Positions 1 to 32,951 of a DNA stretch of 32,951 bases are shown here, piece by piece. How positions within the stretch are numbered: the stretch's first letter is position 1; the number at the start of each line of letters is the position of its first letter. This stretch comes from Clostridiales bacterium. Its GTDB lineage: Bacteria > Bacillota > Clostridia > Mahellales > Mahellaceae. The position numbers and the translations under genes were made by a program. Where the stretch lies: NCBI GenBank assembly GCA_030156435.1, contig JASGMM010000019.1, forward strand, positions 1 to 32,951. Direction: 5' to 3'. Under the pieces are notes generated by a model. It worked only from the letters and a program-made list of their open reading frames with translations, searched no databases and was not told the origin of the DNA.

Positions 1-66
1 CTAAGAGCTGATATAAAAGCTAAGATCCAAGCAAAAGTAAATATATGGCTTCCAGAAGAGAGATAA
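1..66 (+). other. Possible C-terminal end of an upstream gene
   Basis: The first frame is open from the window edge to a TAA at 64-66 and reads 21 codons ending in NIWLPEER. It is too short to recognise. It could be the tail of a gene lying mainly outside the window or a chance open frame next to the acetyltransferase remnant. No function is proposed. Confidence 0.2.
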
Positions 67-79
67 GTGCCTATTGTAA

Positions 80-313
80 ATTTTCATGCTTCACCTCTGT
101 ATTTTACAGCATCTTATAGACAGTGCTAAAAGATTTAAGTATCATAATATTATAGCTGTTATAGCCGGCGATAATGAAGCCAGCATAAAACTTCATCGGA
201 AGATGGGCTTTCAGACTGCAGGATGTATAAAGGAAGCTGGCTATAAATTCGATCGATGGCTGGATGTGATCTATATGCAATATATTATAGGGGGTAATGA
301 TAGTGGCAGATAG
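80..313 (+). pseudogene. GNAT N-acetyltransferase remnant (5' truncated, phosphinothricin acetyltransferase-like)
   Basis: The translated stretch from LQHLID through IAGDNEASIKLHRKMGFQ to YKFDRWLDVIYMQ matches the C-terminal third of phosphinothricin/methionine-sulfoximine-type GNAT acetyltransferases, which acetylate small amines with acetyl-CoA. Family members are about 160-180 residues long. Here the frame is closed by a TAA at 77-79, and the acetyl-CoA-binding segment (usually R-G-x-G-x-G/A) that should precede LLQHLID is absent, replaced by unrelated residues. The fragment has an ATG at 86 but no Shine-Dalgarno sequence. The 3' end overlaps the next gene's start by 11 bases. I read it as a decayed gene, not a small functional protein. 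The identity of the fragment is fairly secure; the cause of truncation (deletion or frameshift) is not visible. Confidence 0.65.
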
Positions 314-1388
314 TATAAAAAAAGCGTATTCCTTTTACAAAGAGGAATTCGATGCGGCCAAACTGTACTTTTATTTGGCTAAAAGAGAAAGTGACAGCGC
401 AAACAAGAGCAAATTTCTCGAACTTCATGATATCGAAGCAGGGCATGTTAAATTTTGGTATTTATTTTTGAAAAATCGAGGGTATGAGCCAAAAGGTAGT
501 ACCGGCAATATAAAATTAACGCTTTCTAAATTTTTGAGGAAGCTGCTTGGCGCCGGGCTTTATACGTCGATCCTTGAAATGGGAGAATCCACTAGCATAG
601 AGGCTTACACCGAATTCCTTTCATCGGGGGACTTAACTGCTGAAGAAAAAGAAGGGTTAAAGAAGATAATCGAGGATGAATTGGACCATGAGAGCTTTTT
701 TGAGAACCAAAAGAGCGTGATGCCGGTGAACAACGTTAGGGATTTCATATTGGGTATGAACGACGGCTTGGTGGAGCTTTTAGGAGCGGTGACGGGGCTC
801 TCGGCAGTATATCCGTCCAACCCTTTGTTCGTTGGTATAAACGGACTTGTAGTAGGATTGGCAGGGGCAATGTCGATGGCCATCGGGTCATTTATATCAG
901 TAAGGTCACAAAGGCAGGTAAACGAAGGGACACGGAGGAAAATGGAATTGCTTTTTGGGGTATCTAAGGATAGGGCCAAACAGGAGCTGCTTGATAAACT
1001 TACCGAATCCGGTATGCCCGAGGATGTAGGGAAAGAGGTTGCCGATAGAATAGGCGAGAACCAAGAGTCTATGATAGGGCTTTTGATAGATGAGAACGAC
1101 GAAAATGAGATACGTTCGGCGGCTTTTACCGGGCTTGCTTATGTAGCAGGAGTAGCCTTTCCCGTACTGCCGTATTTCCTGCTGCCATCCTCAATATCAG
1201 CGCTCATACTATCGGCTGTTTTAGCAGGTATAGCACTCGCCGCAGTAGCCACGATAGTATCGATTTCTGCTGGCAATGCAAATATAAAAGGGAAAATAAT
1301 AGAGATGGTGGTATCAGGCTTAGGTGCCGCAGGAGTTTCTTATATCTTTGGTTTAATAGTACAGGGCTATTTCGGTGTAAGCGTATAA
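303..1388 (+). CDS. Ferritin-like domain / VIT1-CCC1 family membrane protein (putative iron or manganese transporter)
   Basis: This is a two-part protein of 361 residues. Residues 1 to about 135 form a ferritin-like (rubrerythrin/erythrin-type) helical domain with repeated carboxylate and histidine positions (FYKEEFDAAKLY, HDIEAGHVKFW, EDELDHESFFENQ). From about 140 onward it is a VIT1/CCC1 (DUF125) membrane domain, opening with FILGMNDGLVELLGAVTGL and giving about five hydrophobic segments. VIT/CCC1 proteins move Fe2+ or Mn2+ out of the cytosol; the attached ferritin-like domain is known in bacterial members such as MbfA and may bind or sense the metal. I chose GTG 303 over ATG 297 because the GGGGG at 290-294 lies 8 bases before the GTG but only 2 before the ATG. 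It appears monocistronic. Substrate metal and direction are inferred from family. Confidence 0.8.
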   Translation: MADSIKKAYSFYKEEFDAAKLYFYLAKRESDSANKSKFLELHDIEAGHVKFWYLFLKNRGYEPKGSTGNIKLTLSKFLRKLLGAGLYTSILEMGESTSIEAYTEFLSSGDLTAEEKEGLKKIIEDELDHESFFENQKSVMPVNNVRDFILGMNDGLVELLGAVTGLSAVYPSNPLFVGINGLVVGLAGAMSMAIGSFISVRSQRQVNEGTRRKMELLFGVSKDRAKQELLDKLTESGMPEDVGKEVADRIGENQESMIGLLIDENDENEIRSAAFTGLAYVAGVAFPVLPYFLLPSSISALILSAVLAGIALAAVATIVSISAGNANIKGKIIEMVVSGLGAAGVSYIFGLIVQGYFGVSV

Positions 1389-1389
1389 A

Positions 1390-1432
1390 GATACATAAAG
1401 GATTATTTCGTTTGTAACCACTTTTATGTATA
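1390..1432 (+). terminator. Possible weak terminator hairpin after the VIT1-like gene
   Basis: ATACATAAAGG and CCACTTTTATGTAT can pair as a long imperfect stem just after the stop codon. There is no proper U-tract after it, so its role as a terminator is uncertain. Confidence 0.3.
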
Positions 1433-1471
1433 TGATTCGAAGCATATTTATGATATAATCTTAGCCATAAA

Positions 1472-1542
1472 GACCTCCTTTGATTATTTTTTTACAAATT
1501 TTGCTCTTGACGAAAGGATGAATAAAGGCTATACTATATACT
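1472..1542 (+). repeat. 71-bp direct repeat, left copy (contains a promoter)
   Basis: Bases 1472-1542 are identical, 71 of 71, to 3655-3725 on the far side of the insertion sequence. The repeat contains TTGACG (1507-1512), a 17-base spacer and TATACT (1530-1535), a near-consensus housekeeping promoter pointing right. Its end touches the left terminus of the IS exactly. It is most simply a long target-site duplication. Confidence 0.9.
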
Positions 1543-3654
1543 CCCGTTTTCGACAGTTGCAAGAGAATATGACATATGGAATCCGCTATTTTTAGCGGAT
1601 TCTAAGACTTTTTTAGCTCTATAAAAATGTTGTATGGGAACTCTATTTGGTAATTTTTTTGATTATTTTATTCAAGTCCTTCGGAGCATGGTTTTTGTTA
1701 TCCAGACGCATGCCGTATATGCTGTTTAAAGCAGTACACACCTCGCTTTTTGTGTATGTTGCCATATAGTACATACCATTCATATCTGCAACATTCATGT
1801 TCTGCAGCGTTGTCAGAATATTTTCGGTAGTATAATGCTTGCCGTATTGATCCAGCTTGTTCTCTAATAACCGGTAAATCAATAAAGCAGTATAGCAAAT
1901 CATAAAGTGTGCTATTATCCTACTCTGATTCCTGTGATAAATCGGTCTGGCACGGAAGTTGGTTTTTAATACCCGAAAACAATCTTCAATCTTGCAGCGC
2001 CTTGAATTGATTTCTAATATTGATTTTGCGCTATCTTCAAGATTTGTTGCTACGGCATAGTACCCGTCATATTTTTCTTCCCTTTCGATAGCGGCCTGGT
2101 CGAGCTTGTAATAATCAGAAGCCTTTTCACCATTCTTTCCCACTGATATCCTAGTTATGAAACGGGTTACATCATGCGGCCCTTTTTTCACATCCTCCAC
2201 AGCCTTATGCTCGATGATGTCTTTAGCTCTTTCAATCTGTGCATTCCTTATGCTCCGCTGATATTCCATCATTTTTCTGGAAAAGGTAACAATGATGCGC
2301 TGCTTAAGAACCGCTTTAGATTTTACCTTTTTTGTGTTTCCGTTTTTGAATACTCTTTCCTCATACAGGCCAACATCTACCGCACTGTCCACATCTATTA
2401 CCTTGTAAGCTACATCGTTGTACAAAGACAAGTTATCTTTATTGAATCGGTCGAATTCCTTCATATGGCGGATTGTAACAAGGGAATCATCTGAGAGCCT
2501 GCGATACCCAAAATCATTGAATACAGCCTGCTGCAGTGTCTCTGACAGTTTCTTGACGGATTGTGTTACAATGAAAGCCCTTCCACCAAAAGAATTGTAT
2601 TCCCTGATGTTAAGAGAACCAAGCCCAGCATCCGCACAATAGATAAACGGTTTTCCCTTAAACATCTTAGTGATTTTTCTCTCAAGCGGTATAGCGGATT
2701 TTTGCTCATTATCAGAACCAGGATTAATGCACATTGAGATGGGAATCCCGTTACCATCCATGAAAAGCCCCATCTGCACAAGAGGGCTGGGCTGATGCTG
2801 CTTTGAAGGTCCATACTTGCGAAATCCTTTCAGTATCTCACCCGTTACCTCATCTACAAAATCGTCGTCTTCTTGCTCGGTTTCAAAATAATAGTTTGTA
2901 CAATCAAAATAACATACAGAGGTGTTCCTGGGCATGATATTTTCACTGTTTAAATAAAGATGCTCCAGATAACTATCATAATTATCTTCCAATATGTCCA
3001 TAAAGCGTAATATATGCTGATACTCAAAAGATGGCTGCTCAAAATATGTATCCAGCTTATCGAATGTTCCCCATTTAGACTTAGGATCTAATATCCTGGC
3101 AAAGGTCAGAAACCTATTTATATCATTGCAGCTAAACGTGGCCTTGCTATCCATCTGAACATCTTTAAAGAAATCCGGTATCTTTAGGTCCTGATAGATT
3201 TTCTGCAGAACAAAATAACCGATATTCAAGAGGGTTGACTTGGAGGCAACATAATTGGTAGCTGATAACTTCTCATCAAAATCGATCTTTATATTTAATT
3301 CAGCTTTGTTGCTTTTGTAAGCCTCATTATACTTGCGTACCTCTTGCTTGGCATAAGCAAGAGGATCAGGGGAAATTGCTAATAGCTCAGAATGCTTGCC
3401 AATTCTTTTGACATTCCTGGTTGATGTCTTCTTGCCATTGCGGAATCCCATCTGGATAAAATATGTAGGGTCCTTGGATTTTCTATCATAGTATAATTTC
3501 ATGCGTATGCCATCCTCTCTATATATTCTATTATATCACGGATATATAAAACATACAACACCATACAACAAAAAATTCAAAAAATTTTGACAAGAAAACA
3601 TGATAAATTCAGCTTTTGTAAGGATTTTATTCATCTACAACTGTCGAACTCCCG
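1543..3654 (-). mobile_element. IS1634-family (IS4-group) insertion sequence, apparently complete
   Basis: The element is 2112 bp if bounded by the 71-bp repeats. Its ends align as inverted repeats: TTCGACAGTTG at 1549-1559 and its complement at 3638-3648, each six bases in from the proposed termini, both of which begin with C on their own strand. It holds one intact transposase on the minus strand. IS1634, the founding member of the family, is known for unusually long and variable target duplications, which fits a 71-bp repeat here. An alternative boundary, with a 6-bp duplication CTCCCG (1541-1546 and 3649-3654), is possible if the target already held a tandem 75-bp repeat. Confidence 0.85.
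1643..3502 (-). CDS. DDE transposase, IS1634 type
   Basis: Full-length transposase of 619 residues that would catalyse cut-and-paste or copy movement of the surrounding element. Candidate catalytic residues sit in the expected contexts: D200 in VCYFDCTNYYFE, D291 in FIYCADAGLGS, and E506 in RRCKIEDCFRVLK, the last with the Y-(2)-R-(3)-E-(6)-K-like spacing of the IS4 superfamily. The N-terminus (KLYYDRKSKDPTYFIQMGF) and the ILEINSRRCKIEDCFRVLKT block are typical of IS1634/IS1549 relatives. The frame is unbroken, so the copy could be active. A purine-rich site (AGAGAGGATGG on the coding strand) lies upstream of the ATG. Its ends lie about 100 and 150 bases from the IS termini. No accessory gene is present. 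Confidence 0.9.
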   Translation of the reverse strand: MKLYYDRKSKDPTYFIQMGFRNGKKTSTRNVKRIGKHSELLAISPDPLAYAKQEVRKYNEAYKSNKAELNIKIDFDEKLSATNYVASKSTLLNIGYFVLQKIYQDLKIPDFFKDVQMDSKATFSCNDINRFLTFARILDPKSKWGTFDKLDTYFEQPSFEYQHILRFMDILEDNYDSYLEHLYLNSENIMPRNTSVCYFDCTNYYFETEQEDDDFVDEVTGEILKGFRKYGPSKQHQPSPLVQMGLFMDGNGIPISMCINPGSDNEQKSAIPLERKITKMFKGKPFIYCADAGLGSLNIREYNSFGGRAFIVTQSVKKLSETLQQAVFNDFGYRRLSDDSLVTIRHMKEFDRFNKDNLSLYNDVAYKVIDVDSAVDVGLYEERVFKNGNTKKVKSKAVLKQRIIVTFSRKMMEYQRSIRNAQIERAKDIIEHKAVEDVKKGPHDVTRFITRISVGKNGEKASDYYKLDQAAIEREEKYDGYYAVATNLEDSAKSILEINSRRCKIEDCFRVLKTNFRARPIYHRNQSRIIAHFMICYTALLIYRLLENKLDQYGKHYTTENILTTLQNMNVADMNGMYYMATYTKSEVCTALNSIYGMRLDNKNHAPKDLNKIIKKITK

Positions 3655-3725
3655 GACCTCCTTTGATTATTTTTTTACAAATTTTGCTCTTGACGAAAGG
3701 ATGAATAAAGGCTATACTATATACT
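3655..3725 (+). repeat. 71-bp direct repeat, right copy (holds the tRNA promoter)
   Basis: Identical to 1472-1542. This copy keeps its natural downstream context: the tRNA-Arg-like gene starts eight bases after the repeat ends. Confidence 0.9.
3690..3718 (+). promoter_or_regulatory. Sigma-A promoter of the tRNA-Arg/tRNA-Thr unit
   Basis: TTGACG at 3690-3695, a 17-base spacer and TATACT at 3713-3718. Transcription would start about 3725, just before the tRNA at 3733, which is the usual arrangement for tRNA genes. A second TATACT at 3720-3725 could act as an alternative -10. Confidence 0.8.
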
Positions 3726-3732
3726 GTGATGG

Positions 3733-3808
3733 GCACCCGTAGCCTAATTGGATAGAGCGTTAGATTACGGACCAAGAGGCTAGGAGTTCGAATCCATCCA
3801 GGAGCACC
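3733..3808 (+). tRNA. tRNA-Arg(ACG)-like gene, degenerate, probably a pseudo-tRNA
   Basis: The sequence follows bacterial tRNA-Arg closely at the 5' end (GCACCCGTAGC, AATTGGATAGAGCG) and has a 7-base anticodon loop TTACGGA, giving anticodon ACG, and a TTCGAAT T-loop. However, stems are broken: in the acceptor, GCACCCG faces CAGGAGC with two mismatches; the D-stem GCCT/GAGC has one mismatch and one wobble; the anticodon stem TTAGA/CCAAG has two mismatches; the T-stem AGGAG/CCATC has three. The 3' end is ACC followed by G, with no full CCA. It sits behind a strong intact promoter. A normal tRNA would not have mismatches in all four stems, so it is either decayed or specialised. Confidence 0.6.
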
Positions 3809-3861
3809 GCGGATTATCTTTGTATTAATGGGTACTACAAATAATTTATTAAGGAGTATAA

Positions 3862-3937
3862 GCTGGCATAGCTCAATCGGCAGAGCAGCTGATTTGTAAT
3901 CAGCAGGTTAAGGGTTCGAGTCCCTTCGCCAGCTCCA
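3862..3937 (+). tRNA. tRNA-Thr(TGT)
   Basis: Acceptor GCTGGCA pairs with CGCCAGC except the seventh pair (A-C). The D-stem GCTC/GAGC, anticodon stem GCTGA/TCAGC with loop TTTGTAA (anticodon TGT), and T-stem AAGGG/CCCTT with loop TTCGAGT are all perfect. The CCA end is encoded at 3935-3937. It lies 53 bases after the tRNA-Arg-like gene and is probably co-transcribed with it. Confidence 0.95.
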
Positions 3938-3954
3938 TATTTTAGCAGTTTGCA

Positions 3955-3985
3955 GGGCTTGGGATGGTTTCCCAAGCCTATTTTA
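3955..3985 (+). terminator. Hairpin terminator after tRNA-Thr
   Basis: GGGCTTGGG (3955-3963) pairs with CCCAAGCCT (3971-3979) and is followed by ATTTT. The U-tract is short but the stem is strong and the location fits the end of the tRNA unit. From here to the pyr promoter at 4081 I see nothing else. Confidence 0.6.
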
Positions 3986-4080
3986 GTGTTTGAAACGTGC
4001 TTGAGTTTTGAATAGGTATTTAATCGTGCCTTGATGCATAAAAATGGTTACAAACGGAAATTATTCATAAAAATTCTCTA

Positions 4081-4109
4081 TAGACATTACTGTTTCTTTA
4101 TGATATACT
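4081..4109 (+). promoter_or_regulatory. Promoter of the pyr operon
   Basis: TAGACA at 4081-4086, a 17-base spacer and TATACT at 4104-4109. The predicted start near 4116 gives a leader of about 125 bases containing the PyrR attenuator. Confidence 0.75.
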
Positions 4110-4130
4110 ATAAAAAATTTATATACGACC

Positions 4131-4795
<665 letters not shown>

Positions 4796-4813
4796 GAACA
4801 AAAGGAGGAATAA

Positions 4814-5764
4814 ATGCGACAGACTGCATTACATGGATATGATATACTCGGCCTGAGAGGTATGTCCAAAAATAACATAGATCTGATATTGCATACCGCG
4901 GCTAAGATGAAAGCTTTGCTACAACGAGGCAAAAAGGATATGGAACTTTTATCCGGCAAAAGCGTGGCTATAGTGTTCTATGAGAACAGCACGCGCACGC
5001 GCCTTTCTTTTGAACTAGCCGCCAAATACTTAGGCGCACATGTTGTGTCGATGTCGGAACAGGGCAGCAGCGTGGCAAAAGGAGAATCGCTGGAAGATAC
5101 CCTGGATACCATCGCCATGATGGCGGCCGATGCTATCGTCATAAGGCATTCGCATTCAGGCGCTCCGACCGTCATGGCGTCAAAGATCGATGTGCCTATC
5201 ATAAATGCCGGAGATGGTATGAATGAACATCCTACCCAAGCCCTTTTGGACATGTATACCATGCTTGAATACAAAGGCCGTTTGGATGGATTAAAAGTCG
5301 CTATAATAGGCGACATATACCACAGCCGCGTGGCGCGCAGCAATATATGGGGCTTAACCAAAATGGGCGCGCAGGTCGTAGTTGCAGGGCCGCCCACTTT
5401 GCTGCCGAAGGATATCGAGGCTATGGGAGCGCAAGTATCGTCCGACGTCGAGTATGCCATAAAAGGCGCTGATGTGGTGATGGGCCTGCGCATGCAAAGG
5501 GAGAGGCAAAGCGCCGGTCTTGTACCGTCGCTGGCCGAATATACACGCTATTTTGGTATAAATGCTCAAAGGTTGGCTATGGCCAAGGGCGATGCCATAT
5601 TGATGCACCCCAGGCCGGCCAACATCGGCGTGGAAATAAGCGCGGATATCATAAATGGACCGCAATCGGTCATAAGCCGGCAGGTTACAAACGGCGTGGC
5701 CGTACGCATGGCATTATTGTATCTTATATTAGGAGGAGGCGATGATATTGAGGATATTGATTAA
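4814..5764 (+). CDS. pyrB: Aspartate carbamoyltransferase, catalytic chain
   Basis: Joins carbamoyl phosphate and L-aspartate to form N-carbamoyl-aspartate, the first committed step of pyrimidine synthesis. The 316-residue product is of normal length. The carbamoyl-phosphate site STRTR is at residues 59-63 inside FYENSTRTRLSFE; SEQGSSVAKGESLEDT and HPTQALLDMYT are the other signature blocks, and MHPRPANIGVEI marks the C-terminal aspartate domain. ATG 4814 is preceded by AAAGGAGGA at good distance. No pyrI regulatory chain is nearby, consistent with the unregulated Bacillus-type trimer. Its end overlaps the start of pyrC by 23 bases. Confidence 0.96.
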   Translation: MRQTALHGYDILGLRGMSKNNIDLILHTAAKMKALLQRGKKDMELLSGKSVAIVFYENSTRTRLSFELAAKYLGAHVVSMSEQGSSVAKGESLEDTLDTIAMMAADAIVIRHSHSGAPTVMASKIDVPIINAGDGMNEHPTQALLDMYTMLEYKGRLDGLKVAIIGDIYHSRVARSNIWGLTKMGAQVVVAGPPTLLPKDIEAMGAQVSSDVEYAIKGADVVMGLRMQRERQSAGLVPSLAEYTRYFGINAQRLAMAKGDAILMHPRPANIGVEISADIINGPQSVISRQVTNGVAVRMALLYLILGGGDDIEDID

Positions 5765-7058
5765 AGGTGGCCGTATAATAGACCCATCTTCTCATACCGA
5801 CAAGGTATCAGATCTTCTTATAGAAGAAGGTTTCATCAAGGCTATAGACTATAATATAGAATGCAATGCCGACAGCGTCATAGATGCCAGTGGATTATGG
5901 ATAATTCCAGGATTGGTGGATATGCATTGCCATCTCCGCGAACCGGGCTACGAATCAAAAGAAACCATATATACAGGTACACGCAGCGCCGCCGCCGGCG
6001 GTTTTACATCGGTGGCATGCATGCCCAATACGCAGCCACCCATCGATAGCAAGCTTATGGTAGAATATATACGCCTTAAAGCTGAGAAAGAGGCGGCAGT
6101 AAAGGTTTATCCGATCGGATGTATAACCAAAGGGCGTGAAGGTAAGGAATTAGCAACTTTTGGAATGTTAAAAGAGGCCGGTGCCGTAGCGCTGTCGGAT
6201 GACGGGGACAGCGTGGCAAACAGCCGTATCATGAGATTGGCCTTGCAGTACGCTTTATCATTCGATATGCCCGTCATAGCCCACTGCGAGGATAAAGGAC
6301 TGGCGGCAGATGGCATTATAAACGATGGGGCAGTGGCCACGCGTCTGGGATTGAAAGGCATACCGGCAGCCGCCGAAGAGGTCATTGTAGCCCGCGATAT
6401 CGTATTGGCCGCTTCCGCAGGAGGGCGTTTGCATATAGCTCATGTCAGCACTGCCGGCTCTGTCGAAATGATAAGGCAGGCGAAACGCTTGGGCATAAAT
6501 GTTACTTGTGAAACATGCCCTCATTATTTCTCTCTGACCGATGAAATGGCCGAAGGCTATAATACTGCGGCTAAAGTTAATCCGCCGCTTCGATCGCCGT
6601 CCGATGTAGAGGCTATAATATCAGGATTGAAAGATGGCACCATAGATGTTATAGCTACAGACCATGCACCTCATGATTTATCAAGCAAAGGCGATGATAT
6701 ATATAATGCGGCTTTTGGCATATCAGGCTTCGAAACAGCGCTGTCTGTAGGCATAACCTATTTGGTTGATACCGGCATACTCGAACCTATGCAATTCATA
6801 GCCAAGATGACTCATGTGCCGGCCGATATATTGGGTATAAATGCCGGCCAATTATCGATTGGATTGCCCGCAGATGTAGCTATAGTGGATCCATACGCCG
6901 AATATACGGTGGATACAGGAAAATTCATATCTAAGGGGAAAAATTCGCCCTATGACGGTATGCGATTAAAAGGGCGCGTATTGTATACCATAGCAGATGG
7001 GCGATATGTTCTTTACGGCGGACAAATTGCGAAGGGGGACGGCAATGATAATAGATAA
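5742..7058 (+). CDS. pyrC: Dihydroorotase (type I, zinc amidohydrolase)
   Basis: Closes N-carbamoyl-aspartate to dihydroorotate. The 438-residue length and motifs fit the long bacterial type I enzyme found in pyr operons: metal-binding HCH in VDMHCHLREPG, GGFTSVACMPNTQPP, ALSDDGDS with the expected aspartate in place of the carboxylated lysine, AHCED, HVSTAGS, and ATDHAPH. The start at ATG 5742 lies six to seven bases after TAGGAGGAGG, inside the end of pyrB, which suggests translational coupling. The 3' end overlaps pyrF by 14 bases. Nothing looks damaged, so it should be catalytic and not a non-catalytic homologue. Confidence 0.95.
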   Translation: MILRILIKGGRIIDPSSHTDKVSDLLIEEGFIKAIDYNIECNADSVIDASGLWIIPGLVDMHCHLREPGYESKETIYTGTRSAAAGGFTSVACMPNTQPPIDSKLMVEYIRLKAEKEAAVKVYPIGCITKGREGKELATFGMLKEAGAVALSDDGDSVANSRIMRLALQYALSFDMPVIAHCEDKGLAADGIINDGAVATRLGLKGIPAAAEEVIVARDIVLAASAGGRLHIAHVSTAGSVEMIRQAKRLGINVTCETCPHYFSLTDEMAEGYNTAAKVNPPLRSPSDVEAIISGLKDGTIDVIATDHAPHDLSSKGDDIYNAAFGISGFETALSVGITYLVDTGILEPMQFIAKMTHVPADILGINAGQLSIGLPADVAIVDPYAEYTVDTGKFISKGKNSPYDGMRLKGRVLYTIADGRYVLYGGQIAKGDGNDNR

Positions 7059-7986
7059 ACTCATAGAAAGATCGGTAGCAAAGCAAAATCCTACGGTTCT
7101 AGGCCTGGACACGCGTATCGAATATGTACCGGAACATATAAAAAGACAGTATTTTGCTTCCGGCGTCGATATGAAAATGGCATGCGAGGCTATACTGGAA
7201 TTTAACTGTAGCATAATAGATGCTGTATATGATATAGTCCCGGCAGTTAAGATTCAGATGGCATATTACGAGATGTACGGCTTCTACGGTATAAAATGCT
7301 TTAACGATACGGCGCGCTATGCCAAGAGCAAGGGGCTTATAGTCATAGGCGATGTCAAGCGCAATGATATAGGAGCCACGGCTCAAGCTTATGCTACAGC
7401 CTATCTTGGGCAAACCTTTATAGATGATGGTGTGGCGCAAAACGCCTTTGACGTAGATTTTATAACAGTAAATCCGTATCTGGGATTCGATGGCATAAAG
7501 CCATTTGTAGATGCATGTAAAGCCTATGATAAAGGCTTGTTCATACTGGTCAAAACATCCAATCCATCTTCCGGGCAGATTCAGGATGTGGTAACTCGAG
7601 ATGGCAAAAGTATATATCAGATAGTGGGACAGCTTGTGGAAGAATGGGGGCAGGATGTTATAGGCCAGTTTGGCTATAGCGCTGTAGGCGCAGTGGTAGG
7701 AGCTACTTATCCGGAGCAGTTGCTGCGGCTGCGACAGGATATGAAACATACTTATTTCTTGGTGCCTGGCTACGGTGCGCAAGGCGCATCTGCCGAGGAT
7801 ATAATAAACGGTTTCGACGAACACGGCCTGGGCGCTATAGTAAACGCTTCGCGCAGTATTATATGCGCTTACAAAAGCGATAAATGGAGCAAAGCCTTCA
7901 AGCCCGAAGAATTTTATCAGGCTGCGCGTTGCGAAGCCATAGATATGAGAAATGACATAGCCACCGCTATGATAATGAAGAGATAG
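7045..7986 (+). CDS. pyrF: Orotidine 5'-phosphate decarboxylase (subfamily 2)
   Basis: Decarboxylates OMP to UMP, the last step of the pathway. The product is 313 residues, the size of subfamily 2 enzymes, not the roughly 230-residue form of Bacillus. The catalytic lysine is K105 in [16 protein letters not shown] near residue 20, VNPYLG in the middle and [15 protein letters not shown] toward the C-terminus are also diagnostic. An upstream in-frame ATG at 6997 exists, but ATG 7045 follows GAAGGGGGAC directly and matches the family start ([20 protein letters not shown]). It overlaps pyrC by 14 bases and is followed 16 bases later by carB. Confidence 0.94.
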
Positions 7987-8002
7987 GAGGAGTATAAATA
8001 CA

Positions 8003-11000
8003 TTGCCAAAAAGAGATGATGTAAAAAAGGTTATGGTCATAGGTTCGGGGCCGATAATTATAGGTCAAGCCGCCGAATTTGACTATGCAGGTACCCAAGC
8101 ATGCCAGGCCTTGAAGGCGGAGGGCATAGAAACGGTATTGGTCAATAGCAATCCGGCCACCATCATGACCGATACGAACATGGCCGACAATGTTTATATT
8201 GAACCATTAACCGTAGATATGATAGAGGCTATAATACAAAGAGAGCATCCAGACAGCCTGTTGCCTACTCTGGGAGGTCAGACCGGTTTGAACCTGGCAA
8301 TGGAGCTGGCTGAAAAGGGCATACTCGATAAATATAATATAAAACTGCTGGGCACATCGGCACAATCCATAAGGAAGGCCGAGGACCGCGAGGCTTTCAG
8401 GGAGACCATGAAAGCGATAGGCGAGCCTATAGTGGATAACGTTATAGCCAATGATCTTGATACGGCACTGACTTTCGCCCGGAAGGTGGGATACCCTGTA
8501 ATAGTGCGGCCGGCATATACGCTAGGAGGCACAGGGGGCGGCATAGCCCGCGATGAACACGAACTGCGCCGTATAGCCTCAGATGGATTAAGATTGAGCC
8601 GCGTACATCAGGTGATAGTGGAGCCTTCAATAGCAGGATGGAAGGAAATAGAATACGAGGTTATGCGCGACAGCAATGGAAACTGTATCACTGTCTGTAA
8701 CATGGAAAATATAGATCCCGTAGGCATTCATACCGGGGATAGCATAGTTGTGGCCCCATCGCAGACACTGTCGGATAAGGAATATCAGATGCTGCGGTCA
8801 GCTTCCATAAATATAATAAACGCTTTGGAAATAGAAGGAGGCTGCAATGTCCAATTTGCATTGGATCCGAACAGCATGGATTACTTTGTGATAGAGGTGA
8901 ATCCAAGGGTAAGCCGTTCCAGCGCATTGGCATCCAAAGCCACCGGATACCCCATAGCGCGCGTTGCCACTAAGATAGCTATAGGGTATACGCTGGATGA
9001 GATAATAAACAGTGTTACCGGCAAAACTTATGCATGCTTCGAACCTACACTGGATTATGTGGTCACTAAAATACCCAAGTGGCCATTCGATAAGTTCGTG
9101 TACGCCGAAAAGACGCTGGGTACGCGGATGAAAGCTACGGGCGAGGTTATGGCTATAAGCACAAACCTCGAAGCCAGTCTCCTCAAAGCAGTGCGCTCCT
9201 TGGAGCTGGGCATATATTCGCTGGAAGTGGATCATATACACCGTTTGTCCGACGAGGAGATCAAATCCAGAGTAGCGGAGATAAGCGATGAACGGTTGTT
9301 CGTCGTGGCTGAGGCTTTGCGCAGGGGCTTCAGCATGGAATATATACACGATATAACAAAAATCGACTTCTTCTTCTTGAATAAAATCAACAATATAGTT
9401 GCTTTAGAGGAACATATAAAAACATTGAGCCGTGATACCCTCGATAAAGAAACGCTGCTCAAGGCTAAAAGAATGGGGTTTGCAGACGCAGCTATAGCCA
9501 AATGGTTGGGTATATCGGAGAATGAGGTAAGGCAATTGAGGAAGCAATATGGCATAAAAGCCGTATTCAAGATGGTGGATACATGTGCGGCCGAATTTGA
9601 AGCGGTCAGCCCGTACTATTATTCGACATATGATCAAGGCGATGACTGGCGGCCATTCGACAAGCCGAAAGTAGTCGTATTAGGCTCCGGCCCTATACGC
9701 ATAGGTCAGGGCATAGAATTCGATTATTGCTCGGTGCATTGTGTATGGGCGTTGAGAGAAGCCGGCTACGGTACCGTAATTATCAATAATAACCCTGAAA
9801 CCGTCAGCACTGATTTTGATACATCCGATAGGCTGTACTTTGAGCCTCTGACTGCCGAAGATGTGGCCAACGTTCTCGAAGCAGAGCAACCGTTGGGCGT
9901 AGTGGTTCAATTCGGCGGCCAGACGGCCATAAAGCTGACCAAACCAGTAGCTGACATGGGTATGCCTATAATAGGGACGCAACCACTATATATAGATATG
10001 GCTGAGGATAGAGAGGAATTCGATAAGCTTCTCAATGAACTGAATATACAAAGGCCGGCAGGAGCGACGGTGTTCACCGCTCAAGAGGCTATAGATGCAG
10101 CCAACAAACTTGGCTATCCCGTGTTGGTGAGGCCATCGTATGTACTCGGCGGTCAGGGCATGGAGATAGCTCATTCCGATAAAGACATAGAAGAATATAT
10201 AGGCATAGTCAACCGCGTAAAGCAGGAACATCCCATACTGGTCGATAAGTATCTAATGGGCAAAGAGCTGGAGATCGATGCCATATGCGATGGGCAGGAC
10301 ATACTGATTCCCGGTATTATGGAGCATGTCGAAAGAGCAGGCGTACATTCGGGCGACAGCATATCGGTATATCCTGCGCAGAATATATCAGCGAAGCATC
10401 AGGGTATTATAGTGGATTATACTTATAAATTAGCTAAAGCATTGCATGTCATAGGTTTGGTCAATATACAGTTTATCGTATATAACGACGATGTCTATAT
10501 AATAGAAGTAAATCCACGTTCCAGCCGTACCGTCCCGTATATAAGCAAGGTAACCGGTATACCGATGGTCAATCTCGCTACCAGAGCCGTTATGGGAGAG
10601 AAACTTCGCGATATGGGCTATGGCACGGGATTGCATCCGGCCGGCGAATATATAGCGGTAAAAGTGCCTGTATTCTCATTCGATAAGCTGCCGGATGTGG
10701 AGGTAGGCTTGGGGCCGGAGATGAAATCCACAGGCGAAGTGCTGGGCATAGCAAAAGAGTATTCAGAAGCCCTATATAAAGGCCTATTAGCCAGCGGCAT
10801 AAAATTAGATGCTGTATCTGAAGGCGGTTATGTGCTGATGACTGTAGCTGACGCCGATAAATATGAATTAGTCGAGATAGCCCAGGCATTTCAAGATATG
10901 GGGTATAATATAGTAGCTACAGCCGGTACCGCCCATGTGCTTAACGCCAACTATGTAGCCGCCAACGTCGTTAACAAAATTAATGAAGGAAGCCCTAATA

Positions 11001-11245
11001 TAATGGATCTAATGCTCGAAGGCAAGGTAAAGTTCGTTATAAACACGCCTACCAAGGGCAGGCAGCCTCAAAGGGACGGATTTAAGATACGGCGGTTGGC
11101 AGTAGAGCAATCTATCCCATGCCTCACATCTTTAGATACCGCAAGGGCATTGGTCAATAGCCTGCGCTTACAACGTCAGGGGCAGAAGTTGCAGCCGGTT
11201 AACCTCAAAGACGTGGAAAAGGCTCTGCTTTCAGGAGCTAAGTAG
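8003..11245 (+). CDS. carB: Carbamoyl-phosphate synthase large subunit
   Basis: Makes carbamoyl phosphate from bicarbonate, ammonia and two ATP; ammonia normally comes by tunnel from the glutaminase subunit CarA. The 1080-residue protein has the full duplicated layout: the first ATP-grasp half begins with [19 protein letters not shown] and the second, about residue 553, with [30 protein letters not shown] and [14 protein letters not shown] are the paired ATP-grasp loops, and a C-terminal MGS-like allosteric domain ([26 protein letters not shown]) binds effectors. The start is a TTG, supported by TAGGAGG at 7984-7990 and by the family N-terminus PKRDDVKK. No carA precedes it. A short 4-base gap leads to pyrK. 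Confidence 0.96.
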
Positions 11246-11249
11246 AGTT

Positions 11250-12032
11250 ATGACAGGGATAGTATACAGCAATGATTTGATATCGCCAAGCATATATAAG
11301 ATGGGCATACAGCTTGGCGATACTGCCGAAAGCATACAGGCAGGACAGTTTGCGCACGTGCGATGCGGGCAAAGCTATGACCCGTTACTGCGACGGCCTA
11401 TAAGCGTATGCCAGATCGATGCTGAGAATGGTATCATATATATCACCTATCAGGTAAAAGGCAAAGGTACGCGATGGTTGGCTGAACAAGCAATAGGATC
11501 TAAGCTCGACATTTTGTGCCCTCTCGGCAATTCATTTGAAGCTGTGATGCCAGCCGATATTAACGAAATATGGCTGGTAGGCGGGGGAATAGGCGTTTTC
11601 CCTCTGCAGCTTTTGGCACAACAATATAAGGACAAAGCCGATATAGTCTCGATCCTGGGTTTCAGAAGCGATGAATTTAAGCCTCTGTGGCAACCGTTTG
11701 AGCAATATAGCAAACGCGTTATCATAGCTACTGAGGATGGCAGTTATGGGTATGAAGGCTTGGTAACCGATGAGCTGATATTGGCGCTGCGCGCGCATAA
11801 GCCCCAAATTATAGCGGGTTGCGGGCCATCAAAGATGCTCAAATCGCTGGCCTGTATAGCCGAGCAATACGATGTGCCGTGTGTAGTATCGCTGGAAGAG
11901 AGGATGGGCTGTGGGATAGGCGCTTGTTTAGTATGCAATTGTAAAATCAAGAGCGACGATGAATGGCACTACAGGCGCGTATGTACCGACGGACCTGTAT
12001 TTTGGAGCCATGAGGTGAGTTTCGATGAATGA
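11250..12032 (+). CDS. pyrK: Dihydroorotate dehydrogenase B, electron transfer subunit
   Basis: Carries electrons from the PyrD flavin to NAD+ through FAD and a [2Fe-2S] cluster. The 260-residue product shows the FAD-binding RRPISV, the NAD-binding-fold glycine motif LVGGGIGVFPL, and a C-terminal cluster-binding region with cysteines in GCGIGACLVCNCK and RRVCTDGPVF. Its length is normal. The ATG at 11250 has only a weak local ribosome site (GGAG inside the end of carB), so translation is probably coupled to carB. The end overlaps pyrD by 8 bases, as expected for two subunits of one complex. Confidence 0.95.
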   Translation: MTGIVYSNDLISPSIYKMGIQLGDTAESIQAGQFAHVRCGQSYDPLLRRPISVCQIDAENGIIYITYQVKGKGTRWLAEQAIGSKLDILCPLGNSFEAVMPADINEIWLVGGGIGVFPLQLLAQQYKDKADIVSILGFRSDEFKPLWQPFEQYSKRVIIATEDGSYGYEGLVTDELILALRAHKPQIIAGCGPSKMLKSLACIAEQYDVPCVVSLEERMGCGIGACLVCNCKIKSDDEWHYRRVCTDGPVFWSHEVSFDE

Positions 12033-12939
12033 GATAAACATGTGTGTGGATATATGCGGTGTGAAACTTAAGAATCCGGTCATAGCCGCTTCAGGTACCT
12101 TCGCTTTCGGGCGCGAATACAGCCGATATTTAGACCTGAACAGATTAGGCGGAATATCGGTTAAAGGATTAACATTATACCCTAGAGAAGGCAATCCTCC
12201 TCCACGTATAGCAGAAACCGCGGCAGGGATATTAAATAGTGTCGGTTTACAAAACCCTGGCGTCGATGCTTTCATAAGCAATGAACTGCCATATCTCAAA
12301 CAGTTCGATACCGTTGTAATAGCCAATCTGGCGGGTAACAGCAGGGATGAATATTGTGTAGCTGCAGACAAGCTCGATAAAGCCGATATAGATATGCTGG
12401 AGCTTAATATCTCATGCCCGAATGTTAAAGAAGGCGGATTGTCATTTGGTGCAACGCCTGAAAGCGCTTATGATATAACAAAGCAGGTACGCAATTATTG
12501 TCACCATCCGCTTGTGGTAAAGCTCAGCCCCAACGTTGGAAACATAAAGGATGTGGCATCGGCCGCACAGAACGCCGGTGCGGATGCATTATCGCTCATA
12601 AATACCTTGCTCGGCATGGCTATAGATCCTCATACCAGAAAGCCGATATTAGGCAATATAACGGGAGGTCTATCCGGGCCTGCCATAAAACCGGTTGCAC
12701 TTTATATGGTATGGCAGGCAGCGCAAACGGTGGATATACCTATAATAGGTATGGGAGGTATAATGAACGGGAACGATGCCATCGAGTTTATGCTGGCGGG
12801 AGCTGTTGCAGTGCAGGTCGGCACGGCTAATCTCGTAGAACCTATGGCGACGGTTAGAATCATAGATGATATAGAGCGATATATGCTCGATAATGGACTA
12901 AAAACTATAAAAGATATAACAGGAGGGTTAATATGCTGA
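12025..12939 (+). CDS. pyrD: Dihydroorotate dehydrogenase B, catalytic subunit (class 1B)
   Basis: Oxidises dihydroorotate to orotate with FMN in the cytosol and passes electrons to PyrK. The 304-residue chain has the class 1B active-site cysteine C131 in [12 protein letters not shown]. Other class features are [22 protein letters not shown] and the FMN-phosphate-binding [13 protein letters not shown]. The start lies inside pyrK behind GAGGTGAG. It overlaps pyrE by 7 bases. The PyrK/PyrD pairing indicates an NAD-linked anaerobic-type enzyme and not the quinone-linked class 2. Confidence 0.96.
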
Positions 12940-13514
12940 CAAAAGAACAAGTGACGGACATATTGAATAAGACCGGTGTCCTATTAAACGGTCATTTTCT
13001 TCTTACATCAGGCAGGCACAGCGACCGCTACATGCAATGCGCCAAACTGTTTCAGTACCCGGAATATAGTGAACTTGTATGCAAATCCCTGGCAGAAGGA
13101 TTTTCGGATGAAAAAGTGGATCTGGTTATAGGGCCTGCTATAGGTGGCATAATAATAGCATATGAATTGGCTAGACAACTTGATGCAAAAGCCATATTCG
13201 CCGAAAGGGAAGACGGCGTTATGACATTGCGGCGCGGATTTGAAATACCGGCAGTAGCTAGGGTAGTGGTGGCTGAAGATGTTACAACCACTGGGGGCTC
13301 GGTTAAAGAGGTGATAGAATTAGTAAAACAATCCCAGGCTGAACTGGCCGGCGTAGCTGTAGTAGTGGACAGGAGCAATGGTAATGTGGATTTTGGGACA
13401 AAATTGTGTGCTGCTATAGCTATGGATATACCATCATACGAGCCATCGGAATGCCCATTATGCAAGGACGGTATCCCTGTAGTTAAACCCGGTAGTAGAA
13501 AATTCCGTGTATAA
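12933..13514 (+). CDS. pyrE: Orotate phosphoribosyltransferase
   Basis: Transfers phosphoribose from PRPP to orotate, giving OMP for PyrF. The 193-residue protein has [16 protein letters not shown] at the N-terminus, the PRPP-binding [20 protein letters not shown] at about 112-130, and a C-terminal [17 protein letters not shown] tail found in clostridial, archaeal and thermophile PyrE. ATG 12933 follows ACAGGAGGGTTAAT closely and lies within the end of pyrD. It is the last gene of the pyr operon, followed by a strong terminator. Confidence 0.95.
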
Positions 13515-13536
13515 TCAAAATCAACATGCTTTTCAC

Positions 13537-13571
13537 GCCAAATCGCCTTTTGATTTGGCTTTGTTTTTTAT
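13537..13571 (+). terminator. Intrinsic terminator of the pyr operon
   Basis: GCCAAATC (13537-13544) pairs with GATTTGGC (13552-13559) across a 7-base loop, followed by TTTGTTTTTTA. It is 22 bases after the pyrE stop. Confidence 0.88.
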
Positions 13572-13577
13572 TTGGTG

Positions 13578-13606
13578 TTGATAATTTCCGTATAAGATTA
13601 TATAAT
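13578..13606 (+). promoter_or_regulatory. Promoter of the deoR-family gene
   Basis: TTGATA at 13578-13583, a 17-base spacer and a perfect TATAAT at 13601-13606, between the pyr terminator and the regulator start. Confidence 0.75.
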
Positions 13607-13648
13607 ATTCCTATAAATTCAATAGATAAACGGGAAGGAAGGATCATT

Positions 13649-14467
13649 ATGCTAGCTGTAGAAAGGCGAAAGAAAATCATGGATCTTCTCTATGAGAACC
13701 AAAGCGTTGCTGTGCCTGATCTGAGCCGCTTGTTCAATATAACCGAAGAAACTGTGCGCAGAGACTTGGCCAAATTGGAGAAAGAGGGTTTGCTGCGACG
13801 TACGTATGGTGGTGCGGTATTGAGCGAGGGTCTGCATTTGGAATTACCTATATCAATAAGAGAAGTAACCAATAAAGAAGGCAAGGAGCTCATGGGGCGG
13901 ACGGCTGCTGGCCTTGTCGAAGATGGGGATACTATAATTATGGATTCCAGTACCACCGTGTTGCAGATGGCCAGATTTTTAAAAGATAAAAAGCGCCTGA
14001 CAGTTATAACGAACGGCCTAAAAATAGCATCTGAATTAGCTCCTTATGAAAATATATCCGTTATTTCCACAGGCGGCATGTTGCGCAGCAGCTCATTATC
14101 TTTCGTAGGTCACTCAGCTGAGAGGGCTATATCCAATTATAATGCCGATATATTCTTCATGTCATGCAAAGGCGTAAGCCTAGATAAATTCGTAACCGAG
14201 TCCAATGAATTTGAAGCAGAACTGAAGAAAATTATGATAAAAGCGGCGCAGCGCATCGTATTATTGGCCGACCATACCAAATTGGATAAAGTATCATTTG
14301 CTACGATATGCTCTATAAAGAACATAGACGTATTTATAACAGATGAAAAATTACCTAAGGAATGGGAAACTTTCATGAAGGATAATGACATAGAATTGTT
14401 GTATGCACTGAAAAATGAGGAAACAAGCGATTATAATCAAAATAAAACGGACTTAAATGTTGATTAA
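13649..14467 (+). CDS. DeoR/GlpR-family transcriptional regulator
   Basis: Predicted repressor of a sugar or sugar-phosphate operon, with a phosphorylated sugar as the usual ligand. The product is 272 residues. An N-terminal winged helix-turn-helix spans about residues 5-57 (VAVPDLSRLFNITEETVRRDL, then LLRRTYGGAV, both family hallmarks). The rest is the DeoR sensor domain with a phosphosugar-type loop MDSSTTVLQMA, VITNGLKIA, and LLADHTKLDKVSF near the end. An ORF reading upstream to 13526 would run through the pyr terminator and promoter; ATG 13649 with GAAGGAAGGA before it is the correct start. It precedes the aldolase by 57 bases, which probably is its target. The ligand is unknown. Confidence 0.9.
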   Translation: MLAVERRKKIMDLLYENQSVAVPDLSRLFNITEETVRRDLAKLEKEGLLRRTYGGAVLSEGLHLELPISIREVTNKEGKELMGRTAAGLVEDGDTIIMDSSTTVLQMARFLKDKKRLTVITNGLKIASELAPYENISVISTGGMLRSSSLSFVGHSAERAISNYNADIFFMSCKGVSLDKFVTESNEFEAELKKIMIKAAQRIVLLADHTKLDKVSFATICSIKNIDVFITDEKLPKEWETFMKDNDIELLYALKNEETSDYNQNKTDLNVD

Positions 14468-14488
14468 TTGCTTTATAAATGATACAAT
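14460..14488 (+). promoter_or_regulatory. Probable promoter of the class II aldolase gene
   Basis: TTGATT at 14460-14465, a 17-base spacer and TACAAT at 14483-14488. The -35 overlaps the deoR stop codon. The start point would be near 14495, leaving a short leader with AAGAGGAGAAG before ATG 14525. Confidence 0.6.
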
Positions 14489-14524
14489 AAGGGTAAAGTT
14501 AATTCAACAAGAGGAGAAGTTTTT

Positions 14525-15334
14525 ATGTATTCTGATTTTAAGATAAAAGAAGAGATATGCGAGATAGGACGTCGCATATACAATAGGGGTTTTGTAGCAG
14601 CCAATGATGGCAATATAACTGTAAGGGTAGATGACGACGAAATTTGGACTACCCCTACCGGTGTCAGCAAAGGCTTTCTGACACCGGATATGTTGATCAA
14701 GGTCAACATGAACGGCGAAGTTATAAACGGTAGCTGGAAACCGTCGTCCGGACTCAAAATGCATTTGAGAGTATACAAAGACAGGCCTGACGTCAGAGCT
14801 GTAGTACATGCTCATCCACCATATGCAACAGCTTTTGCCATAGCCGGTATACCTCTGACACGTTGTGTTATGCCCGAGGCTGTTATTTCGCTGGGTACGG
14901 TACCTATAGCCGAATATGGCACACCTTCAACCGAAGAAATTCCAAATGCCATAGCCAAATATCTGCCGAATTACGATGCCTTGTTGCTGGAAAATCACGG
15001 TGCTCTGACCTACGGTTATGATCTGATGAACGCCTACTTCAAGATGGAAACGCTCGATTTTTACGCTCAATTGTTGTATCTGGCTAATAATCTTGGAGGT
15101 GCAAAGGACATATCGCCCGATAATGTGGAGAAATTGATGCGCGTAAGGGAGAAGATGGGTATAAAGGGACGCCATCCGGGTTGTGAAGGGTGCCAATATG
15201 CCGATGGTACGTGCAAAATAGAAGAAAATCAATCGGATAGTCAAACCGGATCAAAACAATCAACTGTAAAAAATGACGATATAGCCGATATAGTGGCTGA
15301 AGTAACTAGGAAAGTTATGGAACAGTTAAGATAA
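14525..15334 (+). CDS. Class II aldolase (fuculose-/rhamnulose-phosphate aldolase-like) with a C-terminal targeting-like helix
   Basis: Zinc-dependent aldolase/adducin-fold enzyme, expected to cleave a phosphorylated deoxysugar such as fuculose-1-phosphate into lactaldehyde and DHAP. Of 269 residues, 1 to about 210 form the catalytic domain: GNITVRV, TPTGVSKG, SSGLKMHL, the zinc ligands in VVHAHPPYAT (H95, H97) and the third in ENHGALTYG (H158). The family usually ends near 215. Here a three-cysteine segment (C220, C223, C230) and a polar linker rich in S, Q and K are followed by a predicted amphipathic helix, DDIADIVAEVTRKVMEQLR (251-269). That layout resembles encapsulation peptides on microcompartment cargo enzymes, including the aldolases of fucose/rhamnose loci. 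No shell gene lies in the window. Substrate is inferred from family only. Confidence 0.85.
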   Translation: MYSDFKIKEEICEIGRRIYNRGFVAANDGNITVRVDDDEIWTTPTGVSKGFLTPDMLIKVNMNGEVINGSWKPSSGLKMHLRVYKDRPDVRAVVHAHPPYATAFAIAGIPLTRCVMPEAVISLGTVPIAEYGTPSTEEIPNAIAKYLPNYDALLLENHGALTYGYDLMNAYFKMETLDFYAQLLYLANNLGGAKDISPDNVEKLMRVREKMGIKGRHPGCEGCQYADGTCKIEENQSDSQTGSKQSTVKNDDIADIVAEVTRKVMEQLR

Positions 15335-15368
15335 TAAAGGGATGGGATTGTACACTTGCTGCGGCTGT

Positions 15369-15415
15369 GAAGCTGAACCACAACGCAATAAACGATTGTT
15401 GTGGTTCTATGCTTC
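15369..15415. terminator. Hairpin between convergent aldolase and ABC permease genes
   Basis: GAACCACAAC (15375-15384) pairs perfectly with GTTGTGGTTC (15398-15407), extended by GAAGC (15369-15373) with GCTTC (15411-15415). It sits between convergent genes and could stop transcripts from both sides, but neither strand has a proper U-tract. Confidence 0.5.
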
Positions 15416-15428
15416 AAAAGCCTGTACT

Positions 15429-16244
15429 TTACTCTTTATATTGCATGAACCGCGTTTCAAGATAGCTTACAGCCTGATACATTATAGCGGCTACGATGGC
15501 CAATATTATTACGCTGCTCATAACGAGGTCCAATTCGAATACCTGGCTGCCGTATATTATCAAATATCCAAGCCCTTCTTTGGACACCAGAAATTCGCCC
15601 ATTATCACACCTACCCAGGAAAGCCCCACATTTATTTTAAGAGCTGATATAACGGTAGGAACGCTGGCCGGCAATATGACCTTAGTCAGTATCTGGGCTT
15701 TAGAAGCGCCAAAGGTCTGCAAAAGCTTTATCTTGTTTTTATCTACTTCTAAAAAACCGTTCAGCACCATTATAATGGTCACTATGAGCGATATTAGAAG
15801 AGCCATCGCTATAATGGCCGGTTTGCCGTTGCCAAGCCATACTATGAGTATGGGGCCTAACGCCGGTTTAGGCAAGCTGTTTAATACCACCAAATATGGG
15901 TCCAAGATCTTACATGCGTAGTCCGACCACCATAGGCCTATGGCTATCAGAGTGCCGAAAGCTGTGCCTACGATGAAGCCGACCACAGTTTCCGCAACAG
16001 TAGCCCATATATGATTATATAATTGGCCATTATTATGCAGATTGATTATGGTTGTAAGTATTTTAGACGGTTGGCTAGTTATAAAAGGGTCGATTATACC
16101 TAAATCGGCGGCTGCTTCCCATCCGACAATAATGCCAATCAATATCAATACCCTTCCTAGAATAATATTCTGGCGTCGCTTTTTCATCTGTTTTAAGTAA
16201 CTTTGCCTTTCAGGTGAAACGAAGATATCACGGTTAACCGACAT
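15429..16244 (-). CDS. ABC transporter permease, NitT/TauT (SsuC/ThiX) type
   Basis: Membrane-spanning subunit of a high-affinity importer for small organic ions or nutrients. The 271-residue product has about six hydrophobic segments and the binding-protein-dependent permease block near LLQTFGASKAQILTKVILPASVPTVISALKI (about residues 175-205), which contacts the ATPase. The open frame extends to 16352, but AAGGAG ten bases before ATG 16244 fixes the start, and the longer frame would overlap the ATPase by over 100 bases. It overlaps the ATPase stop by 11 bases, so the two are coupled. It is the last gene of this minus-strand operon. The substrate cannot be read from the sequence. Confidence 0.88.
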   Translation of the reverse strand: MSVNRDIFVSPERQSYLKQMKKRRQNIILGRVLILIGIIVGWEAAADLGIIDPFITSQPSKILTTIINLHNNGQLYNHIWATVAETVVGFIVGTAFGTLIAIGLWWSDYACKILDPYLVVLNSLPKPALGPILIVWLGNGKPAIIAMALLISLIVTIIMVLNGFLEVDKNKIKLLQTFGASKAQILTKVILPASVPTVISALKINVGLSWVGVIMGEFLVSKEGLGYLIIYGSQVFELDLVMSSVIILAIVAAIMYQAVSYLETRFMQYKE

Positions 16245-17007
16245 GTATGTCCAGCTCCTTCCATATGCTGTTGAAATATTCCCTGAATTCGGGGCATTTT
16301 CTGGCATTGAGCGGTGTTTTATCTTGACAGCTAAGCCGTATATCGTATACATTCTTAACGATGGCAGGACGTTGGCTCAGCACATATATCCTGTCTGACA
16401 TGGATATAGCCTCCGATATGTCATGGGTCACCAAGACAGCTGTTTTTCCTTCCTGTTTTATAATAGCGGCTACTTCTTCAGATACGGCCAGCCTGGTTTG
16501 GTAGTCGAGTGCTGAAAAAGGCTCATCTAGCAGCAGTATCTCCGGGTTCAAGGCCAGCGTCCGGATCAAAGCCGCGCGTTGGCGCATACCGCCGGACAAT
16601 TGGTGTGGATAATGATATCTGAATTCATACAAGCCATAATTTTTTAATAGCTGCTCCACATGTGATTTTGTACTTTCATTGACTTTATTTTGTATTTCCA
16701 GGCCGAGCAGTACGTTTTGCCATATGTTCCTCCATTCAAACAAGTAATCCTCCTGCAACATATATCCCATTTTATTGGATGGACCGTCAACCGCCTGGCC
16801 GTCCACAATCACGGTTCCACGAGTGGGTTTTATAAGGCCGGCTATAATAGATAGCAACGTGGATTTGCCGCAGCCACTCGGCCCTACAATGCCTACAAAA
16901 TCCTTTTCATATATATCCATAGATATATCTTTTATCGCTTCGGTCTCTCCTTCTGCAGTTTGATATGTCAATCCTATTTTATCCACATGCACTATAATTT
17001 GTGACAC
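16234..17007 (-). CDS. ABC transporter ATP-binding protein, NitT/TauT (SsuB/TauB) type
   Basis: Cytosolic ATPase that powers the permease encoded just downstream. Counting from GTG 17007 the product is 257 residues with Walker A GPSGCGKST at about 42-50, signature LSGGMRQRAALIRTLAL near 137, Walker B EILLLDEPFSALD, and the switch histidine in AVLVTHDISEA. A TTG at 17025 would add six residues, but its first bases are themselves the GGAGGAGG ribosome site, which lies eight bases before the GTG; GTG is therefore preferred. The MGYMLQEDYLFEWRNIWQNVLLG block is typical of nitrate/sulfonate/taurine-type ATPases. Confidence 0.9.
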   Translation of the reverse strand: MSQIIVHVDKIGLTYQTAEGETEAIKDISMDIYEKDFVGIVGPSGCGKSTLLSIIAGLIKPTRGTVIVDGQAVDGPSNKMGYMLQEDYLFEWRNIWQNVLLGLEIQNKVNESTKSHVEQLLKNYGLYEFRYHYPHQLSGGMRQRAALIRTLALNPEILLLDEPFSALDYQTRLAVSEEVAAIIKQEGKTAVLVTHDISEAISMSDRIYVLSQRPAIVKNVYDIRLSCQDKTPLNARKCPEFREYFNSIWKELDIHVG

Positions 17008-17078
17008 TTGTTCTGCCTCCTCCAAAGTTGATCATTTTTATTATATTCCGGGGGTAAGGTAAAGGTGCCGTTTCATGC

Positions 17079-17110
17079 AAAATGCCCAATCTTTTATGAC
17101 TGGGCATTTT
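17079..17110 (-). terminator. Hairpin between substrate-binding protein and ATPase genes
   Basis: AAAATGCCCA (17079-17088) and TGGGCATTTT (17101-17110) form a perfect 10-bp stem. On the minus strand the tail is only four U, so it looks like a leaky terminator or RNA-stabilising hairpin that would raise binding-protein expression above that of the ATPase and permease. Confidence 0.6.
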
Positions 17111-17121
17111 GGTAGTGCGGC

Positions 17122-18123
17122 TTAAGGCTTTATATTCTCTATGGCTTTTTGAGCGAATTCCACTGTTACTAGTTCATCGTAAGGCGCTGTTTTATCAAGT
17201 TCGCCGGCTTCTTTGATGATATCCTGCATATGCATGAAAGCCTCTTCCTTCATTATCGGGTCTTTGGCCCAGGTATCCTGGTCTTTATAGCGTTGTACCA
17301 CTGTTGTCAATACATCCATGTCGGTATCCGGGAAAAATGATTTTATAGCCTCGGCTATTTCCTTTGAGTCGTGCTGTTCCATCCATAGTTGGGCCTTATA
17401 TATCGCATTGGTAAATTTTTGTATAACATCCGGATGTTTTTCTATATAGCTTTTGGTAGCCGAGAATGCTGTATAAGGCACCTCACCGCCAGCTTTTCCG
17501 ATCGACGCGACGACATACCCGTGGTTTTCCTTCTCGACCATAGTGGCCGTAGGTTCAAACAATGCCGCATAGTCGCCCGTACCACTGCTGAATGCCCCTG
17601 CCACAGCATCCAATTGTATATTGGTTATAACGTTGACGTCTTTGCCTGGCATCAGGCCATGCTGCTTTAATACGTATTCTAATACCATTTCCGGCATTCC
17701 ACCAGGGCGAGCCCCTATAACGGTCTTATCTTTAAGGCTTTCCCACTTAAAATCGGCTTCTGGTTTGCGTCCTACCAGAAATGAACCGTCGCGTTTGGTT
17801 AATTGAGCGAAATTCACCGCATAATCGGATTTCCCTTGATTATACACATATACGGTGGTTTCGGGACCGGCCAATGCTATTTGCGATGTGCCGGACAATA
17901 TAGCAGTCATGGCCTTGTCGGATCCTTGAGCGGTGGTTATCTCCACTTTAAGCCCTTCTTCCTCAAAGAAGCCTTCATTGACCGCGATGTATTGACCGGC
18001 ATAGAAGATGGAATGTATCGGTTCGGATACATTTAGCTCTATCAGCCCGTTTTTATCGCCACAGCCTGTCAATACGACCAACATTAGAATCATAAGTAAA
18101 AATACAACTGCGAATTTTTGCAT
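17122..18123 (-). CDS. ABC transporter substrate-binding lipoprotein, NMT1/THI5-like (SsuA/TauA type)
   Basis: Extracellular, membrane-tethered binding protein of the importer. From ATG 18123 it has 333 residues: a lysine-poor but clear signal peptide with hydrophobic core VVFLLMILMLVVL, lipobox LTGC and lipidated C21. The mature part begins with EPIHSIFYAGQYIAVNEGFFEEEGL, the usual opening of nitrate/sulfonate/thiamine-precursor binding proteins, and contains LSGTSQIALAGPET and VIGARPGGMPEMV. The frame could start at 18195, but the strong GGAAGGAGG site is 13 bases before 18123 and the signal peptide follows directly. It is the first gene of the minus-strand operon. Ligand unknown; pyrimidine, sulfonate or amide-type compounds are all possible. 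Confidence 0.88.
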   Translation of the reverse strand: MQKFAVVFLLMILMLVVLTGCGDKNGLIELNVSEPIHSIFYAGQYIAVNEGFFEEEGLKVEITTAQGSDKAMTAILSGTSQIALAGPETTVYVYNQGKSDYAVNFAQLTKRDGSFLVGRKPEADFKWESLKDKTVIGARPGGMPEMVLEYVLKQHGLMPGKDVNVITNIQLDAVAGAFSSGTGDYAALFEPTATMVEKENHGYVVASIGKAGGEVPYTAFSATKSYIEKHPDVIQKFTNAIYKAQLWMEQHDSKEIAEAIKSFFPDTDMDVLTTVVQRYKDQDTWAKDPIMKEEAFMHMQDIIKEAGELDKTAPYDELVTVEFAQKAIENIKP

Positions 18124-18203
18124 ATTGTTATATTCGCCTCCTTCCGATAATCCATAGTGACCGTTCGGGAATTTCCAACTATTTGTTTCCTTCATTTGCA
18201 GGA

Positions 18204-18223
18204 GGCTTAATATATATTAAGCC
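18204..18223. promoter_or_regulatory. 20-bp perfect palindrome in the binding-protein leader
   Basis: GGCTTAATATATATTAAGCC is a complete palindrome lying in the predicted 5' leader of the ABC operon, about 80 bases before the start codon. It may be a protein-binding operator or an RNA hairpin. No U-tract follows it on the minus strand. Confidence 0.5.
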
Positions 18224-18257
18224 GTATCCTAAACAGCCACAATCCATATTATTCTGA

Positions 18258-18290
18258 AGAATAAAAAATGTGATTTCTATTTTCAATCAC
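18258..18290 (-). promoter_or_regulatory. Promoter with overlapping inverted repeat, ABC operon
   Basis: On the minus strand TTGAAA (18286-18281), a 17-base spacer and TATTCT (18263-18258) form a plausible sigma-A promoter. GTGATT (18270-18275) and AATCAC (18285-18290) form an inverted repeat spanning the spacer and -35, a position suited to a repressor. It lies in the divergent region between the importer and the hydrolase genes. I could not find a good promoter for the rightward operon here. Confidence 0.5.
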
Positions 18291-18349
18291 CGCATATTAG
18301 TGATAAAATGTAACTGTTCAGTTATTACAATATAGGAGAGGAATTGTTG

Positions 18350-19519
18350 ATGAATCATTCGATACTTATAAAAAACGGTAAAATACTAACTATGGCCGGA
18401 CAAGATTATGATGGCGGCGATTTGCTGATAGAGGATGATAAGATAAAGGCTATAGGCTATAACATAGATGCCGCTGAAAACGTCGATATCATAGATGCCT
18501 CGGGGATGTATGTATTGCCCGGCCTGATAGATGCTCACTGCCATGTCGGCATGTGGAACGATGGCATGGGTTTTGAAGGCGCCGACGGCAATGAGGATAC
18601 CGATCCCTCCACACCGCATTTAAGGGCAATAGATGGGGTGAATCCATTTGACAGATGCTTTCGGGAGGCTATGGAAGCGGGTATAACCACAGTGGTCACC
18701 GGTCCAGGTAGCGCTAATGTGATAGGCGGACAATTCGTTGCGCTAAAAACATATGGTCGGCGCATAGAAGACATGATAATAAAGGAACCGTTAGCTGTTA
18801 AAGCGGCTTTAGGCGAGAACCCCAAGCGTACCTATCATGATCAGGAAAAATCTCCTTATACACGCATGGCTATAGCCGGTATACTGCGCCAGAATCTCGT
18901 AAAAGCGCAAGAATACAAATACAAATTGGCGGAATCTGCCCAGGACCCGGAGAAGCGTCCGGAAAGGGATCTTGAAATGGAGGCTTTGCTGAAAGTGCTA
19001 AATAAAGAGATCCCACTAAAAGTGCATGCACATAGAGCAGACGACATATTGACAGCCATACGGATAGCCAAGGAATTTGATATAAATATAACATTGGACC
19101 ATTGTACCGAAGGTTATATGATAGTTGATATACTGGCGGAGGAAGGTTATCCGGTCATACTTGGGCCACTCATTTCCGAGCGTTCAAAAATAGAGCTGCG
19201 CAATCAAAACGTGGCCGCGCCAGGTATATTGTCTAAAGCAGGCCTTAAAGTAGCCATTATGACCGATCACCCTGTCATACCGGTGCAATATCTGTCGGTA
19301 TCGGCTGCCATAGCTGTCAGAGAAGGTATGGATGAAGCTGAGGCCATGAAGGCTATAACTATAAACGCTGCTCAGATAACCGGCATCGCGGATAGGGTAG
19401 GGAGCTTGGAAGTCGGCAAAGATGCTGATATAGCGATATTCGACGGTAATCCTTTAGAATTCCGCACAAAAAGCCAAATGATATTTATAAACGGTCGATT
19501 GGTGTTTCGGAGGCAATAG
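18350..19519 (+). CDS. Metal-dependent amidohydrolase (imidazolonepropionase-like, substrate unknown)
   Basis: A 389-residue hydrolase of the amidohydrolase superfamily, expected to hydrolyse a cyclic or linear amide in the cytosol. The composite N-terminal domain is followed by the metal site HCH (H63, H65) in PGLIDAHCHVGMWNDG. Further candidate ligands are in KVHAHRADD, LDHCTEGYMI and MTDHPVIP, which would provide histidines and the catalytic aspartate. The C-terminus returns to the beta-sandwich (VGSLEVGKDADIAIFDGNPLEF). TTG codons at 18344 and 18347 are in frame, but ATG 18350 lies eight bases after AGGAGAGG and is preferred. The next hydrolase begins two bases after the stop, so they share an operon. 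The family is broad and I do not name a substrate. Confidence 0.85.
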   Translation: MNHSILIKNGKILTMAGQDYDGGDLLIEDDKIKAIGYNIDAAENVDIIDASGMYVLPGLIDAHCHVGMWNDGMGFEGADGNEDTDPSTPHLRAIDGVNPFDRCFREAMEAGITTVVTGPGSANVIGGQFVALKTYGRRIEDMIIKEPLAVKAALGENPKRTYHDQEKSPYTRMAIAGILRQNLVKAQEYKYKLAESAQDPEKRPERDLEMEALLKVLNKEIPLKVHAHRADDILTAIRIAKEFDINITLDHCTEGYMIVDILAEEGYPVILGPLISERSKIELRNQNVAAPGILSKAGLKVAIMTDHPVIPVQYLSVSAAIAVREGMDEAEAMKAITINAAQITGIADRVGSLEVGKDADIAIFDGNPLEFRTKSQMIFINGRLVFRRQ

Positions 19520-19521
19520 AT

Positions 19522-20679
19522 ATGGTAGAGATAGATAGCGACGTTTTAGCGCTTAAAGATTATATCATAGATATGCGTAGGCGCCTTCATATGCATCCTG
19601 AAACGGGGTTTAATGAAATTTTCACGCGCGATATGATACTTGAACAGTTGAACACAATGCATCTCGACGAGATAAAAGTCATGGCGCAGACCGGAATAAA
19701 GGCTGTGATGATGGCGCCGAATGCGAGCAAAACCATAGCGTTAAGGGCTGATATGGACGCTTTATGTGTAACCGAGCTTAACGATAAACCGTACATTTCT
19801 CAAAATAAGGGTTTTATGCATGCTTGCGGCCACGACGGCCATATGGCTATGCTTTTGGGTATAGCTAAATTATTGTCAGAGCATAAAAGCGACTTATCCG
19901 CAAATGCGGTTTTAATCTTCCAGCCGGCAGAAGAGTCGGAAGGAGGAGCTCCGATAATGATCGAGCAAGGCATATTGGATGATCCGAAAGTAGATGAAAT
20001 ATATGCCATGCACATATTCCCCGATGTGGAACAAGGGAAGATAGGTATACGTCCGGGCCCTATTATGGCACAAACGGCTGAATTCGATATAGAAATAATG
20101 GGCCGCAGCGCTCACGGTGCTATGCCACACAAAGGCATAGATACCATAGTCATAGCATCGCATATAATACAAATGCTCCAGTCTATACTGGCGCGGAATG
20201 TCGATCCGGCCGACCAAGCGCTTATTACTATAGGCCGGATATATGGTGGAGAACGCCGCAATATAATAGCCGAACACACGGTACTAGAGGGTATGCTGCG
20301 AACCTTCAGCAACGATGTATATGAGCTGATAAAGAGCAGGATTATGGCTGTACTGGAAGGAATGGAAAGGGCATACGGCGCATCGTTGAGCTATAAAGAA
20401 GTGGTAAACTACCCTGTAGTATTTAACGATATCGAATTAACCAGGCATTTTATAAGCGTCATAGGCGAGGAAAATACCGTTGAAGTAAAACCTCAAATGA
20501 TAGCCGAGGATTTTTCCTTTTATCAGAAGAAGGTGCCTGGCGTATACTTTTTCCTAGGAAGCAAAAATCCGGAAGAAGGATTTACAGCGCCGTTGCATAG
20601 CAATCGTTTTGACTTTGATGAGAACATATTGCTTACAGGGGTGCAAATATATAAGAAGTTATTGAATATGAATTGTTGA
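19522..20679 (+). CDS. M20-family amidohydrolase (hippurate/N-acyl-amino-acid hydrolase-like)
   Basis: Di-metal peptidase-fold enzyme of 385 residues that hydrolyses an N-acyl amino acid or related amide. Motifs: RRRLHMHPETGFNE at the N-terminus, ALRADMDAL, the metal-binding HACGHDGH with C102 and H104, the catalytic glutamates in FQPAEESEGGAPIMI, and the dimerisation-domain motif GRSAHGAMPHKGIDTI. The C-terminal LHSNRFDFDE supplies the last ligand. The Shine-Dalgarno GGAGG lies inside the end of the preceding amidohydrolase, so the pair is tightly coupled. Hippurate hydrolases, IAA-amino-acid hydrolases and N-acetyl-diaminopimelate deacetylases all share this scaffold. The nearby importer may bring in its substrate. 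Confidence 0.9.
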   Translation: MVEIDSDVLALKDYIIDMRRRLHMHPETGFNEIFTRDMILEQLNTMHLDEIKVMAQTGIKAVMMAPNASKTIALRADMDALCVTELNDKPYISQNKGFMHACGHDGHMAMLLGIAKLLSEHKSDLSANAVLIFQPAEESEGGAPIMIEQGILDDPKVDEIYAMHIFPDVEQGKIGIRPGPIMAQTAEFDIEIMGRSAHGAMPHKGIDTIVIASHIIQMLQSILARNVDPADQALITIGRIYGGERRNIIAEHTVLEGMLRTFSNDVYELIKSRIMAVLEGMERAYGASLSYKEVVNYPVVFNDIELTRHFISVIGEENTVEVKPQMIAEDFSFYQKKVPGVYFFLGSKNPEEGFTAPLHSNRFDFDENILLTGVQIYKKLLNMNC

Positions 20680-20687
20680 GGTAATTG

Positions 20688-21935
20688 ATGAGTATGAAAA
20701 TGGAAATCCCGATGCTGGATATGATCATAGCGCTATCCACTGCTATCGACCTTATAAGCCCCGTTGTAAGCGGCCACCACAAAAGGGTGGCATACATAGC
20801 GTACAGCTTGAGCAAGCAAATGGGATTACCTATTGCAGAGCAAGAAGAGATACTGATGGCCGGTGTATTGCACGACAGTGGCGCTTTATCGCTTGAAGAA
20901 AGACTGCATGCGCTCAACTTTGAGGATGATTATCCGCACTTGCATGCAGAGACAGGTTATAGGCTCTTTAAGGATTTTGAGCCTTTAGCCGTTTCGGCCT
21001 CGTTGATACGCCATCATCACGATAGATGGGATGTATACGGCGAAAGCATTCCGGTAGGCAGCCATATACTACATTTGGCCGATCGAATCGATGTTTCGAT
21101 AGATAAAAATAAGGAAGTATTAGGGCAGATAGACGGTATAAATAGGCAGATCGAGTCACAATTCGGGCATATGTTTATGCCTGTGCTAAAAGATGTATAT
21201 CGTTCTTTAGCTGCAAAAGAAAGCTTTTGGCTTGATATCATATTTAAACCATTAAATGACGTAAAGAAGCGATTGGCTTTATTAGAACCGATGTCTCTGA
21301 ATATTGACAACCTCTTGGATCTTACCGATATATTCAGGCGTATAATTGATTTTAGAAGCCGATTTACAGCGACGCATTCGGCCGGCGTAGCTGTGGTAGC
21401 CGAGACATTGTCTAGATTGTTTGGGTTCACTGAACAACAATGCCATATGATGAAGATAGCCGGTTATCTCCACGATTTAGGAAAGCTGGCTATACCCGAA
21501 GAAATTCTCGAGAAACCTGCGGCGCTTAACATTTATGAATTCAATATAATGCGCAGCCATACATTTCATACATATCGCATATTGGAAAGCATAAAAGGAT
21601 TGGAAGAGATAAACGAATGGGCATCTTTTCATCATGAGCGCATAAACGGCAAAGGCTATCCCTTTCATTATAAAGACAGCGAATTATCATTGGGTGCCAG
21701 GATAATGGCTGTGGCTGACGTGTTTACCGCTATAACCGAAGACAGGCCCTATCGCAAAGCCATGAATAAAAGCCAAGCAATAAAAACGCTCAATTATATG
21801 GCTATAGATTCTCTGGACAGCGATGTAGTATCGATGTTGGTAGCTAATTTCGATAAAATAAACGGCATATGCCGAAGTGCACAATGGTCAGCAGTAGAAG
21901 AATACGATGATTTTCATATGCTTACGACTAAATGA
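20688..21935 (+). CDS. Tandem HD / HD-GYP domain protein (putative cyclic-di-GMP phosphodiesterase)
   Basis: A 415-residue soluble protein with two HD-type domains. The first (about 25-165) has HHKRVAYIAYSL, the metal-binding HD in AGVLHDSGALS, RHHHDRWDVYG and LHLADRIDV, but lacks GK after HD and has no GYP. The second (about 225-390) is a complete HD-GYP: THSAGVAVVAETLSRL, YLHDLGKLAIPEEILEKP, FHHERINGKGYP and AVADVFTAITEDRPYR. HD-GYP domains hydrolyse cyclic di-GMP to GMP or pGpG. ATG 20688 is chosen over TTG 20685 because GAGGT lies six bases before it. It starts nine bases after the M20 gene and is likely co-transcribed, an unusual partner for two amidohydrolases. Confidence 0.88.
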   Translation: MSMKMEIPMLDMIIALSTAIDLISPVVSGHHKRVAYIAYSLSKQMGLPIAEQEEILMAGVLHDSGALSLEERLHALNFEDDYPHLHAETGYRLFKDFEPLAVSASLIRHHHDRWDVYGESIPVGSHILHLADRIDVSIDKNKEVLGQIDGINRQIESQFGHMFMPVLKDVYRSLAAKESFWLDIIFKPLNDVKKRLALLEPMSLNIDNLLDLTDIFRRIIDFRSRFTATHSAGVAVVAETLSRLFGFTEQQCHMMKIAGYLHDLGKLAIPEEILEKPAALNIYEFNIMRSHTFHTYRILESIKGLEEINEWASFHHERINGKGYPFHYKDSELSLGARIMAVADVFTAITEDRPYRKAMNKSQAIKTLNYMAIDSLDSDVVSMLVANFDKINGICRSAQWSAVEEYDDFHMLTTK

Positions 21936-21939
21936 ATAT

Positions 21940-22026
21940 TGGTGCGAAAGGGGGGAGTCGAACCCCCACGCCCTTGCGGGCACTAGAACCTGAATCTAGC
22001 GAGTCTGCCAATTCCACCACTTTCGC
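21940..22026 (-). tRNA. tRNA-Leu(CAG)
   Basis: On the minus strand, acceptor GCGAAAG pairs with CTTTCGC. The anticodon stem CTAGA/TCTAG carries loop TTCAGGT (anticodon CAG). A long variable arm (TGCCCGCAAGGGCG) marks a class II tRNA. The T-stem GGGGG/CCCCC carries TTCGACT, and CCA is encoded at 21942-21940. It lies four bases beyond the HD-GYP stop, on the opposite strand. Confidence 0.96.
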
Positions 22027-22048
22027 ATAATATCGCTTGCACGTATGT

Positions 22049-22077
22049 ATTATAATATAATACGATAAAAAATGCAA
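22049..22077 (-). promoter_or_regulatory. Promoter of tRNA-Leu
   Basis: On the minus strand, TTGCAT (22077-22072), a 17-base spacer and TATAAT (22054-22049). The start point would be about 16 bases before the mature tRNA. Confidence 0.75.
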
Positions 22078-22095
22078 TAGGTCGCCTGCATTTTT
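22068..22095 (+). terminator. Intrinsic terminator on the plus strand after the HD-GYP operon
   Basis: AAAAATGCA (22068-22076) pairs with TGCATTTTT (22087-22095), with the U-run forming the end of the stem. It overlaps the -35 of the tRNA-Leu promoter on the opposite strand. Confidence 0.55.
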
Positions 22096-22151
22096 ATAGC
22101 GTTTAAGGCTATGCAGCTTTATTGCATTATAAATACAAATGGAGGAAATTT

Positions 22152-23543
22152 ATGAAAATAACATTTTTGGGCGCTGCGCGCATGGTAACCGGTTCATGCT
22201 ATTTGCTGGAGAGCAGAAATATGAAGGTATTGGTGGACTGCGGTATGTTTCAAGGGGGAAAGGAAGAGGAAAAGAATAACTTTATGGATCTTCCAGTCAA
22301 CCTTTCCGACATAGACTATCTTCTGTTAACCCATGCTCATATAGATCACAGCGGCCGCATACCGCTGCTTTGCAAGCGCGGTTTTAATGGCAAAATACTG
22401 TCTACAAAGGCAACTGCTGACTTGTGTAGCATAATGCTGCCCGATAGCGCTCACATACAGGAGATGGAAGCCGAATGGGCTACGCGTAAAGCTATGAGGG
22501 CTGGAAGGCCCCCGGTAGAACCGCTGTATACTGTAGCCGATGCTGAATATGCCATGCAGTTCTTTGAACCCGTACCTTATAATAACATAATCCGATTAAG
22601 CGATGATATATCTGTAAGATTTCAGGATGCCGGACACATACTCGGTTCCGCTATAATAGAGATCTGGAACGCAGAGGACGATATAAAGCTGGTTTTCTCG
22701 GGAGACCTCGGCAATAGAAATCAGCCTATTATCAAAGATCCATCCTTCATCGATGATGCTGATTATATATTTGTAGAATCCACATACGGCGATCGCCTTC
22801 ATCAAGACAGACCCTATCGTGCTCATATGCTTTGGGACATTATACAGAATACCTTCAGCAAAGGAGGCAATGTTATTATACCAGCTTTTGCCGTGGGTCG
22901 CACTCAGGAACTACTGTATGAGCTCAATATAGTCATAGAAGACAATAAAGCTAAAAACATACCAGTATATATCGACAGCCCTTTAGCCATAAAGGCTACC
23001 GAAATATTCAAGCGCGATGTACATGAATATTATGACAGTGAGGCACTTAAACTTTTAAGCAACGGAGATGATCCTTTGGATTTCCCCGGTTTGGGGTTTA
23101 CCCTTACCGCTGAGGAATCAAAGCAATTGAACTTCCTAAATCACAGCGCCGTTATAATAGCCGCTAGCGGCATGTGCGATGCCGGCCGAATAAAGCATCA
23201 TCTCAAGCATAATCTATGGCGCCATGAGAGCAGTGTGGTATTTGTAGGATATCAGGCAGCAGGTACGTTGGGCAGGCGTATATTGGATGGAGCTAAAAAG
23301 GTTAAAATATTTGGCGAAGACATAGCCGTCAAAGCGCATATATACAGTATAGATAGTTTCTCGGCCCACGCCGATAAAAACGGTTTAATCGATTGGATGA
23401 GGCATTTTAAGAACAAGCCCAAACAGGTATTTGTAATACACGGTGAGGATGATGTGGCTCCTGTCTTTGCTACCACGCTGAATAGCGAATTTGATATGCC
23501 TACGACGGTACCATATCTTGGCCAAGTTTACGAGCTTATATGA
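22152..23543 (+). CDS. Beta-CASP metallo-beta-lactamase fold ribonuclease-like protein
   Basis: Member of the CPSF73/YSH1-like group of metallo-beta-lactamase nucleases, 463 residues from ATG 22152. It carries the metal motif LLLTHAHIDHSGRIP (HxHxDH at 61-66), AGHILGSA, FSGDLG, and the beta-CASP motifs: acidic in FVESTYGDR, the AFAVGRTQE region, the histidine-containing SFSAHADKNGL, and a late FVIHGEDD. Such proteins cleave or trim RNA in the cytosol. ATG 22152 follows GGAGGAAATTT; an earlier ATG at 22122 has no ribosome site and adds residues not typical of the family (MHYKYKWRKF). It appears to be transcribed alone. The RNA target is unknown; RNase J is related but longer. Confidence 0.9.
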   Translation: MKITFLGAARMVTGSCYLLESRNMKVLVDCGMFQGGKEEEKNNFMDLPVNLSDIDYLLLTHAHIDHSGRIPLLCKRGFNGKILSTKATADLCSIMLPDSAHIQEMEAEWATRKAMRAGRPPVEPLYTVADAEYAMQFFEPVPYNNIIRLSDDISVRFQDAGHILGSAIIEIWNAEDDIKLVFSGDLGNRNQPIIKDPSFIDDADYIFVESTYGDRLHQDRPYRAHMLWDIIQNTFSKGGNVIIPAFAVGRTQELLYELNIVIEDNKAKNIPVYIDSPLAIKATEIFKRDVHEYYDSEALKLLSNGDDPLDFPGLGFTLTAEESKQLNFLNHSAVIIAASGMCDAGRIKHHLKHNLWRHESSVVFVGYQAAGTLGRRILDGAKKVKIFGEDIAVKAHIYSIDSFSAHADKNGLIDWMRHFKNKPKQVFVIHGEDDVAPVFATTLNSEFDMPTTVPYLGQVYELI

Positions 23544-23644
23544 TTAGAGAAGTTGCGAAAAAACGGTTGTATATAATATAAGTGATATGGTAAAATATAT
23601 ATGTAATCGGTATTGTGGAATATAATGGTGAGGAGCGTATGGAC

Positions 23645-24253
23645 ATGCCTGATGAAAAAACATATACTATATCGGAGGTTGCCAAACTTACAGGTTATGA
23701 GCCTCATGTGATAAGATATTATGAGAAAGAGTTCGACCTCAATATACCGAGGACGAAATCTAATCATCGCTATTTTACGTATAAGGAAATAGAACTTCTT
23801 GAGTATATAAAGGCATTGCAGGATAAAGGATTTACAAACTCCCAAATAAAGGACATTATAAACGCTCCTCAACAGTCGTTGGATAATGAAGATGCAAAAT
23901 TCAATGCGGATGTCGCTACTGCCGATCTGCCTGTACCGTCAGCAGGGTTGATGATGCAGGCAAATCTCAATGGAATTTTATCTGAATTAAAAGATGATAT
24001 TCTTGAAGAAATGCGCATGCAGCTTCAAATGGAGCATGAACCCTATCGTTTGGCACTAGCCGATATAGCCGACCAAATAAAGGAATTAGCCGCCAAGCTG
24101 AATGACAAGGATGAAGACGTGCTTCTAAGTGAGAATGCTAAATTGAAGATGCAGGTCAAGCAAAAGGCGTATGAAATAGCCAGCCTCAAAGAAGAGCTAG
24201 CTCGTGAGAGGAATAAGAAAAGTTCCCTTTTTAGCCGTTTATTCAAACGATGA
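23645..24253 (+). CDS. MerR-type helix-turn-helix protein with C-terminal coiled coil (RacA-like architecture)
   Basis: A 202-residue protein. Residues 5-75 form a MerR-type DNA-binding domain (TYTISEVAKLTGYEPHVIRYYEKEFDL, then RTKSNHRYFTYKEIELLEYIKALQDKGF). After a linker, residues from about 110 to 190 are charged and heptad-like (LSELKDDILEEMRMQLQ, then IADQIKELAAKLNDKDED through KLKMQVKQKAYEIASLKEELARER), predicting a long coiled coil. The chain ends in a basic amphipathic stretch, KKSSLFSRLFKR. No metal- or ligand-binding cysteines are present. The layout is that of RacA-type chromosome-anchoring proteins more than of a metal-responsive MerR activator. The frame opens with GTG 23615; AGGAG at 23631-23635 gives best spacing (9) to ATG 23645, with ATG 23639 as the alternative. 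It converges with the next gene, four bases apart. Confidence 0.75.
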   Translation: MPDEKTYTISEVAKLTGYEPHVIRYYEKEFDLNIPRTKSNHRYFTYKEIELLEYIKALQDKGFTNSQIKDIINAPQQSLDNEDAKFNADVATADLPVPSAGLMMQANLNGILSELKDDILEEMRMQLQMEHEPYRLALADIADQIKELAAKLNDKDEDVLLSENAKLKMQVKQKAYEIASLKEELARERNKKSSLFSRLFKR

Positions 24254-24257
24254 TGAA

Positions 24258-24764
24258 TTATTTTATCGGTACTTTCTTAATTATAAAGAGCGTTTCTCCG
24301 TATTTAAGGTATAGGTCTACATACTTTATTTCCGGTGCCAATGGCCAAAATTTGCAATTTATAACCTGTTTCCACCCCAAAGGTTGATCCTCTGGGAAAT
24401 CCAATATTTCAAAATACGGTATAGGTTGATGCGTTTTCCCTTTATTATCTACCAGCCAGATGGTTTTGAAATCATCTTTAAAAAGCCTTTCCTTCTTTGT
24501 ATTTTCCACCAAAAGCGTTATTCCGAAATAACTCTCGTTGCCTGTACTCCATGAATAAACGATAAAATACCTTTCTTGGATGATCTTTTCCACGCTTATT
24601 TTTATATCGCCGATGCTGGAGTTATATGCGGATTCGCCATATATCGGATATGAAGAATCGGATGATAAAAATACTGTATTAGCGGTATTGCCATTATGAT
24701 ATAATATAATAGTAACGAGTGCCAGTAATATAGTTATAAATATCGGGTACAGCATGCGTTTCAT
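24258..24764 (-). CDS. Membrane-anchored or secreted hypothetical protein (DUF4352-like fold possible)
   Basis: I do not recognise this 168-residue protein. It begins with KRMLYPIFITILLALVTIIL, a signal anchor or uncleaved signal peptide, followed by an extracytoplasmic domain rich in beta-strand-type sequence. SYFGITLLVENTKKERLF, then TIWLVDNKGKTHQP, and a final YVDLYLKYGETLFIIKKVP resemble immunoglobulin-like DUF4352-type domains, where a variable-interval VENT/LVDNKG pattern is common; this is only a resemblance. The open frame extends to 24806, but AAGGAGG eight bases before ATG 24764 fixes the start. There is no lipobox cysteine. It stands alone between a convergent and a divergent neighbour. 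Confidence 0.65.
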   Translation of the reverse strand: MKRMLYPIFITILLALVTIILYHNGNTANTVFLSSDSSYPIYGESAYNSSIGDIKISVEKIIQERYFIVYSWSTGNESYFGITLLVENTKKERLFKDDFKTIWLVDNKGKTHQPIPYFEILDFPEDQPLGWKQVINCKFWPLAPEIKYVDLYLKYGETLFIIKKVPIK

Positions 24765-24878
24765 GGATATCGCCTCCTTTTTATTTATATGATCCAAAAT
24801 TACCATAAATCACATGCAATGGAATGCAGCTGATATACATATACTACATTAAACAATAATGTTGAGAGGTGTATAGAA

Positions 24879-25523
24879 ATGGCAGAAATTAATTTTAATC
24901 CTGAACAGCATCTTACCAAATTGCCCATAAGGCGAAGAGATGCCGAAACCGGGCGTTGGCGCAACGAATCGGCCGATTATATGGAAGTAAAATGGCGCAT
25001 GGTATGGTTTAGAAGCGAAAATACGCAAAACACCCATACTGTTATAAAAGATAAGATAATAGATATAGAACGTCGATTTGCTTACTTTGAGGTAGAAGTC
25101 ACGGACAGCAAAGGCAATGTAGAGATGGGTGTGGGATCCGAAACGGGCGATGATTTTGAGGATTATATAGAAAAGGCATATACCAAGGCTTATGGCAGAG
25201 CATTAGCGGCGTTGGGTTACGGAACGCAATTTGCTCCGGAAATCAGCGATGACAACGCAGTCGTCGACGCTCCTGTCAGCCATCCTACTGCTGAAACAAC
25301 AGCGGTAAATGCTAATGTGCATCACGCTGACGATGGTATAACAGATCCCCAGAGAAGGGCTATATATGCCATATATACGGCTATAGGGCTTACCGAAGAA
25401 CAGATGCGCGACATTATACACAGACGATATAACAAGGATGACAGCAAAAAGCTAAGCAAACAGGAAGCGTCTGATCTTATAGATTATCTGAATGATATTC
25501 GAGTGACCAAGGAAACGACATGA
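24879..25523 (+). CDS. Putative Rad52-like single-strand annealing protein
   Basis: A 214-residue protein. Residues 1-115 match a family I know from Clostridia and other bacteria by its pattern: FNPEQHLTKL at the start, YMEVKWRMVWFR, ETGDDFEDYIEKAYTKAYGRALAALGYGTQF. The last block, acidic then A-x-T-x-A-x-GRAL-x-x-LGYG, resembles the core of phage and bacterial Rad52/Sak-type proteins that anneal complementary single strands in recombination. After a low-complexity linker (about 125-145) the C-terminus (ITDPQRRAIYAIYTAIGLTEEQMRDII to the end) is a small helical domain also found at the ends of phage annealing proteins. ATG 24879 follows GAGAGGTG. No other phage gene is near. Function is inferred from fold resemblance. 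Confidence 0.6.
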   Translation: MAEINFNPEQHLTKLPIRRRDAETGRWRNESADYMEVKWRMVWFRSENTQNTHTVIKDKIIDIERRFAYFEVEVTDSKGNVEMGVGSETGDDFEDYIEKAYTKAYGRALAALGYGTQFAPEISDDNAVVDAPVSHPTAETTAVNANVHHADDGITDPQRRAIYAIYTAIGLTEEQMRDIIHRRYNKDDSKKLSKQEASDLIDYLNDIRVTKETT

Positions 25524-25530
25524 TGCAGTA

Positions 25531-25559
25531 TTGTCAGGCCATACTGAATAAGATATACT
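25531..25559 (+). promoter_or_regulatory. Promoter upstream of the DUF1015 gene
   Basis: TTGTCA at 25531-25536, a 17-base spacer and TATACT at 25554-25559, about 43 bases before the GTG start at 25602. Confidence 0.7.
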
Positions 25560-25601
25560 ATATGATAGAGAATCTATTAATGAAGAAGAGGAGAATTTAT
25601 A

Positions 25602-26903
25602 GTGGCTCAGATAAAAGCTTTTAACGGTATAAGATATAGCGAACAATATAAGGAGGATATGGCCAAGCTAACAGCGCCGCCTTATGATGTTATATCAGAG
25701 CAGCAACAGAAGGCATTGTATGATATTCACCCGTATAACGTTATAAGGCTGGAGTATGGCCTGACACAAGGAGATGATGAGGCTGACAATCGCTATACCA
25801 GGGCCGCCGCATATTTAGAGCAATGGCTGCGAGATGGCGTCCTGGTCCAGGATAAATCTCCGGCAATATATGTTTACCAACAGAGTTTTGCCCTCGATGA
25901 CGGGCGTAGGCTTACACGCACCGGATTTATATCGCTGGTGAAACTAGAGGAATTCTCCAAGGGTGTTGTATTGCCTCATGAGTATACCCTTTCCAAACCC
26001 AAGACCGACAGATTAAATCTCATGCGCGCTTGTAAGGCCAACTTCAGCCAGATATTCTCTTTATATGAAGATTCTGATGCTAAAGTATCACGTATATTAG
26101 AGGACATAATACGGCAACCGGCTGATATGGATTTTGTTGACGGAGAGGGCATATCGAATAAATTGTGGTCTATATGTGACCAGGATGCTATAAAGGCTAT
26201 ACAGCATGCTATGTCCGATAAACAACTATTCATAGCCGATGGCCACCATCGCTACGAAACGGCGCTTAATTTCAGGGATGAAATGCGTATGATAACAGGC
26301 AAATCCGATGGCGAGCAGCCTTTCGACTACGTTATGATGATGATGGTGGCTATGGAAGATCCGGGATTGGTGATACTGCCGACGCACAGAATAATAAAAA
26401 ATATAAAAGATTTGGATAAGGATACCTTGTTAAATGATATATCATCGGAATTCGATGTACAAGCGCTGAATGTATGTTCTTGTGAAGTATCGACCGTAAT
26501 AGAGCAACACGAAACCGACGAGATGCCGTTTTTTGTATATTATGACGGACGACGGTTTTATGCTTTACAGCTAAAAAGCTGGGCCGATGTGGATAAGGCG
26601 TTGCCAGATAAGCCGCGCGCTTATAAGCAACTAGACGTATCAGTGCTGCATTCTTTGATAATAGATCGCCTGTTGAAAATAGACGAGTATAGCGCGGCTC
26701 AACAAACATACATAACCTATACGCGCGATATATCAGAAGCTGTGGAGGCGGTGAAAGACGGTGACGCTCAACTGGCTTTCATATTACGTCCTACCAAGAT
26801 AGAACAAGTGAAGGCTGTAGCGTTGGCAGGAGAAAAGATGCCACAGAAGTCTACTTATTTCTACCCTAAATTATTGACCGGTTTGGTGATATATAAGTTC
26901 TAG
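25602..26903 (+). CDS. DUF1015 family protein
   Basis: A 433-residue soluble protein of the widespread DUF1015 family. Diagnostic features are the N-terminal IKAFNGIRYS and LTAPPYDVIS (residues 24-32), LPHEYTLSKPKTDRLNLMRACKANFSQIF (about 124-152) and the strongly conserved ADGHHRYETAL at 212-222. The biochemical role was long unknown; members are often encoded near serine-biosynthesis genes, but none is seen here, so I give no reaction. The start is GTG 25602, supported by AAGAGGAGAA upstream and by a promoter at 25531-25559. The ferritin-like gene follows after 44 bases containing a perfect inverted repeat. Confidence 0.85.
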   Translation: MAQIKAFNGIRYSEQYKEDMAKLTAPPYDVISEQQQKALYDIHPYNVIRLEYGLTQGDDEADNRYTRAAAYLEQWLRDGVLVQDKSPAIYVYQQSFALDDGRRLTRTGFISLVKLEEFSKGVVLPHEYTLSKPKTDRLNLMRACKANFSQIFSLYEDSDAKVSRILEDIIRQPADMDFVDGEGISNKLWSICDQDAIKAIQHAMSDKQLFIADGHHRYETALNFRDEMRMITGKSDGEQPFDYVMMMMVAMEDPGLVILPTHRIIKNIKDLDKDTLLNDISSEFDVQALNVCSCEVSTVIEQHETDEMPFFVYYDGRRFYALQLKSWADVDKALPDKPRAYKQLDVSVLHSLIIDRLLKIDEYSAAQQTYITYTRDISEAVEAVKDGDAQLAFILRPTKIEQVKAVALAGEKMPQKSTYFYPKLLTGLVIYKF

Positions 26904-26914
26904 CAATAGGGCAT

Positions 26915-26935
26915 ACTAGTTAAAAATTAACTAGT
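26915..26935. promoter_or_regulatory. Perfect inverted repeat upstream of the ferritin-like gene
   Basis: ACTAGTTAA (26915-26923) and TTAACTAGT (26927-26935) are exact complements across AAA. The right arm abuts the ribosome site TGGAG (26935-26939). It could be an operator or an RNA hairpin controlling access to that site; there is no U-tract for termination. Confidence 0.6.
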
Positions 26936-26947
26936 GGAGTGAAATAT

Positions 26948-27403
26948 ATGGATCAGCAAGCTATAGTAGATAAATTGAATTGGTTCTATGCTCTGGAATT
27001 GACCCAGGTCGATAATTATATGGCCCAGGCTGAATTTGTATTGGATCAATATGTATCTCAGGCACTGAAACGCTTCGCTTCTATAGAACAGCAACATGTC
27101 GATAACATAGCCGCACAGATGAAGCGTTTTGATGTTATACCCAGTAAAGCGGGAAACATACTGGCGCCTCAATTAGGTAAAATATTAGGCAATGTTTTGG
27201 GTACGGGCGGCATATTCCTGCTTTTAAAAACAAATGTGGCTATTGAACAAAAGGCCATGAGCGATTATAAGGATTTTATTGCTGAAGTAAATGATGCTGA
27301 GTTATTAAAAGTGCTATGGTCAAATCTCATAGATGAAGACCTCCACAACGCATGGATGTTCAATAAAGCAGAGCAATTGGCTATGGAAGAGGAGAAAGGA
27401 TAA
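26948..27403 (+). CDS. Ferritin-like diiron protein
   Basis: A 151-residue four-helix protein. The expected diiron ligands are all visible: a glutamate in FYALELTQVDNYMAQAE, ExxH in ASIEQQHVDNIA, a glutamate in NVAIEQKAMSDY and ExxH in LIDEDLHNAWMF. Between helices two and three there is a glycine-rich stretch (GKILGNVLGTGGIF). Such proteins oxidise or store iron or react with peroxide; without a rubredoxin domain it is not a rubrerythrin. A GTG at 26939 is in frame but sits in the ribosome site itself, so ATG 26948 (eight bases after TGGAG) is chosen. The flavoprotein gene follows four bases later and may supply electrons or simply share the transcript. Confidence 0.8.
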   Translation: MDQQAIVDKLNWFYALELTQVDNYMAQAEFVLDQYVSQALKRFASIEQQHVDNIAAQMKRFDVIPSKAGNILAPQLGKILGNVLGTGGIFLLLKTNVAIEQKAMSDYKDFIAEVNDAELLKVLWSNLIDEDLHNAWMFNKAEQLAMEEEKG

Positions 27404-27407
27404 CACG

Positions 27408-28574
27408 ATGATATATGATCTGGCCATCATAGGCGCCGGTCCTGCCGGAAGTGCTGCGGCCAAAGCCGCTTCAGAAGGCGGCTTGTCGGTATTGTTGTTG
27501 GACAAGGCTGTGTTCCCGCGGGATAAAACATGCGGGGGTATGCTGTCTGCCAAAGCGCTGGATGAATTGGGCTTTGAGCTTCCCGATGAATTGATACAGC
27601 ACGAGGTACATAAAGTAAGGGTATATGGTTATAATCTGGATAGCAGCGAATGGGACGAGAAACGCACGATAGGCAAGACGGTCAAACGCCGGCATTTCGA
27701 TGATTTTTTGCTACATAAAGCCATCGACACTGGCGTTGATTTCATCGATGGGGCAAAGCTTACAGCAATCGATCAGAATAGTACAGGCATAGAAATACAA
27801 ACCAGTAAAGGCCGTTTTACTGCCAGATATGCCATAGGCGCAGATGGCGTATTCAGCCCTACGGCGGCATTAACCAGTATACACGGCCGTTTACCAGCTT
27901 GGCAGATGGGATTCACCATGGAAGCCGAAATTCATATGCCGGTGCTGAGCAGGGATTATGGAACAGCTGAGTTCTATTTTATACCCTTCCTAGGAGGTTT
28001 CGGCTGGGCATTCCCTCAAAAAGATGGCTATAATATAGGCGTGGGGTGCGTGGCATGGAATCATAAGCGTTTGACATCATATTTTTATGAATTTACGGAA
28101 AGGATATTGAAACACAAGGGAATCAATTCACCTTTGCCCAAAGCAAAAGGTTGTTTTCTTCCGGCAGGCGGAATTCCGAGAAGGATAAGCAAAAGCAGTA
28201 TTGTGTTGGCAGGTGATGCAGCCGGATTCGTGGACCCGTTTTCCGGAGAGGGTATATACTATGCTCTGCGCAGCGGTCATATAGCCGCTCAAACGCTGCT
28301 GGAAGTTATAAAAACTGGCGATGACTGGGGTAAGACATACGCGCACAGATGTGCAGCCGAGTTCTATCATGATTTTCGCCTTTCCCTTTTGGTGGCGCTG
28401 GTATCAGGCAAAAAAACGCAATTCCAATACGATGTGCTGAAAGAAAATCCAAGTATGGTGAGAGCTATACCAATTATAATGTGTCAAAGGCATCCGTATG
28501 ATACAGTGTTGAAAGAGAATCTCTTACCTATGCCAAGTAGAATGTTTAGAACTCTTATACATAAACATGTATAA
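27408..28574 (+). CDS. FAD-dependent oxidoreductase, geranylgeranyl reductase family
   Basis: A 389-residue flavoprotein. The N-terminal Rossmann motif is LAIIGAGPAGSAAAKAASEGG with an acidic end at LLLDK, followed by the family block FPRDKTCGGMLSAKALDELGF. YAIGADGVFSPT and the second FAD-binding motif IVLAGDAAGFVDPFSGEGIYYALRSG complete the fold. Family members reduce isoprenoid double bonds of lipids or quinones, or act as related monooxygenase-like reductases. An ORF starting at 27333 would overlap the ferritin-like gene; ATG 27408 after GAGGAGAAAGGA is the real start. No isoprenoid gene lies nearby, so the substrate is open. Confidence 0.87.
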   Translation: MIYDLAIIGAGPAGSAAAKAASEGGLSVLLLDKAVFPRDKTCGGMLSAKALDELGFELPDELIQHEVHKVRVYGYNLDSSEWDEKRTIGKTVKRRHFDDFLLHKAIDTGVDFIDGAKLTAIDQNSTGIEIQTSKGRFTARYAIGADGVFSPTAALTSIHGRLPAWQMGFTMEAEIHMPVLSRDYGTAEFYFIPFLGGFGWAFPQKDGYNIGVGCVAWNHKRLTSYFYEFTERILKHKGINSPLPKAKGCFLPAGGIPRRISKSSIVLAGDAAGFVDPFSGEGIYYALRSGHIAAQTLLEVIKTGDDWGKTYAHRCAAEFYHDFRLSLLVALVSGKKTQFQYDVLKENPSMVRAIPIIMCQRHPYDTVLKENLLPMPSRMFRTLIHKHV

Positions 28575-28578
28575 AAAA

Positions 28579-28620
28579 CCTTCAGCCTATCAAAACTAGT
28601 TATAAAATATAGGCTGGAGG
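28579..28620 (+). promoter_or_regulatory. Hairpin that buries the gerA-type ribosome-binding site
   Basis: CCTTCAGCCTAT (28579-28590) pairs along all twelve positions with ATAGGCTGGAGG (28609-28620), with one G-U pair. The 3' arm ends in GGAGG, the Shine-Dalgarno of the gene starting at 28628. There is no U-tract, so the fold would block translation more than terminate transcription. Confidence 0.7.
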
Positions 28621-28627
28621 TAGTTAA

Positions 28628-30226
28628 ATGCCGATAAAGGTTATAAAACGTAAGAAGAATAAATCTGATAAAGTCAATACACCGACTTCATCTGCTATGA
28701 TAGCCCCGACAGCTACTTCTTTATATAACAAATTAGAAGATAACATTAGCCTGTTTTCGGCTTTATTTTCTGATTGTTCCGATGTAATATTTCGCCGTTT
28801 CCAAATAGGAAAGGATAATCCTTTACTGGCAGCCATAATATATGTAGACGGTTTGGTAAACCGCCAAAGCGTAGACCTTGAAATAATGGAACCGCTTATG
28901 TACTTTACGCGCATCGACCAAAAAGACACCATGTCGAACATCGATATCGAGATCATAAAACAGCTCAATATAACGGTAGGCGAAATAAAAGAGGATCAAA
29001 ATGTAATGAGCATTGTAAACGCGATATTATCAGGCGATACGGCTATGTTTATAGATAACTTTCCTATTGCCCTTATACTCAATAGCCGTGGCTGGGAAAA
29101 CCGCGGTATCCAAGAGCCTACCACCGAAAATGTGATACGCGGGCCTAAAGAGGGTTTTACAGAAACCGTTCGCTTTAATACGGCGCTCTTGAGGCGGCGC
29201 ATTAAGGATCCAAAGCTTAAGATAAAGGGATTCAAGCTCGGCAAGCGCACCAAGACCGACGTGGTCATAGCGTATATGGACGATATAGTAAACAAGACAT
29301 TACTCCAAGAGGTTGAAAAAAGGCTCAACACGATAGATACCGATGCCATATTTGAAAGCGGCTATATAGAACAATTTATAGAAGACAGCCCTTTTTCACC
29401 TTTCCCTCAGATGCAAACCACCGAGCGACCGGATAAAGTGGCCGGAAACCTATTGGAAGGCCGAGTAGCCATACTAGTCGATGGAACACCGATGGCCCTG
29501 ATAGCGCCGGCTACCTTTGCTCAACTTTATCAGTCTCCTGAAGATTATTATGAGCGAGCTATATTTGGTACGGCAGTTCGGCTGATACGTCTATTGGGCC
29601 TGTTTTTAGCCACATCGCTGCCGTCTTTTTATGTGGCTGTATTAACTTATCATCATGAAATGATACCTACGCAATTGGTGCTCGCACTGGCCCGTTCACG
29701 CATGGGCGTACCGTTCCCGGCAATATTGGAAGCCTTGCTTATGGAGGGTGTGATAGAAATATTGCGCGAGGCCACTACGCGTCTGCCGGGTACTATAGGG
29801 CAAACCATAGGCATTATAGGCACGCTGGTCATAGGACAGGCCGCTGTAGCGGCCAAACTGGTCAGCCCCGCTATGATAATAATAGTGGCTATAACCGCTA
29901 TAGGCGCATATATCACACCAAATTATAGTACCACTTATTCCATACGTTTCATACGGTTTCCGCTTATGCTAGCGGCCGCTTTTTTCGGCGTATTTGGTAT
30001 AGCGGCTATGTGGCTCTTTATTATAATTCATCTGGCAGGTTTAGAGAGTTTCGGCATACCATATCTGGCTCCTGTAGCCCCGCTTAAGCTATCAGATATA
30101 AAGGATACCATCGTGCGTTTGCCATTATGGGCTATGAAGAAGCGCCCCATGATACCTGAAAATCGAAATCTTATAAGACAAGGTAGCAGTACTGTGGCGT
30201 CATCGAGGAGGAGAACCAAGTGGTAA
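28628..30226 (+). CDS. Spore germination protein, GerA family (A subunit of a germinant receptor)
   Basis: Subunit A of a Ger-type nutrient receptor in the spore inner membrane. The 532-residue protein has a soluble N-terminal region (1 to about 290) with DCSDVIFRRFQIG, YVDGLVNRQ, and GPKEGFTETVRFNTALLRRRI. The strongly conserved QTTERPDKVAGNLLEGRVAILVDGTP follows, and then four to five membrane segments (GTAVRLIRLLGLFLATSLPSFYVAV onward), ending in a basic tail. These residues are typical of GerAA/GerKA. ATG 28628 lies seven bases after GGAGG, which is within a predicted hairpin. The stop overlaps gerB by 7 bases. Specificity cannot be read; no symbol beyond the family is given. Confidence 0.93.
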   Translation: MPIKVIKRKKNKSDKVNTPTSSAMIAPTATSLYNKLEDNISLFSALFSDCSDVIFRRFQIGKDNPLLAAIIYVDGLVNRQSVDLEIMEPLMYFTRIDQKDTMSNIDIEIIKQLNITVGEIKEDQNVMSIVNAILSGDTAMFIDNFPIALILNSRGWENRGIQEPTTENVIRGPKEGFTETVRFNTALLRRRIKDPKLKIKGFKLGKRTKTDVVIAYMDDIVNKTLLQEVEKRLNTIDTDAIFESGYIEQFIEDSPFSPFPQMQTTERPDKVAGNLLEGRVAILVDGTPMALIAPATFAQLYQSPEDYYERAIFGTAVRLIRLLGLFLATSLPSFYVAVLTYHHEMIPTQLVLALARSRMGVPFPAILEALLMEGVIEILREATTRLPGTIGQTIGIIGTLVIGQAAVAAKLVSPAMIIIVAITAIGAYITPNYSTTYSIRFIRFPLMLAAAFFGVFGIAAMWLFIIIHLAGLESFGIPYLAPVAPLKLSDIKDTIVRLPLWAMKKRPMIPENRNLIRQGSSTVASSRRRTKW

Positions 30227-31335
30227 ACCCTAATCTAAATAAAGACGATTCCATATCATTATGGCAATTGTTTGCAATATTAGAAAATAGTATTTTGGGT
30301 ACAGGCCTGCTCAATATAGCCAAGACAGTATCCAAGGTTTCCGGACAAAATGCATGGATATCAACTCTATTGGCCGGGCTTATCATCATACCATTTTTAT
30401 GGTGTTATAGTTCATTATCAAGACGGTTCCCGGGCCATACGTTAGTGGATTATTCTACCAAGATAGTCGGAAAGCTGCTTGGCAATATGGCAAACATATC
30501 GTATATATCGTTTGAGATCCTTATAGCAGCACTTGTGTTGCGTATAATGGCCGACTTTATATCCACATGGTTTCTTCCGAATACGCCTATTGAAAGCCTT
30601 CTGATAATAACATTATTCCTGGTTATATATATGTCTCAAGGTGGTATAAGGACCATAGCGCGTACGAGTGAGATTATATTATTTCTAGTGGCCCCTTTTA
30701 TAATATTGCTTATACCGCCGGCTACGCGCATAGAGATAAACAATCTGAAACCCGTCTTACAAAGCGGTTATGTCAGTATAATTAAAGGTAGTATACCTGC
30801 ACTATATGCTTTCTACGGCTTTGAGGTGTTATTTATAGCATCGGCTTTTATAAGCGATACCAAAAAAATATTTCGAACATCCGCCACGTGCATAAGCATC
30901 AACGTTGTTTTTTATACATTGGTAGTAATAGCTATAATAGGCGTTATGGGTACTGAGATACTTAAATATATAAATTACCCTACTATATATTATATAAAAA
31001 GTGAGCGTTTCCCATTTTTTGAGAGAGTAGATTTATTCTTTGCCTTCTTTTGGACGTTTAATATATTTATGACTATAGGCATTGCGTTTTATAGCGCCGT
31101 ACTGGGCATATCGCAGCTATTGAGTCTTAAACCCAAATATGGTAGGAATGTCGGTTGGATATTGGCTATAGCTGTTTATTTTATAGCTAAAACACCAAAA
31201 AACAGCATAGAAGTGACGACGTACATACAATATATATCTTATATAGGCATAGCGGTCGCTATACTGATGCCTGCTATATTGGCTATCGTAGCTACTATAA
31301 GGCATATTGATGTAAAGGATGGCGGTAACGTATGA
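30220..31335 (+). CDS. Spore germination protein, GerB family (permease-like B subunit)
   Basis: Subunit B of the receptor, a member of the APC-type transporter group, thought to bind the germinant. The 371-residue protein has about ten hydrophobic segments, starting with LFAILENSILGTGLLNIAKTVS. It also shows the middle signature GYVSIIKGSIPALYAFYGFEVLF and SAFISDTKKIFR. The start is a GTG inside the end of the A gene, behind GAGGAGGAG. It overlaps the C gene by the common ATGA arrangement. Length and layout are normal. Confidence 0.92.
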   Translation: MVNPNLNKDDSISLWQLFAILENSILGTGLLNIAKTVSKVSGQNAWISTLLAGLIIIPFLWCYSSLSRRFPGHTLVDYSTKIVGKLLGNMANISYISFEILIAALVLRIMADFISTWFLPNTPIESLLIITLFLVIYMSQGGIRTIARTSEIILFLVAPFIILLIPPATRIEINNLKPVLQSGYVSIIKGSIPALYAFYGFEVLFIASAFISDTKKIFRTSATCISINVVFYTLVVIAIIGVMGTEILKYINYPTIYYIKSERFPFFERVDLFFAFFWTFNIFMTIGIAFYSAVLGISQLLSLKPKYGRNVGWILAIAVYFIAKTPKNSIEVTTYIQYISYIGIAVAILMPAILAIVATIRHIDVKDGGNV

Positions 31336-32447
31336 AGCGCTGTGTTATTGGCGTAGCGGTTATGCTAGCATTATCATTGATGCTAACGGGATGTTGGGAT
31401 GCCAAACAGCTCCAGGATATGTATATGAGTTACGGTATAGGTATAGATACAGCAGAGAACCAGCCTAATATGGTAACAGTAACATTGACAGCTCCTACGT
31501 TAACCGAAGGCGCAAAAGAGCAGCTACAGATTTTATCAAGCCAGGGCCATTCTATAGACGAAGCCATAAACGATATGCAGGCTAAAAGCCATCAAATAAT
31601 ATCGGTGGCCCATGACCGCGTGTTGGTTATAGGAGAACAAGCCGCAAAAAACGGTATTTCAGAATACCTGGACACCTTTGTGCGCAATCCGTCTATAAGA
31701 AATGACATGTACGTAACGGTTGCAAAGGGTAAAGCGGAAGAGCTGCTCAATATTCAGCTTAAACAAGATCCATTCATAGCATTGTATTTAACTCAACTTT
31801 TAGAGAAAAACCGAAGGTTATCCAAGGTACCTTTGGTAACCGTAGTAGATTTATTTGGCAAAACGATCGATAAAGATAGCGACCCAGTGTTGCCTTATGT
31901 AGAGGTAACTAAAAGCAAGGATGGATTGATTGCCCGGGGAATAGCGGTTTTTGCCGATGATAAATATAAAGGCAATTTATTAAACGATGGAGCCGTGGTT
32001 TTTATGATGATGAGCAATAAAGCAAAGAGCGTAAATCTAACGTATAAGAGCTTTAAATCAACAGAGAACGATGATGTTTATTCCACTGTCAATATACATG
32101 GCATTAGCAACGATATAAAATGTAGATTGAATGGGGATAAACTATCTATAGATATGAAGGTAAAGGGCGATGCCGATCTGATAGAGCATAAAGTCACGCG
32201 ACCGTTAAGCGAGAGCGATATAGGACGTGAGGAGCAAGCGTTGGAACGGGAACTTATAAGCGATATGAATGATGTAATGAGAAAATTGCAGAAAGAATAT
32301 GGGTCTGATCCTCTAGGGTTAGGTCAATGCGTCAAAATAGAATATCCGGATTATTATAATAATATCGATTGGAAAAGCATATATCCTGACGTAGATGTAA
32401 ACATATCGACCGATATAAATATAAACCGTATAGGTACATCCAGCTGA
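31332..32447 (+). CDS. Spore germination lipoprotein, GerC family (C subunit)
   Basis: Subunit C of the receptor, a lipoprotein on the outer face of the inner spore membrane. The 371-residue precursor has a signal peptide (VIGVAVMLALSLM) and lipobox LTGC, directly followed by the GerC hallmark WDAKQLQDM. Internal blocks SHQIISVAHDRVLVIGEQAA, VRNPSIRNDMYVTVAKGKA and AVFADDKYKGNL are characteristic. The C-terminal third contains the later conserved region with LERELISDMNDVMRKLQKEYGSDPLGLG. It is the third gene of an A-B-C order and overlaps gerB by four bases. Confidence 0.93.
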   Translation: MKRCVIGVAVMLALSLMLTGCWDAKQLQDMYMSYGIGIDTAENQPNMVTVTLTAPTLTEGAKEQLQILSSQGHSIDEAINDMQAKSHQIISVAHDRVLVIGEQAAKNGISEYLDTFVRNPSIRNDMYVTVAKGKAEELLNIQLKQDPFIALYLTQLLEKNRRLSKVPLVTVVDLFGKTIDKDSDPVLPYVEVTKSKDGLIARGIAVFADDKYKGNLLNDGAVVFMMMSNKAKSVNLTYKSFKSTENDDVYSTVNIHGISNDIKCRLNGDKLSIDMKVKGDADLIEHKVTRPLSESDIGREEQALERELISDMNDVMRKLQKEYGSDPLGLGQCVKIEYPDYYNNIDWKSIYPDVDVNISTDININRIGTSS

Positions 32448-32496
32448 TTATATGATATAATAAAGCTGAACAGCGACAATACGTAAGGAGAGCTTT

Positions 32497-32871
32497 ATGA
32501 GAAAGGGTTATATTCAAGTATATACCGGTAACGGTAAAGGTAAAACTACAGCGGCTCTTGGATTGGCAATGCGGGCTGTAGGGCGGGGCCTAAAGGTTAT
32601 AATGATTCAGTTTCTTAAAGGCATAGATAGCGGCGAACTCCATTCCGCTCAGCGTTTGGCCCCCGAGTTTACCATATATCGTTTTGAGTCATCGCATAAA
32701 TTTATAAGAGATATGAGCGACGATGAATTGGCACAGCTCAGGCAGGATATAAGCCGCGGTTTTGGCTTTGCCAAACAGGTGATACGAGAAAATGCATGCG
32801 ATATACTTATACTGGATGAGATTATGGCGGCCATACACAGCGGCTTTGTAAGGAAGGCTCTCGAAAACTAA
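32497..32871 (+). pseudogene. cobA: Cob(I)alamin adenosyltransferase, CobA/BtuR type, 3' truncated
   Basis: CobA/BtuR enzymes transfer adenosyl from ATP to cob(I)alamin to form coenzyme B12. The 124 residues here carry an excellent start: GYIQVYTGNGKGKTTAALGLAMRA with the P-loop at 11-19, IMIQFLKG, and the Walker-B-like ILILDEIMAAIHSGF. Family members are about 170-200 residues; the missing 50 or more should include the LVLTGR and EMRxxKHP blocks. After SGFV the chain reads RKALEN and stops at 32871. None of the three forward frames of the remaining 80 bases restores the family sequence. AAGGAGAG precedes ATG 32497, so the front end is well formed. It may be inactive or a partial copy. Confidence 0.75.
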
Positions 32872-32879
32872 CTGGGAAT

Positions 32880-32951
32880 TCAATAGATTTCCAGCATAAC
32901 CTGTATAGCTTTCGGAATAGAGCCTAACAAAGGGTTAAACCATAGCATAAC
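32880..32951 (-). other. Possible C-terminal end of a gene entering from the right
   Basis: On the minus strand the frame from the window edge reads 23 codons to a TGA at 32882-32880. The residues (MLWFNPLLGSIPKAIQVM) look hydrophobic and protein-like. It would converge on the truncated cobA eight bases away. It is too short to identify. Confidence 0.25.

Follow-up and report, generated by a model that had tools for sequence, protein, structure and literature searches.

Within the window, the 32,951-nucleotide stretch of contig JASGMM010000019.1 analysed here, an insertion sequence lies between two identical copies of a 71-bp sequence. The question raised by this locus is how such a long repeat arose and what it contains. 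The bases at 1472-1542 and 3655-3725 agree at 71 of 71 positions, and the 52 repeated 20-mers of the window all fall within this pair, with none elsewhere. Additionally, TTCGACAGTTG at 1549-1559 recurs in inverted orientation at 3638-3648, six bases inside each end of the interval 1543-3654. Both the 71-bp identity at the element ends and the symmetric inverted repeats had been reported in a preliminary description, and both were borne out when the window was rechecked. The element and its immediate flanks comprise the following features.

1472..1542, no strand assigned: target duplication, left copy; a whole promoter that reads rightward and now points into the element
1543..3654, minus strand: IS1634-family insertion sequence of 2112 bp; this exact interval is gap-free in a congener's copy (98%)
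1543..1559, plus strand: element end 3ʹ of the transposase stop, CCCGTTTTCGACAGTTG; its counterpart adjoins -10 boxes in relatives
1643..3502, minus strand: transposase ORF, 619 aa; NF033559 IS1634; Pfam DDE_Tnp_1
3638..3654, minus strand: element end 5ʹ of the transposase start, CGGGAGTTCGACAGTTG (read from outside to inside); joined at a variable upstream point
3655..3725, no strand assigned: target duplication, right copy; promoter immediately 5ʹ of the tRNA unit

The 619-aa transposase scores 368.1 bits against the NCBIfam IS1634 model NF033559 (cut-off 100), and its Pfam domain is DDE_Tnp_1. The element ends CCCGTTTT and CGGGAGTT fit the C-----YT pattern of the IS1634 family in the table that forms part of the available text of PMC2266710. 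According to the same partial text, members typically measure 1500-2000 bp, slightly less than the 2112 bp found here, and generate direct repeats of 5-6 bp, a range outside which the 71-bp repeat falls. IS1549 and IS1634, with long and variable direct repeats of 8-514 bp, are stated exceptions to this rule (PMC2266710, available text), and family membership is therefore independent of repeat length. The window element resembles these two, found in Mycobacterium smegmatis and Mycoplasma mycoides subsp. mycoides, respectively, in having an IS1634-family transposase and long, variable repeats. With more typical members such as ISGka5, which duplicates 6 bp (PMC8024623, available text), it has the family and the C-----YT ends in common, whereas their duplications measure 5-6 bp rather than 71 bp. 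The available text of PMC2266710 notes that how IS1634 and IS1549 come to make long duplications of variable length had not been addressed by any mechanistic model.

Because CTCCCG can be read at both ends of the element in the window, the locus could also be taken for an ordinary 6-bp duplication into a pre-existing 75-bp tandem repeat, the alternative offered in the preliminary description. However, a congener (G002, a single contig of 3,135,972 bases) carries an independent copy of the element at a different place, identical at 2075 of 2112 bases without gaps, and the two copies have the same ends, including CTCCCG/CCCG. These bases thus belong to the element, and the 6-bp reading falls. 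Moreover, a single copy is present at the loci paralogous to that of the window and at the empty sites of a relative, which leaves a 6-bp duplication with almost no credibility. A flanking repeat was looked for at the congener's 98% copy and none was found. An assembly artefact, which might be suspected in a source genome that is a 104-contig draft, is exceedingly improbable, since the same architecture is seen across dozens of independently assembled genomes, of which several consist of a single contig.

What has been duplicated is a promoter; this is the main point, and the earlier reader overlooked it. As judged from its sequence, the 71-bp repeat contains TTGACG-17-TATACT located 5ʹ of a tRNA unit, with the following arrangement.

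3690..3695 (second copy 1507-1512), plus strand: -35 box TTGACG
3713..3718 (copy 1530-1535), plus strand: -10 box TATACT, at 17-bp spacing
3720-3725 and 1537-1542, plus strand: second TATACT; its left copy directly adjoins the element
3733..3808, plus strand: decayed tRNA-Arg(ACG)-like gene, uncalled by ARAGORN
3862..3937, plus strand: tRNA-Thr (TGT), the first intact gene 3ʹ of the retained promoter copy

Between the -35 box and the TATACT that touches the element there are 24 bp, and the TATACT at 17-bp spacing sits 7 bp further upstream. Each paralogous Arg-Thr unit (contigs C24 and C95, and G002) has a single promoter of this kind, and on C24 and C95 ARAGORN does call the tRNA-Arg(ACG) gene. 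The right-hand repeat copy continues into sequence homologous to these paralogous tRNA loci. The first 33 bases of the repeat, sought elsewhere in the genome with up to three mismatches, were not found beyond the two copies. The single-copy paralogous loci and the restriction of these 33 bases to the repeat itself support the long target duplication that had been proposed, and the 71-bp repeat is thereby supported as a duplication made by the IS1634-family element.

The two congeners examined offered no orthologous empty site for the window insertion, since the whole tRNA-IS segment (approximately 1400-4065) is missing from both. For a relative on a phage contig (L094), whose element is 65% identical to that of the window, orthologous empty sites prove the long-duplication mode. 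Its 143-bp site occurs as one copy, identical at 143 of 143 bases, in three phage contigs; the 26-mers at its junctions are 143 bases apart in these three contigs and 2379 apart in the occupied contig, which has two copies. The empty-site comparison suggested in the preliminary description, run on this relative, thus came out in favor of a long duplication. In Ligilactobacillus salivarius plasmids, the element lies directly after the TATAAT of the ermC leader promoter and is flanked by a 14-bp repeat, GCTTGTGCTATAAT (2583-2596 and 4654-4667 of L178, plasmid pBNS11-37kb), and the single-copy, empty ermC leader site is present in the L. salivarius plasmid NZ_CP137610.1. A 121-bp repeat in the family of G082 (L253) has a single copy, 78% identical, in G056, a member of another genus, together with the right flank and 13 bases of the left flank. 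Empty-site searches in the genera of G336 and G043 yielded nothing decisive, and no unoccupied relative of the Carnobacterium plasmid was found in the plasmid collection.

Long repeats were surveyed in relatives by scanning genome contigs with a four-sequence alignment, which gave at least 80 loci. Of these, 75 were analysed, with the truncated matches L125, L132, L135, L144, and L148 left out, and four loci were added: the window, a 38% identical copy on contig C52, one G043 copy, and the viral contig L094. Repeats of at least 20 bp (range 30-409) flank 42 of the 79 loci, that is, 38 of the 75 among the matches listed and the four added. As a control for chance, the longest exact shared stretch in 223 mismatched pairs of left and right flanks was 13 bases. 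Among the matches listed, 48 loci have at least 1 kb on both sides; a repeat of at least 20 bp is present in 31 of them and absent from 17. Long duplications, which the preliminary description had called rare, are therefore usual in this lineage.

Replication was sought in a class-wide search of 391 genomes, 27 of which had a match. Closer examination of nine genomes provided 40 stretches: four without an intact ORF, six without a repeat, and 30 with a repeat of at least 14 bp, of which 27 were kept after removal of three duplicates of discovery loci. This set is not wholly independent of the first, because L246 and L247 were taken from a genome that had also supplied L096. Over both sets, the 69 repeats measure 15-582 bp, with a median of 91; the 15-bp repeat of L259 may be due to chance. 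Within one genome, near-identical elements (2091/2091 to 2091/2093) are flanked by repeats of 73, 58, 156, and 228 bp, so that each insertion sets its own repeat length, irrespective of the element sequence. One element thus has long, variable direct repeats of the IS1634/IS1549 type, with near-identical copies spanning 58-228 bp. The inverted repeat places the element end no more than 2 nt from the start of the direct repeat in 34 of 39 discovery copies and 14 of 20 replication copies; owing to the disagreements, several boundaries are ambiguous, among them those of L226, L227, L230, L256, L259, L260, and L263.

While the opposite end of the repeat varies, one element end occupies a fixed position at the -10 box. 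This is evident from 62 junctions kept from the 80 loci (seven had a weak end match, and the others either lacked an end or extended less than 60 bases past it). Reading outward from the element end 3ʹ of the transposase gene, the 62 junctions, among the matches listed, have A in 60, T in 53, T in 39, A in 36, T in 52, and A in 49. The resulting ATTATA is the reverse complement of TATAAT, and the element end adjoins the downstream edge of the -10 box. The complement of the -35 box peaks at offset 23 from the junction, equivalent to a 17-bp spacing. A -35 box (at least 4/6) at a spacing of 16-18 bp is present at 37% of junctions, among the matches listed, compared with a shuffle mean of 15%. 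Furthermore, 34 same-class junctions among the matches listed were compared with 2077 background -10-like sites: a -35 box accompanies 44% of the former and 14% of the latter (Fisher 3.7e-5), and TGn accompanies 44% and 8%, respectively (2e-8).

The replication junctions comprised 26 copies with repeats of at least 28 bp, 20 of which have an end definable by the inverted repeat. ATTATA (at least 5/6) is found at 15 of these 20 defined ends and at none of the 26 variable ends; for a -35 box, the corresponding counts are 14 of 20 and 3 of 26. The -10/-35 signal is absent from the variable repeat end in these 26 copies. At the variable end, the repeat shows a weak preference for C as its last base before the GGG of the element (34 of 67 copies). 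In the favored reading, one element end is joined at the -10 box and the other somewhere further upstream, so that insertion would duplicate the promoter; relatives in many other bacteria and a phage likewise duplicate a promoter on landing.

Copies without a repeat mostly have the same -10 junction, with a poor fit in L122, L128, and L151. In 13 of the 17 repeat-less copies, those with a definable right end, the left flank (1.1-4 kb) was probed and no repeat was found; nor was any repeat exceeding 1 kb found within the flank examined. Such copies could reflect a second transfer elsewhere, as a one-sided deletion or inversion by the same reaction, or later loss. Intact ends and an ATTATA-like right junction were observed in the repeat-less copies L095, L105, L118, L121, L139, L141, L171, L174, and L041.

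Genes are oriented accordingly around the insertions. On the downstream side of the promoter, 43 of 63 copies have, within 350 bp, an ORF start with a Shine-Dalgarno-like motif; on the other side, 12 of 63 do. In the same 63 copies, a tRNA on the strand of the promoter is located downstream of the retained promoter in five, one of which is the window, and on the other side in none. The gene downstream of the insertion probably keeps working, as far as its intact promoter can indicate.

It is therefore very likely that this IS1634-family element inserts into promoters and duplicates the -10 box, the -35 box, and upstream DNA, with the downstream gene retaining a full promoter. Against this reading stand the repeat-less copies and the congener's 98% copy, the 24-bp distance between the -35 box and the element-adjoining TATACT in the window, and the Mycoplasmopsis copies described below. 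In the proposed mechanism, the element end 3ʹ of the transposase gene would attach where a sigma-A -10 box ends on its downstream side, and, by the usual logic of strand transfer, the first transfer would take place on the template strand near -7/-6. The second transfer would link the other element end to the opposite strand further upstream, at a distance that varies between insertions (71 bp here, usually 30-300 bp). Repair of this long gap would copy everything between the two points, including the -10 box, the -35 box, and upstream DNA. The downstream gene would retain a full promoter copy, in the window the right-hand copy before the tRNA unit, and transcription from the second promoter copy would enter the element and run antisense to the transposase gene. 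The natural cue may be the melted bubble or the bound polymerase.

What the transposase recognizes is a separate matter, and the chances are about even that this lineage reads promoters as such, probably through the melted -10 box or bound RNA polymerase, with the long duplication enabling it to land without silencing the gene. The main rival, a tentative one, holds that the transposase reads only a TATAAT-like AT-rich hexamer that is common in promoters, the long duplication being independent of that recognition. No other signal at the junctions is nearly as strong as the hexamer, and deeper relatives with a weaker promoter signal still meet TTATA-like sequence. However, background hexamers of this class from these flanks do not show the enrichment of -35 boxes and TGn, and genes sit on the downstream side of the promoter. 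Selection alone, acting on random insertions that survive where the duplication leaves the promoter intact, would account for the core promoter left before a gene in most copies and for the 68 of 69 repeats that measure at least 30 bp. It is nonetheless an improbable explanation: a position at the -10 edge precise to a single base is not expected from survival, and copies without any repeat are likewise at -10 boxes.

Promoter choice does not extend to the whole family. Five 50-kb Mycoplasmopsis stretches were considered, three of which were analysed and two of which listed no IS1634 transposase. In Mycoplasmopsis gallopavonis (L181, L324-L326), the six copies tested of a distantly related IS1634-type element have long repeats and mostly no -10 box at the fixed end, although the repeat boundaries are ambiguous in two or three of the six. 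Promoter choice is therefore not family-wide, and long duplication and promoter choice are separable. No long repeat was found in the Geobacillus and Rhodococcus copies examined. Promoter choice looks younger or more narrowly distributed than long repeats. The tree does not conflict with this order, but it was built with FastTree only, its deep branches are unsure, and two long rows meet in it at uncertain places.

In contrast to what is seen in the clade of the window element, the available text of PMC2266710 mentions no promoter preference for IS1634 or IS1549. No description of promoter targeting by IS1634 elements was found in the accessible part of the open-licence literature, and the original IS1549 and IS1634 papers might contain one. 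In yeast, the retrotransposons Ty3 and Tf1 aim their insertion at transcription start regions and spare genes; these eukaryotic elements use an integrase, make short duplications, and leave the promoter uncopied. The clade of the window element thus resembles them in start-region insertion but differs in copying the promoter within a long duplication.

The combination of a fixed -10 end and a variable upstream end provides a concrete, testable geometry for the unexplained duplications made by IS1634 and IS1549. Should the transposase indeed read promoters, this clade would be a bacterial counterpart of the start-site-targeting retrotransposons, and its insertions would mark promoters in genomes. 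Such reading would also explain how these elements spread with little harm, and they would be expected often before tRNA genes or strongly expressed genes that are left on.

The tRNA-Arg/tRNA-Thr cassette with the insertion sequence inside is itself an insertion (1401-4064) absent from both congeners, its outer segment (1406..4059, no strand assigned) being bounded by inverted-repeat arms at 1406-1431 and 4034-4059. The tRNA genes seem to ride between IS-type ends. When this outer repeat family was traced to other genomic copies, no transposase was identified. The outer inverted repeats are 26 nt long and 88% identical, with CATAAA on both sides, and the same family also occurs on contigs C37 and C95 and in G002.

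Follow-up and report, generated by a model that had tools for sequence, protein, structure and literature searches.

A tailed class II aldolase encoded away from the bacterial microcompartment locus of Mahella, a putative split-off cargo enzyme

Features of the aldolase locus

The window, the whole stretch of 32,951 nt analysed here, corresponds to contig C62 in the 2.19-Mb draft assembly of a Mahella (G000). It carries a class II aldolase gene which, as the initial annotation had reported, is preceded directly by a gene for a DeoR-family regulator; the two are on the same strand (Table 1). The aldolase matches PF00596 over residues 9-184 (E 1.6e-52), and none of the NCBIfam equivalog cut-offs is reached. 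A relative whose copy of the aldolase is 97% identical is labelled Mahella sp. Convergent with the aldolase, an ABC transporter set comprised of a permease, an ATPase and an NMT1/SsuA-like binding protein, followed by an amidohydrolase, occupies positions 15429-18195 on the negative strand.

Table 1. Positions of the aldolase, its tail and related features (positions without a locus prefix are those of the window)
Feature	Position	Strand	Basis or remark
DeoR/GlpR-family regulator (AgaR/SrlR-like), directly upstream of the aldolase	13649-14467	+	Profile matches
PF00596 class II FucA-type aldolase, 269 aa, with encapsulation-peptide-like C-terminal tail	14525-15334	+	ORF and profile match
Codon 76, GGA (Gly), at the position of E. 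coli FucA Glu73	14750-14752	+	Alignment
Three-cysteine segment: Cys220 (15182-15184), Cys223 (15191-15193), Cys230 (15212-15214)	15182-15214	+	Sequence; BMC-locus homologues often have linker cysteines too
Polar linker, variable, predicted disordered	15194-15274	+	pLDDT < 50; holds most near-C-terminal substitutions among Mahella species
Terminal amphipathic helix, residues 251-269, putative encapsulation peptide	15275-15331	+	Hydrophobic moment, PSSM, AlphaFold2, homology
PF01116 class II aldolase in the G000 shell locus	L008:5153-6217	-	Internal encapsulation-peptide-like helix segment QEAIVQRVVQRVLLQLKEG
PduP2 remnant with internal deletions; AckA2 missing	L008 (G000 C42) ~3240-3460 and 1189-1326	-	Comparison with M. 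australiensis
LarA and LctD/EtfAB-like lactate dehydrogenase flanking the Mahella BMC locus	L051:5563-6861 and L051:17554 to L052:811

The C-terminal tail and its association with shell genes

The three cysteines, polar linker and terminal helix described earlier for this protein are all present in the ORF, the first cysteine codon beginning three bases before 15185, where the segment had been taken to start. Residues 251-269 read DDIADIVAEVTRKVMEQLR. AlphaFold2 predicts that residues 251-268 form a helix (pLDDT 73-80), preceded by a linker, 224-250, at pLDDT < 50. The tail thereby displays both the amphipathic end helix of about 15-20 residues and the flexible, poorly conserved linker of a bacterial microcompartment (BMC) encapsulation peptide, the linker being of predicted disorder and differing in length and sequence among homologues. 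At residues 249-269 the three Mahella species show silent codon changes but no amino-acid difference, in contrast to the linker, which varies among them. Of 100,000 shuffled tails, 201 equal or exceed the hydrophobic moment of the native one. A 15-residue PSSM, trained solely on the N-terminal tails of PduP-type BMC aldehyde dehydrogenases, which are proteins unrelated to the aldolase, scores the tail at 10.9 bits. This is the highest value, above all 9,450 scored segments of the 27 other proteins in the window, with the best internal segment close at 10.6 and the second-best protein end at 1.8. Chance amphipathicity is ruled out by the shuffles taken together with the PSSM comparison.

Aldolases inside BMC loci are 46-61% identical to that of the window, and relatives in this range have in common the tail pattern L-V-x-E-I-T-x-x-V-x-x-x-L; a near-identical tail occurs on BMC-locus aldolases of Clostridia, Latescibacterota and Gemmatimonadota. 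Tailed relatives are mostly found <10 kb from BMC-H, BMC-T, BMC-P, PduP and PduL genes, and shell genes lie within about 10 kb of the aldolase in 53 of the 64 tailed copies compared. When aldolase tails were set against PF00936 across 391 genomes of the class, shell genes were present in 60 of 66 genomes with a tailed enzyme and in 1 of 12 with an untailed one (Fisher p 1.8e-8, uncorrected for relatedness). The 60 are made up of 57 genomes and three Mahella, one of which (G002) retains just a shell fragment; the underlying table leaves out 13 remote homologues (below ~46% identity) and two copies truncated where their contigs end (L090, L157). Outside the class, where tested, tailed enzymes (L019, L022, L028, L030) come from shell-bearing genomes and untailed ones (L025, L027) from shell-less genomes. 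In a phylogeny of the catalytic domain, the Mahella aldolase is surrounded by tailed relatives, and the tail seems to have disappeared on several occasions. By homology, the tail is thus a putative encapsulation peptide; the suspected likeness to known compartment tails was borne out on comparison, both with BMC-locus aldolases and by the PduP-trained PSSM. It is carried by an enzyme of a BMC-bearing genome, in line with a class-wide association that has six tailed exceptions.

The shell locus lies elsewhere in the genome

In a genome-wide PF00936 search, no shell gene was found on the window's contig, in keeping with the earlier remark that the window codes for no shell protein. Six clear BMC domains together with a BMC-P gene were located on contig C42, and one weak match on C47, so that the genome is not a shell-less one. 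The C42 locus also codes for PduP, AckA, a PF01116 aldolase, PduL, RnfC/PduS and EtfBA. A closed 3.14-Mb genome (G001), probably that of M. australiensis judging from the BMC locus reported for the species in PMC4207490, contains a complete BMC locus at about 861-876 kb in the order LarA, PduP1, AckA1, two BMC-H, PF01116 aldolase, BMC-H, PduL, BMC-P, BMC-H, PduP2, RnfC, BMC-T, AckA2, EtfB, EtfA and a FAD-linked dehydrogenase. The tailed aldolase of the same genome lies at 1,493,977-1,494,783, about 620 kb away, with the gene surroundings that it has in the window. The PF01116 aldolase of the BMC locus is unrelated to the tailed PF00596 enzyme.

The initial annotation had left the choice between an orphan cargo enzyme, a split locus and a different use of the tail. 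Its observation stands, and the split locus is the reading supported, because the BMC locus is on another contig, some 620 kb from the aldolase in the sister genome, and the tail is of BMC type; another use of the tail is a minor option. Separation of this kind is seen in two more genomes. In G147 about 1 Mb separates the aldolase from the best shell match, which is on the same contig, and in G082 a second tailed copy is on a different contig from the shell genes.

A DeoR homologue directly precedes the tailed aldolase in six BMC loci (L013, L014, L016, L023, L024 and L096). The closest non-Mahella DeoR among the loci compared belongs to a tail-less operon of rhamnulokinase, DeoR, aldolase and FucI (L145). 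Since DeoR precedes the aldolase both in this operon and in the BMC loci, the Mahella DeoR-aldolase pair has the appearance of a fragment detached from a cluster of this kind.

Comparison with known compartments

The aldolase had been linked to fucose/rhamnose compartments. This holds for the enzyme, which is of the same PF00596 subfamily as the GRM5 aldolase (Cphy_1177 type, C. phytofermentans and Roseburia) and has the same kind of C-terminal tail as clostridial BMC-locus relatives; a DeoR-family regulator, a PduS-like protein and a proposed lactaldehyde product are likewise shared with GRM5 (PMC3557285, PMC6325248). It does not hold for the host locus. The Mahella aldolase is outside the shell locus, about 620 kb away in M. 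australiensis, and the genes of that locus suggest an oxidative pathway leading to lactate and pyruvate. By gene content, the ORFs of the M. australiensis locus include no glycyl-radical diol dehydratase, activase or lactaldehyde reductase. RhaA is absent from Mahella and no true FucI was found, these being the sole canonical sources of the proposed substrates. For these reasons, and judged by its genes, the host compartment is not of the classic fucose/rhamnose type GRM5.

PVM and PVM-like, ACI and SPU-like compartments also have a PF00596 aldolase as signature enzyme. The ACI aldolase is stated to bear a C-terminal encapsulation peptide (PMC8217296), and for PVM oxidation of lactaldehyde to lactyl-CoA and lactate has been proposed (PMC6620236). 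Unlike in Mahella, the aldolase of these compartments is in the main locus, and the ACI satellite holds an aldehyde dehydrogenase instead. BMC satellite loci resemble the Mahella arrangement in that part of a compartment is coded away from the main locus. Such satellites by definition contain shell genes, whereas in Mahella a lone cargo enzyme is displaced and PF00936 is absent from the window's contig.

The tailed aldolase probably serves the shell locus that Axen et al. 2014 (PMC4207490) list for M. australiensis as being of MIC type and including a class II aldolase. In agreement with that listing, BMC-H, BMC-T, BMC-P, PduP and a class II aldolase occur in one locus in both G000 (C42) and G001. 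The class II aldolase found there now is the PF01116 enzyme; the passages of that article consulted here discuss neither the distant PF00596 aldolase nor the LarA/LctD/Etf module. The tailed aldolase is a candidate for supplying the aldehyde to a compartment whose function is listed as unknown. A counter-point is that the PF01116 aldolase, with its encapsulation-peptide-like segment, could be the real signature enzyme of the BMC locus.

Proposed function

The best explanation, at a probability of roughly 0.75, is that the tail is an encapsulation peptide and the aldolase a lumen enzyme of Mahella's single BMC locus, now or in an ancestor. Compartment cargo is usually found by looking beside shell genes; in Mahella it is the tail by itself that points to a likely cargo enzyme, hundreds of kilobases away from such genes. 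Targeting to the shell and the pathway itself, with its substrate, products and flux, may be inferred as follows. The aldolase would split a 6-deoxy-ketose 1-phosphate into DHAP and L-lactaldehyde, which PduP-type dehydrogenases, themselves with similar N-terminal tails, would convert to lactoyl-CoA. Lactate and ATP may then be formed, through lactoyl phosphate, by PduL and AckA, a homologue of acetate kinase; LarA may interconvert L-lactate to D-lactate, and a LctD/EtfAB-type dehydrogenase may oxidise lactate to pyruvate. The racemase of the locus matches LarA at 414 bits, and the closest solved structure to the FAD dehydrogenase (G002 copy) is LctD of the Ldh-EtfAB complex (7qh2 chain C, 372 bits). 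A lactaldehyde-supplying aldolase has been proposed for GRM5 and PVM (PMC3557285, PMC6325248, PMC6620236). In a text search of the literature no lactate-racemase module was found proposed for such a compartment, though one paper contains both terms.

As to the sugar, rhamnose as a certain substrate is ruled out because RhaA is absent. Fucose is unsupported, since the PF02952 proteins that were examined either score far under the FucI cut-off or give no match to FucI.

Damage and possible decay among Mahella genomes

Residue 76 of the window's aldolase is Gly, and it is Glu in 104 of 104 other aligned rows, including both closest Mahella relatives. It corresponds to FucA Glu73 by a constant offset of +3, and with the same offset Ser71/72 and the three zinc-binding histidines fall into register. 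In E. coli FucA, Glu73 is essential (PMC11841055). The window's enzyme thus has His95, His97 and His158 of a FucA-type aldolase with the catalytic Glu replaced, and the sister genomes keep the Glu. Lesions are also evident in the BMC locus of the same genome. Besides the PduP2 remnant and the missing AckA2, the PF01116 aldolase is missing VGT from the GTVHG motif, and VG stands there in place of GG. With Gly for the catalytic Glu and a damaged BMC locus, the aldolase step is probably defective, and the enzyme of the window's strain probably dead.

In the sister Mahella G002 (L054:6100-8850), PduP1 is frameshifted and AckA1/RnfC and BMC-T/EtfB joins remove nearly all shell genes; no PF03319 is left there, and the aldolase tail is unchanged though the shell genes are almost gone. 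The weak PF00936 matches of G002 were rejected as shell genes, being to a protein of 106-112 aa that is not of the BMC locus. This protein is coded on the negative strand at L056:3105-3425 and L055:4548-4886, in L056 beside a Mrp-type ATPase.

Loss of the catalytic residue suggests that the compartment is decaying, and the independent lesions along a single pathway are consistent with relaxed selection, with draft-assembly error also possible. That the compartment and aldolase are non-functional relics in the window's Mahella, the tail being a leftover, is accordingly a serious contender, at somewhat less than even odds, and one compatible with the encapsulation reading as applied to the ancestor and to M. 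australiensis, whose locus looks intact. It draws on the Gly for catalytic Glu, on the remnant PduP2, absent AckA2 and damaged PF01116 motif, and on the near-complete loss of shell genes from G002. Against it, the ORFs for the six BMC domains, BMC-P, PduL, AckA1 and RnfC are intact in the window's genome, and errors may occur in draft assemblies. Moreover, the aldolase differs from that of M. australiensis by 19 synonymous vs 5 amino-acid changes, and this excess of silent changes points to selection on the enzyme until recently. The three Mahella genomes look like successive stages of loss (intact, catalytically damaged and shell-less), by which the order of loss becomes testable.

Tails in genomes without shells

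Tailed aldolases without PF00936 or PF03319 genes were found in five genomes (G135, G200, G241, G365 and G386), three of them nearly closed (1-2 contigs). The first four belong to one genus (g26). A sixth genome, G072, has a tailed aldolase, no PF00936 and a partial BMC-P match near the aldolase. Neighbouring genes in such genomes include MtnK and MtnA: G135 has a MtnK-MtnA-aldolase operon, a tailed aldolase lies beside MtnK and MtnA at L148:6817-9990 in a genome without PF00936, and another is beside a MtnA-like gene in G072 (L156:9451-11375).

Because these shell-less genomes keep tailed aldolases, the tail might act as a shell-independent helix that clusters the enzyme, oligomerises it or binds a partner enzyme, its shell link being ancestral or incidental. 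The hydrophobic tail positions are kept in the four g26 species and the G002 tail is unchanged in a nearly shell-less Mahella, as a function of its own would predict. Such a role is nonetheless unlikely. Tail presence strongly tracks shell genes, close homologues in shell-less genomes have repeatedly lost the tail (L025, L027, L145, L146, L141), the tail resembles those of unrelated BMC enzymes, and the Mahella case is explained by relics. The shell-less tailed genomes permit a direct test of shell-independent tail action.

Relative to previously described compartments, the novelty of the encapsulated-cargo reading is one of arrangement within a known kind of system, a cargo enzyme split from its shell locus and probably dead in this strain. 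Also new are the loss of the catalytic Glu and of two BMC-locus enzymes, the nearly shell-less sister genome, and the retention of the tail in five other shell-less genomes.

A cytosolic role, in a DHAP shunt that handles 5-deoxyribose or methylthioribose, would be favoured by the MtnK, MtnA and MtnA-like neighbours of some tailed homologues (L148, L156). Such a role in place of one in a compartment is very improbable and is rejected as a duty in Mahella, because MtnA there adjoins a different, tail-less PF00596 aldolase (G000 C78) and the tailed copy stands alone with DeoR.
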